Positions 1 to 64,000 of a DNA stretch of 64,000 nucleotides are shown piece after piece. How positions within the stretch are numbered: the first letter of the stretch is position 1; every line of letters begins with the position of its first letter. The notes below the pieces were generated by a model. It was not told the origin of the DNA and searched no databases. It was given only the letters and a program-made list of their open reading frames with translations. The stretch is from Falsiruegeria litorea R37. GTDB taxonomy: Bacteria > Pseudomonadota > Alphaproteobacteria > Rhodobacterales > Rhodobacteraceae. A program made the position numbers and the translations under genes. Where the stretch lies: NCBI RefSeq assembly GCF_900172225.1, contig NZ_FWFO01000001.1, forward strand, positions 1,860,001-1,924,000. Direction: 5' to 3'.

Positions 1-1253
1 AATACGGCCACTACATCGTGGGCCGTTGGTCCGGTATTCACCCCGAGGTCTTCTCGCTTGGCTTTGGCCCGGTGATCTGGAGCCGGGTGGACAAGCGCGG
101 GACCCGCTGGCAGGTCGCGCTGTTGCCCTTTGGCGGCTATGTCAAATTCATGGGCGACGCCAACGCCGCATCCGGCAAGGATGCCGAAGCGATGGAGGCA
201 ATCGAAGACCCCGAAACGCTGCGTCGCACCATGCACGGTGCGCCCCTCTGGGCGCGCTCGGCCACTGTGGCCGCTGGCCCGGTGTTCAACTTTATCATGT
301 CGATTCTGGTTTTTGCGGCGATTTTCATGTTCCGCGGCGAGGCAACTGACCCGCTGACGGTTGGTGAACTCAAGGCATTGCCCAATACGGTGCAGGAATT
401 GCGGGTTGGGGACCAGATCACAGCGATCAATGGGGTTGCTACACCCAGCTTTGATGAACCCGAAAAATGGGACGCTTTTGTCGAAGCGCTCGAGCCGCAA
501 CCGCAGTTGGACTATGGGATAACCCGCGACGGGCAGTCGCTGACGGTGACCGGCCCTTGGTTGTTTCCGCCCTATATTCAACAGGTCGCTCCACGCAGCG
601 CGGCCTATGATATTGAGCTGAAGGCCGGTGACGTGATCACCGCGGTTGAGGGCGAGCCGATTTACGCCTTCTCGCAACTCAAGGACATCGTGGAAACCTC
701 GGACGGCCGTGTCCTGCTGCTGGATGTATGGCGCGATGGCGCGATGCTGGAATTTGCGCTGGCTCCACGCCGCACGGATGAGCCGCAAGCCGAAGGCGGG
801 TTCAAGACCCATTGGCGCATCGGCATCGTGGGCGGTATGGCGCTTGATCCTGCAACCCAGGCTGCCGGTCCCATCGACGCCTTGACGGGCGGGGTGGCGC
901 AGACCCTGCGGATCATCGAAGGGTCGTTGTCTGGTGTCTGGCACATGATCACCGGCGCGATCAGCACCTGCAACATTTCGGGGCCCATCGGTATTGCCGA
1001 AACATCGGGAGCATTGGCCAGCCAGGGCGCACAAAGCTTTATTTGGTTCATTGCCGTGCTGTCGACTGCTGTGGGGTTGATCAATCTCTTTCCGGTGCCG
1101 GTTCTGGATGGCGGGCATCTGGTGTTCTACGCGTATGAGGCCGTTTCAGGCAAACCGCCAAGCGATCGGGCCCTGCGGATCTTGATGTCCATCGGCATCA
1201 TGCTGGTGCTTTCCCTGATGGTGTTTTCTGTGGGTAACGACCTCTTCTGTTAA
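1..1253 (+). CDS. rseP: RseP-type site-2 metalloprotease, 5' end cut off by the window
   Basis: Membrane zinc protease of the S2P/RseP (M50) family, which in other bacteria cleaves anti-sigma factors and leftover signal peptides within the inner membrane. The reading frame is open from base 3 and begins YGHYIVGRW, which is the tail of the HExxH zinc site (the preceding partial codon xAA is compatible with the Glu). The true start lies upstream, so the GTG at 18 is internal. Two PDZ-like segments follow in the middle (motifs RVGDQITAING and KAGDVITAVEG). The second conserved site, FPVPVLDGGH, is at about base 1095-1120, followed by a C-terminal membrane helix. It is the first gene of an envelope run (bamA, skp, fabZ, lpxA, lpxI, lpxB), the usual alphaproteobacterial neighbourhood. 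The family call is firm; the substrate is not known from the sequence. Confidence 0.95.
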   Translation, partial: YGHYIVGRWSGIHPEVFSLGFGPVIWSRVDKRGTRWQVALLPFGGYVKFMGDANAASGKDAEAMEAIEDPETLRRTMHGAPLWARSATVAAGPVFNFIMSILVFAAIFMFRGEATDPLTVGELKALPNTVQELRVGDQITAINGVATPSFDEPEKWDAFVEALEPQPQLDYGITRDGQSLTVTGPWLFPPYIQQVAPRSAAYDIELKAGDVITAVEGEPIYAFSQLKDIVETSDGRVLLLDVWRDGAMLEFALAPRRTDEPQAEGGFKTHWRIGIVGGMALDPATQAAGPIDALTGGVAQTLRIIEGSLSGVWHMITGAISTCNISGPIGIAETSGALASQGAQSFIWFIAVLSTAVGLINLFPVPVLDGGHLVFYAYEAVSGKPPSDRALRILMSIGIMLVLSLMVFSVGNDLFC

Positions 1254-1347
1254 AGAGGAGGTCGCAAGGCCGCCGCAGAGGTGCCCAAGTCTTGCCACAT
1301 TCGCCGGTTAATTTTCTGGGAAAGATGAACACCAGAGGATCGGGACC

Positions 1348-1473
1348 ATGCAAACCCTGCAGCAATCGTATCGCGGATTGAGCCTATTGTTCGAACTGAA
1401 CTGGGACCGGCTCTTGTATCTCGGCACCATCGCATTTGCGCTCATGCTCGGAGCGTACCTGGGAAGCCTTTGA
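1348..1473 (+). CDS. 41-aa single-helix membrane peptide between rseP and bamA
   Basis: A small open frame, ATG at 1348 and TGA at 1471, encoding 41 residues. A good ribosome binding site (AGAGGA, 1334-1339) lies upstream. The N-terminal half is polar/amphipathic (MQTLQQSYRGLSLLFELNWD). The C-terminal half is one hydrophobic stretch (LLYLGTIAFALMLGAYLGSL) long enough for one membrane helix. It is followed by a clear intrinsic terminator at 1498-1532, so it closes the transcript that starts upstream with rseP or has its own promoter. I do not recognise a named family. The position inside the envelope-assembly cluster suggests, but does not show, an inner-membrane role. Confidence 0.65.
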   Translation: MQTLQQSYRGLSLLFELNWDRLLYLGTIAFALMLGAYLGSL

Positions 1474-1497
1474 TTCTCATCAAATTGGTATGACACG

Positions 1498-1532
1498 AGA
1501 CACGCGGTCCTCTGGGCCGCGTGTCTTTTTCT
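1498..1532 (+). terminator. Intrinsic terminator after the 41-aa peptide
   Basis: A perfect 10-bp stem AGACACGCGG (1498-1507) / CCGCGTGTCT (1517-1526) with a 9-nt loop, running into a T tract (1526-1530). It separates rseP and the small peptide from bamA, so bamA probably has its own promoter in the following 70-130 bases. Confidence 0.85.
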
Positions 1533-1604
1533 TGGTTTTGACATCGTGCCACAATCCGGCTAGTGAACTTCCCAAGTCTGCTAAAAATTCGGGTTGATAA
1601 TAAG

Positions 1605-3965
1605 ATGAATAATGGGAGAGACGTGGGAACATCCTGCGGTTGTCAGATTACAGGCTCCTACATGTTGTATCGGGTACTGTTTGTATTTTTCTTTGTCTTT
1701 GCAGCGGCCTTTGCGGTATTTCCGTCTCAGGCCACGGCCCAGAATTACACCTTCAATTCGGTTCAGGTTGAGGGCAATCAACGGATCGAAACGTCGACAA
1801 TTGTCACCCGCGCGGGAATCGCGCGTGGACAGCGTGTCACGGCGGGGCAGTTGAACGACGCCTACAAGCGTATTCTTGACAGTGGCGTTTTTGAGACAGT
1901 CGAAATCATTCCGCGCGGCAGCACTCTGGTCATCAAGGTCACCGAGTATCCCACAATCAACAAGATCAATTTCGAAGGCAACCGCCGGATCAAGGACGAA
2001 AACCTGGTCGAGGCGGTAGGATCGGAATCACGCCGTGTGTTCACGCCCGAGCAGGCCGAACGCGACGCCCAGACCATCGCCGAGATCTACTCGGCGCAGG
2101 GTCGTGTGGCCGCCACTGTTGTGCCGCGCATCATTCGTCGCGATGGCAACCGTGTCGATCTGGTGTTTGAAATCAGCGAAGGCGACACCATCGAGATCGA
2201 GCGCGTTAGCTTTGTTGGCAACCGGGCCTATTCCGACCGTCGCCTGCGGCGCGTGCTCGAGACGAAACAGGCCGGTTTTCTGCGTGCCTTCATCCGCTCG
2301 GACACATTCATCGCCGACCGGATTGAATTCGACAAACAGGTTCTGCGCGATTTCTATCTGTCACGTGGTTACATCGACTTCCGCGTCAACAGCGCCAACG
2401 TCGAATTCACCCGCGAGCGTGATGCCTTTTTCCTGGTGATGGACGTGCAAGAGGGGCAGCAGTTCTCGTTCGGCAAGATCACGACCATAAGCGAGATTGC
2501 TGGCGTCAATGCCGCCGAATATCAGGACGCGCTCAAAGTCAAACCAGGTGTAATCTACTCGCCGTCGCTCATTGAAAACTCGATTGCGCGTCAGGAACGT
2601 CTTGGACTGCGCAATGGCGTCGATTTTCTACGGGTTGAGCCGCGCATCACCCGCAACGACCGTGACCTTACGCTGGATGTGGAATTTGCCTTGGTCAAAG
2701 GCCCCCGCATCTTTGTCGAGCGCATCGACATCGAAGGCAATACCACCACTTTGGACCGCGTGATTCGTCAGCAGTTCCGCTCGGTCGAGGGGGACCCGTT
2801 CAACCCGCGTGAGATCCGTGAAAGCGCCGAGCGTATTCGTGCACTTGGGTTTTTTGCTGAATCCAATGTGGAAACCCGCGAAGGGTCAACGCCAGACCGT
2901 GTATTTGTCGACGTCGACGTCGAAGAGCAGCCGACCGGCTCGCTCAGCCTGGGTGGTAGCTACTCGGTCAACGACGGCTTTGGTATCGCCATTGGCCTGA
3001 GCGAAAGGAACTTCCTTGGCCGTGGTCAGACGCTTGGGATTACCCTGTCGACCGCGCAGGACGCCGAGCAATATGTTCTGGGCTTTTCAGAGCCGCAGTT
3101 GTTGGGACGTGACCTGCGGTTCGATCTGGATCTGGGGATCTCGGAGCGGAATTCGAGCTTTGCGAACTACGACACGTCTCGTAAATTCTTCAACCCTGGC
3201 CTGACGTTCCGGACAGGCGAGCTGTCGACCCTGCAGGTGCGTTACCGTTGGGAGGCCAGCGAGATGTTGGCGCGTTCCAACACAACGACCGGGTCGGTGA
3301 TTACGTCGGAAATTGCGCAGGGCGAGCGCGCGTCCAGCATTTTTGGTGCAACCTATGTCTATGACAGCCGACTTGGGGGGCTGAACCCCAATGCTGGCAT
3401 TCGCTTTGAGTTGGGGCTGGATGCTGCTGGCGTGGGCGGTGACAACAAATACTTCAAGACGTCGGCCAAAACCATCGCGCAAACACGTGTTTGGCATGAA
3501 GAAGTGACATTGCGTGCCTCGCTGGAACTGGGTGCGTTCAACTGGCAGGGCAGCGGGTCAAGCCGGACCATCGACCGCTTTATCTTTGGCCCAGACGTGT
3601 TTCGTGGTTTTGAGCCCGCAGGTATCGGTCCGCGTGATTTGTCCGGCGGTCAGGACGACGCTTTGGGTGGCAACTACTATGCGGTGGCCCGGCTTGAGGC
3701 CGAATTCCCGCTGGGTCTGCCCGAAGAGCTGGGTATCCGTGGTGGCGTTTTCTACGACGTTGGTAACCTGTGGGACCTGTCGAACGTGAACACCGCAGGT
3801 GGCACGATCGTGGGCGAGGGTGGCTCGTTCCGTCACGTCATCGGCTTCTCGGTCCTGTGGACCACCGCCTTTGGTCCGCTGCGGTTCAACTTCTCGAAGG
3901 CCCTGAAGAAAGAGACCTTTGACAAAGAACAGAGCTTTGACCTGACCATTCAGGCCCGGTTCTGA
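1605..3965 (+). CDS. bamA: Outer-membrane protein assembly factor BamA (Omp85)
   Basis: Core of the BAM complex that folds and inserts beta-barrel proteins into the outer membrane. The N terminus carries a signal peptide with a strong hydrophobic core (YRVLFVFFFVFAAAFAVF) and a likely cleavage after SQATA or TAQ. About five POTRA repeats follow (starting FNSVQVEGNQRI, INKINFEGNRRI, IERVSFVGNRAY, and so on). The last ~370 residues are the 16-strand barrel, with the conserved VFRGFEPAGIGPRD loop-6 motif and a C-terminal aromatic residue (IQARF) as barrel signal. The start is uncertain: ATG 1605 (786 aa) and ATG 1662 (767 aa, beginning MLYRVLF) both keep the signal peptide, and neither has a strong ribosome binding site; the frame is open back to GTG 1563. 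skp follows 7 bases downstream, consistent with one operon. Confidence 0.95.
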   Translation: MNNGRDVGTSCGCQITGSYMLYRVLFVFFFVFAAAFAVFPSQATAQNYTFNSVQVEGNQRIETSTIVTRAGIARGQRVTAGQLNDAYKRILDSGVFETVEIIPRGSTLVIKVTEYPTINKINFEGNRRIKDENLVEAVGSESRRVFTPEQAERDAQTIAEIYSAQGRVAATVVPRIIRRDGNRVDLVFEISEGDTIEIERVSFVGNRAYSDRRLRRVLETKQAGFLRAFIRSDTFIADRIEFDKQVLRDFYLSRGYIDFRVNSANVEFTRERDAFFLVMDVQEGQQFSFGKITTISEIAGVNAAEYQDALKVKPGVIYSPSLIENSIARQERLGLRNGVDFLRVEPRITRNDRDLTLDVEFALVKGPRIFVERIDIEGNTTTLDRVIRQQFRSVEGDPFNPREIRESAERIRALGFFAESNVETREGSTPDRVFVDVDVEEQPTGSLSLGGSYSVNDGFGIAIGLSERNFLGRGQTLGITLSTAQDAEQYVLGFSEPQLLGRDLRFDLDLGISERNSSFANYDTSRKFFNPGLTFRTGELSTLQVRYRWEASEMLARSNTTTGSVITSEIAQGERASSIFGATYVYDSRLGGLNPNAGIRFELGLDAAGVGGDNKYFKTSAKTIAQTRVWHEEVTLRASLELGAFNWQGSGSSRTIDRFIFGPDVFRGFEPAGIGPRDLSGGQDDALGGNYYAVARLEAEFPLGLPEELGIRGGVFYDVGNLWDLSNVNTAGGTIVGEGGSFRHVIGFSVLWTTAFGPLRFNFSKALKKETFDKEQSFDLTIQARF

Positions 3966-3972
3966 GACGAGA

Positions 3973-4563
3973 ATGAAGCGGATTTTCGCTTTCGCAAACG
4001 CACAGGGTCTTTTTCTGGCCCTGTGTTTTGTGTTTTGGGGCCTGGGGGCAGCACAAACGGGGCAGGCCCAACAACTTGGTGTTGCGCAAAGTCAGGTCCT
4101 GACGATCTCGATCGAGGCGCTGTTTGCCAGGTCGCAGTTCGGTCAGCGCGTTGCCAACGAGATCGATGCCGAAAGCGCTGTGCTCGCCGCCGAAAATCGG
4201 CGCATCGAAGGCGAGCTCGAGCAGGAAGAGCAGGAATTGACCGAGCGGCGCAATACGATTGATGCCGACTCGTTCCGCGTTTTGGCAGATGCTTTTGATC
4301 AAAAAGTCCAAAGCCATCGCGCCACGCAGAAACGCAAGTACGAAGCGCTTAATCAAAAAGGCGATATTGCCCGGGCCGAGTTCTTGCAGGTGATTGTGCC
4401 CATCCTTGAGGATCTGCGCCGCGAGGCGGGAGCCGCAGTGCTGATTGAGCAATCCACTGTAATTCTGGCAGACCCAACTGCGGACATCACCGAGATTGCA
4501 ATTTCGCGGGTTGATGTGGCCTTGGGCGACGGGAGCCGGATCGCACCCGAAGCCAAGCAATAG
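3973..4563 (+). CDS. skp: OmpH/Skp-family periplasmic chaperone
   Basis: 196 aa. An N-terminal signal peptide (hydrophobic GLFLALCFVFWGLGA, cleavage near GQAQQ) is followed by a short beta segment (VLTISIEALFARSQFG, the OmpH start motif). Then comes a long, highly charged, coiled-coil-like helical region rich in Glu, Arg and Gln (about residues 65-135), which forms the tentacles of the Skp jellyfish trimer. Skp holds unfolded outer-membrane proteins in the periplasm for delivery to BAM, which fits its place directly after bamA. Length is slightly above the ~160-170 aa of the enterobacterial protein but normal for alphaproteobacteria. The symbol follows the family; ompH is the other common name. 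Confidence 0.88.
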   Translation: MKRIFAFANAQGLFLALCFVFWGLGAAQTGQAQQLGVAQSQVLTISIEALFARSQFGQRVANEIDAESAVLAAENRRIEGELEQEEQELTERRNTIDADSFRVLADAFDQKVQSHRATQKRKYEALNQKGDIARAEFLQVIVPILEDLRREAGAAVLIEQSTVILADPTADITEIAISRVDVALGDGSRIAPEAKQ

Positions 4564-4634
4564 CAAAGCTTGCCCTAACAGGCTGGGGTTGTTAGTCAAA
4601 TATCAACAAAAAGTTAAGACAGGACACCTGCGTC

Positions 4635-5099
4635 ATGACCACTGAAACTCAGAGCGCCGACATCCAGCTGATCCAGCGCATTCTTCCGCACCGCTATCCG
4701 TTTCTGCTGGTTGACCGGGTCGAAGACATTGATGGCTTCACATCAGCGCGCGGCATCAAGAACGTGACCATGAACGAGCCGCATTTCCAGGGCCACTTTC
4801 CGGGCACGCCGATCATGCCGGGTGTGACGATCGTTGAGGCGATGGCGCAGACCGCAGGTGTGATGCTGGGCGTAGGCATGGACATGATCGACACCGAGCT
4901 GCTGATCTATTTCATGAACATCGAAAAGTGCAAATTCCGCCGCAAGGTGGTGCCGGGTGATGTTCTGGAAATGCACGTGTCGACCGTGCGCGGCAAGCCA
5001 GGCGGCAAGATCTTCAAGTTCCACGGCAAGGCAGTTGTTGGCGACGAGGTTGCGGCCGAGGCCGAATTTACCGCCATGATTGACCGGCAAGAGGGCTGA
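4635..5099 (+). CDS. fabZ: 3-hydroxyacyl-[ACP] dehydratase FabZ
   Basis: 154-aa hotdog-fold enzyme that removes water from (R)-3-hydroxyacyl-ACP in fatty acid elongation. The conserved N-terminal block [13 protein letters not shown] and the catalytic block [15 protein letters not shown] (active His in GHFPG, with the catalytic Glu in IVEAMAQ) are both present. A ribosome binding site (AGGACA) precedes ATG 4635. lpxA starts 3 bases after its stop. The fabZ-lpxA pairing is common because both draw on the 3-hydroxyacyl-ACP pool, at the branch between phospholipid and lipid A synthesis. Confidence 0.97.
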
Positions 5100-5102
5100 G
5101 GC

Positions 5103-5888
5103 ATGGCCCAGATACACCCTAGCGCGGTGATTGAAGAGGGCGCACAATTGGGCGCTGATTGTATTGTCGGTCCGTTCTGTGTCATCGGCCCCAACGTGCG
5201 TCTTGGCGATAGGGTCGAGCTGAAATCGCATGTGGTTGTGACCGGCGATACCGAGATCGGCGACGACACGACCATCTTCTCTTTTTCGGTGATCGGTGAA
5301 ATCCCGCAGGACCTGAAGTTCAAGGGCGAGAAATGCGCACTGGTGATCGGTAGACGCAACCGCATCCGAGAACATGTCACAATGAACCCCGGTACCGAAG
5401 GGGGGGGTGGCCTGACCAAGGTGGGCGACGACAACCTGTTCATGGCGGGCTGCCACATTGCTCATGATGTGCAGATCGGCAACCACGTGATCGTGGTGAA
5501 TTCGGCCGCTGTCGCCGGTCACTGCATCATCGAGGACAACGTGATCATCGGTGGTCTGTCGGGCGTGCATCAATTCGTACGCATCGGCAAGGGCGCGATC
5601 ATTGGCGCCGTGACCATGGTGACCAACGATGTGATCCCATACGGTCTTGTACAGGCCCCGCGGGGCGAGTTGCATGGGTTGAACCTGGTTGGTTTGAAAC
5701 GCCGGGGCGTGCCGCGCGCCGACATCACTGCGCTCAGAGCCGCGTTCCAGATGATGGCGCAGGGTGAAGGCACGTTTCAGAACCGTATCCAACGCATGAG
5801 CGATGAGTTCGACAGCGAATACGTGCAAGAGATCGTGAATTTCGTGGTGGGCGATACCGACCGGTCCTTCCTGACACCGGGGAACTGA
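5103..5888 (+). CDS. lpxA: UDP-N-acetylglucosamine acyltransferase LpxA
   Basis: 261 aa, first step of lipid A synthesis: transfer of a 3-hydroxyacyl chain from ACP to UDP-GlcNAc in the cytoplasm. The N-terminal two thirds is a left-handed beta helix made of hexapeptide repeats (IHPSAVIEEGAQLGADCIVG and many following). The catalytic-His segment AGCHIAHDVQIGNHVIV is present, as is the C-terminal helical domain beginning around NLVGLKRRG. Length is typical. It is packed between fabZ and lpxI with 2-3 base gaps, so translation is probably coupled. Confidence 0.97.
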   Translation: MAQIHPSAVIEEGAQLGADCIVGPFCVIGPNVRLGDRVELKSHVVVTGDTEIGDDTTIFSFSVIGEIPQDLKFKGEKCALVIGRRNRIREHVTMNPGTEGGGGLTKVGDDNLFMAGCHIAHDVQIGNHVIVVNSAAVAGHCIIEDNVIIGGLSGVHQFVRIGKGAIIGAVTMVTNDVIPYGLVQAPRGELHGLNLVGLKRRGVPRADITALRAAFQMMAQGEGTFQNRIQRMSDEFDSEYVQEIVNFVVGDTDRSFLTPGN

Positions 5889-5890
5889 AC

Positions 5891-6685
5891 ATGCTGGCTT
5901 TGATTGCAGGCGGCGGAGGTCTTCCGACCGATTTGGTGGCACGTCTCGAAGAGCGTCCCGTGATCTGCGGGCTCGAAGGGTTCGAACCCGACACGCTTGA
6001 GGTGGATCTGCCGTTCCGCCTGGAAACGCTGGGTTCGCTGCTGGTTGCGATGAAAGAGCGTGGCGTGACCCGGATCTGCATGGCCGGATCCGTTGGGCGC
6101 CCGGCGGTTGATCCTGCGCGAATTGATGCGGCCACCCTGCCGCTGATCCCGATCCTGCAGCAGGCTTTGGTCTCTGGCGACGACGGGGCCTTGCGCGCCG
6201 TGATCAGCATTTTTGAGCAAGCCGGACTAGAGGTTCTGGCCGCGCATGACTTGGCGCCCGATCTGTTGCCACGGGTTGGTGTGCTGACCGAGGCGCAACC
6301 GTCAGAGATCGACGAGAAAGACGCAGATCGCGGCGTCGGCATCGTCCGCGCCATGGCGGCCACCGACATTGGCCAGGCCTGCGTCGTGCTCAGGGGGCAG
6401 GCGCTGGCGATCGAAGGCGTCTTTGGCACCAATTGGATGCTGCAATCGCTCACCCAACGCCCTGACGCGGGCGGCGGTGTGATGATCAAGCTGCCCAAAC
6501 CGGGCCAGGATCGTCGGGTTGACCTGCCCACCATCGGGCCGGACACGGTTACTGCTGCGGTGGCAGCGGGACTGGCTGGGATTGTCATCGAAAAAGGCGG
6601 CGTCATGGTTCTGGATCGCGAGGCCGTGGTGGCGGAATGCAACCGATTGGGCCTGTTCCTGTGGGTGCGGGAGCGCGCGTCCTGA
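5891..6685 (+). CDS. lpxI: UDP-2,3-diacylglucosamine pyrophosphatase LpxI (DUF1009)
   Basis: 264 aa. It starts MLALIAGGGGLPTDLV, the diagnostic N terminus of the LpxI family, and keeps the internal CMAGSVGRP and the C-terminal GVMIKLPKPGQD and GIVIEKGGVMVLD blocks. LpxI hydrolyses UDP-2,3-diacyl-GlcN to lipid X and takes the place of LpxH in alphaproteobacteria. Its position between lpxA and lpxB, with which it shares a base (TGATG, stop 6683-6685, next start 6685), supports the function. LpxC and LpxD, which act between LpxA and LpxI, are not in this window. Confidence 0.95.
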   Translation: MLALIAGGGGLPTDLVARLEERPVICGLEGFEPDTLEVDLPFRLETLGSLLVAMKERGVTRICMAGSVGRPAVDPARIDAATLPLIPILQQALVSGDDGALRAVISIFEQAGLEVLAAHDLAPDLLPRVGVLTEAQPSEIDEKDADRGVGIVRAMAATDIGQACVVLRGQALAIEGVFGTNWMLQSLTQRPDAGGGVMIKLPKPGQDRRVDLPTIGPDTVTAAVAAGLAGIVIEKGGVMVLDREAVVAECNRLGLFLWVRERAS

Positions 6686-7845
6686 TGCGCGTCTTTGTCC
6701 TTGCCGGTGAACCCTCGGGCGACCGGCTGGGCGGCGCTCTGATGGCCGGTCTGCGACACCTGCGTCCCGAAGTCGAGTTTCACGGCATCGGCGGTCCGCT
6801 GATGGAAGCGCAAGGCCTGCAAAGCCAGTTTCCGATGCAGGAACTCAGCGTCATGGGCCTGACCGAGGTTCTGCCCAAATACTTTCACCTCAAACGTCGT
6901 ATCGCCGAGACGGCCCAGGCCATTCTGGACCTGAAACCGGATGTGGTGATCACCATCGACAGCCCCGATTTCAGCCTGCGGGTGGCCAAGCTGGTGAAAG
7001 AGGCCAGTGACATCCGCACCGTGCACTATGTGGCCCCCAGTGTCTGGGCCTGGCGCCCTAGGCGGGCCGACAAGATGGCAAAGGTCATCGATCACGTACT
7101 CGCCCTTTTGCCGTTCGAGCCGCCCTATATGGAACGCGCAGGGATGGAGTGCGATTTCGTCGGCCATCCGGTGGTGGGCGAGCCGCAGGCCACGGAGGCA
7201 GACATTGCGCAGCTGCGCGCTGAACACGGGCTTGGGGACGCGGCAGTGTTGTTGGCTTTGCCGGGATCACGCCGCAGCGAGGTCGAGCGGTTGGCGGATG
7301 TCTTTGGTGCCGCTTTGCAAGATTTCCTGAGCCGGAACCCGGATCTGCGTGTTGTCATCCCAACTGCGCCACATGTGGCCGAGCTGGTGCGTCAGAAAAC
7401 AGCCCATTGGCCAGGACAGCCGGTGGTGCTGTCCTCGGACAAGCAGGATGCCGATGCTGCGGCGACGCAGAAGCGCGCAGCTTTTGCCACGGCAGACCTG
7501 GCTCTGGCGGCGTCCGGCACGGTGTCGCTGGAACTGGCCGCCGCGCAAACGCCGATGGTGATCGCCTACAAATTCAGTTGGCTCACCTACAAGATCATGG
7601 AAAGCATGGCACTGATCGACACCGTGACCCTGGTCAATCTGGTCAGCGACACCCGAGTGATCCCTGAATGCCTTGGTCCAGCTTGTTTGCCCCGCAATAT
7701 TGCGGGGGCTTTGTCGGATGTGCGTGCCAACCCTCAGGCGCAGACAGAGGCCATGCGGGTGACGATGGAGCGTCTGGGGCAGGGCGGCGAGCAGCCGGGC
7801 CTGCGTGCTGCTCGGGCTGTGCTGAGCCGACTGCCAGAGAGTTGA
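6685..7845 (+). CDS. lpxB: Lipid-A-disaccharide synthase LpxB
   Basis: 386 aa, GT19 glycosyltransferase that joins UDP-diacyl-GlcN and lipid X into the lipid A disaccharide at the inner face of the membrane. N-terminal VFVLAGEPSGDRLGG and the downstream GIGGPLM, TIDSPDFSLRVAK, YVAPSVWAWRPRRA and LPGSRRSEV blocks are the family signatures, with the C-terminal ALAASGTVSLELAA nucleotide-binding motif. I chose ATG 6685, overlapping the lpxI stop, rather than the longer frame that opens at 6637 inside lpxI, because the conserved protein begins exactly there. Confidence 0.97.
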   Translation: MRVFVLAGEPSGDRLGGALMAGLRHLRPEVEFHGIGGPLMEAQGLQSQFPMQELSVMGLTEVLPKYFHLKRRIAETAQAILDLKPDVVITIDSPDFSLRVAKLVKEASDIRTVHYVAPSVWAWRPRRADKMAKVIDHVLALLPFEPPYMERAGMECDFVGHPVVGEPQATEADIAQLRAEHGLGDAAVLLALPGSRRSEVERLADVFGAALQDFLSRNPDLRVVIPTAPHVAELVRQKTAHWPGQPVVLSSDKQDADAAATQKRAAFATADLALAASGTVSLELAAAQTPMVIAYKFSWLTYKIMESMALIDTVTLVNLVSDTRVIPECLGPACLPRNIAGALSDVRANPQAQTEAMRVTMERLGQGGEQPGLRAARAVLSRLPES

Positions 7846-7849
7846 CGCG

Positions 7850-8428
7850 ATGGAGCTGATCGCTTTTGGCGTCTCGGCCGCCGTTGCCCAGCTATTGACC
7901 AACATTGACAACCTTGCCGCGCTTTTGGCCCTGTCGCTGGTGGTGGGTAAATGGCGCGCCATCGCAGGTTACACCGCCGCGCAAGCAGTGATTTTGACCC
8001 TTGCCATGGTGGTTGCCGTGGGATCCGATCAACTGGTTCCGAGCAATGTGGGCCTGCTGGGCCTGATCCCGGTGGGATTGGGGCTGCGTGGGCTTTGGCA
8101 GCAGTTTCGCCGTGACGACGGAGGGCACACCGAGACCTTTTCGCGCGGCAGTTCGTTCCTGATGACAAGCCTGCTGTTTCTCAGCCTGTCGATGGACAGC
8201 TTCGCTGTCATGGCGCCAGTGCTGGCCGATTCTGCGCCGCTCTTCCGGATTGCGGCTCTAATCAGTGCGATTGTGGCGGTTCTGGCCCTTGGGGCGATTG
8301 GGTTGGTCTTTGCGGTTACTGCACGAGCGACAGGCCCGTGGACACAACGGTTTGAGCGCCTGGCGCCGTTTGTGATGATTGCCGCCGGGATATATGTGCT
8401 GCTCGACAGCGGCACCGACCTACTGTGA
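7850..8428 (+). CDS. CadD/LysE-superfamily-like multipass membrane protein
   Basis: 192 aa, almost entirely hydrophobic, with about five or six membrane segments and one charged loop (RRDDGGHTETFSRGSS, about residues 87-102). The N-terminal LLTNIDNLAALLAL resembles the TNIDD motif of the cadmium-resistance (CadD) transporter family within the LysE superfamily; the second half repeats the pattern with SLSMDSFAVMAPV. It starts 4 bases after lpxB and probably ends that operon. The substrate cannot be read from sequence. A role in metal or amino-acid export is an inference from a weak family resemblance. Confidence 0.75.
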   Translation: MELIAFGVSAAVAQLLTNIDNLAALLALSLVVGKWRAIAGYTAAQAVILTLAMVVAVGSDQLVPSNVGLLGLIPVGLGLRGLWQQFRRDDGGHTETFSRGSSFLMTSLLFLSLSMDSFAVMAPVLADSAPLFRIAALISAIVAVLALGAIGLVFAVTARATGPWTQRFERLAPFVMIAAGIYVLLDSGTDLL

Positions 8429-8570
8429 GGTACCTGGGTGGTACAGGGAAACAAGCCCTCCCGCCCATCGTCGATGCCCCTTGCGGGACATCTCCTTAGG
8501 TTGGGCCGGGCGCCTCGCCTGTCGGCTCGGCGCGGCACCGCAGAACGCAGGCGGTACAGCCTGTCGACGC

Positions 8571-9716
8571 CTAGTAACCGCGCCAGATCCAGCCGCCGCC
8601 AAAGATGCGGCTGCCGTCGGTTTCGTAGAACACACAGGCCTGACCCGGTGACACGCCTTCCTCGGGGCTCAGCAGTTCGACCTCGGCTGTGGTGTCGCTG
8701 AGCGGACGGATGATCGCCTCGCGCGGGGGGCGGGTCGAGCGGACCTTGACTGAGACATGCCATTCCGTCTGCGAGGTGAACGGCTCATCCCCCAGCCAGT
8801 TGATTTCGCGCACGGGGATGGTGCGGGTCGATAGGAGCGCTTTGGGGCCGACGACGACCTGCTTGGTGTCCACGTCCAGTTTCACCACATAAAGCGGCTC
8901 GCTGAGGCCGCCGATGCCCAGACCCCGGCGTTGACCGATGGTGTAGTGGATGACCCCGTTGTGCTCGCCCAGAACGCGGCCATCCGCATGAACGATCTGA
9001 CCGGGTTCCGCCGCGCCGGGGCGCAGTTTCTCGATCACGCTGGCGTAGTTGCCGTTGGGCACAAAGCAGATGTCCTGACTGTCGGGTTTGTCCGCGACCG
9101 ACAGACCATATTGTGCCGCCATCTCGCGGGTGGCATCCTTGGAGGGCAGGTGGCCCAGAGGGAAGCGCAAGTAATCCAGCTGTTCCGGCGTGGTCGAGAA
9201 CAGGAAATACGACTGATCGCGGTTGGCATCCTCGGCCGAATGCAGCTCAGGCCCGTTTTCACCCATCATGCGCTGGATGTAGTGGCCGGTCGCCATGCAA
9301 TCGGCCTCAAGATCCTTGGCGGTTTCCAGCAGATCCTTGAACTTTACCCGTTCGTTGCAGCGAATGCAGGGCACCGGGGTGGCACCTGCCAGATAGCTGT
9401 CGGCGAACTCGTCGATCACCGCTTCCTGGAAGATGTTTTCGTAATCCAGCACGTAGTGGGGAAAGCCGCGTTCCTCGGCCACGCGGCGCGCATCATGGAT
9501 GTCGATGCCCGCACAGCAGGCGCCTTTCTTGGCCAGGGCGGCGCCATGATCATAAAGCTGCAACGTCACGCCCACGACGTCATAGCCCTGATCGGACAGG
9601 TACGCGGCCACGACCGAGCTGTCGACACCCCCAGACATGGCCACAACGACCCGCGTTTCCGACGGGGGTTTCGCAAATCCAAGCGAGTTCAGCGGTGCAT
9701 CTGTGTCCAGCGCCAT
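8571..9716 (-). CDS. mnmA: tRNA-specific 2-thiouridylase MnmA
   Basis: 381 aa. ATP-dependent enzyme that thiolates U34 of Lys, Glu and Gln tRNAs. An N-terminal extension of ~20 residues precedes the PP-loop [14 protein letters not shown]. The catalytic cysteines lie in the [15 protein letters not shown] block and in [14 protein letters not shown]-terminal beta domains contain the QRRGLGIGG motif and a final [13 protein letters not shown] block. The start codon has a strong ribosome binding site (AGGAG, 8 bases upstream on the - strand). It is transcribed away from sciP-ctrA. Confidence 0.97.
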
Positions 9717-9846
9717 GGGGCGGCTCCTGTTTAAACGGGGAAAGACCAGCGGAATATAAGAAAATCCTACATACTCTCAAGAGGCGGTTTCACCACCCGT
9801 TAAGTAGGCTGATCCAGAGTCTGGGTGTCAGTAAAAGGGATAGGTG

Positions 9847-10125
9847 ATGTTTTTGCGAAAAGTGGAAGGGCCAAGATCAGTAACTCTGCCGGATGGATCC
9901 ATCATGACACGGGCCGATTTACCGCCGCCTGAGACACAACGATGGGTTGCGTCACGGAAAGTCGCGGTGGTGCGTGGGGTGCTGTACGGGTTGATCACTC
10001 TGCCGGATGCGATGAAGCTCTATGGGCTGAGTGAAGAGGAATTTAGCAGCTGGGTGTCAGCAGTTGCAGACCATGGTGCAGATGCGTTGAAAGTGACCGC
10101 TTTGAAAAAATATAGACAACTTTAA
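9847..10125 (+). CDS. sciP: DUF1153 protein SciP, CtrA inhibitor
   Basis: 92-aa DUF1153 protein. In Caulobacter SciP binds CtrA and keeps it from activating transcription in early G1. The sequence shows the typical N-terminal VEGPRSVTLPDGSIMTRADLPP, then WVASRKVAVVRGVLYGLITLPDAM and a helix-turn-helix-like segment around YGLSEEEFSSWVSAVADHG. I chose ATG 9847, 6 bases after an AAAGGGA ribosome binding site; GTG 9844 is the alternative. The gene lies 98 bases upstream of ctrA on the same strand, so regulator and target are side by side. Function in this organism is inferred from the family. Confidence 0.9.
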   Translation: MFLRKVEGPRSVTLPDGSIMTRADLPPPETQRWVASRKVAVVRGVLYGLITLPDAMKLYGLSEEEFSSWVSAVADHGADALKVTALKKYRQL

Positions 10126-10151
10126 GTTGATCTTCCATAACTGCATTAACG

Positions 10152-10166
10152 GTAACGTGAGGTTAA
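10152..10166 (+). promoter_or_regulatory. Near-consensus CtrA-type box upstream of ctrA
   Basis: GTAA-CGTGAGG-TTAA: one mismatch from the CtrA consensus TTAA-N7-TTAA, 58 bases before the ctrA start. Further TTAA half-sites flank it (10146, 10182). This fits autoregulation of ctrA, known in other alphaproteobacteria; binding is inferred only from the motif. Confidence 0.4.
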
Positions 10167-10223
10167 CCTTTATTCGTCACGGTTAATCACAACGACGGGA
10201 CCTGATTAAGGCGGAGACATTAA

Positions 10224-10940
10224 ATGCGCGTACTTCTTGTTGAAGACGATCCAACAACATCCAAGAGCATCGAGTTGATGCTGACGCATGCCAACTTGAA
10301 CGTATATGCAACGGACCTAGGCGAAGAGGGGATCGATCTGGCCAAGTTGTATGACTATGACCTGATCCTTCTGGACCTGAACCTGCCGGATATGAACGGG
10401 CACGAGGTGCTGCGCCAGCTGCGCATGGCGCGAATCGAAACGCCGATTCTGATCCTGTCGGGTGCTGATGACACCGAAAGCAAGATCAAGGGGTTTGGCT
10501 TTGGCGCGGATGACTATCTGACCAAGCCTTTCCACCGAGAAGAGCTGGTGGCCCGCATTCACGCGATCATCCGCCGATCCAAGGGACATTCGCAATCGAT
10601 CATCAAAACCGGCAAGATTTCGGTTAATCTGGACGCCAAGACGGTCGAGGTGGGCGGGCAGACCGTGCATCTGACCGGCAAGGAATATCAGATGCTCGAG
10701 CTGCTGAGCCTGCGCAAGGGGACGACCCTGACCAAGGAGATGTTCCTTAACCATCTCTATGGCGGCATGGACGAGCCGGAACTCAAGATCATCGACGTGT
10801 TTATCTGCAAGCTGCGCAAAAAGCTCAGCAATGCAACCGACGGCGAAAACTATATCGAGACAGTTTGGGGCCGTGGCTATGTGCTGCGCGACCCGCAGCC
10901 CAATGAAATGAGCGATCCGCGCCTCGCCGTTGGCGCGTGA
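10224..10940 (+). CDS. ctrA: Cell-cycle response regulator CtrA
   Basis: 238-aa OmpR/PhoB-type response regulator. The receiver domain (residues 1-115) has acidic EDD at 7-9, phospho-acceptor D51 in [13 protein letters not shown] and the conserved Lys in YLTKPF. The C-terminal winged helix (about 135-230) carries the near-invariant CtrA segments [18 protein letters not shown] and [18 protein letters not shown]. In Rhodobacterales CtrA is usually non-essential and controls motility and gene-transfer-agent genes rather than replication; that role here is inference. The N-terminal [10 protein letters not shown] and length match the family exactly. Confidence 0.98.
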
Positions 10941-11011
10941 TCGGCACAGGCAAGCCCAGGCTGCTGGTCCAGGCAGCCACCACCACTCACGATGAAGACA
11001 TCTGGACCTGA

Positions 11012-15402
<4,391 letters not shown>

Positions 15403-15444
15403 CTTATTGTAAACAAATCGATATTACGAATTCCCGTGCTGGTT

Positions 15445-15518
15445 GTTCTCATCTGGCGTACAAAAAGTTCACAAATGTTCTCAAAAAGTTCTTTACAGAC
15501 TCATCGAGAAATGAGAAC
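15445..15518 (+). promoter_or_regulatory. LexA-type (SOS) box cluster upstream of the 39-aa peptide gene
   Basis: GTTC-TCAAAAA-GTTC at 15477-15491 matches the alphaproteobacterial LexA consensus GTTC-N7-GTTC exactly. Two more GTTC half-sites are at 15445 and 15467 and an inverted GAAC is at 15515. The outer pair extends to a perfect 9-bp inverted repeat, TGTTCTCAT (15444-15452) and ATGAGAACA (15511-15519). The box lies about 80 bases before ATG 15573 and just after recG. LexA control is inferred from the motif. Confidence 0.55.
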
Positions 15519-15572
15519 AAAAGGTCAACAAAGACTTAACGCTGACATGGACCATTAACCCGGAGACGCCAG

Positions 15573-15692
15573 ATGCTGAGCCAGATCAAAACCGCCCTGA
15601 CCCGATCCCAGGATACGCTGTTGCAAGATGCAGCAGGGGCGGCGTCTTTGGTGGTGATGCTGGTGGTGGCGCTGCATCTGCCGGGTCTTTAA
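15573..15692 (+). CDS. 39-aa putative SOS-controlled membrane peptide
   Basis: ATG 15573 to TAA 15690-15692, 39 codons, with a good ribosome binding site (CGGAGA, 15561-15566). A polar, basic N terminus (MLSQIKTALTRSQDTLLQD) precedes one hydrophobic segment (AAGAASLVVMLVVALHLPGL) that could span the membrane. The upstream region carries a consensus LexA-type box. Architecture and control resemble small SOS-induced membrane peptides such as SidA of Caulobacter (division inhibitor) or TisB of E. coli. That parallel is by layout only, since I see no sequence identity I can vouch for. A + strand terminator follows at 15841. Confidence 0.6.
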   Translation: MLSQIKTALTRSQDTLLQDAAGAASLVVMLVVALHLPGL

Positions 15693-15840
15693 CTTACGGA
15701 ATTCTGCCTGCGATCTCATGCCCGGACCCATTCGCATCCTGTCCCATTGATGAAAGGGTGACCTGCCTATCCTTACCCTGAACGGGCCCTGCCTCGGCCC
15801 TGAATGGCCCCCGGACCCTACATGAGACCCGCAATACCTG

Positions 15841-15878
15841 CCGCCGCTCTTTCCCGCCCGAAAGAGCGGCGGATTTTT
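15841..15878 (+). terminator. Strong intrinsic terminator
   Basis: A 13-bp perfect stem CCGCCGCTCTTTC (15841-15853) / GAAAGAGCGGCGG (15860-15872) with a 6-nt loop, then ATTTTTCTT. It terminates + strand transcription coming from recG and the 39-aa peptide gene, just before the convergent marC gene. Confidence 0.9.
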
Positions 15879-15880
15879 CT

Positions 15881-16513
15881 TCACAGCTGACCTGTTTGAA
15901 CGATTTCCAGGATCGCCGAGAGTACCGCATTGGCTGCAACCGAGGCCAGGATCATCCCCATGACGCGGCTGACAATCGCAGATCCTGCGTGACCGATCAG
16001 ACGAATGATGGGATCGGCAAAAAGCATCAGAACAAAAGCAATGGCAATCACAACAAGCATGACGCCGCCGGTAATCGCCTGATCCACAACACCAAACCGG
16101 TTGTTGTCGGTCAGCATGACGATGGCCAGCATCGCGCCGGGTGATGCCATCGAGGGGACCGCTAAGGGAAAGATCGCGGGATTGGGTTTTTCGATCTCTT
16201 GCGCGCCTTCGACCTGTTTCTGTTCGGCCTCGGGTTTACTCTCGCCAAAGATCATAGTGAGCGCAAAAAGGAAGAGCACGATCCCGCCTGCGACTTGGAA
16301 AGAGTTCAGGCCGATATCCAGCGCATCGATCAGCAGTTGCCCGAAGATCAGAAAGAACAGCAGCACACCAGCACTGACCAGTGCGGCCTGAAAAGCGGTT
16401 TTGCGGCGTGCGGCGGTGTCGATGCCAGCGGTCACCGCGATGAATACGGGCACCGTTCCGATGGGGTCGATGACGACCCAAAGGGTCACGAAACGTTCAA
16501 CTAAATCCTGCAA
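15881..16513 (-). CDS. MarC-family integral membrane protein
   Basis: 210 aa with about six membrane helices. The N terminus FVTLWVVIDPIGTVPVF is the family hallmark (VVIDPIG), repeated in the second half as IFPLAVPSMASPGAM. A charged loop (KPEAEQKQVEGAQEIEKPN) separates the two halves. MarC-family (UPF0056) proteins have no proven substrate; the link to multiple-antibiotic resistance in E. coli was withdrawn. The first codon is TTG 16513, preceded by a strong AGGGGAGAG ribosome binding site, and no better ATG is present upstream of the conserved block. Confidence 0.85.
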   Translation of the reverse strand: MQDLVERFVTLWVVIDPIGTVPVFIAVTAGIDTAARRKTAFQAALVSAGVLLFFLIFGQLLIDALDIGLNSFQVAGGIVLFLFALTMIFGESKPEAEQKQVEGAQEIEKPNPAIFPLAVPSMASPGAMLAIVMLTDNNRFGVVDQAITGGVMLVVIAIAFVLMLFADPIIRLIGHAGSAIVSRVMGMILASVAANAVLSAILEIVQTGQL

Positions 16514-16572
16514 CTCAACTCTCCCCTGAAAACAGAGGCGAGCCTAGCGTCATGATTGCAATCTGGCCAGTC

Positions 16573-17025
16573 TCAGGCGCAGTTGGCCTGTTCTGCCTGA
16601 TCCATCGCTTCAAGCGTCGCCTCAAGCGCCAGCATGATCGAGGCGTGACGGTTCTTGTAGTCACGGGCGGGGATCAGCACTTCGAGCCCGTCAAAGGGCG
16701 CGTCAGGGGCTGGGCCGTCGGTTTTGAGCATCGCCTTGAGCTGATCGCGCGCGGTTTCCACCTGCGCCCGCGTGGCACCAATGATGGCGCTGCCCACGAC
16801 CGAGGCCGAGGCTTGACCAAGCGCGCAGGCCTTTACGTCCTGACCATATTCGGCGATCCTGCCGTCCTTCAGGGTCACATCCACGGTGACAGTCGATCCG
16901 CACAAAGGCGAACGCCGCTTGACCGTGGCGCCGGGGTTCTCCAGCCGGTCCAGGTGCGGAATATCAGCGGCCAGCGCCAAAATCTTAGCCGAATAAAGCT
17001 TGATCAGATCGGTTTCGCCGGACAT
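16573..17025 (-). CDS. IscU/NifU-like iron-sulfur cluster assembly scaffold protein
   Basis: 150 aa. ATG 17025 has an AGGGA ribosome binding site; the frame stays open upstream but lacks conservation there. The sequence carries the scaffold-type blocks RRSPLCGSTVTVDVTLKDGRI (one conserved Cys), GQDVKACALGQASASV (second Cys, the SUF/NifU-N CxLxxAS pattern) and a C-terminal region ending in Cys. Proteins of this type hold nascent Fe-S clusters for transfer. No isc or suf genes are adjacent, so it is a stand-alone copy, divergent from hisI; its client is unknown. Confidence 0.82.
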   Translation of the reverse strand: MSGETDLIKLYSAKILALAADIPHLDRLENPGATVKRRSPLCGSTVTVDVTLKDGRIAEYGQDVKACALGQASASVVGSAIIGATRAQVETARDQLKAMLKTDGPAPDAPFDGLEVLIPARDYKNRHASIMLALEATLEAMDQAEQANCA

Positions 17026-17091
17026 GGCTTTCCCTCGTTGTTCGTTCCCCATACATAGTGGGCCGACGCCGCGATGCAAAAGGTTTTTGCC

Positions 17092-17451
17092 ATGACTTTC
17101 GATCCCTCGACTTTGACCTACAACGAGGCCGGCCTGATCCCGGCAATTGCGCAGGACGCGACCTCGGGCGAGGTGCTGATGATGGCCTGGATGAACGCCG
17201 AAGCCGTGGCGAAAACGCTGGAAACGGGGCGGGTGACCTATTGGTCGCGCTCGCGGCAGTCGTTCTGGATCAAGGGCGAAAGCTCGGGCCATGTGCAGGA
17301 ACTGGTGGACTTCCGCGTCGATTGTGACCGCGATTGCCTGTTGGTGACGGTGAACCAGACGGGGGCGGCCTGTCACACGAACCGGCGGACGTGTTTCTAT
17401 ACGGCGGTGCGGGATGGCACCGAGGTCGAGTTGATGAAACCGATGGAGTGA
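17092..17451 (+). CDS. hisI: Phosphoribosyl-AMP cyclohydrolase HisI
   Basis: 119 aa from ATG 17092, which has an AAAAGG ribosome binding site; ATG 17074 would add 6 residues without one. Third step of histidine synthesis, opening the purine ring of PR-AMP. Signature blocks: [36 protein letters not shown], and the metal-site [28 protein letters not shown] with conserved Asp and Cys. It is monofunctional (no HisE domain), as usual in alphaproteobacteria. Confidence 0.96.
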
Positions 17452-17488
17452 AGGGCGCTTTGCGCCGTGGTCTTCGGGGACCGAATTT

Positions 17489-18352
17489 TCAACAAGAAGA
17501 AGCAAGGGGTTGCGGTAACCCCACAAGGTTGCGCAGGTCTGAGGGCGTTGCGCCTTCGGTGCGGTATTTGGCGATGGCCTTGGAATCGTCGCGCTTAGCC
17601 AGGCGTTTGCCAGCTTCGTCCCGGATCAGCCTGTGGTGATGATAGATCGGTGTAGGCAGGTCCAGAAGGTGTTGCAGCAGCACTTGCAGGAACGTGGTTT
17701 GATACAGGTCCTCGCCACGCACCACATGGGTGATCTCTTGTGCGCCGTCATCGATGACGGCGGCCAGCACGTAAGAGGGCGTTTCAATCTCTTTGCGGCC
17801 CAACACCGGATCGCCAATTTCCTGAATGAGTTGCGCGGGGTTCACGGTGTGGGCGCCTGCGTGTTTCAGGCCGGTTTCGATCAGTCGCATTTCAGGCACC
17901 TCTGCCAGCGCTTTGGTCATATCCAGACGCAGCGCGTCGCCCGGCTGACGGCTGTCCATGCCCCTCCTGCGGCAGGTGCCGGGATAGACGCCGGGGGCCA
18001 ATGGCGCGCCTTCTTGCGGGGCAGAGAGGGCGGCGCGGATGTCGCTGCGGCGGCACCAACAGGGGTAGATCAGGCCGCGATCCGCCAACTGCATCAGGGA
18101 TGCATTGTAACGCTCAAGATGTTCGGATTGGCGCAGGACAGGAGTTTCCCAGTTTAGCCCAAGCCAGTGGATGTCATCATAAATCTGCGCCTCCCAATGG
18201 TCGCGGGCGCGGGCGGTGTCGGTATCTTCGATCCTGAGCAGGAACTGACCGTGCTCGGCCATGGCCATGTCAAAGGCAAGCAGCGCAGAATAGGCATGTC
18301 CAAGATGTAGAGGGCCTGTGGGGGATGGTGCAAAACGCGTTTTGAAAGTCAC
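17489..18352 (-). CDS. gluQ: Glutamyl-Q tRNA(Asp) synthetase GluQRS
   Basis: 287 aa, resembling the catalytic half of glutamyl-tRNA synthetase without the anticodon-binding domain. It attaches Glu to queuosine-34 of tRNA-Asp. The class I HIGH-like motif is FAPSPTGPLHLGHAYSAL and the KMSKS-like motif is GKRLAKRDDS. The zinc-binding segment YPCWCRR...YPGTCRR is present. Its start overlaps the stop of the upstream methyltransferase gene by 4 bases. Length and motifs fit GluQRS rather than GltX. Confidence 0.94.
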   Translation of the reverse strand: MTFKTRFAPSPTGPLHLGHAYSALLAFDMAMAEHGQFLLRIEDTDTARARDHWEAQIYDDIHWLGLNWETPVLRQSEHLERYNASLMQLADRGLIYPCWCRRSDIRAALSAPQEGAPLAPGVYPGTCRRRGMDSRQPGDALRLDMTKALAEVPEMRLIETGLKHAGAHTVNPAQLIQEIGDPVLGRKEIETPSYVLAAVIDDGAQEITHVVRGEDLYQTTFLQVLLQHLLDLPTPIYHHHRLIRDEAGKRLAKRDDSKAIAKYRTEGATPSDLRNLVGLPQPLASSC

Positions 18353-18963
18353 GCTTTTTCAACAATATACACGTTTGACTTCATGTTCATGCCAGGCAGG
18401 TGGTCGCCGTATTCCTTACTGAGCAAGCGCGCAGCGCCCATGTCCAGCCAATCGTTCAGGCGCCCTTCGAATGCGGGGTCTGCCAGTGCATGATCGTTGA
18501 AGGAAAATGCCAGCAAACCGCCACTCGGCAGTGCATTCATCAACAGGTCAAAGGTTTCAGGTGGCGCGGCTCCTGCGCCGATGACGCCGATGGCAGTGAT
18601 AATGTCATAAGACCCGGCTGAAACCGGAGCGGGATCAAGGATGTCAAACCCTGTCAGGTGCCGATAAGCGCCCTTTGCCCGTGCTCCATCGAGCATGTCA
18701 GATGACGGGTCCATCCCGTCGATCGTGGTGAAGCCGACCTTGCGCAACGCAAGCCCGGACAGGCCAGTCCCACAGCCATAGTCCAGGATCGGTTTATTTA
18801 GGTCCGAAACCTCTGCCCTAAGCGCTTCGGCGACACGCCCAGGCGTAACATACCCATTTTCGTCCACTTCGGCATCATAGGATCCGGCCCATTTGTCGTA
18901 ATGGTCGCGTGTTTCTTCGGGTGTTTCCAGATTGTATGTGCTGGCCAGGAATTTTTGGGTCAT
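18349..18963 (-). CDS. Class I SAM-dependent methyltransferase
   Basis: 204 aa from ATG 18963 (ATG 18972 would add 3 residues). The Rossmann SAM-binding motif I is ILDYGCGTGLSGLAL (about residues 62-76), followed by the acidic loop DGMDPSSDML and motif IV DIITAIGVIGAG. The N-terminal EETRDHYDKWAGSYDAEV is typical of UbiE/Williams-Beuren-type small-molecule methyltransferases. The substrate cannot be assigned. It is translationally coupled to gluQ (ATGA overlap), although no shared pathway is evident. Confidence 0.85.
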   Translation of the reverse strand: MTQKFLASTYNLETPEETRDHYDKWAGSYDAEVDENGYVTPGRVAEALRAEVSDLNKPILDYGCGTGLSGLALRKVGFTTIDGMDPSSDMLDGARAKGAYRHLTGFDILDPAPVSAGSYDIITAIGVIGAGAAPPETFDLLMNALPSGGLLAFSFNDHALADPAFEGRLNDWLDMGAARLLSKEYGDHLPGMNMKSNVYIVEKA

Positions 18964-18986
18964 GGCCCACATGTTAAGCGTTTGAT

Positions 18987-20342
18987 TCAGGCCGCGTCCA
19001 GAGCCGAATGCTCCAACCAGTCGCTCCAGGCCGACTTTGCCCGGTCGGTATAGGCCTTGTACCGGTCCTTGCGCCCACGTCGCCCGCCTTTGAGGCCATC
19101 AACCGGGCGGAACAGGCCAAAGTTCACGTTCATCGGCTGGAACGTCTTGGCCTCGGCGCCGCCGGTGATGTGGTGGATCAATGCGCCCATGGCGCTGTCT
19201 TGCGGCACCTGCGGCAGGTTGATGCCAAGGATCTCGGCCGCAGCCATACGACCAGCTAGCAGGCCCATGGCTGCGCTTTCGACATAGCCTTCGACACCGG
19301 TGATCTGCCCGGCAAACCGCACATTGGGGCGCGATTTCAAGCGCATCTGATCGTCCAGCAGGGTGGGCGAGTTCAAAAACGTGTTGCGGTGGATGCCACC
19401 CAGGCGGGCAAAGCTGGCGTTTTCCAGGCCGGGAATCATACGCAGCACTTGCGTTTGCGCGCCGTATTTCATCTTGGTCTGGAAGCCCACGATGTTGAAC
19501 AGCGTGCCAAGCGCATTGTCGCGGCGCAGCTGCACCACCGCATGGGCTTTGACGTCCGGTTGATGCGGGTTGGTCAAGCCCACGGGTTTCATCGGCCCGT
19601 GGCGCAGGGTCTCGCGCCCGCGTTCGGCCATTACCTCGATCGGCAGGCAGCCGTCGAAATAGCCCGCCGTCTCACCCTCGTGGAATTCGGTCTTGTCAGC
19701 GGCCAATAGCGCGTCGATGAACGCCTCGTATTGGTCCTTGTCCATCGGGCAGTTCAGATAAGCGGTGCGCTCTTCTTCGGTTTCGCCCTTGTCGTAGCGG
19801 GATTGCATCCACGCCTTGGACATATCAATGCTCTCGGCATAGATGATCGGCGCGATGGCGTCGAAAAAAGCCAACGCCTCGGCACCGGTTTCCGCCTGAA
19901 TCGCCTGGCCCAGATCGGGTGAGGTCAGCGGGCCGGTGGCAAAGATCCAATTGCCATCCTCGGGCAGGGCAGTGACCTCTTCATAGGATACAGTCACGCG
20001 GGGATGCGCCTTGAGCCTGGCCGTCACGGTCTCGGCAAAGGGTTCTCGGTCTACGGCCAGGGCACCACCCGCAGGCAGGCGGTGCGTGTCGGCGGTGGTC
20101 ATGATCAAGCCATTTGCAGCGCGCATTTCCCAATGCAACAGGCCAACGGCGTTTTGTTCGTCATCGTCCGAGCGGAAGGAGTTGGAACACACCATCTCGC
20201 CCAGGTCGCCGGTCTGATGCGCAAAGGTTTCGACCTTGGGGCGCATTTCATGCAGTACCACGTCAACGCCCATTTCCGCCGCCTGCCAGGCGGCCTCGGA
20301 CCCGGCCATGCCGCCGCCCACGATATGCAAAACTTGTGTCAT
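18987..20342 (-). CDS. trmFO: Methylenetetrahydrofolate-tRNA-(uracil-5-)-methyltransferase TrmFO
   Basis: 451 aa. FAD- and methyleneTHF-dependent enzyme making ribothymidine-54 in the T loop of tRNAs. N-terminal FAD motif [19 protein letters not shown]; family blocks [42 protein letters not shown] and [25 protein letters not shown] are all present. I start at ATG 20342 ([11 protein letters not shown]), the conserved family start; the frame is open a further 36 bases upstream. The 300 bases upstream contain an unusual multi-stem inverted repeat (see 20447-20528). Confidence 0.95.
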
Positions 20343-20446
20343 GAGGTGCCATTTAGGGCAGGGCGCGCGTGCACGCAACGCCAGACAACACCGGTCAAGG
20401 GGCCAAAGTCGTCCTCAGCTTCCTGCATCCAGATTGTGTCGGGGTG

Positions 20447-20528
20447 TTTTTGGGGTCGCCGCTGCGGGAATGTCGGTGTCAGAGAGAGGCTGACAAGGAG
20501 GGACCTTCCGCCCACGGCGACCCAAAAA
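20447..20528. ncRNA. Candidate structured RNA with a three-way junction
   Basis: In the ~300-base gap between the enoyl-CoA hydratase and trmFO genes. The outer stem is 20447-20461 paired with 20515-20528 (14 pairs, one bulged G). Inside are GCGG (20464-20467)/CCGC (20508-20511), a GTCAG/CTGAC hairpin (20478-20494) and an abutting AAGG/CCTT hairpin (20495-20507). On the - strand it would lie about 105-185 bases before trmFO as a 5' leader; the + strand has no gene nearby. Neither strand shows a convincing poly-U tail. I do not recognise an Rfam family. Confidence 0.35.
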
Positions 20529-20640
20529 TCGCTTAAGTGCCCAGCCTTTACCGGGCCCTTGCCAAATGTTTGCCACAGTGTTGCCCAGATTGAAAGTTCA
20601 AATTTGGAAACAATTTTACCGGTTTCGGGAAACGATCAAC

Positions 20641-21426
20641 TCACTGGCTCCAATCGGGATCCCGTTTCTCGATAAAGGCGGCGATTCCCTCTTCGGTATC
20701 GCGATAGAGCATGTTTTCGACCATGACATCGCCGGTATAGGCATAGGCCTGATCCAGCGGCATCTGCATTTGCTGATAAAACGCCTGTTTGCCGATTTTC
20801 ACTGCCGCACCCAGTTTGCCTGCCAGTGTTTCGGCCATGGCGGCGGTTTCATCCGCCAGGGATTCGGGTTGGACCGCACGATTGATCAGGCCCAGTTCAG
20901 CGGCGCGGGCGGCGTCGATGAATTGGCCCGTGGTCAACATCTCGAACGCCTGCTTGCGTGGGATGTTGCGCGACAGGGCCACCATGGGCGTCGAGCAGAA
21001 GAGGCCAATGTTCACCCCGTTGACCCCAAACCGCGTGCCCTCGGCCGCGATGGCCAGATCACAGGTCGCGACCAGTTGGCAGCCCGCGGCTGTGGCAATG
21101 CCGTGAACCTGGGCGATGACGGGTTGGGGCAGTTGCTGCACGGTCATCATCATCCGGGCGCAGCGATCAAACAGGTCCTTGAAATAGGCCTTGCCGCCAT
21201 CCTCGGCCTGACGCCCGGCTGTCATCTGTTTCAGGTCGTGACCGGCACAGAAGGCCTTGCCAGCCCCTGACAGGATCACCGCCCGAATGGAGCGGTCGTC
21301 TTTCAGCCGATCAAATTCCTTCTGAAGCGCCGCCAGCATCTCGTCGCTCAGCGCATTCAGCCGCTCGGGCGCGTTCATGTGCAGATGCGCCACCGCGCCT
21401 GTGTCGCTACGTTCCAGAATTGCCAT
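20641..21426 (-). CDS. Enoyl-CoA hydratase/isomerase-family protein
   Basis: 261 aa crotonase-fold protein. The oxyanion-hole segments are AVILSGAGKAFCAGHDLKQM (first block, with AGHDL) and AQVHGIATAAGCQLVATCDLAIAA (second block, HGIATAAGCQL). The second catalytic Glu position of typical hydratases seems replaced (GVNIGLFCSTPMVAL), resembling the ECHDC3 subgroup, whose reaction is poorly defined. Start ATG 21426 has a GGTGGAG ribosome binding site; GTG 21438 is possible. It stands alone, so pathway context is lacking; beta-oxidation-like CoA chemistry is an inference from the fold. Confidence 0.85.
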   Translation of the reverse strand: MAILERSDTGAVAHLHMNAPERLNALSDEMLAALQKEFDRLKDDRSIRAVILSGAGKAFCAGHDLKQMTAGRQAEDGGKAYFKDLFDRCARMMMTVQQLPQPVIAQVHGIATAAGCQLVATCDLAIAAEGTRFGVNGVNIGLFCSTPMVALSRNIPRKQAFEMLTTGQFIDAARAAELGLINRAVQPESLADETAAMAETLAGKLGAAVKIGKQAFYQQMQMPLDQAYAYTGDVMVENMLYRDTEEGIAAFIEKRDPDWSQ

Positions 21427-21487
21427 CTTGCTCTCCACCCAAATCTGCGGGCAACTCTAGGGGTAACACGGGAAGAGGGAAAGCGGC

Positions 21488-21931
21488 ATGTCACTGGCAA
21501 TGAACACAGACGAGTTGATGGATTACATGGCCAGTGTATTTCCACAGGTTTCCGACGATTTCGCCATCGAAGAGCTGAGCGAAGATCGCCTGATTATGCG
21601 CCTGAAGGTGGCGCATCGGCACCTGCGACCGGGCGGCACCGTTTCGGGGCCGTCGATGTTTGCCCTGGCCGATTGTGGCGTCTATGCGATGGTTTTGGCG
21701 CGGGTCGGGCGACAGGGGCTGGCGGTGACATCCAGCTGTTCGATGGATTTCATGCGCAAACCCGAGGGTGGCGTCGACATGTTGGCCGAAGTGCGGTTGC
21801 TGAAGCTGGGCAAGCTGTTGGCCGTGGGCGATGTGTTGATGCGGTCCGAAGGATCGGACAAGATCGTGGCGCGGGCGACGATGACCTATTCCATTCCACC
21901 TGCGGGCTCGGTCGCTGCAAACGCCGGATAA
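21488..21931 (+). CDS. PaaI-family hotdog thioesterase
   Basis: 147 aa, small hotdog-fold acyl-CoA thioesterase of the PaaI type. The characteristic active-site region is LRPGGTVSGPSMFALADCGVYAMVL, in which the D of LADCG sits at the usual catalytic position. The following VTSSCSMDFMRKPEGG is the second family block (substrate and CoA contacts). It is divergent from the enoyl-CoA hydratase gene, so both may deal with acyl-CoA species. Specificity is unknown. Confidence 0.85.
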   Translation: MSLAMNTDELMDYMASVFPQVSDDFAIEELSEDRLIMRLKVAHRHLRPGGTVSGPSMFALADCGVYAMVLARVGRQGLAVTSSCSMDFMRKPEGGVDMLAEVRLLKLGKLLAVGDVLMRSEGSDKIVARATMTYSIPPAGSVAANAG

Positions 21932-21932
21932 C

Positions 21933-21958
21933 AAAAAAGGCCGGAGCAAGCTCCGGCC
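21933..21958 (-). terminator. Intrinsic terminator for the DUF1127 gene
   Basis: GGCCGGAGC (21939-21947) / GCTCCGGCC (21950-21958) stem preceded on the + strand by AAAAAA (21933-21938), i.e. a U tract when read on the - strand. It lies after the DUF1127 gene. A second hairpin, GTCCCA/TGGGAC (21968-21989), stands between gene and terminator. Confidence 0.85.
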
Positions 21959-22000
21959 AGTGAAGAGGTCCCAAAATGAAAAATGGGACGGGGATCTCAG

Positions 22001-22228
22001 TTAAATCTGCCAGAACCGGCGTTTGATCTCTCGCGTGCGCTGTTTGGGGGTCAGGCCCACATCAGCCAGCAGATGATCGTCCAGATGGCTCAGGTTGACG
22101 CGGGTTCGGCGCCGTTGTTCCCATGTCGTGACCGTGGCTGCAAAGCGTACGGCCAGATCCGCGATCAGCGGAAGCCGGGGGCTCGCGTTCAGCAGGGTCA
22201 GCGCGGGGCTATGCATCAGACGTGTCAT
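22001..22228 (-). CDS. DUF1127 small basic protein
   Basis: 75 aa. ATG 22228 has an AAAGGA ribosome binding site; the longer frame from 22258 runs into the regulatory inverted repeat. The C-terminal half (about residues 38-72) is the DUF1127 motif: WEQRRRTRVNLSHLDDHLLADVGL, then basic KQRTREIKRRFW. DUF1127 proteins are small Arg-rich proteins abundant in alphaproteobacteria, some tied to phosphate or stress regulation and RNA turnover. The gene is divergent from a MocR regulator across a perfect 11-bp inverted repeat, which suggests control by that regulator. Confidence 0.88.
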   Translation of the reverse strand: MTRLMHSPALTLLNASPRLPLIADLAVRFAATVTTWEQRRRTRVNLSHLDDHLLADVGLTPKQRTREIKRRFWQI

Positions 22229-22250
22229 GACAGGGTCCTTTCTAAATTGT

Positions 22251-22309
22251 ATTGACACAATGGTACGCTATTTGGTACATTCACTTGATACATTCTGCAT
22301 TGTGTCAAT
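22251..22309. promoter_or_regulatory. Divergent promoter/operator between DUF1127 and MocR genes
   Basis: Perfect 11-bp inverted repeat ATTGACACAAT (22251-22261) / ATTGTGTCAAT (22299-22309) with 37 bases between; each arm contains a TTGACA -35-like hexamer in outward-independent orientation. Between the arms are three direct repeats TGGTAC, TGGTAC, TGATAC (22261, 22273, 22286) spaced 12-13 bp. MocR/PdxR-type regulators commonly bind direct repeats in such divergent regions, so this is the probable operator. Confidence 0.6.
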
Positions 22310-22326
22310 TCAAAGGAAGAATTGTA

Positions 22327-23739
22327 ATGGGTACAATTTGGCCGGCATCTTTGCCCGAGGTCAAAGGTCCAAAGTACAAGATGGTGGCGGATACGATCCG
22401 AAAAGCCATCGAAAACAAGGACCTGGAGGTTGGCGCGAAACTGCCGCCCGTACGCGAGCTGGCCTATACATTGTCCATTACTCCGGGCACCGTGGCGCGG
22501 GCCTATACGATCCTGACCGACGAAGGGTTGCTCGAAGCGGGTGTCGGACGCGGTACATTTGTGGCCGACCGGCAAGCGCAGGCCGACGGATTTGCCCCGA
22601 TCGAGGTGGACGTCATTGCCCATAACACCAACACGCAAGATGGGTATGCGGTCAATATGTTCTCACCCCATCTGCCCAGTGTCGGGCAGGCGCAGCTGAT
22701 CCGAAACCTGTTGGGGCAGATTGCGCAGGATCCGCCCTCTGGTCTGATGCATTACCCAAGTCGGGCAGGGGCGTTGCCTGCGCGACAGGCTGCGCTCAAG
22801 TGGTTGTCACAGGCGCCTTTGGGTCGTGTGAGCGAAGAAGAGATCGTGCTGACCAACGGTGGCCAAAACGCGATCTCGATGATCTTGCAGGCGATCTTGC
22901 GCGGCCGTCGCCCCGTGGTTCTGGTCGAAGAGCTATCATATCCCGGTTTCCGACGCGCCGCCGAATTGCTCCGGGCCGAGGTTGTGCCAGTGCCCATGGA
23001 CGAACATGGCGTCATCCCCGAAGCCCTCGATGCGCTCGCCCGCCAGCACGAGGCGCAGGTTTTCTGCACGTCGCCCGAGGTACACAACCCGACCACGGTG
23101 TTTACGCCACTGGATCGGCGCGAAGAAGTGGTCGCCATTGCCCGAAAGCGTGGGTTCTTCCTGCTCGAGGATGATTGCTATCGTCACATGCCTGCGCAGG
23201 CTCCGGGGTATCGGATGCTGGCGCCGGATCGGACTTGGTTTGTGACATCGATTTCGAAATCCATCACACCTGCGCTTCGCATCGGGATAGCGGTGGCCCC
23301 CGAAGGGCAGGTGGCGGATTTGCGCCGCGCGGTGGAACATGGGTTCTTTGGCCTGGCCACGCCCATGCTGGATCTGAGCGCCGCGTTGCTTGGGCATCCG
23401 CAATTGCCACAAATGCTGGATGGGTTGCAGCAAGTCACGGGTGACTACATCAAGGCGGCGGTGAACATCCTTGGCTCGTATTCACTCAACTGGCGCCACC
23501 CGGTACCGTTCCTTTGGTTGACCCTGCCGTCCGGATGGCGCGCGGCGTCGTTCTGTCAGGCGGCCGAGGCGCAAGGTATTCAGATCCGCTCGGCCGAGGA
23601 ATACGCCTGCCGCACCTCGCGCACGCCGCACGCGGTGCGGTTGGCCATCAATGCGGGCGTTAGTTTAAAGACGTATGAAGCCGCGTTGATGCGAATGCGT
23701 GTTCTGCTCGACAACCCGCCCGAACGGCTCAGCGTTTGA
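22327..23739 (+). CDS. MocR/PdxR-type GntR regulator with aminotransferase domain
   Basis: 470 aa. The N-terminal winged helix of the GntR family covers about residues 12-85 (YKMVADTIRKAIENKDLEVGAKLPPVRELA..., then ITPGTVARAYTILTDEGLLEAGVGRGTFV). A fold-type I aminotransferase-like domain fills the rest (NGGQNAISMILQAIL, EDDCYRHM, and the PLP-lysine-like segment VTSISKSITPALRIGIAVAP). Such proteins use PLP or an amino-compound adduct as effector. Start ATG 22327 follows an AAAGGAAG ribosome binding site and matches the conserved N terminus; the frame opens earlier, inside the operator. No PLP-pathway or taurine/GABA gene is adjacent, only DUF1127, so the effector and targets are unknown. Confidence 0.92.
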   Translation: MGTIWPASLPEVKGPKYKMVADTIRKAIENKDLEVGAKLPPVRELAYTLSITPGTVARAYTILTDEGLLEAGVGRGTFVADRQAQADGFAPIEVDVIAHNTNTQDGYAVNMFSPHLPSVGQAQLIRNLLGQIAQDPPSGLMHYPSRAGALPARQAALKWLSQAPLGRVSEEEIVLTNGGQNAISMILQAILRGRRPVVLVEELSYPGFRRAAELLRAEVVPVPMDEHGVIPEALDALARQHEAQVFCTSPEVHNPTTVFTPLDRREEVVAIARKRGFFLLEDDCYRHMPAQAPGYRMLAPDRTWFVTSISKSITPALRIGIAVAPEGQVADLRRAVEHGFFGLATPMLDLSAALLGHPQLPQMLDGLQQVTGDYIKAAVNILGSYSLNWRHPVPFLWLTLPSGWRAASFCQAAEAQGIQIRSAEEYACRTSRTPHAVRLAINAGVSLKTYEAALMRMRVLLDNPPERLSV

Positions 23740-24130
23740 GCCAGCTCAAAAGGCCCTTTTTACCGCCAATGGGTTCAGGGTCACCAAAGAAGCCCACCAG
23801 TTGTTTGATGCGGCCATCGGTGTCCAGCGTGCCAAAGTCATGCCCCTTGAGCAGGGGGATGCCACCAACCGCTTTCATCGCCCAGGTGAAATGCACCATC
23901 TCATGATGTTGAACTGCGGCACTGGTCACCACGATCTGCGATCCCTTGGCCTGGGCGTGAAAGGCATCCATGTACCCTGCCAACCCCTCGCGCCCAGAGA
24001 CGTCACCATTGGGATCGACATAGCGTCCATCTTCGGCCCACGCGATTTCCAGGTGCTTCATCCGCTTTAAAGGGTCTTTCTCTGCCCAGGCTGCGCCATA
24101 TGCTTCGATTACTGCGTCCAGTGATGCCAT
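23729..24130 (-). CDS. SnoaL/NTF2-like fold protein
   Basis: 133 aa with the small cone-shaped NTF2/SnoaL-like pattern: N-terminal MASLDAVIEAYGAAWAEKDPLKRMKHLEIAWAEDGRYVDP, central GREGLAGYMDAFHAQ and VHFTWAMKAVGG, C-terminal IKQLVGFFGD. Proteins of this fold range from polyketide cyclases and limonene epoxide hydrolases to non-enzymatic binding domains; no catalytic role can be assigned. Start ATG 24130 follows a GGGGAACAG stretch. Its 3' end overlaps the convergent MocR gene by 11 bases. Confidence 0.75.
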   Translation of the reverse strand: MASLDAVIEAYGAAWAEKDPLKRMKHLEIAWAEDGRYVDPNGDVSGREGLAGYMDAFHAQAKGSQIVVTSAAVQHHEMVHFTWAMKAVGGIPLLKGHDFGTLDTDGRIKQLVGFFGDPEPIGGKKGLLSWLKR

Positions 24131-24305
24131 CTTGTCTGTTCCCCGTCTCTTGCCATCGGTAGACTGGCACAATCAGGCAGGGGCATACCACCCATTTGTT
24201 GTCATGTGTGATTGAGAATGGGTTTGAGGGGTGAATTTTGTGGGGTATAATAGTACCTATTTTATAAGCCTTTGTTTTATCAATTGAAATTATACTTTGC
24301 TACGC

Positions 24306-24375
24306 TTGACGTGATCGTGCAGGGCCAATAGAACCCCTCCATCGAATTCGGAGCGGTCATTTGGGCCGCTCTTTC
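24306..24375 (+). promoter_or_regulatory. Promoter and leader hairpin of rplM-rpsI
   Basis: TTGACG (24306-24311) and TAGAAC (24329-24334) with 17 bases between form a plausible sigma-70-type promoter. A hairpin GAGCGG (24351-24356)/CCGCTC (24366-24371) followed by TTTC lies 28 bases before the rplM start and could be a leader element for L13 feedback. The region upstream is AT-rich (24240-24300). Promoter and control are inferred. Confidence 0.35.
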
Positions 24376-24398
24376 ACATCAAACAGGACTATCCTGCC

Positions 24399-24857
24399 AT
24401 GAAAACCTTTTCTGCAACACCTGCAGACATCGACAAGAAGTGGATCCTGATCGACGCCGAGGGCGTTGTTCTGGGCCGTCTTGCTTCGATCGTCGCCATG
24501 CGCCTGCGTGGCAAGCACAAAGCGTCGTTCACCCCGAACATGGACATGGGCGACAATGTCATCGTGATCAACGCTGACAAAATCCAGATGACCGGCAAGA
24601 AGCGTGACGAGCACTTCTACTGGCACACTGGCCACCCGGGTGGCATCAAGTCGCGCACCAAGCAGCAGATCCTCGAGGGTGCACACCCCGAGCGCGTCGT
24701 GACCCAAGCGGTCAAGCGCATGCTGCCAGGCAACCGTCTGGCCCGTACACAGATGACCAACCTGCGCGTCTACGCTGGTGCCGAGCACCCGCACGAAGCC
24801 CAGTCTCCCGAAGTTCTGGACGTCAAGTCCATGAACAAGAAAAACACCCGGAGCTAA
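24399..24857 (+). CDS. rplM: 50S ribosomal protein L13
   Basis: 152 aa, large-subunit protein that binds 23S rRNA early in assembly. It starts [30 protein letters not shown] and keeps the family blocks [39 protein letters not shown] and [22 protein letters not shown]. It is paired with rpsI 6 bases downstream, the universal bacterial L13-S9 arrangement. Codon use is optimised, as expected for a ribosomal protein. Confidence 0.99.
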
Positions 24858-24863
24858 TGACCG

Positions 24864-25349
24864 ATGGCTGATCAGATCAATACTCTCGAAGAGCTGAGCG
24901 CCGTTGCAGGCGTTGAAACCGTGGCCGAAGAAATCGTCCTGCGCGAACCCGTGCGTGACGAACTGGGCCGCTCCTACGCCACCGGCAAGCGTAAAGACGC
25001 TGTTGCTCGCGTGTGGATCAAGCCGGGTTCCGGCAAGGTCACCGTGAACGGCAAGGAAATGGACAAGTACTTTGCCCGTCCCGTTCTGCAGCTGATCCTG
25101 CGCCAGCCGTTTCAGGTTGCTGGTGTTGAAGGCGAGTTCGACGTTGTCGCAACCGTCAAAGGCGGCGGCCTGACCGGTCAGGCCGGTGCGGTCAAGCACG
25201 GCATCTCGAAAGCGCTGCAGCTTTATGATCCCGCCCTGCGTGGCGCTCTGAAAGCCGCCGGCTTCCTGACCCGCGACAGCCGCGTTGTGGAACGTAAGAA
25301 ATACGGTAAGCGCAAAGCGCGTCGTTCGTTCCAGTTCTCGAAGCGTTAA
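24864..25349 (+). CDS. rpsI: 30S ribosomal protein S9
   Basis: 161 aa. An N-terminal extension of ~35 residues typical of alphaproteobacteria ([22 protein letters not shown]) precedes the S9 core: [23 protein letters not shown], then [19 protein letters not shown] and the C-terminal [18 protein letters not shown], whose last residues reach the ribosomal P-site tRNA. It is followed by a strong terminator at 25374. Confidence 0.99.
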
Positions 25350-25373
25350 GCTTCGTATTTTTCGAACAGAAAA

Positions 25374-25400
25374 GGGCCACGCAGTCGCGTGGCCCTTTTT
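25374..25400 (+). terminator. Intrinsic terminator of the rplM-rpsI operon
   Basis: Perfect 9-bp stem GGGCCACGC (25374-25382) / GCGTGGCCC (25387-25395), AGTC loop, then TTTTT. It separates the ribosomal operon from the globin-cyclase pair. Confidence 0.93.
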
Positions 25401-25428
25401 CGTTTTTGGCATCATATTTGGTCTCAAT

Positions 25429-25474
25429 TTGATTTAAGTTCCCGTTCTGGCCTAATGTACATGCATATTGCATG
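25429..25474 (+). promoter_or_regulatory. Promoter and palindromic operator candidate of the globin-cyclase operon
   Basis: TTGATT (25429-25434) - 18 bases - TAATGT (25453-25458) resembles a -35/-10 pair. Immediately downstream, CATGCA-TAT-TGCATG (25460-25474) is a perfect 6-3-6 palindrome centred about 27 bases before the globin ATG, where a repressor would cover the transcription start. The binding protein is unknown. Confidence 0.4.
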
Positions 25475-25493
25475 AATATTGGCGGAATTTGTT

Positions 25494-25862
25494 ATGGGCA
25501 CTACGGTGTACGAAAAGTACGGCGGCTTCAAAACCATCAGCCGCATTGTCATGAGCTTTTACGAGATGGCACTGGATTCCGACCAAATCGGCGATTATTT
25601 CGCGGATGTGGACATGCCGCGCCTGATGGACCACCAGACCAAGTTCATTTCATCTCTGGTGGGCGGTCCTGTATCCTTTTCCGATGACCGATTACGTGTC
25701 GTGCATGCTCAGCTAAATATCTCGCACGCGGACTTTGATGAAATGGGAAAGTTGTTGTCCGAGGCCCTAAGCGATCATGGCATGAAGCCTGCAGATGTGG
25801 ATTTCGTGTTGCACGAGATCGAAAGCAAACGCTCGATCATCGTGACGGCGGACCTGGGATGA
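25494..25862 (+). CDS. Truncated haemoglobin (group I-like)
   Basis: 122 aa, 2-on-2 globin. The N-terminal TVYEKYGGFKTISRIVMSFYEMAL is the group I A/B helix pattern with Tyr23 at the B10 position. DHQTKFISSLVGGP (about residues 46-59) is the E-helix/GGP block. VVHAQLNISHADFDEM has His71 at the proximal F8 position, and the H-helix part continues to the end. Such proteins bind O2, NO or CO. ATG 25494 is used; a TTG five codons earlier is possible. The stop overlaps the start of the cyclase gene (ATGA, 25859-25862), so the two proteins are made from one message in linked amounts. This suggests that the globin is the haem sensor or gas supplier for the cyclase; that link is inference. Confidence 0.88.
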   Translation: MGTTVYEKYGGFKTISRIVMSFYEMALDSDQIGDYFADVDMPRLMDHQTKFISSLVGGPVSFSDDRLRVVHAQLNISHADFDEMGKLLSEALSDHGMKPADVDFVLHEIESKRSIIVTADLG

Positions 25863-26908
25863 GCATCACTGCCATCAACGAGCAATTGCTGCGATCCATC
25901 GGGGTGGGCGTTGCCATCGTCGATGGGGTCAGTCACGAATTTATCTTTGCCAACAAACCTTTTTGCGATTGGTTCGGGACCCCTGACCAGGTGACCCGGC
26001 TTAGCGAACTGATAGAAGGGCTCTCTCCCGAGGACCTAGGAGAGAACGACGCCGAAGGCGTGATGTTCACCGGCGAGGTCGAGATCAAGCGCAAGCGCCG
26101 GACTTTGGTGATTGCGATCTCTATTTCGGCGACCTTGTCGGGCGGGCAGCGGTTGTTGGTGGTCGAATGCCAGAACATTACCCGCATCCGCGAGCTGGAA
26201 TCGATGATCGACAGCTATTCCACCATGGTTGAACGCAACACGCGCGAGCTGGAGCGGGAAAAGGAACGAGTAGAGAAACTGTTGCTGAATCTGATGCCGC
26301 GCTCGGTTTACGAGGAATTCAAAACCTTTGGCGTTGTCACGCCGCAACTGTACAATCAGGTCTCGGTCGTGATGCTCGATTTTGTCGACTTCACCGAATT
26401 TGCCACCAAGACCGATCCGACGGTGACACTGGCGGAACTCAACGATATTTTCACCGCCTTCGATCGCATCGTCGAACAATATGGTTGCGAGCGGATCAAG
26501 ACCATCGGTGATGCCTATCTGGCCGTCAGTGGCATGCCGGATCCAGCGCCGGAACATGCCTCGGCCGTGGCGCATTGTGCGGTGCGGTTCCTGCGCTACC
26601 TAGAACGGCGCAACGAAAGCCATCAGCACACCTGGCGCGCGCGAATCGGGCTTGGGACAGGGGCCGCAGTCGGCTCGGTCGTGGGGATACAGAAATACGT
26701 CTATGACGTCTTTGGCCCGGCTGTGAACATGGCCTCACGGCTGCAAATGATGGCCGACCCGATGGGTATCGTTGCCCCGGAAGAAATGAAATTCGATCTG
26801 ATCGACGAGTTTCAGATTGGCGATTTCGGCGCGCATCAGATCAAGGGTCTGGGCGAATTAGACCTGATCACGGTCGAAGCCAATCTGCGGCCGGCGCATG
26901 TGCGTTAA
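25859..26908 (+). CDS. PAS-coiled coil-class III nucleotidyl cyclase, soluble-guanylate-cyclase-like
   Basis: 349 aa. A PAS/HNOBA-like sensor domain (about 1-110) is followed by a charged signalling helix with the sGC-type segment LEREKERVEKLLLNLMPRSV (about 131-150), then a class III cyclase domain (about 165-345). Metal-binding Asp174 (LDFVDFTEF) and Asp218 (KTIGDAYLAVSGMP) are present. Purine-selecting Lys214 and Asp283 (YDVFGPAVNMASRL) point to ATP rather than GTP; transition-state Asn290 and Arg294 are conserved. So it should be an active adenylate cyclase. Unlike animal sGC there is no fused H-NOX domain; the overlapping upstream gene supplies a haem globin instead. Output would be cAMP; receptor proteins are not in the window. 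Confidence 0.93.
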   Translation: MSITAINEQLLRSIGVGVAIVDGVSHEFIFANKPFCDWFGTPDQVTRLSELIEGLSPEDLGENDAEGVMFTGEVEIKRKRRTLVIAISISATLSGGQRLLVVECQNITRIRELESMIDSYSTMVERNTRELEREKERVEKLLLNLMPRSVYEEFKTFGVVTPQLYNQVSVVMLDFVDFTEFATKTDPTVTLAELNDIFTAFDRIVEQYGCERIKTIGDAYLAVSGMPDPAPEHASAVAHCAVRFLRYLERRNESHQHTWRARIGLGTGAAVGSVVGIQKYVYDVFGPAVNMASRLQMMADPMGIVAPEEMKFDLIDEFQIGDFGAHQIKGLGELDLITVEANLRPAHVR

Positions 26909-26910
26909 TC

Positions 26911-27747
26911 TCAGCGTTTGAATTGGGGTAGGTCAGAGGCCAAGGGGATCTCTCCGATGAAGCCCCCCGATGCCAAAAGCCGTTTGTCGCCGCCGCGTTT
27001 CCGAGCGATTTTGCGGGCAGTACGTTTGATCTCTTTCATCGCGCGATAGCTGAACGGCCCACGCCCGTCGTCGGTGGCGGCTTTGCCAAAGTCGGTGCGC
27101 TCGCTGCCGATGACACTGACAGGGATGTCTGTTCGGCCGCTCAGATCCGAGAACATTCCTTGTACGGCAACGGCCGGCTCCAGCTGAAAGGCACGGAAAC
27201 CGGGCCATGGCCGGGTGATGAAATCATCCAGGTGGTCGCAATAGCTCTGGGACAACTCCAGCAGTTGCGCAGCTCCGCTTGGGCTGAGCAGATAGGCCGC
27301 TGCACTGGGCAATACACCGACGATCTGGCGCAAGGTCTGGCCGCCAAAGGTGCACGTGGGACCAAACCGATAGCGCCCGCCAACTGCGTCAAGTTTGACC
27401 AACTCATACCCACCATGTTCGTTGCCCAGGCTTTCGATCACAGCACCCGCTGAAGAAGACAACAGAATATCATCCTCAAAAATCACGCCAGGTCGGCCGG
27501 TTTCGACAATGGTTTCCCAGGTCTTGCGGTGACTTTCGAACACCGCGACCTCGGTCTTTGTCATGCTCCAGTAGGGCCCCCAGCGGTGGGGATTGTAGCG
27601 GGGTGAGGTGTAGTCGGGCGAGGCCGATGCATCCGTGGCCGAGACACGAATGGGGGCGGTGATGCCCCCATGCGCGCATTGCTCTGCCATGAAAACGGCC
27701 CGATCCGGAACCCGGTCGAGGTTCAGGAAAAAGACCTCTGTTTTCAT
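26911..27747 (-). CDS. Glycosyltransferase family 25 protein
   Basis: 278 aa. GT25 (LPS galactosyltransferase-type) pattern: N-terminal VFFLNLDRVPDRAVFMAEQC, the SMTKTEVAVFESHRKTWETIV block and the metal-binding GVIFEDDILLSS (EDD). A basic C-terminal segment (KRTARKIARKRGGDKR) follows. The start ATG overlaps the stop of the upstream fusion gene by 4 bases, so it is part of the same surface-glycan operon. It probably adds a hexose to LPS, capsule or a glycoprotein; donor and acceptor are unknown. Convergent with the cyclase gene, 2 bases apart. Confidence 0.85.
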   Translation of the reverse strand: MKTEVFFLNLDRVPDRAVFMAEQCAHGGITAPIRVSATDASASPDYTSPRYNPHRWGPYWSMTKTEVAVFESHRKTWETIVETGRPGVIFEDDILLSSSAGAVIESLGNEHGGYELVKLDAVGGRYRFGPTCTFGGQTLRQIVGVLPSAAAYLLSPSGAAQLLELSQSYCDHLDDFITRPWPGFRAFQLEPAVAVQGMFSDLSGRTDIPVSVIGSERTDFGKAATDDGRGPFSYRAMKEIKRTARKIARKRGGDKRLLASGGFIGEIPLASDLPQFKR

Positions 27748-29981
27748 TTGAAGATCTTGCGAACCTTGCGCCATTTGTATTTGGACCGCCCCTTGGCCTT
27801 TTCGCTCATGAACGCTTCGCCCGCTTCTTCGGCCTCAAGCTTGCGCAGCAGGACTGGTGCGTTCCAGGGATCATAGTCGATCAGCTTTTCTTGGGTCAGA
27901 TCGGGCCGCATGAACGTCTGTGCGGTCTGGTTCAGCATCGAGGCCGCAAACGAGAACGAACTGTTCGAAATCGCCAGATGGTCACCCATCGTCAACGCGG
28001 CAAAGTCGGTAAAGAACCCATGCTCCAGATCACTGGCGGGCAGATCACGCTCGGTGATGACGTTGAAATCCTTGAACGCAGGCAGCACCGCGTCAGGCTC
28101 ATCCGAGGCGATGTACAGCGTAAGATCAGGGTGCTGTTCGCGCAGGCCTTGCAGCCAATCCAAATACCAGCTTTCAGGCGCGATAAAAAACACGCCGGTG
28201 CCGAAATCCCCGCGCCGCAAGTGCAGTGGAACGACGGGGCCGGGTTGCGCGTCAAACAGCGCCTTCAGCTGTGCGGCGCGCTCGGCATAGGCGCCTTTGA
28301 ACGCAAAATGCGCCTGCATCAGCTCTTTGTAGGGTTTGTAATAGCGCGTGTGATACTGAAAGAACCCGGCGAAATCGGTGGCTGGCCGCACCTCGGGGTC
28401 ATTGGCGACCGTGCTGTTGGACAGCTCGTACCCCTGTTCTTCGATCTTGAAGGGCAGTTCGGGCATCTCGGTCAGGCCCGGGGTCACGTTGAAAATGTCA
28501 TCACCCGCCCAGGTCGAGTTGACCGGGGTATAGTCGTATTCGCGCGCATAGGTCTGGATGAACAGGTATTGGAACACCTGATTGGCGAACCGACCCATCG
28601 AGCCCACAATCGAGCTGCCAACCAGAGGGCGACGGACATAGAGCGCATCACCCCATTCCTCGCTATAAGGCGTATTGGTCATCACACGGATGAACCCGTG
28701 CTCTTCCAGAAAGGCGTCGATCTCGTGGATCAAGGCGCAGCCTTCGTAGAGTTCTGAGTAATTAACTTCGATCTGCAACGCTTTGATATGTTGCAGAAGT
28801 TTCGTCGCGCCTTTCAGCGCTTTCAGCTCAGCCCCCTGAATATCCATCGCAATGAAATCAAGCGTGGACGGGTCGATCCCGGCCTCGTCTAGCAGCGTGT
28901 CGATCAATGCGGTGCGCACGGTGATCTGCTTTTCGACACCGATCTTGGGGTAAAGCTTTGCGTGATCCTTAAGTTCAAGCAGCGAGCTGGATTGGTTCAT
29001 CGAGGTGATGTTGAAGGTGGCGTTGCCCTCTTCTTCGGCAGCAGCGGATTCGATGACGCTCACATCACTGTCCGAGGCAAACCGATCACGCAAACCACCG
29101 GCCAGATCGGGGTTGGCTTCAACAAACACAATCGGGCTGATGCCTTTGGCGCGATATGTCGTGATCTCGTTGCCCTCATGCCCGCCGACATGCAGCACAC
29201 CTGTGGGCTTGATCCCGAAATGCGCCATGCGGTCGAAATCCAACTCGATCTCGCCGCCTTCTTTCAGGAACGGTTTCATCAGCCGCTCGTGCAGCGCCAA
29301 GTAGTTGGAATAGCTGTAATCTTCGGTCTTGTCGGTGAATTTCTTCACCTCTGTGAACTTGCCATTCTGCACCCGTAGTACGCGATAGCCAAAGCGGCGC
29401 AGGTACGACCAGACATTGCGTAGCGAGGTGCCGGCATCCAGGAAGGTGCCGCCATATTCGAACTGCAGGAAATCCACCTGGCCGCGGCGCAGCAGGTTCC
29501 GCGTGCCACGTAACACGTCATATTCGGCGCCTTCGACGTCGACCTTCAGGAACCGGATCTGCTCGGTCCGACCGGCCCAATAGGTGTCCATCGTGGTTCC
29601 GGGGACGGTAATGGCGTCAAAACCTGCGGTCAGCAACTGATCCTCAACGCTGGTGCGTCGGTGTAGCGAGCTGAGCCGCGCGTCATCGCGATAGACGTGA
29701 AAGGTCAGATCCTCGTCCCGGTTCGACACCGCGTTCCAATTCAAGGTGACCTTGTCGGCGATGGTGCCTTGCAGAACCTGATGGGCATCTTTGGACGCCT
29801 CAAATGCGTGGATTTTCGCATCCGCCATCTTCAGCACGCTTTCCGACCACTTGCCGTGGTGCGCGCCAACGTCGAACACGATATCTCCGGGGCGGATGCA
29901 TTTCTTGATGATCATCCGTTCTTCGTCGGTGATCGGGTCATCCTTGTGGCTTTTGCCGCGGAGCTTTTTCAGGAACTTCAT
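27744..29981 (-). CDS. Three-domain fusion: FkbM methyltransferase - FkbM methyltransferase - GT11 fucosyltransferase-like
   Basis: 745 aa. Domain 1 (about 1-235) is an FkbM SAM methyltransferase (DIVFDVGAHHGKWS; RFLKVDVEGAEYDVLRG). Domain 2 (about 250-460) is a second FkbM domain (GVLHVGGHEGNEI; LDFIAMDIQGAELKALKG), with its own SAM loop and acidic motif, so both look functional. Domain 3 (about 465-710) resembles alpha-1,2-fucosyltransferases of GT11: SMGRFANQVFQYLFIQTYA, VPLHLRRGDFG and the AISNSSFSFAASML block. A basic tail follows (KAKGRSKYKWRKVRKIFK). It would transfer a deoxyhexose and O-methylate sugars of a surface glycan. The GT25 gene overlaps its 3' end. Reactions are inferred from families. 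Confidence 0.85.
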   Translation of the reverse strand: MKFLKKLRGKSHKDDPITDEERMIIKKCIRPGDIVFDVGAHHGKWSESVLKMADAKIHAFEASKDAHQVLQGTIADKVTLNWNAVSNRDEDLTFHVYRDDARLSSLHRRTSVEDQLLTAGFDAITVPGTTMDTYWAGRTEQIRFLKVDVEGAEYDVLRGTRNLLRRGQVDFLQFEYGGTFLDAGTSLRNVWSYLRRFGYRVLRVQNGKFTEVKKFTDKTEDYSYSNYLALHERLMKPFLKEGGEIELDFDRMAHFGIKPTGVLHVGGHEGNEITTYRAKGISPIVFVEANPDLAGGLRDRFASDSDVSVIESAAAEEEGNATFNITSMNQSSSLLELKDHAKLYPKIGVEKQITVRTALIDTLLDEAGIDPSTLDFIAMDIQGAELKALKGATKLLQHIKALQIEVNYSELYEGCALIHEIDAFLEEHGFIRVMTNTPYSEEWGDALYVRRPLVGSSIVGSMGRFANQVFQYLFIQTYAREYDYTPVNSTWAGDDIFNVTPGLTEMPELPFKIEEQGYELSNSTVANDPEVRPATDFAGFFQYHTRYYKPYKELMQAHFAFKGAYAERAAQLKALFDAQPGPVVPLHLRRGDFGTGVFFIAPESWYLDWLQGLREQHPDLTLYIASDEPDAVLPAFKDFNVITERDLPASDLEHGFFTDFAALTMGDHLAISNSSFSFAASMLNQTAQTFMRPDLTQEKLIDYDPWNAPVLLRKLEAEEAGEAFMSEKAKGRSKYKWRKVRKIFK

Positions 29982-30237
29982 TCAAGCGCTTCCATGGTCT
30001 GCAGCGTATCAGAACGCGCATGTTTGGGGTTGATCCGCACGGCGCAGGATGGCTGCATTGGCGGGGATTGCGTTGGGTCCGGTTTGGCAGAAACTCCCTG
30101 AGTTGTAAACGCTGCGGCGACGTGGGCGCGGGTATCGGCCCATCGTCAAAACCCCCAAAAGTGGATTGTTCGCATTTTTGTTTTCCCTCAGGATGAACTG
30201 CGGTAGGGAGCAGACTGATCAAAGGTCAGGAGTGGAC

Positions 30238-30855
30238 ATGAGCATCAAGAATACGGCGCTGTATCGCCGCATGCGTTATCGCAAGGGGCTGGAGGAATGG
30301 CTGGAAACCGGGTTTGACGTGCCTGCGCCCGCGATTGCGAAACGTTCGGTGCTCAAGCGCTATACCTTGCCGAAATCGACCTGGGTCGAGACGGGCACCA
30401 ACATGGGCAACACCACGGCCTATCTGGGCCAGTTTGCTGATCGGGTGATCACGATCGAACCCGAGCCGAACCTCTATGCCAGCGCCAATGCCCGGTTTGG
30501 TGACAATCCGTCGATCGAGGTGATCAAGGATGTGAGCGAGAACGTCTTTCCTGCGCTCTTGCCGAAACTGTCGGGCAATGTCTGTTTCTGGCTGGATGGT
30601 CACTATTCCGGCGACGGTACCTTTCAGGGAGAGCTGGAATGCCCGATCCGAGAAGAGCTGCAGGCGATCTCGGACAACATGGACAAATGGGACGCGGTGT
30701 CGATCATGATCGACGACATGCGGTGTTTCGATCCCGAAAAACCCGGGTTCTCGCAGTACCCGACCAAGGAGTTCCTGGTCGACTGGGCCGTGTCGCGCGG
30801 ATTGCGGTGGGATATCGAGCACGACATTTTCATCGCGCGTTCAAAACAGGTTTGA
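30238..30855 (+). CDS. Class I SAM methyltransferase-like protein of the glycan region
   Basis: 205 aa. ATG 30238 has a strong AGGAG ribosome binding site; the frame opens earlier without support. TWVETGTNMGNTTAYLGQF looks like a SAM-binding loop, followed by ITIEPEPNLYASANARF (acidic residue of motif II), and VCFWLDGHYSGDGTFQGELECPI, a motif seen in methyltransferases related to FkbM/TylF. The C terminus VSIMIDDMRCFDPEK carries paired acidic residues. It is divergent from the FkbM-FkbM-GT11 gene, about 256 bases away, and probably serves the same glycan. The substrate is unknown. Confidence 0.7.
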   Translation: MSIKNTALYRRMRYRKGLEEWLETGFDVPAPAIAKRSVLKRYTLPKSTWVETGTNMGNTTAYLGQFADRVITIEPEPNLYASANARFGDNPSIEVIKDVSENVFPALLPKLSGNVCFWLDGHYSGDGTFQGELECPIREELQAISDNMDKWDAVSIMIDDMRCFDPEKPGFSQYPTKEFLVDWAVSRGLRWDIEHDIFIARSKQV

Positions 30856-31470
30856 TCAGCCGTCAGGGCTGATCAGGCCCAACCCCCGCAGATAAATCCC
30901 GATCCCGGTTTCCAGCAGATCCTCGGGCGGGAAAGGCGAGGCGGTGCCGGTGTTGCGGGCATAAAGCTCGACCACACCATGGCTCATGGCCCAGATGTGG
31001 GCGCTGAACATGGACGCGGGGGGGCGTTTTTCGGCGGGGATGTGCTCGGACAATTCGGCCGCGGCACGTTCCAGAACCGCCTTGGCACGGTTGGCGGCCG
31101 CGGCCAGCTCGGGCGTGCGGTTCACCGAAATGCCGCTTTCGAACATCGAAATGTAATGCCCTGGATGGCGCCGGGCAAAAGCCAAGTAAGCCCGGCCTGT
31201 TGCCTCGAACGCGGCCAAGGCAGAAGGCTGCCCCTTGTCATAGGCATACTGCATCAGGTCCGCGAACATATCAAAGCCCTGGCGCGCGGCTTCGGCGATC
31301 AGATCCTCGCGCCCTTCGAAATGGCGATAGACAGCAGCCGGAGTGACACCAGCGGTTTTGGCCGCCTCGGACAGGGTAAAGCCGGTAGGGCCTTTTTCTT
31401 CGATCAGCTTCAGCGCCGCCTCGATCAGGGCCTGGCGCAGATTGCCGTGATGATAACCGCGTTTAGGCAT
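30856..31470 (-). CDS. TetR/AcrR-family transcriptional regulator
   Basis: 204 aa from ATG 31470 ([20 protein letters not shown]); the frame is open further upstream, inside the ppk2 coding sequence. The N-terminal helix-turn-helix is clear: [32 protein letters not shown]. The C-terminal ligand domain resembles the TetR_C WHG type ([12 protein letters not shown]). Its start overlaps the end of ppk2 by 8 bases, so it is co-transcribed with a polyphosphate kinase. Its stop abuts the convergent methyltransferase stop. Effector and targets are unknown. Confidence 0.92.
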
Positions 31471-32332
31471 CCCAGATGTCCGGCCCGCCGCAAATTTTCT
31501 GATCGGGCTGCCCCACGGCGTCGGCGTCCTTGCCGTCATAGTCCATCTGGCTCAGCACCGTCTGAATCGCGGCAATGCGGGCGCGTTTCTTGTCGTCGGA
31601 CCGCACGATGGTCCAGGGGTTGCTGTCGGAATGCGATCTGAGCAGCGTTTCACTGATGGCGTCGGTGTAGTCGTCCCATTTGTGCAGGCCCTTCACGTCA
31701 ATCGGGCTGAGTTTCCACTGTTTGAGAGGGTCGCTTTCCCGATCCCGAAACCGGCGCAACTGCTCGGCGCGGCCAACATTCAACCAGAACTTGAACGTGC
31801 GAATGCCATCCTCGACCAATCCCTGTTCAAGGGGCAGGACTTGGCGGAAAAACCGCTCGCGCTCTTCATCAGAACAAAAGCCAAAGACTTTCTCGACCAC
31901 GCCGCGGTTGTACCAGCTGCGATCATAGAACACGATTTCCCCGGCCGAGGGCAGGTGTTCGACATAGCGCTGGAAATACCATTGGCTGCGTTCAGCATCA
32001 GACGGTTTGGCCAGAGCCACCACACGCGCGCCGCGTGGGTTCAGGTTTTCGCGGAACCGTTTGATTGTGCCGCCCTTGCCGGCCGCATCACGCCCCTCGA
32101 ACAGAATGGCGATGCGCTCGCCTGTCTGTTTGGTCCAGGCCTGCAACTTGACCAACTCGATCTGCAACGCATCCATCCGCTTCTGATAGTCCTTGCGGTC
32201 CATCCTGTCGTCGTAGGGATAACTGGGGTTCAGGATGTCGCCTTTGCCCGCGTTCAGCACAAGCTTGCGGATATCCTGCGGAGCGTCATCGTTGAGGTAG
32301 CTGGTGATCTCACCGTGGGTTGGACGGGCCAT
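31463..32332 (-). CDS. ppk2: Polyphosphate kinase 2
   Basis: 289 aa PPK2-family phosphotransferase using polyphosphate with nucleoside (di)phosphates. Walker [15 protein letters not shown], Walker [14 protein letters not shown] and the lid block ([29 protein letters not shown]) are intact. A 60-residue N-terminal extension ([17 protein letters not shown]...) matches class I enzymes, which act on nucleoside diphosphates. The direction in vivo (NTP synthesis from polyP or the reverse) cannot be told. It is followed by an overlapping TetR gene. Confidence 0.94.
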
Positions 32333-32390
32333 CGGGGGTGCCTCCGGGATTATTGCTTTTGTTTCTAGACACTATGTAATGTTAATCGAC

Positions 32391-33398
32391 TTAACGCAAA
32401 CCCGTACGCGCAGCGGCGCGGTCGATTGCTGCGGTGACGTCGGACACCGAGACATGTTGCGGCATATGGCCAATGCCCGGGAGCAAGGTCAGCACGGCGC
32501 CGGGGATGCGCATCACCAGGTTTTTTGAATGCAATTCGTGGCTTACGATGTCATCTGCATCCCCGTGAACGATCTCTGTCGGCACCGATATCTCTGGGTA
32601 ACGCGGGTGCATCTTGGTGACCTCGTCCAGCAGGTTCGCCCGCTGGCGCGCGTTGGCACGGGTCGCGGACCGGCGCAGGCTCAGGCGTGGATTGAAGTGA
32701 TCAAGGTAGCCCGATGGCACGGCTTGCGGCGCAAAAACGCCCTCCATCGTATTAGCAATCCGGCTGTCCGGGACAAAGGCCGTGATCAAGGGCACAACAA
32801 GCAGATTGCCCCAGGTTGAGGTGATCAGTTGGTAGTAGGGATCGAGCGGCGTTGCCCAAGGCGTTGAGGGGGCCGAAACCGGCACCAGTGCCGCGATACG
32901 ATCAGGGTGATTCACTGCCCAGGCCAGCGCCACCGCGCCACCATAGCTTTGCCCCATGACGATGGGTTTCTTGGCCCCAAGCTTGACGGCGGCAGTGCTT
33001 AGAACGCGCGCCTGATCGGTTATCGTTTCATGGCCCTGCGGCAGTGCCTGAGAAAACCCATGTCCAGGCCGGTCAAACAGGATCACGCGGTAGCGGTCGG
33101 TGAGTGCCGGCGCCAGGGCAAAGCTCATGTCTCGCGTCGAGCCGCTGGAGCCGTGGATCAGCACCAAATCCGGGCCATTGCCTGCGACCATGGCGTGAAT
33201 TTTGATCCCATCGACGTCAATGAACTGACCGGGTGGTGGATGGCTGGTCTCGGCTCTGGCTTCGTTCCGCGCTGCCTTCCACTGGGTGATCGCGACGCCC
33301 GCGATCACCAGAGCCAGAAGGGATATCAGCGCCTTAAGAACCAATGTGATCCATGTCGAACGGGGTCGATTGATAAATCTGATTGATCCAATTGCCAT
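32391..33398 (-). CDS. Membrane-anchored alpha/beta hydrolase
   Basis: Up to 335 aa. The N-terminal hydrophobic helix ([19 protein letters not shown]) suggests an anchor or signal. The hydrolase core has [10 protein letters not shown] (oxyanion), nucleophile Ser151 in [12 protein letters not shown], acid Asp in [13 protein letters not shown] and His in [10 protein letters not shown]: a complete catalytic triad. ATG 33398 would overlap the metA 3' end by 65 bases; a TTG at 33344, at the start of the hydrophobic helix, would reduce this to 11. Substrate unknown; proximity to metA does not identify one. Confidence 0.85.
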
Positions 33399-34251
33399 AA
33401 AGCAGATGCGCGTGGCTGCGCCAGCGGTTCATGGGCGGTTTTGAGGGATCATCGTCGGGATAGTAGTTGGTCGGCACGTTGATCGGTGTGCCGTTGGCCA
33501 CGTCACGGTCGTATTCCTGCTTGAGCGTATCGTCGTCGTATTCAAAGTGGTTGAAAATATAGAGCGCGCGGTGCGTGGGATCTTCGACCAGACAGGGGCC
33601 GACCTCGTCACTGCCCAACAACGTCTTCAGGCCGGGGGCGGCGTCGATTTCATCTTGCTTCATCTCGGTCCAGCGGCTGACCGGGATCACACAATCGTCC
33701 GAGAACCCGCGCAAAAACGGCGAGGCCGAATCCAGGTTCTGATGTCGGAAGCAGCCAAAGGCCTTGGCATCCAGCATGTGCTTCTTGACGCCATGGAAAT
33801 GATTGATCATTGCCATCCCGCCCCAGCAGACGCCAAAGGTGGAATGCACATTGGTCTGGGTCCAATCCATCACCTCACGCAGCTCGTCCCAATAGGTGAC
33901 CGCGTCGAACTCCAGATGTTCGATCGGCGCGCCGGTGATGATCAGGCCATCGAATTTCTGGTCCTTGATCTCTTGAAAGGGATGATAGAATTCGACCATG
34001 TGCTCGGCGGCCGTGTTGCGGGTGCGGTGCTCGCTCATCCGAATGAGGCTCAGCTCGATCTGCAGTGGCGTGGCACCGATCAGGCGCGCGAACTGGTTCT
34101 CGGTCTGGATCTTCTTGGGCATCAGATTGAGCAGCCCAATGCGCAGGGGACGAATGTCCTGACGCGCCGCCTGATCCGGCGACATGACCATGACGCCCTC
34201 TTTGGTGAGGACATCATAGGCGGGCAGGTCGGATGGGATCTTGATGGGCAT
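33334..34251 (-). CDS. metA: Homoserine O-acyltransferase MetA
   Basis: 305 aa. It activates homoserine for methionine synthesis (O-acetyl or O-succinyl transfer; most alphaproteobacterial MetA enzymes use acetyl-CoA). Conserved blocks: [44 protein letters not shown], the nucleophile Cys142 in [13 protein letters not shown] and the His-Glu pair in [18 protein letters not shown]. Length matches the family. Its 3' end is overlapped by the alpha/beta hydrolase gene. Confidence 0.96.
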
Positions 34252-34287
34252 CGTTTCAGCTTTTTCGTTGCGGATGAATGGGGGAAC

Positions 34288-35160
34288 CTAGGTGGTCTGT
34301 TCTTTGGCCTCAAGGGCTTGGGCGATCACATCCTCGAAATCGGATGCATCGCGCACGGCGCCGATCTGGTCAGCGGTCACCGTGACGCCCCAGTTGCGGG
34401 CCATTGCCTCGTACCTGGGTTGGCGATGCGCCAGCGCCTGGGCATAGGTCCAGCGGATGAAGGCGTCGGGATCAACCTCATCTGGGCCGCAGTCCTGCTC
34501 GGCCAGATATTGGTCCCAGACGCGGGTCAGGAATTCGGGCTGATACGACATCGGCTTGGGCGCGCGGTCGAACCGGCGGATCAATTCCTCGGTGTGGGCC
34601 TCATCTCCTTTGATCCAGATCATCAACGTGTGTTTCGACAGTTCGGACAGCAAAGGATCGTCCGGGTTGTCGGCATCGACCCATTCACAGATTGACCCAC
34701 CGGTGTCGCAGATGAAATGCGGATAGCCATACAGCCGCTCGGCCCGGTCGCTGAAGTATTCAGTGTCCAGCAGGGCATGGGTTTCGGCCAGGCGGAACTG
34801 CTCCTGGCGACGATGATATTCACTGATCTCCAGCCCGCCTTTGGCAGCATCACCCGGCTTGCCCAGATAGGTCGCCACCGGCGTCAGGTTTTCGAACGAG
34901 ATGTTCGAGCCGATATAGATCGAATCGGACAGCAGCAGGTCGCGCAAAAACGGCACCTTCATCGCCTCGGCCTTGGCGTTGTCGGTGATGTATTCACCCA
35001 TATAGCGGGTGCCGATGCGGTAATCGATCGAGTAATGGAACCAGTCGCCCGTATCGCGCAGGATGTTCGAGACATAGGTCTTGCCCAGCCCCGACATGCC
35101 AAAAAACAGCACTTTTTTGCGCGTCGCCGCGCGCCAGTCCTGAGCCGAGCCGTAAATCAT
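34288..35160 (-). CDS. P-loop ATPase/kinase-like protein of unknown function
   Basis: 290 aa. An N-terminal Walker A (VLFFGMSGLGKTYVSNIL, about residues 17-34) is followed by segments with FHYSIDYRIGTRYMGEYI, then HFICDTGGSICEWVDADNP (a Walker B-like acidic site) and LMIWIKGDEAHTEELIRRF. The overall pattern resembles small P-loop kinases of the shikimate/adenylate-kinase type, but I know no characterised member. The same layout next to metA is likely conserved in related genomes, an expectation and not something checked. 36 bases upstream of metA on the same strand, so possibly co-transcribed. Confidence 0.75.
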   Translation of the reverse strand: MIYGSAQDWRAATRKKVLFFGMSGLGKTYVSNILRDTGDWFHYSIDYRIGTRYMGEYITDNAKAEAMKVPFLRDLLLSDSIYIGSNISFENLTPVATYLGKPGDAAKGGLEISEYHRRQEQFRLAETHALLDTEYFSDRAERLYGYPHFICDTGGSICEWVDADNPDDPLLSELSKHTLMIWIKGDEAHTEELIRRFDRAPKPMSYQPEFLTRVWDQYLAEQDCGPDEVDPDAFIRWTYAQALAHRQPRYEAMARNWGVTVTADQIGAVRDASDFEDVIAQALEAKEQTT

Positions 35161-35219
35161 GTCCCGCCGTCCATCGTCCTAAGTCGTTGCGCCCTTGCTA
35201 GAGTGCAGGGCAGGCGGGG

Positions 35220-36122
35220 TCAATTGCGTGGGCGTCCAATCGTGCCATTCAGGATCAACAGACCCACCGCCAGCAGGGCAAACCCCACATAGGCCTGTGG
35301 CATCAGCGTCTCGCCCCGCACATATGCGCCCAGAACGATGGCCACGGGCGGGATTACGAGTGTAACCAGCATCAGGTTGCCGCTGCCCGCCATCGCCAAC
35401 ACACGGTAATAGAGCAGATAGGCCCCGGCTGTGGCGATGATCGCGTAGTATCCGATGGCGGCCCAAGTGTCGGCTTGCAGCGACATGGAAACCGGGCCGT
35501 CTATCAGCAACGCGGCTGGCAGCAAGACGATGGTTGATCCGGTTAACATACCTGCTGCGGCCACCTGTGGGGGCAGATCGCCCAATTTGGCGCGGGCCCA
35601 TGCGCTGGCCAAAGCGTAAGAAAAAGTGCCTGCGATAATAGCGATTTGCGCGATGCTCTGAATGTTGAAGGTGGTAAAATTCTGCAAGCCGATGGCCACG
35701 GCGACCCCAAGAAAGCCCAACCCCACACCGATGATCTTGCGCGGGGTCAAACGCTCGTCGGCAAAGACCGCAGCGGCCACCAGAACGCCAAAGATCGCCG
35801 TGGCCGCATTCAGGATCGAGGTCAGCCCCGTCTCGATATAAAGTTGCCCCCAGGCCATCAGGCCAAAGGGGATTACATTGTTCAAAAGCCCCATCACCAG
35901 AAACGCCCCCCAGATGCGCGGGGCACGCGGGATGGGCAGGCGCATGGCAAAGATCACGCCCCACAAGACAAGCATTGCCCAACCGGTGCGATGCAGGACG
36001 GATGTGATTACCGGCACCTCGTCCAGGGCAACGCGGATGGCCAGAAAAGAGCCGCCCCAGATCAAGGCCAGCAGGAACAATTCGGCCCAGGCGCGGGCGG
36101 ACATGGATTTTTGATCGGTCAT
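35220..36122 (-). CDS. EamA/DMT-family transporter (first copy)
   Basis: 300 aa with about ten membrane helices in two EamA repeats: the first from AELFLLALIWGGSFLAIRVAL, the second from APNWGDLPPQVAAAGML-like sequence near residue 175 to GFALLAVGLLIL. ATG 36122 precedes the conserved N terminus. Drug/metabolite transporters of this type export amino acids, purines or other metabolites; no substrate can be given. It lies 58 bases downstream of a second EamA gene on the same strand but is only distantly similar to it. Confidence 0.9.
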   Translation of the reverse strand: MTDQKSMSARAWAELFLLALIWGGSFLAIRVALDEVPVITSVLHRTGWAMLVLWGVIFAMRLPIPRAPRIWGAFLVMGLLNNVIPFGLMAWGQLYIETGLTSILNAATAIFGVLVAAAVFADERLTPRKIIGVGLGFLGVAVAIGLQNFTTFNIQSIAQIAIIAGTFSYALASAWARAKLGDLPPQVAAAGMLTGSTIVLLPAALLIDGPVSMSLQADTWAAIGYYAIIATAGAYLLYYRVLAMAGSGNLMLVTLVIPPVAIVLGAYVRGETLMPQAYVGFALLAVGLLILNGTIGRPRN

Positions 36123-36180
36123 AAGCGCAAGATTGCCGCAGTGATCACAAGACTTCGACCCGAAACTTGCGGTTTCAAAG

Positions 36181-37059
36181 TCATGCAAGTCGTTTTCGCG
36201 TCTCGCCGTAGATATTCAGGTAGTTGCCGCCAAAAATCACCACCGCGCCGACAAGCACCCACAGGTCCAGCGGTTCGCCATACATCAGCATCCCGATGAT
36301 GGCGATCACGGGCAGGCGCACGAAATCGAACGGGACAACCACCGTGGCGGGCGCAATAGCCAGCGCATTGGTGATGCAGAAATGCGCCAGCAATCCGGCA
36401 AGACCGATCACCACCAGCCAGGGCGCGGTTTGCGCATCGGGCAGCGCGATATCGCCGTCAAACCCGGACGCCACTAGGCCCAAACCCAGCTGCATCACCG
36501 TCAACCAGAACAGGATACAGCCGATGGCCTCGGTCTTGGTCAGGTGTTTGGTGGTCATGATGGTGAAGGCAAAGAATATGGCCGAGCTTGCCGCCGCGAT
36601 CAGGCCCGGGCTGATCGTCTCGGGACTGGGGCGGGCGACAACCAATATGCCGGCAAAGCCCAACAGTGCCGCCCAGACCCGGATCTGCGTCAGCCGCTCA
36701 CCCAGAACCAATGGGGACAGCACGATGACCCAAAGCGGGGTGGTGAACTCCAACGCAAAAACCTGCGCCAGCGGGATCACTGTGACAGCATAGAACCACA
36801 GGTTCTGCCCAGTGAAATGCGCCACATTGCGAAACAGTTGCAACCCCATGGAGCGGGTGGTGACCTGTGCCCAGTTGCGGGTTGCCGTCAGCACCAGACA
36901 AACGATCACGACCCCCACCAGGCTGCGGTACATCATCGTTTCAAACGTATCGAGCGTGATGGAAACCTCGCGTCCCGCCACGGCCATCGCCGAGAACGAG
37001 CCGATGGCGCCGGTCATCCATAGGGCTGCCTTGGCGATCTGTGTGGGTTGCTGCTCCAT
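36181..37059 (-). CDS. EamA/DMT-family transporter (second copy)
   Basis: 292 aa, ten-helix DMT protein. First EamA repeat: KAALWMTGAIGSFSAMAVAGREVS...LEFTTPLWVIVLSPLVLGERLT (the typical PLxxxxLxxLxLGE pattern). Second: GLIAAASSAIFFAFTIMTTKHL...FDFVRLPVIAIIGMLMYGEPLD. It is close to the RhaT/YdcZ-like proteins annotated as S-adenosylmethionine or amino-acid uptake (SAM) transporters in Rickettsia relatives; the resemblance is general and substrate unproven. Probably the first gene of a two-gene unit. Confidence 0.9.
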   Translation of the reverse strand: MEQQPTQIAKAALWMTGAIGSFSAMAVAGREVSITLDTFETMMYRSLVGVVIVCLVLTATRNWAQVTTRSMGLQLFRNVAHFTGQNLWFYAVTVIPLAQVFALEFTTPLWVIVLSPLVLGERLTQIRVWAALLGFAGILVVARPSPETISPGLIAAASSAIFFAFTIMTTKHLTKTEAIGCILFWLTVMQLGLGLVASGFDGDIALPDAQTAPWLVVIGLAGLLAHFCITNALAIAPATVVVPFDFVRLPVIAIIGMLMYGEPLDLWVLVGAVVIFGGNYLNIYGETRKRLA

Positions 37060-37180
37060 GGGGACACGAACGCTGAATGCTGTTGTCTCGTCAACCCGGA
37101 TTGTTAACTTATCATAAGCTTGTTTCGATACACGCCTTGGGTACAGTCAAACCTGTTGATGATTGATGTTTTGGAGAGAC

Positions 37181-37579
37181 ATGATGACAAAAGTACTTTT
37201 GTTGGCTGTTGCAGCGGGGTTCATGGCCACATCTGCCGCGGCAGAATTCAAATTCACCTTTGATTGGTCCGGTCTCAAGCTGTGCACAACAGGCAAGCCC
37301 AACACGGTCGCAAATCCGCGCTTCAAAATCTCGGGCCTGCCTGCAGGAACCACAGCCGTGCAATTCAAACTGAAGGATCTGGATGTTCCAGGATACAATC
37401 ACGGCGGTGGCTGGGTGAAAATTACCCAAGACGGCACAGTTTCAGCGAACAGCTTCAAATACAAAAGCCCATGTCCGCCGAGCGGAAAACACACCTACGA
37501 GTGGACTGCGACCGCGCGGACCAAGAAGGGCGGCAAAAAGCTGGCTGTTGCAAAGGCCCGGAGAAAATACCCCGAATGA
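37181..37579 (+). CDS. Secreted PEBP-like (YbhB/YbcL) protein
   Basis: 132 aa. ATG 37181 has a TTGGAGAG ribosome binding site. The signal peptide MMTKVLLLAVAAGFMATSAAA is followed by the mature EFKFTFDWSGL. The core has the phosphatidylethanolamine-binding-protein order: NPRFKISGLPAGTTAVQFKLKDLDVPGYNHGGGW, then SPCPPSGKHTYEWTATA, which matches the GPCPP-G-HxY block of bacterial YbhB-like proteins. Two Cys (KLCTTG and SPCPP) could pair in the periplasm. Function of bacterial PEBP-like proteins is unclear. Single gene between two divergent/convergent neighbours. Confidence 0.78.
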   Translation: MMTKVLLLAVAAGFMATSAAAEFKFTFDWSGLKLCTTGKPNTVANPRFKISGLPAGTTAVQFKLKDLDVPGYNHGGGWVKITQDGTVSANSFKYKSPCPPSGKHTYEWTATARTKKGGKKLAVAKARRKYPE

Positions 37580-37611
37580 CAGCATCATGCCCAGATGGAG
37601 CGCGCGCGCTG

Positions 37612-37791
37612 CTACACTAAAGGAGTCCCAGCAGTCAGGAGCCAGTAGGCCAGAGTAGCAATGGCAAGCATCGCTGGTATCGCCCACCAACGGTTCCAAA
37701 TTGAGGTGGGAGCAAAACAATAGCTACAGATACTTCGGGCATAGCGGTTTCTATAATTGCAGCTTTTGCACGTGATCAGTCGTGGGGTCAT
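37612..37791 (-). CDS. 59-aa zinc-ribbon membrane protein
   Basis: ATG 37791 to the stop at 37612. Two CxxC pairs (ITCKSCNYRNRYARSICSYC, residues about 7-23) form a rubredoxin-type zinc ribbon, followed by one membrane helix (WWAIPAMLAIATLAYWLL) and a short tail. Upstream the frame stays open to 37869 into transposase-remnant sequence. The ribosome binding site is weak (GAAGA). I do not recognise a family; similar ribbon-plus-helix proteins are often adaptors of membrane complexes. Medium confidence that it is expressed. Confidence 0.45.
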   Translation of the reverse strand: MTPRLITCKSCNYRNRYARSICSYCFAPTSIWNRWWAIPAMLAIATLAYWLLTAGTPLV

Positions 37792-37944
37792 GAATGGTCT
37801 TCGATCGAGCAGTAGTTGAGTGATATTAGATCCGACAATATAGCATCTACTCATGTCAACACAACGCAAAGACAGCTGCAGAACACGGGGAATATTCTTG
37901 ATCTTGCGTCCAACGCATTGTTTTCAATGCACGACTTTCCAAAG

Positions 37945-38294
37945 ATAACAACTGTGCGGGCAAAAAGTGACGTACAGTAACGCCCGTAATGAACAGGTTG
38001 AGCGGGCGAGCTTGGCTACCACAAACGGCATGCAGCGTGGTATTCACACGACCCTTGGTTCGACCGATCATGCGGTCAGACGGGCCATCATCCGCGCGTC
38101 GTCCACCGGCTGCAGTGCGCCTTGTGTGACCCGTAACCCTTGGCGGCATCTCGCCAACGCAAGCCATTGCGATTGATGAAGGCATTACCACTCAATACTC
38201 GATTGGCATCGACCCGGGGCTGACCGTGCGACTTCGGAAAACAAGGGCCAAGCTTGATCATCTGCCCGTCGGTCAGCCAATGAAGATCGCTCAT
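37945..38294 (-). pseudogene. Remnant of an IS5-family (IS427-like) transposase
   Basis: From ATG 38294 the - strand encodes MSDLHWLTDGQMIKLGPCFP and then KSHGQPRVDANRVLSG, INRNGLRWRDAAKGYG, the familiar N terminus of IS5/IS427 transposases. The frame breaks near 38088. A shifted frame continues with DRMIGRTKGRVNTTLHAV and RPLNLFITG (38077-37945), the next conserved segment. The catalytic C-terminal part is missing, so it cannot transpose. A GCTCCG-TTAC-CGGAGC palindrome at about 38305-38320 may be part of an old terminus. The 37800-37945 stretch holds nothing I recognise. Confidence 0.85.
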
Positions 38295-38419
38295 GGCACA
38301 GCTCCGTTACCGGAGCCGTGAATCACGCAGCGCTGTGAAAATCAACGCATCCTGAACCTGGGCCAAAGGCTTTTATGGCCCCCACCGCAGTGCAAAGCCT
38401 GGCTTGGCCGGGTATTCAG

Positions 38420-39979
38420 TTATTCCCACTCGATCGTGCCCGGAGGCTTCGAGGTGATGTCATAGGTGCAGCGGTTGATGCCTTTGACCTCGTTGATGAT
38501 CCGGGTGGCGGTCTCGCCCAGGAATTCGTGGCTGAAGGGGTAATAATCCGCCGTCATGCCATCCACCGAGGTCACCGCGCGCAAGGCGCAGGCATAGTCG
38601 TATGTGCGACCGTCACCCATCACACCCACGGTACGGACCGGCAGGATCGCAACAAACGCCTGCCAGATGTCGTCATAAAGGCCATGCTTGCGGATCTGGT
38701 CGATATAGATCGCATCCGCCTCGCGCAGGATCTCCAGCTTTTCGCGGGTGATCTCGCCGGGGCAGCGAATGGCCAGACCCGGTCCGGGGAAGGGGTGGCG
38801 ACCGATGAACGACTGCGGCAGGCCCAGCTCGCGACCAAGCGCGCGAACCTCGTCCTTGAACAGCTCGCGCAGCGGTTCGACCAGTTTCAGGCCCATCTTT
38901 TCCGGCAGACCACCCACATTGTGGTGCGATTTGATGGTGACTGATGGGCCGCCAGAAAAGGACACCGATTCGATCACGTCGGGGTAAAGCGTCCCTTGCG
39001 CCAGGAATTCGGCCCCGTCGATGGTGTCGGCGTGTTTCTGGAACACGTCGATGAACAGCTTGCCGATAATCTTGCGTTTGGTTTCCGGGTCCGATTGCCC
39101 GTCCAACTCACCCAGGAACAGATCCGATTCATCCGCGTGAATCAGCTGGATGTTATAATTGTCGCGGAACATGCCGACGACTTCTTCGGCCTCGTTCTTG
39201 CGCAGCAATCCGTGGTCGACAAATACACAGGTCAGCTGATCGCCGATCGCCTCGTGGATCAGCATGGCTGCGACCGAGCTGTCGACACCGCCTGACAGAC
39301 CGCAGATGACTTTCTTGTCGCCCACTTGGTCACGGATCGCCTGAATCATCTGTTCGCGGTAGGCACCCATGGTCCAGTCGCCTGAGAACCCAGCCAATTT
39401 CACAAAGTTCTCGTACAGCTTTGCACCGTTGGGTGTGTGGTGGACCTCAGGGTGGAACTGCACCGCATAGAAATGGCGGCTGGGGTCTGCGGTGATCGCA
39501 AAAGGCGCATTGGGCGAGGTGCCGTAAACCTCAAAACCCGGTGCGATTTCAGAGACATGATCGCCATGGCTCATCCAGACCTGCTCGTCGCCCTCGGCAA
39601 ACCAGCCGTCCAGAATGTCAAGGCTGCTCTTGGGTGTGACATAAGCACGGCCAAACTCGGCGGTGCCGTGGCCGCTTTCGACCTTGCCGCCAAGCTGTGT
39701 CATCATCGTCTGCTGACCATAACAGATGCCAAGGATCGGCACGCCATAGTCGAAAATCTCTTGCGGCGCGCGGGGCGAACCCTCGCGGGTCACGCTGTCG
39801 GGGCCACCGGAAAAGATCACGGCCTTGGGTGCGAAGCTGCGCACAAAGTCCATCGTGACATTCTGATAGGGGTGGATTTCGCAATAGACGTTCAGCTCGC
39901 GCAGGCGGCGCGCAATAAGCTGCGTGACCTGGCTGCCAAAGTCGATGATCAAAAGGCGGTCGTGGGATGTCTGGCTCAT
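38420..39979 (-). CDS. guaA: GMP synthase (glutamine-hydrolysing) GuaA
   Basis: 519 aa. Makes GMP from XMP. The class I glutamine amidotransferase domain (about 1-200) has the nucleophile Cys86 in [12 protein letters not shown] and the His-Glu pair in [10 protein letters not shown]. The ATP-pyrophosphatase domain has the PP-loop [16 protein letters not shown]; the dimerisation domain has [12 protein letters not shown] and the C-terminal [25 protein letters not shown] start at ATG 39979 ([15 protein letters not shown]), the conserved start; the frame is open 12 codons earlier. Confidence 0.98.
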
Positions 39980-40065
39980 GCGATGGCTCTTAGGTTGCAG
40001 CGGTGTTTTGTGCAAGGGTATTCAGGGAGCCTTGGGGTGAAATGCACAGAGCAGAAGGGTTTGAA

Positions 40066-40497
40066 ATGATCGTCTTGCGCCCAGCAAAGCCAGAGGACGT
40101 GGCAGCAATCGAATCCTGCCTGACGGCTGCCTATGCCACGGCGCGGGCCGAGTTGTCGGACTTGCCAGACGTGACCGGTGGTATCGCCAGCGATGTCGCG
40201 GACAACCTCGTCTTTGTCGCCGAAGACGAAACAAATGTGATTGGTGTCATTGTCCTGGTGGTGCGCAGAGACGTGTTGTTGATTGCCAATCTGGGCGTCG
40301 ATCCAACCAGCTCAGGGCAGGGGATCGGGGGGCGGTTGTTGGCCTTGGCAGAAGATGAAGCGCACAAAAGGAACTGCCGCGCGTTGCAGCTGCGCACGCA
40401 TGCAGGGTTGACCGCGACGCGCGCGATGTATCTGCACCTGGGTTGGGTCGAGATTGAGCAGTCAGGCAATGTCGTTTCGATGCACAAACTGCTCTGA
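40066..40497 (+). CDS. GNAT-family N-acetyltransferase
   Basis: 143 aa from ATG 40066, which has an AGAAGGG ribosome binding site; ATG 40042 is the alternative. GNAT fold: IVLRPAKPEDVAAIESCLTAAY at the N terminus, the acetyl-CoA-binding motif A as LLIANLGVDPTSSGQGIGGRLLALAE (Q/R-x-x-G-x-G/A), and the motif B end GLTATRAMYLHLGWVEIEQ. Substrate unknown. Monocistronic between guaA (divergent) and an MttB-family gene. Confidence 0.88.
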   Translation: MIVLRPAKPEDVAAIESCLTAAYATARAELSDLPDVTGGIASDVADNLVFVAEDETNVIGVIVLVVRRDVLLIANLGVDPTSSGQGIGGRLLALAEDEAHKRNCRALQLRTHAGLTATRAMYLHLGWVEIEQSGNVVSMHKLL

Positions 40498-40633
40498 TCG
40501 GTTCGGTCTGTCGCTTTGCTGTTTAGAACATGTCGCTTTTACCTCTTAAGCGACGCTCCAGACAATCGGACGACACATCGGGTAGGGTAACAAGTGTACC
40601 AACGTGAACACTATCTATCCCGGGGATATTCCT

Positions 40634-42178
40634 ATGGCAGAGGCAAACACAAGGCGCAGATCTCGTGGTGGCGGTGGGGCCGCTCGTCGCGCCGAGCGTA
40701 CAGCGGTCAAAATCGAAACCGCAAAATACATCGAGCGCAACATCCCGAACTTCGAGGTTCTGTCCGAAGAGGCGCTGGATATCATCGAGGCCAACGCCGA
40801 AACCATCCTGGAAGAGGTTGGCGTCAACTTTGTCGACAACCCGCCGGCGTTGGAACGTTGGCGCGCAGCAGGCGCAAGCATTGATGGCGAGCGTGTACGC
40901 ATCCCGCGTGGCCTTGCCCGCGAGCTGATCAAGACCGCCCCGAAACAGTTCACCCAGCACGCCCGTAACCCCGAAAAATCGGTTGTCATCGGTGGCAAGA
41001 ACATGGTCCTGGCGCCTGTTTATGGCCCACCCTTTGTGCGCGACGCCCAAGGTGGCCGCCGGTATGCCACAATGGACGATTTCCAGAAGTTCGTTAAACT
41101 GGGCTATATGTCGAAATGGCTGCACCATTCGGGCGGCACCGTGTGTGAGCCCACCGACGTGCCGGTGAACAAGCGTCACCTGGACATGCTGCTGGCCCAC
41201 ATGACCCTTTCGGACAAGCCCTTCATGGGCTCGGTGACCGAACCCAGCCGCGCGCAGGATTCGGTTGAAATGTGCGAGATCCTGTTCGGTAAGGAGTTCG
41301 TGCAGGAAAATACCGTGATGACCTCGCTCATCAACATCAACTCGCCGATGACGTTTGATGATGTGATGATGGGCGCGATGGAGGTTTATGCCAAGAACAA
41401 CCAGGCCTGCATCGTTTCGCCCTTTATCGTAGGCGGTGCCATGGCGCCGGTTTCGGTGGCGGGTACGCTGACTCAGGTGATGGCGGAATGTCTGGCCGGT
41501 ATCGCCTATAACCAGCTCTGCCGTCCCGGTGCGCCGGTGATCATGGGCGCGATGGTGACCTCGATCGACATGAACTCGGGCGCGCCGACCTTTGGCACGC
41601 CTGAGGCGTCGCACATCACCTATGGCGCGGGTCAGCTGGCCCGCCGTCTGGGGCTGCCATACCGCTCGGCCGGGTCGTTCTGTGGCTCAAAGCTGCCGGA
41701 TGCGCAGGCTGCGTATGAAACGTCGAACTCGCTCAACATGGGGCTCTTGTCCGGTGTGAACTTCATGCTGCACTCGTGCGGCTGGCTCGAAGGTGGCCTG
41801 GTGTCGGATTTCGAGAAATTCGTGATGGATGCCGACCAATTGGGCGTGCTGCACGGGTTGGCAAAAGGCGTCGAGATGGACGAGAACGCGCAGGCCATGG
41901 ACGCCATCCGCGAGGTCGGCCCGGGTGGTCACTACCTGGGGTGCGCGCACACGCAAGCCAACTTCAAGGACGCGTTCTGGAAGACCGAAGTGCTCGATTA
42001 CAAGCCGTTCGAGACCTGGGAAGAAGAGGGCGCGCGGGACACTCGGACCCTGGCCACGCAACGCGTTGAACATCTTTTGGCAAACTACCAGCAGCCGCAT
42101 CTGGACCCGGAAATCGCGGGCAAACTTGCCGCCTATGTGGCCGAGAAAAAGGCATCCATGCCTGACGCCTTCATCTAA
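40634..42178 (+). CDS. Non-pyrrolysine MttB-family (trimethylamine methyltransferase-like) protein
   Basis: 514 aa from ATG 40634; GTG 40604 would add 10 residues. The MttB/COG5598 family transfers a methyl group from quaternary or tertiary amines to a corrinoid protein. The TIM-barrel blocks ALDIIEANAETILEEVGVNFVDNP, FVRDAQGGRRYATMDDF, INSPMTFDDVMMGAMEVYAKNNQACIVSPFIVGGAM and REVGPGGHYLGCAHTQANF are conserved. No in-frame TAG occurs, so there is no pyrrolysine. Non-Pyl members studied elsewhere demethylate glycine betaine, proline betaine or carnitine. An Arg/Gly-rich N-terminal segment (RRRSRGGGGAARRAER) is notable. No corrinoid partner or activase gene is adjacent. Confidence 0.88.
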   Translation: MAEANTRRRSRGGGGAARRAERTAVKIETAKYIERNIPNFEVLSEEALDIIEANAETILEEVGVNFVDNPPALERWRAAGASIDGERVRIPRGLARELIKTAPKQFTQHARNPEKSVVIGGKNMVLAPVYGPPFVRDAQGGRRYATMDDFQKFVKLGYMSKWLHHSGGTVCEPTDVPVNKRHLDMLLAHMTLSDKPFMGSVTEPSRAQDSVEMCEILFGKEFVQENTVMTSLININSPMTFDDVMMGAMEVYAKNNQACIVSPFIVGGAMAPVSVAGTLTQVMAECLAGIAYNQLCRPGAPVIMGAMVTSIDMNSGAPTFGTPEASHITYGAGQLARRLGLPYRSAGSFCGSKLPDAQAAYETSNSLNMGLLSGVNFMLHSCGWLEGGLVSDFEKFVMDADQLGVLHGLAKGVEMDENAQAMDAIREVGPGGHYLGCAHTQANFKDAFWKTEVLDYKPFETWEEEGARDTRTLATQRVEHLLANYQQPHLDPEIAGKLAAYVAEKKASMPDAFI

Positions 42179-42207
42179 CGGTGTCACGCGGGGCTTTGCC
42201 CCCGCAC

Positions 42208-42507
42208 TCAGGCAACGGGCGTTGCGCGGTTGGCCTGGACCAGCTGCGCTTCGCCCATCATGGCAATCAGAACGTCCAAATGACGGGATAGGGAATAGCC
42301 CGCGTCATCCTCTCGCCGCTGCTCGTTCAAGACCCGCTCCACCTCCATCAACCTCATGAGTGCCGCCGCCGGCCGGGGCAGTCTGCCATAGCCAAGAATG
42401 CGCTGCAGGTGACGGTCGCGGTTGTACTCCTGTGCACCGTGCCGGGCTGCGCGGATCAACAGGCGGGGGCGGCGGATGGTCGAAATCATCGTCATCAGAT
42501 CTTGCAT
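42208..42507 (-). CDS. DUF6477-type small protein
   Basis: 99 aa. ATG 42507 follows a GAGGACG ribosome binding site. The body reads MQDLMTMISTIRRPRLLIRAARHG then YNRDRHLQRILGYGRLP and MRLMEVERVLNEQRREDDAGYS, which I associate with the Rhodobacterales-specific DUF6477 family; the match is from memory. It is basic and helical with no membrane segment or signal. Function is unknown. It lies next to and divergent from a DUF6456 regulator, across about 240 bases containing a CtrA-like box. Confidence 0.7.
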   Translation of the reverse strand: MQDLMTMISTIRRPRLLIRAARHGAQEYNRDRHLQRILGYGRLPRPAAALMRLMEVERVLNEQRREDDAGYSLSRHLDVLIAMMGEAQLVQANRATPVA

Positions 42508-42648
42508 AATCGTCCTCACGGGTTCGAATTGTTTCCTGCCTCATTGTTGCCACAACTCTAGCGGGTGTTGCCTTGCCCCGTGTTCGACCGTGCGTTGGTT
42601 TCATGACTGTTTATCTTTTGGAAACAATATTGATAGGTGAGACGGATT

Positions 42649-42663
42649 TTAACGAACCAGTAA
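42649..42663 (+). promoter_or_regulatory. Near-consensus CtrA-type box before the DUF6456 gene
   Basis: TTAA-CGAACCA-GTAA, one mismatch from TTAA-N7-TTAA, 88 bases before ATG 42751, in the divergent region with the DUF6477 gene. It mirrors the box upstream of ctrA (GTAA-N7-TTAA). Control by CtrA is inferred; in Rhodobacter the GTA activator gene gafA is CtrA-dependent. Confidence 0.4.
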
Positions 42664-42750
42664 CCAATGCAGCCATAGGTTGTGTGGGTAACTCGTAGGA
42701 TAACCGTTGGATAACAGGGTCAGCGATTTTGCCATTGAGGATGCAGTGAC

Positions 42751-43884
42751 ATGAACAATACCTCCGCTTTACCGGTTCCGCGTTGGGTTCCCGAGGGTGC
42801 TCGGCGATACCTGGCGCATACCGAAGCGGGGCGGTCGATCCGGGATTTGGCGCGTGGGGCGGGGTGTCATGCCTCAACTGTGCTGCGTCAGATCCGCAAG
42901 GTCGAACTGCGGCGGGACGACCCGTTGGTGGATGCTGCACTTCAGGCGCTGGCCCAGACGCATTTCCCTCCGATCGGCACAGGCAATAGCGCCGCTTTGA
43001 GGGCCAATTCGAGGGACGCAGCCAAGATGGCATCTCCAATTCCGACCGCAGAGCCGCTGGATACCGCAACTTTGGATGTCGAAGCAGCACGTGTGCTACG
43101 TCGCCTATGTGAAAGCGGCGCAGTTCTGGCCGTGGCCGAGGATATGGATAAGGCAGTCGTCGTGCGCGACGATGGCCAGTCTGGAAGCACGCGGACAGCT
43201 GTGGTGGATTGCACCATCGCACAGGCATTGGCTTTGAAGGATTGGATTTCCTGTAACAACCCGGGCCGCATCAGCCGATACAGGATCACAGCCACCGGAC
43301 GTAGCGCATTGAGCCAATTGTTGGCCGAGGCTGAAAACCGAGCACGCTCGCGCAACGACAACGGTTTTGCCGAGGCCCAAGCGCCATTTTCGGGGCAGGG
43401 CGAGGACACGCACGAAGACGATGCCGGACGCCCCCGTCGGATCCGGTACAACATGACCGAAAGCCCGTTGGTGGCGTTGGCCAGGCGCAAGGATCGTGAC
43501 GGTCAGCCGTTTCTGGATGACGGGCTGGTGCGGGCGGGCGAGCGGTTGCGTGAAGATTTTGAACTGTCACAGTTGGGCCCCAATGTGGCCCAAGATTGGG
43601 ACAGATTCCTTACGGGTGGTGGGCGCGGTGGCTTTGCAGCGGATCGTGGAACCAGCCATGGACCGATGGATGCGCGTAACCGCGTTTCACGGGCGCTTGC
43701 GGATCTTGGCCCGGGGCTCAGCGATGTTGCCCTGCGATGCTGTTGTTATCTGGAAGGATTGGAAACGGCCGAGAAACAATTGGGCTGGTCGGCTCGGTCC
43801 GGCAAAATCGTACTGCGCATCGCCCTGCAACGGCTCAAGCGGCATTATGACGATCTGACCGGCAGCGATCAGATGATCGGTTGA
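42751..43884 (+). CDS. DUF6456/helix-turn-helix regulator, GafA-like
   Basis: 377 aa. The N-terminal part (about 1-65) looks like a helix-turn-helix (PEGARRYLAHTEAGRSIRDLARGAGCHASTVLRQIRKVE). A middle region (about 105-200) resembles a winged-helix (ARVLRRLCESGAVLAVAEDMDKAVVVRDD; ISRYRITATGRSALSQLL). The C-terminal third (about 230-370) is the DUF6456 domain: SPLVALARRKDRDGQPFLDDGLVRAGERLREDF, then NRVSRALADLGPGLSDVALRCCCYLEGLETAEKQLGWSARSGKIVLRIALQRL. This layout matches the GafA/GafYZ regulators that switch on gene transfer agents in Rhodobacter and Caulobacter, as I remember them. Assignment as GafA is inference. Confidence 0.8.
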   Translation: MNNTSALPVPRWVPEGARRYLAHTEAGRSIRDLARGAGCHASTVLRQIRKVELRRDDPLVDAALQALAQTHFPPIGTGNSAALRANSRDAAKMASPIPTAEPLDTATLDVEAARVLRRLCESGAVLAVAEDMDKAVVVRDDGQSGSTRTAVVDCTIAQALALKDWISCNNPGRISRYRITATGRSALSQLLAEAENRARSRNDNGFAEAQAPFSGQGEDTHEDDAGRPRRIRYNMTESPLVALARRKDRDGQPFLDDGLVRAGERLREDFELSQLGPNVAQDWDRFLTGGGRGGFAADRGTSHGPMDARNRVSRALADLGPGLSDVALRCCCYLEGLETAEKQLGWSARSGKIVLRIALQRLKRHYDDLTGSDQMIG

Positions 43885-44082
43885 GACCAAAAGGCGAGGG
43901 GCTCCCGCCCGTCGACGATTTTTCTTGGCAGCAAAAACGCCTCCCGTTGGGCCCAGCGCCGCGCTTCGCGCGGCGCACCACCGTCTGCTGCAGGCGGAGC
44001 TTGCCGGTGTGACGGGGGCCAAGCAGCACGTATGGAATAATCTTGTCCTTGCATCGTGGGGTGCGGGTAATAAGTTCTCGCT

Positions 44083-45012
44083 ATGAACTTCACACTCCGC
44101 CAACTGCAATATTTCAAGGCTCTGGTTCAGCAGCGCAACTTTGGTCGCGCGGCTCAGATATGTCATGTCTCGCAACCCGCGCTTTCGGTTCAGATCAAAC
44201 AGCTCGAAGACCTGATGGGCGGCGCCCTGGTCGAACGTCACGCCCGCGATGTGGTGCCGACGCCCTTGGGGCGCGACGTGCTGGCGCTGGTCGAAGATGT
44301 GCTTGGTTCTGCTGCACGCCTCGACCGGCTTGCCCGCGACCAGAGCGACGGGCGGCGGTCGCTCTCGCTGGGGATCATTCCAACCATGGCGCCCTATCTA
44401 CTGCCCGGTGTTCTGGCCGCCTTGCGTGCGGGTGATCTGTCCCTGCAGGTTCAAATCCGCGAAGCGCGCACCGAACGGCTGATCGCTTCGCTCAAGGCCG
44501 GAGAAATCGATGCGGCTGTTCTGGCCTTGCCAAGCGCCACCAAAGGCCTGAGCGAGCACACGCTGTTCGAAGATCGTTTTTTGCTGGCCGGGTCCGAGGG
44601 GCGTTTACTCGGCTTGCCTCAGGGAGCCGATGCAGTGCGGCCAACCGACCTGAAATCCGCCCATCTCATGCTGCTTGAAGACGGTCATTGCCTGACCGAC
44701 CAAGCGCTCGAAGTGTGTGGTCAAGACCGTAACAGTGCCCATATTAATATGGGCGCGTCCTCGCTACCCACTTTGTCACGCCTTGTGGCCGAGGGGTTCG
44801 GCTTGACCCTGATGCCGGAACTGGCCGCGCAATCAGAGCTGGCTGCTGTGCCAGGTTTGAACCTGATCCGCTTTTCTGACCCCGAACCGGCGCGCACCGT
44901 TGGCCTAGTACGGCGTGACACCACCAGCGGCGACGGATGGTTCGACGATCTGGCTGCGCTGATCCGCGAAGTGGGCGAGGGGATTGTCTCAAGTTGCCGG
45001 ATCTCAACCTGA
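44083..45012 (+). CDS. oxyR: OxyR-type hydrogen peroxide sensor (LysR family)
   Basis: 309 aa LysR regulator. The N-terminal helix-turn-helix is FTLRQLQYFKALVQQRNFGRAAQICHVSQPALSVQIKQLE. In the sensor domain, Cys203 in LLEDGHCLTDQAL and Cys212 in LEVCGQD reproduce the two redox cysteines of OxyR with the same 9-residue spacing as E. coli Cys199/Cys208. On peroxide these form the disulfide that switches the regulator on. Neighbouring genes do not include katG directly, but a peroxiredoxin gene lies about 1 kb downstream (45951-46499). Confidence 0.93.
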   Translation: MNFTLRQLQYFKALVQQRNFGRAAQICHVSQPALSVQIKQLEDLMGGALVERHARDVVPTPLGRDVLALVEDVLGSAARLDRLARDQSDGRRSLSLGIIPTMAPYLLPGVLAALRAGDLSLQVQIREARTERLIASLKAGEIDAAVLALPSATKGLSEHTLFEDRFLLAGSEGRLLGLPQGADAVRPTDLKSAHLMLLEDGHCLTDQALEVCGQDRNSAHINMGASSLPTLSRLVAEGFGLTLMPELAAQSELAAVPGLNLIRFSDPEPARTVGLVRRDTTSGDGWFDDLAALIREVGEGIVSSCRIST

Positions 45013-45098
45013 TGACATTTTCGGGTTTGAAGGGCCAAGCGATAGAATGAAAATGATAAATTATCACTCCGGTATTCTTTGTCCCTGACGAGAGCGGC

Positions 45099-45776
45099 CT
45101 AGCGCCGCGCCTCTAGAATATCCAAAGATAAAAGCCCCGCTGTCACAGCGCCTTCTATTAATCCGGGTGCGATAATGTGGCCCAATGCCCGCAGAGCCAT
45201 GGAAGGTTGGATCAGATCCGGGATCTGGACGGTCTTTGCCCCGGACGCATGCGCAGATCGTACTCCTGTTTCGCTGTCCTCGAACGCAACGCAATCCTGC
45301 ACATTAACCCCCAACTCAGCCGCTGCCTTGTGAAAGATCTCCGGGTCAGGTTTGGGCCGTGACACCTGATCTCCGCCGATCACGAACTCGAAATGGTGCA
45401 ACAACTGGGCTGCTTGCAAACGTTGTCGAGCGTCCGCCGTTTGGGTCGAAGTTGCCACGGCCAGAGAATGCCCGTTGTGATCAAGCAACTGCACCAACTC
45501 CAACGCGCCCGGTTTTACAGGAACACCTTGGGCATACCTCGCGTCAATCCGTCGGCCCCATTCGTCGTTGAACACATCCAGTTCCATCGCTCCGTTCAGG
45601 CTTTCGCGGATAATGCGAACAGGCTCTGCTCCACGAAGTCCGATACATTTCAGAAACGTGTCAAGGTTGTCTGGTAATGAAAAATGCCGCCGTGTTTCAA
45701 CGAAACTCTGCAGGCAGAGGCGCTTTGTGTCGAGCAATAGACCGTCCATATCAAATATCACTGGGGACAAAGTCAT
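45099..45776 (-). CDS. HAD-superfamily phosphatase (beta-phosphoglucomutase/phosphatase-like)
   Basis: 225 aa. HAD motif I is VIFDMDGLLLDT, motif II LAVATSTQT, and motif III/IV CVAFEDSETGVRSAHASGA (with Lys in RPKPDPEIF). The alpha-helical cap between residues 18 and 90 places it with the beta-phosphoglucomutase/YniC-type subgroup. ATG 45776 has an AAAGG ribosome binding site; the open frame upstream is unsupported. Substrate probably a small sugar phosphate; not identifiable. Confidence 0.9.
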   Translation of the reverse strand: MTLSPVIFDMDGLLLDTKRLCLQSFVETRRHFSLPDNLDTFLKCIGLRGAEPVRIIRESLNGAMELDVFNDEWGRRIDARYAQGVPVKPGALELVQLLDHNGHSLAVATSTQTADARQRLQAAQLLHHFEFVIGGDQVSRPKPDPEIFHKAAAELGVNVQDCVAFEDSETGVRSAHASGAKTVQIPDLIQPSMALRALGHIIAPGLIEGAVTAGLLSLDILEARR

Positions 45777-45900
45777 TCGCGAACCTTTCGCAAGTAGCGG
45801 CCGGCTTCCAAGTGAGCCATTTCTGACAGCTAAACGTTCGGCCATTGGTTCAATGGCGCACTGAGCTAGACCATTTCGACCATATTCATTGGCCCCAAAC

Positions 45901-45926
45901 AAAAACAGGCCCGCCTGAGCGAGCCT
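45901..45926 (-). terminator. Intrinsic terminator of the peroxiredoxin gene
   Basis: Read on the - strand: AGGCTCGC-TCAG-GCGGGCCT stem (45926-45907, one G-U pair) followed by GTTTTT. It ends the peroxiredoxin transcript about 25 bases after the stop. Confidence 0.85.
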
Positions 45927-45950
45927 GCCAATTTAGTTGCCGTTGCCAGC

Positions 45951-46499
45951 TTACGCGGGCTCTGCGGTCTTGGCTTCGACCAGGTGCTTCAGCACGGTCT
46001 CGGGCGACGAGACGCCATAGGGGTCTTCGGGGCAGTTGTCCATCAGGCCGGGCTCTTCGAACCAAGCTTCGACCACGCCGTCTGTAACGATGGCTGCATA
46101 GCGCCAGGACCGCATGCCAAAGCCCAGGTTGTCCTTGTCGACCAGCATTCCCATCTTGCGGGTAAACTCGCCCGAACCGTCCGGGATCACCTTGACGTTT
46201 TTCAGGTTCTGACCTTCGGCCCATTTGTTCATGACAAAGCTGTCGTTGACGGACATGCAGTAAATCTCGTCGATGCCTTGCGCCGCGAAATCACCGTGGC
46301 CGTTTTCGAAACCGGGCAGCTGGTAGGTCGAGCATGTGGGAGTGAAAGCACCCGGCAGCGAGAACAGGACGACGCGCTTGCCTGCAAAGTAGTCAGCGGT
46401 GGTCTTGTCTTCCCAGCGGAAGGGGTTGTCGCCGCCTACGGCCTCGTCGCGGACACGGGTGTGAAAGGTCACGTCGGGCAGTTTTGCACCAGCTTTCAT
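45951..46499 (-). CDS. Peroxiredoxin of the Prx5 (type II) family
   Basis: 182 aa. Thiol peroxidase reducing H2O2 and organic peroxides. Peroxidatic Cys56 lies in SLPGAFTPTCSTYQLPGF, the Prx5 signature. The characteristic LGFGMRSWRYAAIVTDG block is present, and a second Cys occurs near the C terminus in LMDNCPEDPYG, the region where a resolving Cys lies in some family members. Length is normal for alphaproteobacterial hybrid-free Prx5 (no fused glutaredoxin). Its location about 1 kb from oxyR suggests peroxide-inducible expression, but no OxyR box could be verified by eye. Confidence 0.92.
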   Translation of the reverse strand: MKAGAKLPDVTFHTRVRDEAVGGDNPFRWEDKTTADYFAGKRVVLFSLPGAFTPTCSTYQLPGFENGHGDFAAQGIDEIYCMSVNDSFVMNKWAEGQNLKNVKVIPDGSGEFTRKMGMLVDKDNLGFGMRSWRYAAIVTDGVVEAWFEEPGLMDNCPEDPYGVSSPETVLKHLVEAKTAEPA

Positions 46500-46766
46500 C
46501 GTTCAAGCTCCTGTGATTTGGTGTGTTTCTCAGGTGAATTAAAACGATTCTAAACCGGCTTCAATGGGCGATTTTTCTGCCGGTGCAACTTGCCCGTTTT
46601 ACGTTGCGAAACATGTATTTGTGCCGCAAATTTGAGGTTAAGATGCCGCATTTGCACCAACCCATGCATAGCGGCCATGCGAAGCTGGTACTTTTTGTGA
46701 CGCGGCGTTATGATAGAAGGGAATGAATGCTGACCCAAGCCTCACCCCCAGCCAAGGGATCCTGAC

Positions 46767-47720
46767 GTGCGCGACCTGAAAATTCCCGAGCAACGCCACC
46801 CGGAAAAAGCCCATCGCCCGGACAATGCCCAGCCCAAGAAACCCAGCTGGATCCGCGTCAAGGCACCCGGCGGCAAAGGCTATGCCGACACCCACAAGAT
46901 CATGCGCGAGAACAACCTGGTCACCGTGTGTGAAGAGGCTGGCTGCCCGAACGTTGGCGAATGCTGGTCCCAGGGCCACGCCACCATGATGATCATGGGC
47001 GAGGTCTGCACGCGCGCCTGCACCTTCTGCAACATCGCAACCGGCAAACCGCCCGAGGATCTGGACGCGTTCGAGCCGGGCCGGGTCGCCCATGCGGTCG
47101 AAAAGCTGGGGCTTAATCACGTGGTCATCACATCCGTGGACCGTGACGACATCAAGGACGGCGGCGCCGAGCACTTTGCCCAAACTATCCGCGCCGTGCG
47201 CCACCGTTCGCCCAAAACCACGATCGAGATCCTGACGCCCGATTTCATCAAATGTGACCCTGCGGTGCTGGAAACCGTGGTCGAGGCGCGCCCTGACGTG
47301 TTCAACCACAACCTGGAAACCGTGCCGGGCCTATACCCCGAGGTGCGCCCTGGCGCCCGCTACTTCCACTCTCTGCGTTTGCTGCAACGGGTCAAGGAAC
47401 TCGACCCGTCGATGTTCACCAAATCCGGCATTATGGTGGGGCTGGGAGAGGACGAACAAGCCGTCCGCCAAGTCATGGACGACATGCGCGCCGCCGACAT
47501 CGACTTTCTGACCATCGGCCAATACCTACAGCCCACACCGAAACACCACGGTGTCGACCGCTTTGTCACGCCCGAGGAATTCGCAAGCTACGAAAAAGCC
47601 GCCTACGGCAAGGGCTTCCTGATGGTCTCGGCCACGCCGCTGACACGCTCGTCCTACCACGCGGGTGACGACTTTGCCCGCCTGCGCGACGCGCGTCAGG
47701 CCAAACTCGGTCAGCAATGA
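46767..47720 (+). CDS. lipA: Lipoyl synthase LipA
   Basis: 317 aa radical SAM enzyme inserting two sulfurs into octanoyl-lipoyl-domain Lys. GTG 46767 start with AAGGGA ribosome binding site. Two Fe-S clusters are readable: the auxiliary cluster Cys55, Cys60, Cys66 ([16 protein letters not shown]) and the radical SAM CxxxCxxC Cys81-Cys85-Cys88 ([11 protein letters not shown]). The C-terminal RSSYHA motif ([14 protein letters not shown]) provides the Ser ligand. The next gene begins with an ATGA overlap. LipB is not in this window. Confidence 0.97.
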
Positions 47721-48859
47721 CGCCCGAACAGCTGACGCGCCTGACCGCGCTGCGCCACGATCTGCACCGCGCCCCCGAAATCTCGGGGGAAGAGGCGCAG
47801 ACCGCCGCCAAAATCGCCCAGATCATGCGCGATCTGGGGGCCGATCAGGTGCTCACTGGCATCGGCGGTCACGGCGTCGCCGCCATCTTTGACAGCACCC
47901 AACCCGGTCCCACTGTCGCCATCCGCTGCGAACTTGACGCGCTGCCCATCCCCGAAGAAACCGGCGCGCCGTATGCCTCTGAAACACCGGGCAAGGGCCA
48001 CCTCTGCGGCCACGACGGCCATATGACCATGGTTGTTGCGGTGGCCGAAAGCCTCGCCGCCAAACGCCCCGCCACGGGCCGCGCCGTGATGATCTTTCAA
48101 CCGGCCGAGGAGACCGGCAAGGGCGCGCCCGCCTTTCGCGCCGATCCTCAGTTCGCCCAAATCACTCCCGACATGGTCTTTTCCATGCACAACCTGCCCG
48201 GTCTGGCCCTGGGCCATGTCGAACTTTGCCGGTCCGCCGCCAACTGCGCCTCGCGCGGGATGCGCGTGGTGTTGACCGGCAAAACCTCGCACGCCGCCGC
48301 GCCCCAGGACGGGCAGTCACCCGCCGCCGTGATGGCGGACCTGATGCCGAAACTGGCCACTCTGGGGCAGGGCGGCCCGCTGAACGCAGACTTTGCTCTG
48401 ACCACACTGACCCATGCCCAGTTGGGAGAGCCCACCTTCGGCGTCGCGCCGGGACATGGCGAGCTGTGGGTCACCCTGCGCACCGTTACCGACACAAGGA
48501 TGGCGGCTCTGGTGGCAGAGGCCGAAACCCTCGTCCACACATCCGCCCAGGCCGCTGGCCTGCAGGTCACCATCACCTACGACGACATATTCGAGGCCTG
48601 CACCAATTCGCTTGAGGCAACCCAGCACCTGCACCAGACCTGCCAATCTCTGGACGTGCCCGTGCAGCTCACCGACACCCCACAAAAATTCTCCGAAGAT
48701 TTCGGCCAATTCGCCAAATCCGCCCAGTCCGCCATGTTCTGGCTGGGAAGCGGAGAGGCCCACCCCCAACTCCACAACCCCGACTACGATTTCCCCGACG
48801 CGCTGATCCCGGTCGGAGCCGCAATCTTCGAAACAACCCTCCGCCGCATCCTGGGTTAA
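47717..48859 (+). CDS. M20-family metallo-amidohydrolase (hippurate/indole-acetyl-amino acid hydrolase-like)
   Basis: 380 aa. Family M20D blocks: [15 protein letters not shown] at the N terminus, the metal-site [25 protein letters not shown] with the metal-binding Glu-Glu pair, and the later [12 protein letters not shown]-terminal [19 protein letters not shown] contains the last metal His. It hydrolyses N-acyl or N-carbamoyl amino acids; the exact substrate is unknown. It overlaps lipA by 4 bases, although no metabolic link is obvious. Confidence 0.92.
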
Positions 48860-48871
48860 CAGCACACCCAA

Positions 48872-49000
48872 GGGCCACGCCCGACCCTGGGTGGGCGTCA
48901 GAACGCAGAGTTTGGCAACCCGCCATCAAAGATCACGATTGTTTCAGCAAATTCGAAACGTCACAAAACGCCCTCCCGGGGGGAGGGTCGGGCGTGGCCC
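48872..49000. repeat. 17-bp perfect inverted repeat with GC-rich extension
   Basis: GGGCCACGCCCGACCCT (48872-48888) is the exact reverse complement of 48984-49000, 95 bases apart, and inner segments GGGCGT/ACGCCC extend the pairing. It lies between the M20 gene stop and the AT-rich gene at 49082. It has no T tract, so it is not a plain terminator; it could be a mobile-element end, a recombination site or a long RNA stem. Confidence 0.6.
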
Positions 49001-49027
49001 GGCGGTGCCGGGGTGGCAATTCGATGT

Positions 49028-49944
49028 AAAAGTGTTTTCTTTGAAGGTATGGCTCGATAGACGACTTTTATCTAATCTATTCTAGTTCTTCAAACTTGAT
49101 TGACCGTCCATTTCCTTCCGCTTTCCCTCGACCATAATCTCCATCAGCGGTTCGTAGTCGGCGAAGTGTGTTCGGGGTGCACGTACTTTTACACTACCTG
49201 GCTTTAGGTATCCAGGTTTGTTACGAAACTTGTATGGAAGTCTAGGAATGGTAATATGAGAAATGAACCCTTGGAAAACAGCAGCGAATGCGATGGAGTT
49301 TGACTGCTGGGTGCCACCCACGTTTATTCTATACGCGGTGACTGGCAATATTACTTTGGAAAGGCTATCTGTCTTGAAGCCGCCGTCCCGTTGGGAGTTT
49401 TTGTCGTAGAGCCGCGAGATGAAACACGAACACAGTTTAAGAACATTTTTCCTGTCGGCATTTACAACGTTCAATAGCCTGTCAATGTCTGGGGTAGTGA
49501 CGCTCGCATTCTCATAGAAGTCGTTTCCAGATACACTGGCTCTCCAAAAAATCGACGCTAGCCCTTGTGCCAGTTGTTCAGCTGAAAAGCTGAGGGTAGC
49601 ACCTGAACCCTTTTCGATGAATGCTTTGTCCCAAGTTCTGTAAGCGTTTACGAGAGGGGCGTCGAACCTCTTGTTGAATTCTCGCTCGCAGTCTTCGCAT
49701 AGAAGTTTTGCCTTGCCTGTATCCTGAGATAGATGGATTTTCCCATCGCTGCCCGGAATTGCAATTAATTGACCGTTGTTATCTTTTGATATTGATCTGA
49801 AGAAAGCATCAGGTATCGCATGGGAGTCGCGTAGTTCTGCTGTGTTGTGGCAATAAGCGCATTTTTTCATTATTTATTCGTCATTTGTTGAGTGATGTTC
49901 TTTCGGCGGAAACGATGAAGTTTATTTTACTATAAAAAGTGTTT
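49028..49944. repeat. 10-bp direct repeat flanking the AT-rich gene
   Basis: AAAAGTGTTT occurs at 49028-49037 and 49935-49944, just outside both ends of the low-GC gene (49082-49870). Such a pair could be a target duplication or a remnant attachment site. In AT-rich sequence a 10-bp match can arise by chance, so this is weak evidence only. Confidence 0.3.
49082..49870 (-). CDS. AT-rich accessory gene, CxxC-H-CxxC (HNH-like) protein of unknown function
   Basis: 262 aa. The N terminus carries CAYCHNTAELRDSHAIPDAFF (Cys4, Cys7, His17) and LLCEDCEREFNKRF (Cys58, Cys61): a four-Cys zinc site with a SHxIP motif, as in HNH-nuclease-like hypothetical proteins often found in variable genome islands. 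The remaining ~190 residues show no motif I know, including LASIFWRASVSGNDFYENAS and ILPVTAYRINVGG. Base composition is clearly lower in GC and codon use less biased than in all neighbours, pointing to recent acquisition. No integrase, restriction or toxin partner is adjacent. A nuclease or defence role is speculation. Confidence 0.75.
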   Translation of the reverse strand: MKKCAYCHNTAELRDSHAIPDAFFRSISKDNNGQLIAIPGSDGKIHLSQDTGKAKLLCEDCEREFNKRFDAPLVNAYRTWDKAFIEKGSGATLSFSAEQLAQGLASIFWRASVSGNDFYENASVTTPDIDRLLNVVNADRKNVLKLCSCFISRLYDKNSQRDGGFKTDSLSKVILPVTAYRINVGGTQQSNSIAFAAVFQGFISHITIPRLPYKFRNKPGYLKPGSVKVRAPRTHFADYEPLMEIMVEGKRKEMDGQSSLKN

Positions 49945-49977
49945 AAAGGAAAGGTGGTTTCATATTAGGGTTCCGCT

Positions 49978-50045
49978 CGAAGGTGAACAAAGTTTGGTCC
50001 ATAGTTCGAAGTGGTCCTCTCAAGGTTTCAGAGAATTCACCTTCG
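49978..50045. repeat. 10-bp inverted repeat at the right edge of the AT-rich insert
   Basis: CGAAGGTGAA (49978-49987) and TTCACCTTCG (50036-50045) are perfect reverse complements 48 bases apart. They overlap the 3' end of the 55-aa peptide gene and may mark the border of the inserted segment or act as a terminator stem for that gene. Confidence 0.4.
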
Positions 50046-50187
50046 CCCACTCTGGCCAGAACCCAAAGTACTCAATCCCGAACAGGATCAAACACACCCC
50101 CAGCACGGCCAGTAACCGCAGCACCTGTTTCTCGGACGGCGGGTTGCGGGCTATGCGGGACATGCGCAGGAAATGGCGGATGTTCAT
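50020..50187 (-). CDS. 55-aa basic single-helix membrane peptide
   Basis: ATG 50187, stop 50020, 55 codons, with AAGGGG ribosome binding site upstream. A basic N terminus (MNIRHFLRMSRIARNPPSEK) is followed by one membrane helix (LRLLAVLGVCLILFGIEYFG) and a short C terminus with WPEWAK. The overall pattern, basic NPPS-x-K stretch then helix then WPxW, looks conserved in Rhodobacteraceae small proteins, as far as I recall, but I have no name for it. It lies downstream of hpt and the GTGCAC repeat array. Confidence 0.6.
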   Translation of the reverse strand: MNIRHFLRMSRIARNPPSEKQVLRLLAVLGVCLILFGIEYFGFWPEWAKVNSLKP

Positions 50188-50234
50188 ACTCGGCCCCTTG
50201 GATCAAAACGTGCTGCACTGCGGCGCATCAGGCG

Positions 50235-50273
50235 GTGCACGCTTGGTGCACGGGTAGTGCACGCATAGTGCAC
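50235..50273. repeat. Four GTGCAC palindromes at exact 11-bp spacing
   Basis: GTGCAC begins at 50235, 50246, 50257 and 50268, with variable 5-base spacers (GCTTG, GGGTA, GCATA). One palindrome per helical turn puts all sites on one DNA face, as in operators for cooperatively binding proteins. It lies just upstream of the 55-aa gene (start 50187) and 15 bases after the hpt stop on the - strand. Confidence 0.6.
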
Positions 50274-50287
50274 CCCGTTTTCAGTCG

Positions 50288-50836
50288 TTATTCTGCATCC
50301 GCAACAAAGCGCACCTTGCCGATGAAGGGCAGGTTGCGGTTGCGTTGCGCATAGTCGATGCCATAGCCCACGACAAATTCATCCGGGATTTCAAACCCGA
50401 TCCAATCAGAGCGGAAATCGACCTCGCGCCGGGATGGTTTGTCCAGCAGGGCGATGGATTTCAGGCGCGCAGGCGAGCGGCTTTGCAGCAGGTGGGTGAC
50501 GTGGTTCAACGTGTGGCCCGTATCGACGATATCCTCGACCACCAGCACGTCGCGCCCTTCAATTGCGCCGCGCAAGTCTTTGAGAATACGCACTTCTCGG
50601 CTGCTTTCCATCGCGTCGCCATAAGATGACGCCTCCAGGAAATCCACTTCGATGGGCAGGTCCAGCTCACGCACCAGATCGGCGATGAACACAAATGAGC
50701 CGCGCAAAAGCCCCACCACGACCAGCTTGTCAGTGTCTGCAAACTCGGTCTGGATCTCGCGACACAGCTCCTCGATCCGGGCCGCGATGGCCTTGGCCGA
50801 AATCATCGTATCAATCACATATGCGCGGTCGCTCAT
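50288..50836 (-). CDS. hpt: Hypoxanthine phosphoribosyltransferase
   Basis: 182 aa, purine salvage enzyme converting hypoxanthine or guanine with PRPP to the nucleotide. Conserved blocks: [20 protein letters not shown] and the PRPP-binding [17 protein letters not shown], then [46 protein letters not shown] at the C terminus. ATG 50836 with an AGGGGGC ribosome binding site fits the family start; the frame is open to 51271 but that part overlaps coq10. Divergent from coq10. Confidence 0.95.
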
Positions 50837-50908
50837 CACTGCCCCCTTGATCTTTCGCGCGCAACATACGACATGATCGCCCAGAGTCACCCCAAAATAT
50901 AGGCCAAA

Positions 50909-51355
50909 ATGCCCACCCATTCCGAGACCCGCCATCTGCCGTACACCGCGCAACAGATGTATGATCTGGTCGCGGATGTCGGCGAATACCCCAAGTTTCT
51001 GCCCTGGTGTTCCGCCGCCCGCATCCGCCGCACGCAAGAGGTGGAACAGGCTGTTGTGATGGACGCCGATCTGGTGATCTCGTTCAAGGTGTTCCGCGAG
51101 CGGTTTGGCAGCCGGGTCACGCTGTTTCCGGGCGCGCACAAGATCGACACCGAATACCTGGACGGCCCCTTTAGCCACATGAAGTCCACTTGGGCCTTTG
51201 TCGATCACCCCGATGGCGGTTGCGAAGTGTCGTTCTTTGTCGATTTCGAGTTTAAAAATGCCATACTTCAAGGGGTTATAGGTGTAGTCTTCAACGAAGC
51301 GATGCAGCGGATCGTACGCGCATTTGAACGTCGCGCCGCCGAGCTTTACAACTAG
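50909..51355 (+). CDS. COQ10/RatA-type START-domain protein
   Basis: 148 aa SRPBCC/START-fold protein of the ubiquinone-binding Coq10 family. N-terminal [30 protein letters not shown] and C-terminal [38 protein letters not shown] match the family end to end. In mitochondria Coq10 carries or chaperones ubiquinone; the bacterial relative RatA was proposed as a ribosome-association toxin, but the former role is more likely in alphaproteobacteria. The next gene begins 38 bases downstream. Confidence 0.9.
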
Positions 51356-51392
51356 GCTTTACCCCCCTCAGCGGCGCGCTACACTGCGCTCC

Positions 51393-52682
51393 ATGACTCA
51401 GCTGACCTCGCATTTGGCGGACTTTGCCGCCGGCCCCGTGACCACCACCGCGTCTGCCCGGTTGGTGACCTCATTGTCCGCGCTCGATTGGTTCGCCGTA
51501 GGGCGTGCAGGCCGGGCTGAACCCGTGTCCGAGATCGTCCGCGACATGGTGTTTGTCGAACAGGGGGCGGGCCAGGCGCAGGTCTTTGGCGGCGGCGCAG
51601 CGCCAGCACGCTCTGCGGTATTGGCCAACGGCACCATCAGCCACGCGCTCGATTACGACGACACCCATTTCGCCCACATCGGTCACCCGTCGGTGGCGGT
51701 TTTTCCGGCAGCGCTTGCCATGGCCGAGATGCGGGACCTGCCGCTGGTTGAATTCCTCGAAGCTGCGTTGATCGGGATGGAGGTTTCGGTCCGTGTGGGC
51801 CTGTGGCTGGGGCGCAGCCACTATCAGACCGGGTTTCATCAGACTGCGACGGCGGGGGCCTTTGGGGCCGCCGTGGCCGCTGGTCGGCTGGTGGGGCTGC
51901 AGGCCGATGGCATGGCGCAGGTCCTGGGCCTGACCGCCACACGCGCGGCGGGGCTCAAGGCGCAGTTCGGAACAATGGGCAAGCCTTACAACGCAGGCCT
52001 TGCAGCCGCAGCCGGTGTTGAGACCGTGCAACTGGTTCAACGCGGGTTTCAAGCCAATCCGGACGCGCTCGAAGGGGACTTTGGCTTTGGCGCCACCCAT
52101 CACGGAGAGGGTAACCTGAACGAGGCGCTCGAGGGGCTCGGCGCCGAATGGCTGTTCGAGTCCGTGAGCCACAAGTTTCACGCCTGCTGTCACGGCCTCC
52201 ACGCCGCGCTCGAGGCCGCGCGCACGCTGGATATCGCCGAGCCCGAGGTTGCCGAGATGACTGTGCGCACCCATCCACGCTGGATGAGCGTGTGCAATCA
52301 GCCGGAACCGACCACGGGCCTTGGCGCCAAGTTTTCGTATCGCACGGTGCTGGCCATGCATGCGCTTGGCCACGACACCGCGCGGCTCGACAGTTATTCC
52401 GAGGCGGTCTGTGCCGATCCGCGTCTGATTGCGCTGCGGGGCCGTATCAACGTCGAGGCGGATGAGACCCTGACCGAAACCCAGGCCCATCTGTCGATCC
52501 TGCGCCGCGATGGGAGCCGGGATGAAGCGACCCATGACCTGCAGGCGCCCCTGCCATTGGCTACGCGAGAGGAACGGGTGCGCACCAAGGCCGCCAAGTT
52601 GATCGGTGGACCGTTGACAGATGAGGTCTGGTCACTCCTGCGCACCGGAGGCCGCGCGGCGGATCTGGCTGAGCGTTTGTAG
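51393..52682 (+). CDS. MmgE/PrpD-family protein
   Basis: 429 aa. The family includes 2-methylcitrate dehydratase (PrpD) and itaconate/aconitate-related decarboxylases. Conserved blocks: LANGTISHALDYDDTHFAHIGHPSVAVFPAALA, GYHQTATAGAFGAAVAAGRLVGL-like (here GFHQTATAGAFGAAVAAGRL), FGTMGKPYNAGLAAAAGV and KFHACCHGLHAALEAA. No prpB/prpC are adjacent, so the substrate is open. I start at ATG 51393; the open frame begins inside the coq10 gene. Confidence 0.9.
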   Translation: MTQLTSHLADFAAGPVTTTASARLVTSLSALDWFAVGRAGRAEPVSEIVRDMVFVEQGAGQAQVFGGGAAPARSAVLANGTISHALDYDDTHFAHIGHPSVAVFPAALAMAEMRDLPLVEFLEAALIGMEVSVRVGLWLGRSHYQTGFHQTATAGAFGAAVAAGRLVGLQADGMAQVLGLTATRAAGLKAQFGTMGKPYNAGLAAAAGVETVQLVQRGFQANPDALEGDFGFGATHHGEGNLNEALEGLGAEWLFESVSHKFHACCHGLHAALEAARTLDIAEPEVAEMTVRTHPRWMSVCNQPEPTTGLGAKFSYRTVLAMHALGHDTARLDSYSEAVCADPRLIALRGRINVEADETLTETQAHLSILRRDGSRDEATHDLQAPLPLATREERVRTKAAKLIGGPLTDEVWSLLRTGGRAADLAERL

Positions 52683-52683
52683 T

Positions 52684-53034
52684 ATGAGCTCTTTCAGGCG
52701 GTCTCTGGTGATGGGATCCATTGCCTTGATGGTCTTCTTTGCAAACGCGATCCATTCGATGTTCTTCTCTGACATCGTGCTGGAGAACGACTTGGCCTAT
52801 CTCGCTGAGAATTGCGTTGGGATAGAGAATGAGCAGCGCGAGAAGATTGGCGACCATGTTTTGCGAGACACGACGTTTGGTGGCGCATGGTACATCTTTT
52901 CCCAGAAAGTCGAGGCTAACAGTCCCGGCGATTTTGAAGCAGCTTGGCGTTCCACTTGGTCCGAAGCCTTTTGCGTGCCCGTCGTCGGATGTGCGATCCC
53001 CGTTTCAATGCGGAATCAGTGTGTCGCGGGCTGA
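52684..53034 (+). CDS. Hypothetical 116-aa protein with N-terminal hydrophobic segment
   Basis: ATG 52684 stands one base after the prpD-like stop. N-terminal SLVMGSIALMVFFANAIHSMFF could be a signal or anchor; the rest is soluble with two Cys pairs at the C-terminal end (FCVPVVGCAIP; NQCVAG). No family is recognised and the ribosome binding site is poor. Base composition is slightly lower in GC than around. It is followed by the bidirectional terminator at 53075. A gene fragment or non-coding stretch is a real alternative. Confidence 0.35.
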   Translation: MSSFRRSLVMGSIALMVFFANAIHSMFFSDIVLENDLAYLAENCVGIENEQREKIGDHVLRDTTFGGAWYIFSQKVEANSPGDFEAAWRSTWSEAFCVPVVGCAIPVSMRNQCVAG

Positions 53035-53074
53035 AACGTCCACCAACTTGCTTGTGATTGGCTTGCCAAACTAG

Positions 53075-53104
53075 AAAAGCGGGCCTCCCAAGAGACCCGC
53101 TTTT
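53075..53104. terminator. Bidirectional terminator between the prpD-like unit and amtB
   Basis: AAAAGCGGGcCTC-CCAA-GAGaCCCGCTTTT: near-perfect 13-bp stem flanked by A4 and T4, so it can act for both the + strand unit ending at 53034 and the - strand amtB gene ending at 53141. Confidence 0.85.
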
Positions 53105-53140
53105 CGCTGCCCTTGCGGGCATAAGTCAGCCAAGGTGGGC

Positions 53141-54322
53141 TCAGCTGCTTATGTCATAGGCCCGTTCGCCGTGTACGCTCAGGTCCAGACCATTTGTTTC
53201 GGTCTCGGCGTCTACGCGAAGCGGGGTGACAAGTGCAACCAGTTTCACCAGGATCACGGTCACAACTGCCGTGAAGACACCCACGATCACCAGGCCCCCC
53301 AGCTGGGCCGCCCAGCTTCCCAGGCCGAATACGGCGATCATGATGGTGCCAAAGATGCCGCCCACGCCGTGGACCGCAAAAACATCCAGCGTGTCGTCGA
53401 TCTTGAGCATGTTGCGCACGACATTCACCGCTTCTTGGCACAGGATACCGGCCACTGCACCAATGACCAACGCTTGAGCCGGATCAACAAAGCCAGATGC
53501 CGGTGTGATCGAGGCCAGACCCGCGATGGTACCGGTCACCAGACCCACCATCGACGCCTTGCCGTATTTGATCTTTTCCCACAGTGCCCAGGTCAGCGAG
53601 GCGGTCGCTGCAGAAATATGCGTCACGGTCAGCGCCATCGCAGCACCGCCGTCAGCAGCCAGTTGCGAGCCACCGTTGAAGCCGAACCAGCCAACCCACA
53701 GCATCGCAGCACCGATCATCACAAAACCAGGGCTGTGCGGTGGGGTGGTGCGGTGACGGCGTGGGCCGAGGAAAAAGGCGATGATCAGCGCGGCCAGACC
53801 TGCGGTTTCGTGAACCACGATGCCGCCGGCAAAGTCCTTGACGCCGGTTTCACCAAAGATGCCACCATCGGCCAGGAACCCGCCGCCCCAGATCCAGTGA
53901 ACCACCGGCGCATAACACAAGAGCATCCAGAGGCCCGAGAAGGTCAGGACAAAGCCAAAGCCCACACGCTCGACATAGGCGCCCACGATCAGGGCGGGCG
54001 TGATGATGGCGAATGTCATCTGGAACGCAAAGAACAGCACCTCGGGCAGGGTGCCCGACAGGGTGTCCGGCGTGATGCCCAGCAGGAACATCTTGTCCAG
54101 CCCGCCCCAGTAGCCCGATGTGCCGCCGCCAAAGGCGATGGAATATCCGGCGATCAACCACAGGATGCTCATCAAACAGGCAATGGCAAAGCAGTGCATG
54201 AACACGCTGAGTACATTTCGGGCACGCACAAGACCGCCATAAAACAGCGCAAGGCCGGGCAATGTCATGAAAAGGACCAGGGCGGTTGCCACAATGATCC
54301 AGGCTGTATCGGCTCCATTCAT
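53141..54322 (-). CDS. amtB: Ammonium transporter AmtB
   Basis: 393 aa, eleven-helix Amt/MEP/Rh channel. ATG 54322 follows a strong AGGAGAGG site. Family marks: FYGGLVRARNVLSVFMHC, the pore motif with His in AGGIVVHETAGLAALIIAF (first pore His) and VFAVHGVGGIFGTIM (second pore His), plus FGFNGGSQL. The C-terminal tail (LRVDAETETNGLDLSVHGERAYDISS) is the regulated segment contacting PII proteins. No glnK gene is adjacent, unlike the usual glnK-amtB pair, so the PII partner must be encoded elsewhere. It precedes the ispDF-pgpA-cinA group by about 140 bases. Confidence 0.95.
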   Translation of the reverse strand: MNGADTAWIIVATALVLFMTLPGLALFYGGLVRARNVLSVFMHCFAIACLMSILWLIAGYSIAFGGGTSGYWGGLDKMFLLGITPDTLSGTLPEVLFFAFQMTFAIITPALIVGAYVERVGFGFVLTFSGLWMLLCYAPVVHWIWGGGFLADGGIFGETGVKDFAGGIVVHETAGLAALIIAFFLGPRRHRTTPPHSPGFVMIGAAMLWVGWFGFNGGSQLAADGGAAMALTVTHISAATASLTWALWEKIKYGKASMVGLVTGTIAGLASITPASGFVDPAQALVIGAVAGILCQEAVNVVRNMLKIDDTLDVFAVHGVGGIFGTIMIAVFGLGSWAAQLGGLVIVGVFTAVVTVILVKLVALVTPLRVDAETETNGLDLSVHGERAYDISS

Positions 54323-54461
54323 GGGGCCTCTCCTTTTCGGTAAGCGAGTGGTTCTCAGCGTTGAACCCAAAGCCGCTTGGGGAAAAAAGAGGCACCTGCC
54401 GCAAAACCCGCCTGTTTTTGACGCTTTTTGCGATGTGGTGAAAAAATAAGCGTTGTTTTTG

Positions 54462-54953
54462 CTAGCCGCCCTGATTTTCGGCGATACGTGAAAGGCCGGT
54501 CTGCAAGAGCTTGAGCGCGTGGTCTCGTGCCGCCAGCCGCACCTGGTCGCGACCAAGGGCGCCAAACTCGATGGTTTCGGTGGTGGTGGGCAGGCCCGAG
54601 CCGGCCAACCCGAAGCATACGCGCCCTTCGGGCTTGAACTCGGACCCGCCGGGACCAGCGATGCCGGTGATTGAAACGGTCAAATGCACCGGGGCATGGG
54701 CCAGGGCGCCCTCCGCCATCTCAAGCGCCACCTCTTCGGACACGGCGCCGACCGCATCCAGGGTTGTGGGTTTCACTCCCAGCATCTCTTGCTTGGCGCG
54801 GTTGGTATAGGTGACAAAGCTGCGTTCAACCACGGCCGAGCTGCCGGGAATGTCGGTCAGCGCGGCGGCCACCATGCCGCCTGTGCAGCTTTCTGCCGTG
54901 GCGATCATGACACCCAGGCGTTTCGCCTCATCCAGAAGGTCAGTTACGTTCAT
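54462..54953 (-). CDS. CinA-C family amidohydrolase (PncC-like)
   Basis: 163 aa, the stand-alone C-terminal CinA domain, which in E. coli PncC deamidates nicotinamide mononucleotide in pyridine-nucleotide recycling. Signatures: MIATAESCTGGMVAAALTDIPGSS at the N terminus, VVERSFVTYTNRAKQEMLGV and the later SITGIAGPGGSEFKPEGRVCFGL. No MoaB-like CinA-N domain is present. Overlaps pgpA by 4 bases, the last gene of the ispDF-pgpA-cinA unit. Confidence 0.93.
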   Translation of the reverse strand: MNVTDLLDEAKRLGVMIATAESCTGGMVAAALTDIPGSSAVVERSFVTYTNRAKQEMLGVKPTTLDAVGAVSEEVALEMAEGALAHAPVHLTVSITGIAGPGGSEFKPEGRVCFGLAGSGLPTTTETIEFGALGRDQVRLAARDHALKLLQTGLSRIAENQGG

Positions 54954-55450
54954 AGCCCCAGCACCCCATGTGAAAAGCCTGCGAGCAGCGCCACGCCGAT
55001 GGCGGCAAAGACACCCGCGATCAGGTCATCGAGCATCACACCAAGCGCGTCACCGCGCCGGTCGGCCCAGCCAATGGGGCCGGGCTTGGTGATATCGAAC
55101 AGACGGAACAGCAAGAACCCGGCGACCCAACCGGGCCAAAGCGCGGTGATCTCGATCCCATGGGACCAGGCCGGGTACGAGATCGCCATGAGCGCGATGA
55201 ACTGGCCTGCAACCTCATCAATCACGATCTCGGACGGGTCGTGATCGTCTTGTCCGGCGGTCATCACGCCGGTAGCCCAAATTCCCGCGACGATGGCCAC
55301 AACAGTGGCAATCGCCAGCAGGGGAAAGCCACCCAATTGGTGCAGCGCATAGGTCAGGGGCAGGGTGACCAGCGACCCCCAGGTGCCCGGTGCGGGGCGC
55401 AGGTAGCCGACGCCGCCAACCGTTGCGATGGCTTTTGCCAGCCCCATCAT
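54950..55450 (-). CDS. pgpA: Phosphatidylglycerophosphatase A
   Basis: 166 aa membrane phosphatase removing phosphate from PGP to give phosphatidylglycerol. Blocks: [27 protein letters not shown] at the N terminus, the acidic active-site [20 protein letters not shown] and [36 protein letters not shown]. About four membrane helices. ATG 55450 overlaps the ispDF stop (ATGATGA region, stop 55447-55449), so translation is coupled on both sides. Confidence 0.95.
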
Positions 55451-56580
55451 GCCGACACCAGACAGGCGGTGGCGAGCGAGGCGATGCCTTCGCTGCGCCC
55501 GGTAAAGCCCAAACGCTCGGACGTGGTCGCCTTCACCGAAACCTGGCTCTCGCTCAGCCCCATGATCCGCGCCATTTCGATGCGCATGGCGGCGGAATGC
55601 GGTCCGATCTTGGGGTATTCGCAGACCAGCGTGCAGTCGACGTTGGAAATGCGATAGCCCATCGAGGCCGCCAACTCGACCGCGTGACGCAAGAAGATCT
55701 CGCTTGCCGCGCCCTTCCACTGTGGATCGGACGGGGGGAAATGCTGGCCAATGTCGCCCTGCGCCAGTGCGCCATAGATCGCGTCGGTAACGGCGTGCAT
55801 GCCCACATCCGCATCCGAATGCCCCTGCAGCCCGCGCTCGTGCGGCACCTTCACGCCGCACAGCACCACGTGATCGCCGTCACCAAAGCGATGTACGTCG
55901 TATCCATTGCCCAGCCTGATATCCATATCCGTCCTCAGTATGCGTTCCGCCCGGGCAAAATCCTCGGGCCTGGTTATTTTCAAGTTGTCCGCGTCGCCCG
56001 GGACAATCGTCACCGGCAGGCCCGCATCCCGCGCCACCTGCACATCATCCGCCGCGTCGCCGGGGTGTGCGGTATGGGCTGCAACAATGGCGTCATAGTG
56101 AAACCCTTGCGGCGTTTGCGCCGCATAGAGGCCATCGCGATCCCGTGTGCCTGTGACCTGATCCTCGGCTCCAACCCAAAGCGCGTCTGTAACCGCAAGA
56201 CCCGGTGCGGCAGCGGGGCTTTCGTCGAGGGCGTTCAGCACGTCCGAGATGATTTGCTTGCTGACGCAGGGCCGTGCTACATCGTGGATCAAAACTTTGG
56301 TGACGCCCAGATTCTCCAGTGCGGACAATCCATTGCGCACCGATCCTGCGCGATCTGACCCACCTGAGGTCAGGATGTAGCGTCCGCTTTCGAACTCGGC
56401 CCATGCCTCTTTGTCATCTTCCGACAGCACCAGCACGATATGGTCCAACCCTGCCGCTTCGAACTGAGCCAAGGTCCAATCCGCAACGCGCCGCCCGGCA
56501 AGTGGCCGCCACTGTTTCGGCACTCCGCCGCCTGCACGCTGGCCGCGCCCTGCAGCGACGATAATGGCGGCTGTGGTCAT
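55447..56580 (-). CDS. ispDF: Bifunctional IspD/IspF (MEP pathway)
   Basis: 377 aa. Residues about 1-215 are IspD (MEP cytidylyltransferase: [44 protein letters not shown]); about 220-377 are IspF (2C-methyl-D-erythritol 2,4-cyclodiphosphate synthase: [65 protein letters not shown]). The fusion catalyses non-consecutive steps 3 and 5 of isoprenoid precursor synthesis and is typical of alpha- and epsilonproteobacteria. ATG 56580 opens the conserved N terminus. Confidence 0.97.
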
Positions 56581-56650
56581 GGTGTGTCTGCTCCTGATCT
56601 GCTGCGCCTTGTTTATGAGGTGCCGCGCGCTTCGGCAATCACCCGCGTCA

Positions 56651-56748
56651 ACTTGCCTAAAAAATAGGCAAGTGCCATTTTGATACGCCTTGAAACAGTC
56701 CGTTTCATTGTGCCATTGGGGGCGCTTCGTTACCAAAGTGGCACTTGC
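56651..56748. repeat. Nested inverted repeats between ispDF and the nifR3-ntr operon
   Basis: A perfect 9-bp palindrome ACTTGCCTA-AAAAA-TAGGCAAGT (56651-56673) overlaps the left arm of a larger repeat: GCAAGTGCCATTTTG (56668-56682) pairs with CAAAGTGGCACTTGC (56734-56748), 14 of 15 bases. The TGCCA(T) element recurs at 56711. The region is the divergent promoter area for ispDF and dusB(nifR3), so these are candidate operators. Confidence 0.5.
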
Positions 56749-56764
56749 ACAAGGATTAGGCATT

Positions 56765-57748
56765 TTGACCTTACGTCTTGCCAACAAAGAGCTGACCCCG
56801 CCCGTGGTCCTCGCCCCGATGGCCGGAATCACCGACCGTCCGTTCCGTGATCTGGTCTCCAGTTTCGGCGCGGGCCTGGTGGTGAGCGAGATGGTCGCCA
56901 GCCAGGAAATGGTTCAGGCCAAGCCCGGCGTACGTGAACGCGCCGAGCTGAGCGCTGACGTGGAAAACACCGCCGTGCAACTTGCGGGCCGAGAGGCAAC
57001 CTGGATGGCCGAGGCGGCGCGGCAAGTGGCCGACCAGGGCGCCCGGATCATCGACATCAACATGGGGTGCCCCGCCAAAAAGGTGACCAACGGGTATTCC
57101 GGTTCCGCTCTGCTCAAGACCCCCGATCATGCGCTCACGCTGATAGAGGCGGTGGTCGAGGCGGTGGATGTTCCCGTCACGCTCAAGACGCGACTTGGTT
57201 GGGACGACAGGCTGCTCAATGCGGCCGACGTGGCGCGCCGCGCGCAGGATGCGGGCGTGCAGATGGTCACGATCCACGGGCGCACCCGCTGTCAGTTTTA
57301 CAAGGGCCACGCCGATTGGGCGGCGATCCGATCGGTGACCGACGCCGTGGATGTGCCAGTGGTGGCCAATGGCGATATCACCAGCACCGAGACCGCCCAA
57401 ATGGCGCTGGAGCTGTCCGGTGCGGCGGGCGTCATGATCGGGCGGGGCGCACAAGGCAAACCCTGGTTGCTGGCGCAGGTTTCGCATGATCTTTACGGAA
57501 CGCCTGTACCCACCATTCCGCAGGGCGCCGACCTGATCGACATGGTGCAGCGCCACTATCACGCGATGCTGTCTTTCTATGGCGCTGACTTGGGCCTGCG
57601 CGTCGCGCGCAAGCATCTGGGCTGGTACATGGACGAGGCGGGCACGGCAGCGCCGCTGCGCCGCACCGTGCTGACGTCCCGCGATACGGAGGAGGTGACG
57701 CGGCTGCTGGCGGATGCCTTGATCCAGTCCGAGAAGGTGGCAGCATGA
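56765..57748 (+). CDS. dusB: tRNA-dihydrouridine synthase DusB/NifR3
   Basis: 327 aa from TTG 56765, preceded by AAGGA at 56751; a longer frame opens at ATG 56690 but runs through the inverted repeats. FMN enzyme reducing uridines in the D loop of tRNA. Blocks: [50 protein letters not shown] (active-site Cys), [22 protein letters not shown] and [15 protein letters not shown]. In Rhodobacter capsulatus this gene is nifR3, first of the nifR3-ntrB-ntrC operon, and the same order holds here. Its stop overlaps the ntrB start (ATGA). Confidence 0.95.
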
Positions 57749-58821
57749 CCTCGGACCAATCCATCTGGGCCTCGCTGCCAGTTCCGGCTTTCCTGATCGA
57801 CCCGCAGGACAGGATCGCCGACGTGAATTCGGCTGGCGAAGGGTTTCTGAACGCCTCCAAAAAAGCGGTCGAGGGCACGCCGGTCTGGGACCAGATCGCC
57901 ATTGATGCCCCAATCGAAGAGGCCTTCGAGCGCGCCCGAACCAACGGCACACCGCTTTTTGTCAATGACATCGATGTCGGCTCGGGCAGCCGCGCGCCAC
58001 TGCAATGCGCGTTGCAGATTGCGCCGTTGCTCGGCCATCCTGGCACCATGATCATGATCATTTCGCCGCGGGAATTGGCGGGGCGGATGACGCAGAACCA
58101 TTCGGTGAAATCGGCGGCGCAGTCTGCGATTGGCATGGCCGAGATGTTGGCGCATGAGATCAAGAACCCGTTGGCCGGGATCACTGGTGCTGCACAACTT
58201 CTGAGCATGAATTTAGGTGCGGAAGACCTTGAACTTACAGATTTAATCGTGGCCGAAAGCCGTCGAATCGTGAAGCTGTTGGAGCAGGTCGAGCAGTTTG
58301 GCAACCTCAGCACGCCGGATTTCAAGCCGGTCAATATTCACGATGTTCTGGACCGCGCCCGACGCTCCGCACAGTTGGGGTTCGGGGCCCATATGACCAT
58401 TATCGAGGACTACGATCCATCGCTGCCGATGGCAATGGGCGACCCCGACCAGCTGCTGCAGGTGATTTTGAACTTGCTGCGCAATGCGTCAGAGGCGGCA
58501 GACCCCCAAGGCGGCACCATCCGCCTGCGCAGTTATTTCGAACACAGCTTTCGCTTGCGCCGCTCGGACGGCACAGGTCAATCGCTGCCTTTGCAGATCG
58601 AGATCATCGATGATGGCCCCGGTCTGCCGGACAAGATCAAGGCCGACATCTTTGATCCCTTTGTGTCTGGGCGCGAGAACGGCACCGGGCTGGGATTGGC
58701 CTTGGTGAGCAAGATCATTTCGGATCACAACGGGTGGGTTTCGGTCACGTCTGTGCCCGGGCGCACGGTGTTCCGCCTGTCGCTGCCGCGGGTTCCGCGC
58801 GGACATATGGATAAGGAGTAA
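57745..58821 (+). CDS. ntrB: Nitrogen regulation sensor kinase NtrB
   Basis: 358 aa cytoplasmic histidine kinase. The PAS domain is at about residues 8-110 (PVPAFLIDPQDRIADVNSAGEGFL). His137 in EMLAHEIKNPLAGITGAAQLL is the phosphorylated residue, and the ATPase has N box (NLLRNASEAA), G1 IIDDGPGLP, F box DIFDPFVSGRENGTGLGLALV. It phosphorylates NtrC under nitrogen limitation under PII control. Overlaps dusB by 4 bases; ntrC follows 6 bases later. Confidence 0.95.
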   Translation: MTSDQSIWASLPVPAFLIDPQDRIADVNSAGEGFLNASKKAVEGTPVWDQIAIDAPIEEAFERARTNGTPLFVNDIDVGSGSRAPLQCALQIAPLLGHPGTMIMIISPRELAGRMTQNHSVKSAAQSAIGMAEMLAHEIKNPLAGITGAAQLLSMNLGAEDLELTDLIVAESRRIVKLLEQVEQFGNLSTPDFKPVNIHDVLDRARRSAQLGFGAHMTIIEDYDPSLPMAMGDPDQLLQVILNLLRNASEAADPQGGTIRLRSYFEHSFRLRRSDGTGQSLPLQIEIIDDGPGLPDKIKADIFDPFVSGRENGTGLGLALVSKIISDHNGWVSVTSVPGRTVFRLSLPRVPRGHMDKE

Positions 58822-58827
58822 ACTGGC

Positions 58828-60195
58828 ATGGATGGCACGGTTCTGGTGGCCGACGACGACCGCACAATTCGCACGGTTCTGACCCAGGCGTTGACGCGGG
58901 CAGGGTGCAAGGTGCATGCCACCAGCTCGTTGACGACGCTGATGCGGTGGGTGAGCGAGGGCAAGGGCGACGTGGTGATCTCGGACGTGGTCATGCCGGA
59001 CGGCAACGGGCTGGAAATGCTGCCCAAGATCAACGAAGACCGCCCCGGTTTGCCAGTGATCGTGATCTCGGCCCAGAACACCATCATGACAGCCATTCAG
59101 GCGGCCGAGGCCGAGGCTTATGATTACCTGCCCAAGCCCTTTGATCTGCCGGATCTGATGAAACGGACAGCACGGGCGCTCGATCAAAAGCGCAAGGCCC
59201 CGCAACCATCGTCGGATGAAACGGGCGAGCGCCCGGACGAGCTGCCACTGGTTGGGCGTACGCCGGTGATGCAGGCGCTTTATCGTCTGGTGGCCAAGGT
59301 GATGAACACCGACCTGCCTGTGATGATCTCGGGCGAAAGCGGGACGGGCAAGTCCCTGATTGCGCGCGCCATTCACGATTTTTCCGACCGGCGCACCTTG
59401 CCCTTTGTGACTGTCACCGGGGCCGATTTGCAGGATCTGGAAGGGCCTGCAAGGGTGTTGGCGCGGGTCAAAGGTGGTACGCTGCTGATTGATGAGATTA
59501 CCAACATCGATGACGAGGTTCAGGCACGTATCGTGCGCATGATGGATGCACCGGGCGATCACGTGCCGCGTTTCATGGCCACCAGTCAGGGCGACCTGTC
59601 CAAGGCGATGGAACAAGGCCGCGTGCGACAGGACCTGTACTATCGTCTGTGCGGTGCGCCAATCCATGTGCCCGCCTTGCGCGAACGCGTCGACGACATC
59701 CCGCTGCTGACCGAGCATTTTCTGGCCCGCGCTGAACGCGATGGTGCCGCAAAACGCTGGCTGAGTGAAGAGGCCAAGGAACTGTTTCGCGTCTACAGCT
59801 GGCCGGGGAATGTGCGGCAGTTGGAGCACGCGGTGCGCCGCCTGGGCCTGACCAGCCGCGCCGATGAGATTTCGCGCACCGAGGTTGAACTGGTCTTGGG
59901 CAGCCAGCCCGAGGTCGAGCCGGTCCTGGGGGGCGGTGATCACGAAAAGCTCTCGGCCTCGGTCGAACGGCACTTGCGGCGCTATTTCGATCTGCATGGG
60001 AACATGCTACCTCCGCCGGGTCTGTATCAACGGATCCTGCGCGAGATCGAGGCGCCGCTTATCGAGATTGCCCTGGATGCAACGGGCGGAAATCAGGCAA
60101 AATGCGCCGATCTGCTGGGCATCAACCGAAATACGCTGCGGAAAAAGATCACCGATCTGGATATTCAGGTGACACGGCGCCGCAAACTGATGTAA
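58828..60195 (+). CDS. ntrC: Nitrogen regulator NtrC lacking the GAFTGA loop
   Basis: 455 aa. Receiver domain with Asp53 ([12 protein letters not shown]). AAA+ domain with Walker A GESGTGKS (169-176) and Walker [10 protein letters not shown]. Between [10 protein letters not shown] and the Walker B, the region that should hold the sigma-54-contacting GAFTGA loop is shortened by about 25 residues and lacks that motif. The C-terminal Fis-type helix-turn-helix ([19 protein letters not shown]) is intact. This is the feature known from R. capsulatus NtrC, which activates sigma-70 RNA polymerase instead of sigma-54. The same mechanism is likely here, by homology. Confidence 0.95.
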
Positions 60196-60294
60196 TATCG
60201 CCACACAAACCGTGGCATCTGGGTTTCGGCCTAGGATAGATCACGAAATATGGCGGTTCGTTGCGCAAGCGACACATCAGTATGAGGGCAGCAG

Positions 60295-62583
60295 GTGGCA
60301 ACCCGGTCACAGAACGGGCCAATCCCTACGGTTAGCCGGTGGAGCAAGACCCGAAAGGCCCGAAATATCGGGACCTTGGGCCTTGTGGTGCTGGGGCCGG
60401 TTTTGACGTTGGCGACCTATCTGGCCATCGGTCCGTTTGATCAGGGCGCATCGTCGTTGGCGCTGCGACTCATCCTGCTGGCCGATCTTGTTTATATCCT
60501 GGTTCTGGCGGCGCTTGTGTTGGGGCAGGTGGCCCGGCTGATTGCTGCGCGACGGGCCAAATCGGCGGGTTCCCGCCTGCACCTGCGTCTGATCGGTGTC
60601 TTCGCGCTTTTGGCGCTGATCCCGGCTGTGACCGTGGCGATTTTTGCCGGGCTGACGTTGAACGTGGGGCTTGAGGGGTGGTTTTCCGATCGCGTCCGCG
60701 CCGTGGTGGGCTCGTCGCTGACAGCGGCCGAGGCTTATGAGAATGAACAGCGGCTGGATCTGTCCGAGGACGCCATGGCGCTGGCACAGTTCCTGGATCA
60801 AAGCCGAGGCGTTAACTTTTTTATCAATGATGCCGAATTCCGACAGTTGCTGGCGCAGGGACAGTCGCAGATTCAGCGCGGGTTGCGCGAGGCTTATGTG
60901 ATCGACGGCACGGGCGCCATCCGATTCCGTGGCGACCGGTCTTATTTGTTTGATTTTGAACGTCCACGGTCTGAACAGGTCACCGAAGCGCAAGAGAGCG
61001 GTCTGTTGATCATTCAGGACTGGGACAACAACGAGTTTCGCGCCCTGGTTCCGCTGACTGCCTTTCTGGACCGGTATCTATACGTAAGCCGCGAGGTCGA
61101 TGGGCAGCTGTTGAACCTGCTCGATGACACCAAGGAAACGGCCAAATTCTATCAGCAGCTTGAAAGCGAACGGGGTCGGGTACTGTTTCAATTTGGCCTG
61201 TTGTATCTGGGCTTGGCGGTGATCTTGCTCTTGGCGGCGGTCTGGTTGGGGCTGTGGTTTGCAGAACGCCTGTCGCGCCCCGTCGGTCGTTTGACCACCG
61301 CGGCGCAGCGTGTCGGTGGTGGCGATCTGGCGGTTCAGGTGATCGAAGATGGGGGCGATGATGAGATCGCCATGTTGGGCCGTTACTTCAACCAGATGAC
61401 CCGTCAATTGAAGGGGCAGCGCGATGCGTTGCTGGAAAACACCCGACAGATCGAACAGCGCCGACGGCTTTTTGACTCGGTACTGACGTCGGTGACATCG
61501 GGCGTTGTTGGGCTTGACCCGGATGGGCGTGTGACCTTCGTCAACCGCTCGGCCGAGCGGCTTTTGGATTGGTCGGGGGACGAGCAAAGCCTGGCACTGG
61601 CGATCGCCGTGCCCGAGTTCCTGCCATTGTTTGAAACTTTGGTCTCGACCAGCTCGGAAACCGCGCAGGGAGAGATCAAAGTCACACGCAAGGGGCAGTT
61701 GGAAAACCTTCTGGTGCGCATGGCGACCCGACGGGGCGAAGATGGCGGGCTTGAGGGCTACGTTGTGGCCTTTGATGATGTGACCGATCTGGTCAGCGCG
61801 CAGCGGATGGCGGCTTGGGGCGATGTGGCCCGCCGGATCGCGCATGAGATCAAAAACCCGCTCACCCCGATCCAGCTGAGTGCCGAGCGGATCAAGCGCA
61901 AGTTCGCCCGCACCTTGCCCCAAGAGGATGCGGAAAAGCTGACCGCGATGACCGACGTCATCGTGCGCCAAACCAACGACCTGCGACGGATCGTTGATGA
62001 GTTTTCCAAGTTCGCCCGCATGCCCGAGCCTGACCGACGGGCCGAGGATCTGACCCAATTGGTGCGTGATGCGGTGTTGCTGCAGCAGACGGGTCAACCG
62101 GATCTGCGCATTGAATCCGAGCTGCCAGAGCAGCCGATCATGGCGGATGTGGACGCGACGATGCTGTCGCAAGCGCTGACGAATCTGATCAAGAACGCAG
62201 GCGAAGCGATTGAAACACTGAAAGAAAAGGGCTCTCCCGAAAACCTGGAGCCGCAAATTCATGTCAGCCTGAGCGAGGGGGATTCGGGGATCGTTATCAC
62301 CATTGCTGACAACGGTATCGGCCTGCCCGAAGATCGGGCGCGGCTGTTTGAACCCTATGTAACCACCCGCGATGAGGGCACTGGCCTGGGCTTGCCCATC
62401 GTCAAGAAGATCATCGAGGAACACGGTGGCAGCCTCACACTTGAGGACGCGCCGGTATTTGACGGACAGGACCATTTCGGCGCGATGGCCGTGATCCGTC
62501 TGCTGCGGGACGACCCGCAGAGACCTAAAGCGCCAACTGAACAGGCGGCAAAAAAACTAGTGAAAGCAGGACAATATGAGTGA
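60295..62583 (+). CDS. ntrY: Membrane sensor kinase NtrY
   Basis: 762 aa. GTG 60295 start. Membrane helices near residues 25-45, 60-80, 95-120 and 290-320 enclose a periplasmic sensor region. A HAMP domain follows (RLSRPVGRLTTAAQRVGGGDLAVQV), then a PAS domain (VTSGVVGLDPDGRVTFVNRSAERLL), His517 in RRIAHEIKNPLTPIQLSAERI, and the ATPase with NLIKNAGEAIETL and GTGLGLPIVKKI. NtrY works with NtrX in nitrogen, redox or envelope-related signalling in alphaproteobacteria. Its 3' end overlaps ntrX by 8 bases. Confidence 0.95.
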   Translation: MATRSQNGPIPTVSRWSKTRKARNIGTLGLVVLGPVLTLATYLAIGPFDQGASSLALRLILLADLVYILVLAALVLGQVARLIAARRAKSAGSRLHLRLIGVFALLALIPAVTVAIFAGLTLNVGLEGWFSDRVRAVVGSSLTAAEAYENEQRLDLSEDAMALAQFLDQSRGVNFFINDAEFRQLLAQGQSQIQRGLREAYVIDGTGAIRFRGDRSYLFDFERPRSEQVTEAQESGLLIIQDWDNNEFRALVPLTAFLDRYLYVSREVDGQLLNLLDDTKETAKFYQQLESERGRVLFQFGLLYLGLAVILLLAAVWLGLWFAERLSRPVGRLTTAAQRVGGGDLAVQVIEDGGDDEIAMLGRYFNQMTRQLKGQRDALLENTRQIEQRRRLFDSVLTSVTSGVVGLDPDGRVTFVNRSAERLLDWSGDEQSLALAIAVPEFLPLFETLVSTSSETAQGEIKVTRKGQLENLLVRMATRRGEDGGLEGYVVAFDDVTDLVSAQRMAAWGDVARRIAHEIKNPLTPIQLSAERIKRKFARTLPQEDAEKLTAMTDVIVRQTNDLRRIVDEFSKFARMPEPDRRAEDLTQLVRDAVLLQQTGQPDLRIESELPEQPIMADVDATMLSQALTNLIKNAGEAIETLKEKGSPENLEPQIHVSLSEGDSGIVITIADNGIGLPEDRARLFEPYVTTRDEGTGLGLPIVKKIIEEHGGSLTLEDAPVFDGQDHFGAMAVIRLLRDDPQRPKAPTEQAAKKLVKAGQYE

Positions 62584-63991
62584 TATTCTGATCGTTGACG
62601 ACGAACGCGATATTCGCGAACTGGTGTCCGACATCCTTGAGGATGAGGGGTTTTCAACTCGGCTGGCGGGCAATTCCGACGAATGCATGAGCGAGATCAA
62701 TGCAGAACCTCCGGGTCTGTTGATCCTGGACATCTGGCTGAAAGACAGCCGGATGGACGGGATCGACATCCTCAAGGCGGTGAAACGGGACAATCCGGAC
62801 GTGCCGGTGGTCATCATTTCCGGGCATGGCAACATTGAGATTGCGGTGGCCGCGATCAAGCAGGGTGCCTATGACTTCATCGAGAAACCGTTCAACATCG
62901 ACCAACTGATGGTCGTCATTCGCCGCGCGATGGAGGCCTCGCGCCTGCGTCGCGAGAACAGCGCGCTCAAGCGGCGCGAAGTGACGAGCTCGGACATGAT
63001 CGGCAGTTCGGCGGCGTTCCGTACGATGGTTGGACAGCTTGACAAAGTCACCAAATCCAACGGACGCGTCATGCTCAAGGGGCCGGCCGGGTCGGGTAAG
63101 GAAATTGCCGCGCGCTATATCCACGCCCATTCCAACCGTGCCAACGCGCCCTTTGTGACAGTGAACTGCGCCGGGATCGAGCCCGAGCGCGTCGAAGAGG
63201 TGCTCTTTGGTCGTGAATCCACCGAGCGCGGTGTGGAGTCGGGCCTGCTGGAACAAGCGCATGGCGGCGTGGTCTATTTCGACGAAGTTGCGGATATGCC
63301 GCTTGGCACACAGTCGAAAATCTTGCGGGTGCTGGTCGATCAACAGTTCCAGCGCGTGGGGGGCAGCGACAAGGTGCGCGTGGATCTGCGGGTGATTTCG
63401 TCAACCAACAAGGATTTGGATTCGGAGATCCGGGCCGAACGGTTCCGCGAAGAACTCTATCATCGTTTGAATGTTGTCCCGATTGCCGTGCCGTCGCTGG
63501 AAGAACGGCGCGAGGACATTCCGGTTCTGGCAGATCACTTCATCGAGGTGTGCAACTCGACCCAGGGCTTGCCGCAGCGTGACCTCAGCGACGAAGCCGT
63601 GGCCCTGATGCAGACGATGCAATGGCCGGGCAATGTGCGCCAGCTCAAGAATCTTGTCGAGCGGGTGCTGATCCTAGGCGACAGCAGCGGGCCGATTGAG
63701 GCGCGCGAACTGCCAAGCGAAGAAGAAAAGCAAAGCGACGATGGCCGCGTCGTGCTGTCGGGGGCCTTGGCAACCCTGCCGCTGCGCGAGGCCCGCGAGG
63801 CCTTTGAACGTGAGTATCTGCTGACCCAAATCAACCGGTTCGGCGGCAATATCAGCCGTACCGCAAGCTTTGTCGGGATGGAGCGCAGCGCGTTGCACCG
63901 GAAGCTCAAGTCGTTGGGGGTTGTGACGTCCACAAAGGCTGGTGCCCGGGTGGCTCATGTAGATGACGAGGCAACCGAGGCCGCCGAATAA
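62576..63991 (+). CDS. ntrX: Response regulator NtrX
   Basis: 471 aa. Receiver with phospho-acceptor Asp52 (LLILDIWLKDSRMDGIDIL), AAA+ domain with Walker A GPAGSGKE (169-176) and Walker B GVVYFDEV, Fis-type C-terminal helix-turn-helix (NISRTASFVGMERSALHRKLKSL). In place of GAFTGA the sequence reads LFGRESTERGVESGLL (about residues 220-235), so sigma-54 contact is unlikely here too. ATG 62576 has a GCAGGACA ribosome binding site. Last complete gene in the window. A GCCGCCGA-ATAA-TCGGCGGT hairpin at 63980-64000 overlaps its stop and looks like the start of a terminator cut off by the window end. Confidence 0.95.
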   Translation: MSDILIVDDERDIRELVSDILEDEGFSTRLAGNSDECMSEINAEPPGLLILDIWLKDSRMDGIDILKAVKRDNPDVPVVIISGHGNIEIAVAAIKQGAYDFIEKPFNIDQLMVVIRRAMEASRLRRENSALKRREVTSSDMIGSSAAFRTMVGQLDKVTKSNGRVMLKGPAGSGKEIAARYIHAHSNRANAPFVTVNCAGIEPERVEEVLFGRESTERGVESGLLEQAHGGVVYFDEVADMPLGTQSKILRVLVDQQFQRVGGSDKVRVDLRVISSTNKDLDSEIRAERFREELYHRLNVVPIAVPSLEERREDIPVLADHFIEVCNSTQGLPQRDLSDEAVALMQTMQWPGNVRQLKNLVERVLILGDSSGPIEARELPSEEEKQSDDGRVVLSGALATLPLREAREAFEREYLLTQINRFGGNISRTASFVGMERSALHRKLKSLGVVTSTKAGARVAHVDDEATEAAE

Positions 63992-64000
63992 TCGGCGGTC
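63980..64000 (+). terminator. Probable ntrX terminator hairpin, cut by the window end
   Basis: GCCGCCGA-ATAA-TCGGCGGT stem-loop spans the ntrX stop codon and continues to the last bases of the window. The T tract, if any, would be outside. Confidence 0.4.

Follow-up and report, generated by a model that had tools for sequence, protein, structure and literature searches.

A truncated haemoglobin gene paired with a PAS–helix–class III cyclase gene: a candidate two-subunit haem-regulated adenylate cyclase

The window, the whole stretch of 64,000 nucleotides of Falsiruegeria litorea R37 DNA that we analysed, contains a short globin gene that runs directly into a gene for a PAS–signalling helix–class III cyclase (Table 1). 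The globin matched Pfam Bac_globin with an E-value of 4e-15, its best matches in the PDB were group I truncated haemoglobins, and it carries the features of trHbN, namely the PF01152 fold, HisF8, the glycine motifs and a pocket with TyrB10 and GlnE11. A group I truncated globin with Tyr23 at B10 and His71 as the proximal ligand was what the original prediction had described, and both the Pfam and PDB matches and the residue alignment agree with it. The ORF starts at the ATG at 25494; an alternative in-frame TTG at 25479 is less likely as the start because the ATG is the conserved one among the relatives. The cyclase starts at 25859 within the stop codon of the globin (GGATGAGC), giving the four-base overlap that had also been predicted, and this ATGA arrangement suggests that the two genes are translationally coupled.

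The surroundings of the pair were then compared with those in related genomes. The terminator after the S9 gene is strong and sets the pair apart from the operon upstream; it is kept in four genomes of the genus, and the next gene downstream of the cyclase lies on the opposite strand, implying that the pair forms a transcription unit of its own. The inverted repeat CATGCATATTGCATG is unchanged in four genomes of the genus and is absent from Ruegeria, so it appears to be lineage-specific; it is possibly an operator. No Rfam match was found within 24800-27200. On the minus strand at 26911-29981, a glycosyltransferase family 25 gene overlaps a gene of 745 aa that contains two stretches of FkbM methyltransferase type. 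These are likely surface glycan genes that were placed beside the pair, as other genera have TetR/PPK2 there, and the TetR/PPK2/MetA neighbours that recur in Ruegeria and Leisingera seem to reflect synteny alone.

Table 1. Features of the globin–cyclase pair in the window and of the related plasmid cluster.
Feature	Coordinates	Strand	Basis or remarks
Intrinsic terminator 3' of the upstream ribosomal protein S9 gene	25369..25400	+	14-pair stem, U run
Inverted repeat CATGCATATTGCATG, between the putative promoter and the globin start	25460..25474	.	Conservation in the genus
Group I truncated globin gene, 122 aa	25494..25862	+	Pfam, PDB matches, residue alignment
Globin haem-site residues			Tyr23 (B10), Leu44 (E7), His47 (E10), Gln48 (E11), His71 (F8)
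Overlap ATGA, shared by the globin stop (TGA) and the cyclase start (ATG)	25859..25862	+	Suggests translational coupling
PAS–signalling helix–class III nucleotide cyclase gene, 349 aa	25859..26908	+	
N-cap helix and PAS domain, aa 1-105	25859..26173	+	AF2, PAS_8, entropy
Signalling helix and cyclase-transducer segment, aa 108-157	26180..26329	+	AF2 helices 108-145 and 148-157; entropy
Class III cyclase catalytic domain, aa 161-333	26339..26857	+	D174, D218, K214, D283, N290, R294
Same-strand cluster, Novosphingobium pentaromativorans plasmid pLA3	L198:3717-14063		

The cyclase matched Pfam Guanylate_cyc (E 2e-38) and PAS_8 (E 7e-6), and a match to HNOBA over residues 97-152 scored 20.1 bits, below the curated cut-off of 23.4. 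The metal-binding residues D174 and D218, the specificity residues K214 and D283, and the transition-state residues N290 and R294 align with those of solved adenylate cyclases, corroborating the predicted PAS–coiled coil–class III cyclase with a full catalytic set and an ATP-type Lys214/Asp283. The GTP-type specificity residues (Glu/Cys) are absent, and judging from K214 and D283, which are present instead, the enzyme is most likely of the adenylate type. All six residues are canonical in 90 of the 105 cyclases from distinct pairs.

The AF2 model of the cyclase (mean pLDDT 83) consists of an N-cap helix (3-13), the PAS domain, a long helix (108-145), a transducer helix (148-157) and the cyclase fold. 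With Foldseek, this model matches the human and Manduca soluble guanylate cyclases (sGC) end to end over ~370-391 columns, and among the solved structures in the Foldseek matches listed, only sGC subunits cover the whole PAS–helix–cyclase chain. The HNOBA/PAS–coiled coil–cyclase order is therefore present by AF2 and Foldseek, with the Pfam HNOBA match sub-threshold. The catalytic domain itself has its closest solved relatives among the mycobacterial adenylate cyclases, and also among the mammalian ones, and its ATP-type Lys/Asp differs from the GTP-type pair of sGC. The class IIIa mycobacterial Cya proteins (Rv1625c; Cya of M. intracellulare) resemble it in both catalytic domain and transducer at 33-36% identity; they are membrane-anchored and are not known to have a PAS domain or a globin partner. 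The linker, which had been taken as a mark of kinship with sGC, does not serve as one: it aligns with mycobacterial and mammalian adenylate cyclases, and in a published survey histidine kinases and animal guanylyl cyclases were both found to carry the signalling helix (PMC1592074), so that it is a general signalling-helix/cyclase-transducer segment and not specific to sGC by itself. Across the 105 pairs, the signalling helix (mean entropy 0.55, aa 116-160) is the most conserved region of the cyclase, above even the catalytic core, and variability is highest in the PAS core and the C-terminal tail; within the genus, the PAS domain is the least constrained part by dN/dS. This pattern is consistent with a signal-transmitting helix and with partner-dependent variation of the PAS surface. 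Within the genus, both genes have a dN/dS of ~0.03-0.04, which places globin and cyclase alike under purifying selection.

The original prediction was to be given up if the pair were not conserved beyond close strains, and we ran neighbourhood surveys from both genes, in which the pairing proved to be wide. With the globin alone as the query against one genome each of 84,980 species, 189 loci were obtained, and a cyclase lies directly downstream on the same strand in 78 of the best 80. The two unpaired loci are one where the cyclase is deleted (L033) and one where only its end is left (L042). Both are from Ruegeria (L033:6001-6369 and L042:5983-6393) and keep an intact globin ORF, representing natural losses of the partner. 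With the cyclase alone as the query in 385 genomes of the class, a globin lies directly upstream of all 17 matches (two of these, L101 and L107, being broken copies); cyclase matches under 200 bits, beyond the close cyclase clade, have no globin beside them. In a survey of the family (296 genomes, about one per genus), 20/20 listed globins of at least 157 bits are paired with a cyclase, and of the ten that score 48 bits or below, not one has a cyclase directly beside it; one of them has a weak, 26-bit cyclase-like match 1.1 kb away. This wide gap in scores implies that the paired globins are a distinct clade defined by their cyclase. The genes overlap by exactly 4 bases in 51 non-duplicate loci and by 11 in eight, and nearly all others lie within ~30 bases of each other.

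Globin and cyclase are separate genes in all the pairs examined, with no fusion among them, so the locus does not have the single chain of a globin-coupled sensor, in which the globin is fused to its output domain; it has a stand-alone haem-protein gene tightly linked to a signalling enzyme, as in two-gene haem sensor/effector systems. Long open frames near the globin in G190, G880 and G876 were considered as fusions and were explained by chance extension upstream or by the presence of other genes. Another candidate, a 547-aa frame in G022 (L009:397-2037), is one protein in which 2Fe-2S, FAD and NAD domains precede a truncated-globin domain, that is, a ferredoxin/flavin reductase–globin fusion unrelated to the cyclase.

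The haem pocket is also strictly conserved. TyrB10, HisE10, GlnE11 and HisF8 (Y-x-H-Q-H) are invariant in 105/105 distinct pairs, with Leu, Met, Ile or Gln at E7, and this set is not shared by the 10 cyclase-free truncated globins from the same family. As a basic E10 residue is widespread in truncated haemoglobins generally (PMC4720485), HisE10 does not by itself mark out the paired globins; what is diagnostic is that it never varies. The paired globins share the fold family, TyrB10, GlnE11 and HisF8 with M. tuberculosis trHbN and cyanobacterial GlbN, and HisE10 with GlbN. They differ from both in forming a distinct clade with near-obligate linkage to a cyclase, whereas the usual roles proposed for other group I truncated haemoglobins are detoxification or electron transfer.

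The pair is found across many marine and soil bacteria, in Roseobacteraceae, Paracoccaceae, Stappiaceae, Rhizobiaceae, Phyllobacteriaceae, Sneathiellaceae, Kiloniellaceae, Tepidamorphaceae, Afifellaceae and Neomegalonemataceae, in gammaproteobacterial Granulosicoccaceae MAGs and on one Novosphingobium plasmid. Its spread is patchy (~7% of the genera in the family, 4% of the genomes in the class), and a globin present in so few genera of the family could have a cyclase beside it through an accident of synteny among close strains. This explanation is extremely improbable, because pairs persist at 43-58% identity, in varied genomic neighbourhoods, across no fewer than 11 named families and also outside the class, and it is refuted by the cyclase-first search and the family survey. 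The main clades are common to the globin and cyclase trees, the former resting on few alignment columns; in both, the second copies of Ruegeria cluster with Rhizobiaceae, and the gammaproteobacterial members are nested among Alphaproteobacteria. The shared clades suggest that the pair moves between lineages as one unit. One genome contains a second, divergent pair (L184; G864:C6:1135500-1149500), the cyclase of which is 35% identical to the reference relative used as query, as well as a degenerate pair.

We propose that the pair is a two-subunit haem-regulated nucleotide cyclase, similar to sGC, in which a truncated globin replaces H-NOX, a reading that we favour with moderate confidence. The truncated globin would be the haem-binding sensor subunit, the PAS domain and the signalling helix of the cyclase would receive its signal, and a dimer of the class III catalytic domain would make a cyclic nucleotide, which is most likely cAMP. 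When a small ligand binds, the fit of the globin to the PAS domain and helix would alter and so turn cyclase activity up or down. The ligand would most likely be O2 or NO, and peroxide, sulfide or the redox state of the haem could also act; sulfide is a possibility raised by the CysK, MetA and OsmC neighbours in some lineages. The original prediction had likewise placed a globin in the position of H-NOX, and it keeps the dedicated, strictly conserved pair, the sGC-like layout, the separate haem protein and the ATP-type site in its favour while losing the linker as a sign of sGC. Counting against two subunits are the lack of fusions, the two Ruegeria lineages that keep an intact globin without a cyclase, and 13 loci with a degenerate cyclase (discussed below). 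When an in-frame read-through globin–cyclase chain (L006, with the TGA read as Ser) was modeled by AF2, the linker had a pLDDT below 50, the pTM was 0.48 and the globin was not docked confidently, this being a monomer model and hence a weak test of docking; three rows of the globin alignment were partly misplaced.

Because the pocket resembles that of NO-dioxygenase truncated globins, the globin could have a catalytic role. TyrB10 and GlnE11 also make up the pocket of the NO-dioxygenating M. tuberculosis trHbN. Both residues have been named for ligand stabilisation (PMC4319818). The main rival to our reading is a detoxifying globin, an NO dioxygenase or a peroxidase, that shares an operon with the cyclase for the same stress and makes no contact with it, the cyclase responding to another signal by way of its own PAS domain; we regard this as possible and, on balance, unlikely. 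In several lineages, the cluster also contains flavin oxidoreductases that could reduce a globin, together with the peroxide-linked OsmC, and the globin has outlived the loss of the cyclase in the two Ruegeria. However, a detoxifying globin is expected to occur often without the cyclase, and the cyclase without the globin, and almost no such cases were found; moreover, stand-alone pairs such as the one in the window have no adjoining reductase gene.

A second form of the locus occurs in Rhizobiales, Kiloniellales, Granulosicoccaceae and some Rhodobacterales, where the pair adjoins a PAS hybrid histidine kinase and an OmpR-type regulator and is often located 3' of an alpha/beta hydrolase and a UbiE-like methyltransferase, or of OsmC and flavin oxidoreductases. 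The kinase is directly 3' of the cyclase on the same strand in G890, G952, G781, G864 and L088. On pLA3 (Table 1), OsmC and two FAD oxidoreductases precede the globin and the cyclase, after which come a hybrid histidine kinase, a response regulator, a CysK–glutaredoxin fusion and a PLP decarboxylase, all on one strand; the cyclase has lost both transition-state residues (I and Q), and the cluster perhaps serves redox or sulfur stress. Besides pLA3, N290/R294 are lost in 13 cyclase loci, several of which have also lost D174 or K214, and these losses represent at least three separate events on the tree. Degenerate cyclases are found at L008/L180, L062, L067, L074, L076, L078, L082, L085, L088, L161, L164, L165, L168 and L198, nearly all adjoining a PAS histidine kinase. 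Such a kinase adjoins 12/13 degenerate loci versus 17/78 canonical ones, with a Fisher p of 2e-6 that is overstated because the association is clustered on the tree. The haem pocket is intact in 13/13 of the degenerate loci. Cyclase decay beside an intact globin pocket implies that the role of the globin is not simply to support cAMP synthesis in every lineage, and cAMP cannot be the whole story in all of them. We also considered obligate heterodimers of degenerate and canonical cyclases and rejected them as a general explanation, since several degenerate copies are in genomes with a single listed globin match.

These loci raise another explanation, that globin, PAS domain and helix together are the conserved device and the cyclase is one output of it, so that the kinase-linked lineages would signal through the kinase and regulator and the dead cyclase would be a dimer scaffold. 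The repeated loss of catalytic residues next to kinases, with the haem pocket retained, would be in line with this, but the kinase may control only expression and no kinase is beside the pair in the window, to which the explanation does not apply; we think it quite improbable. A broader version, in which the pair represents a new family of two-subunit haem sensors whose globin, on a PAS–helix platform, drives an active adenylate cyclase in some lineages and a PAS kinase and regulator, with the cyclase as a dead scaffold, in others, is doubtful, though less so. If true, the kinase-linked platform would control the operon of OsmC, flavin oxidoreductases and CysK–glutaredoxin, and one haem sensor would have been rewired from a second messenger to a phosphorelay. 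The dead-cyclase lineages are a natural experiment on a change of sensor output.

To return to the two-subunit cyclase, the pair can be compared with several known systems. Bacterial H-NOX or NosP operons place a stand-alone haem sensor beside the histidine kinase or cyclase that it is thought to control; the two-gene design is alike, and here a class III cyclase would be the effector of a sensor that is a group I truncated globin. The sGC of animals consists of H-NOX, HNOBA-PAS, coiled coil and class III cyclase, and it shares with our pair the order PAS, long helix, cyclase and, as proposed here, a haem protein as the sensor; the pair lacks H-NOX and its haem protein is a separate 2/2 globin. 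HemAC-Lm of Leishmania is a globin-coupled, O2-sensing soluble adenylate cyclase in a single protein (PMC4534343, PMC12755159). It too combines a globin with a class III adenylate cyclase, but O2 control there is within one chain, whereas here a gene of its own encodes the truncated globin, with a PAS domain standing in between. No account of a globin–cyclase pair was found in the open-access literature, most subscription journals being outside the search, and its novelty is provisional. Few of the widespread truncated haemoglobins have an assigned signalling role, and a clade locked to a cyclase would give a 2/2 globin a sensory job; the sGC solution of haem subunit, PAS, helix and cyclase would then have been reached with an unrelated haem protein. 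Its small size, apparent solubility, ATP-type site and conservation make the pair suited to a direct test of whether haem ligands control the cyclase.

The single H-NOX of the genome (G000:C1:2772624) is ~0.9 Mb from the pair, and no H-NOX domain or partner was found within the pair itself. The same genome encodes 20 class III cyclases and seven cNMP-binding proteins, which together with the H-NOX suggest that cyclic-nucleotide signalling is probably in use there; the seven cNMP-binding proteins could be targets. A 4.4-kb stretch of this genome carries five consecutive class III cyclase domains on its minus strand (G000:C1:1300208-1304577; L116-L120).
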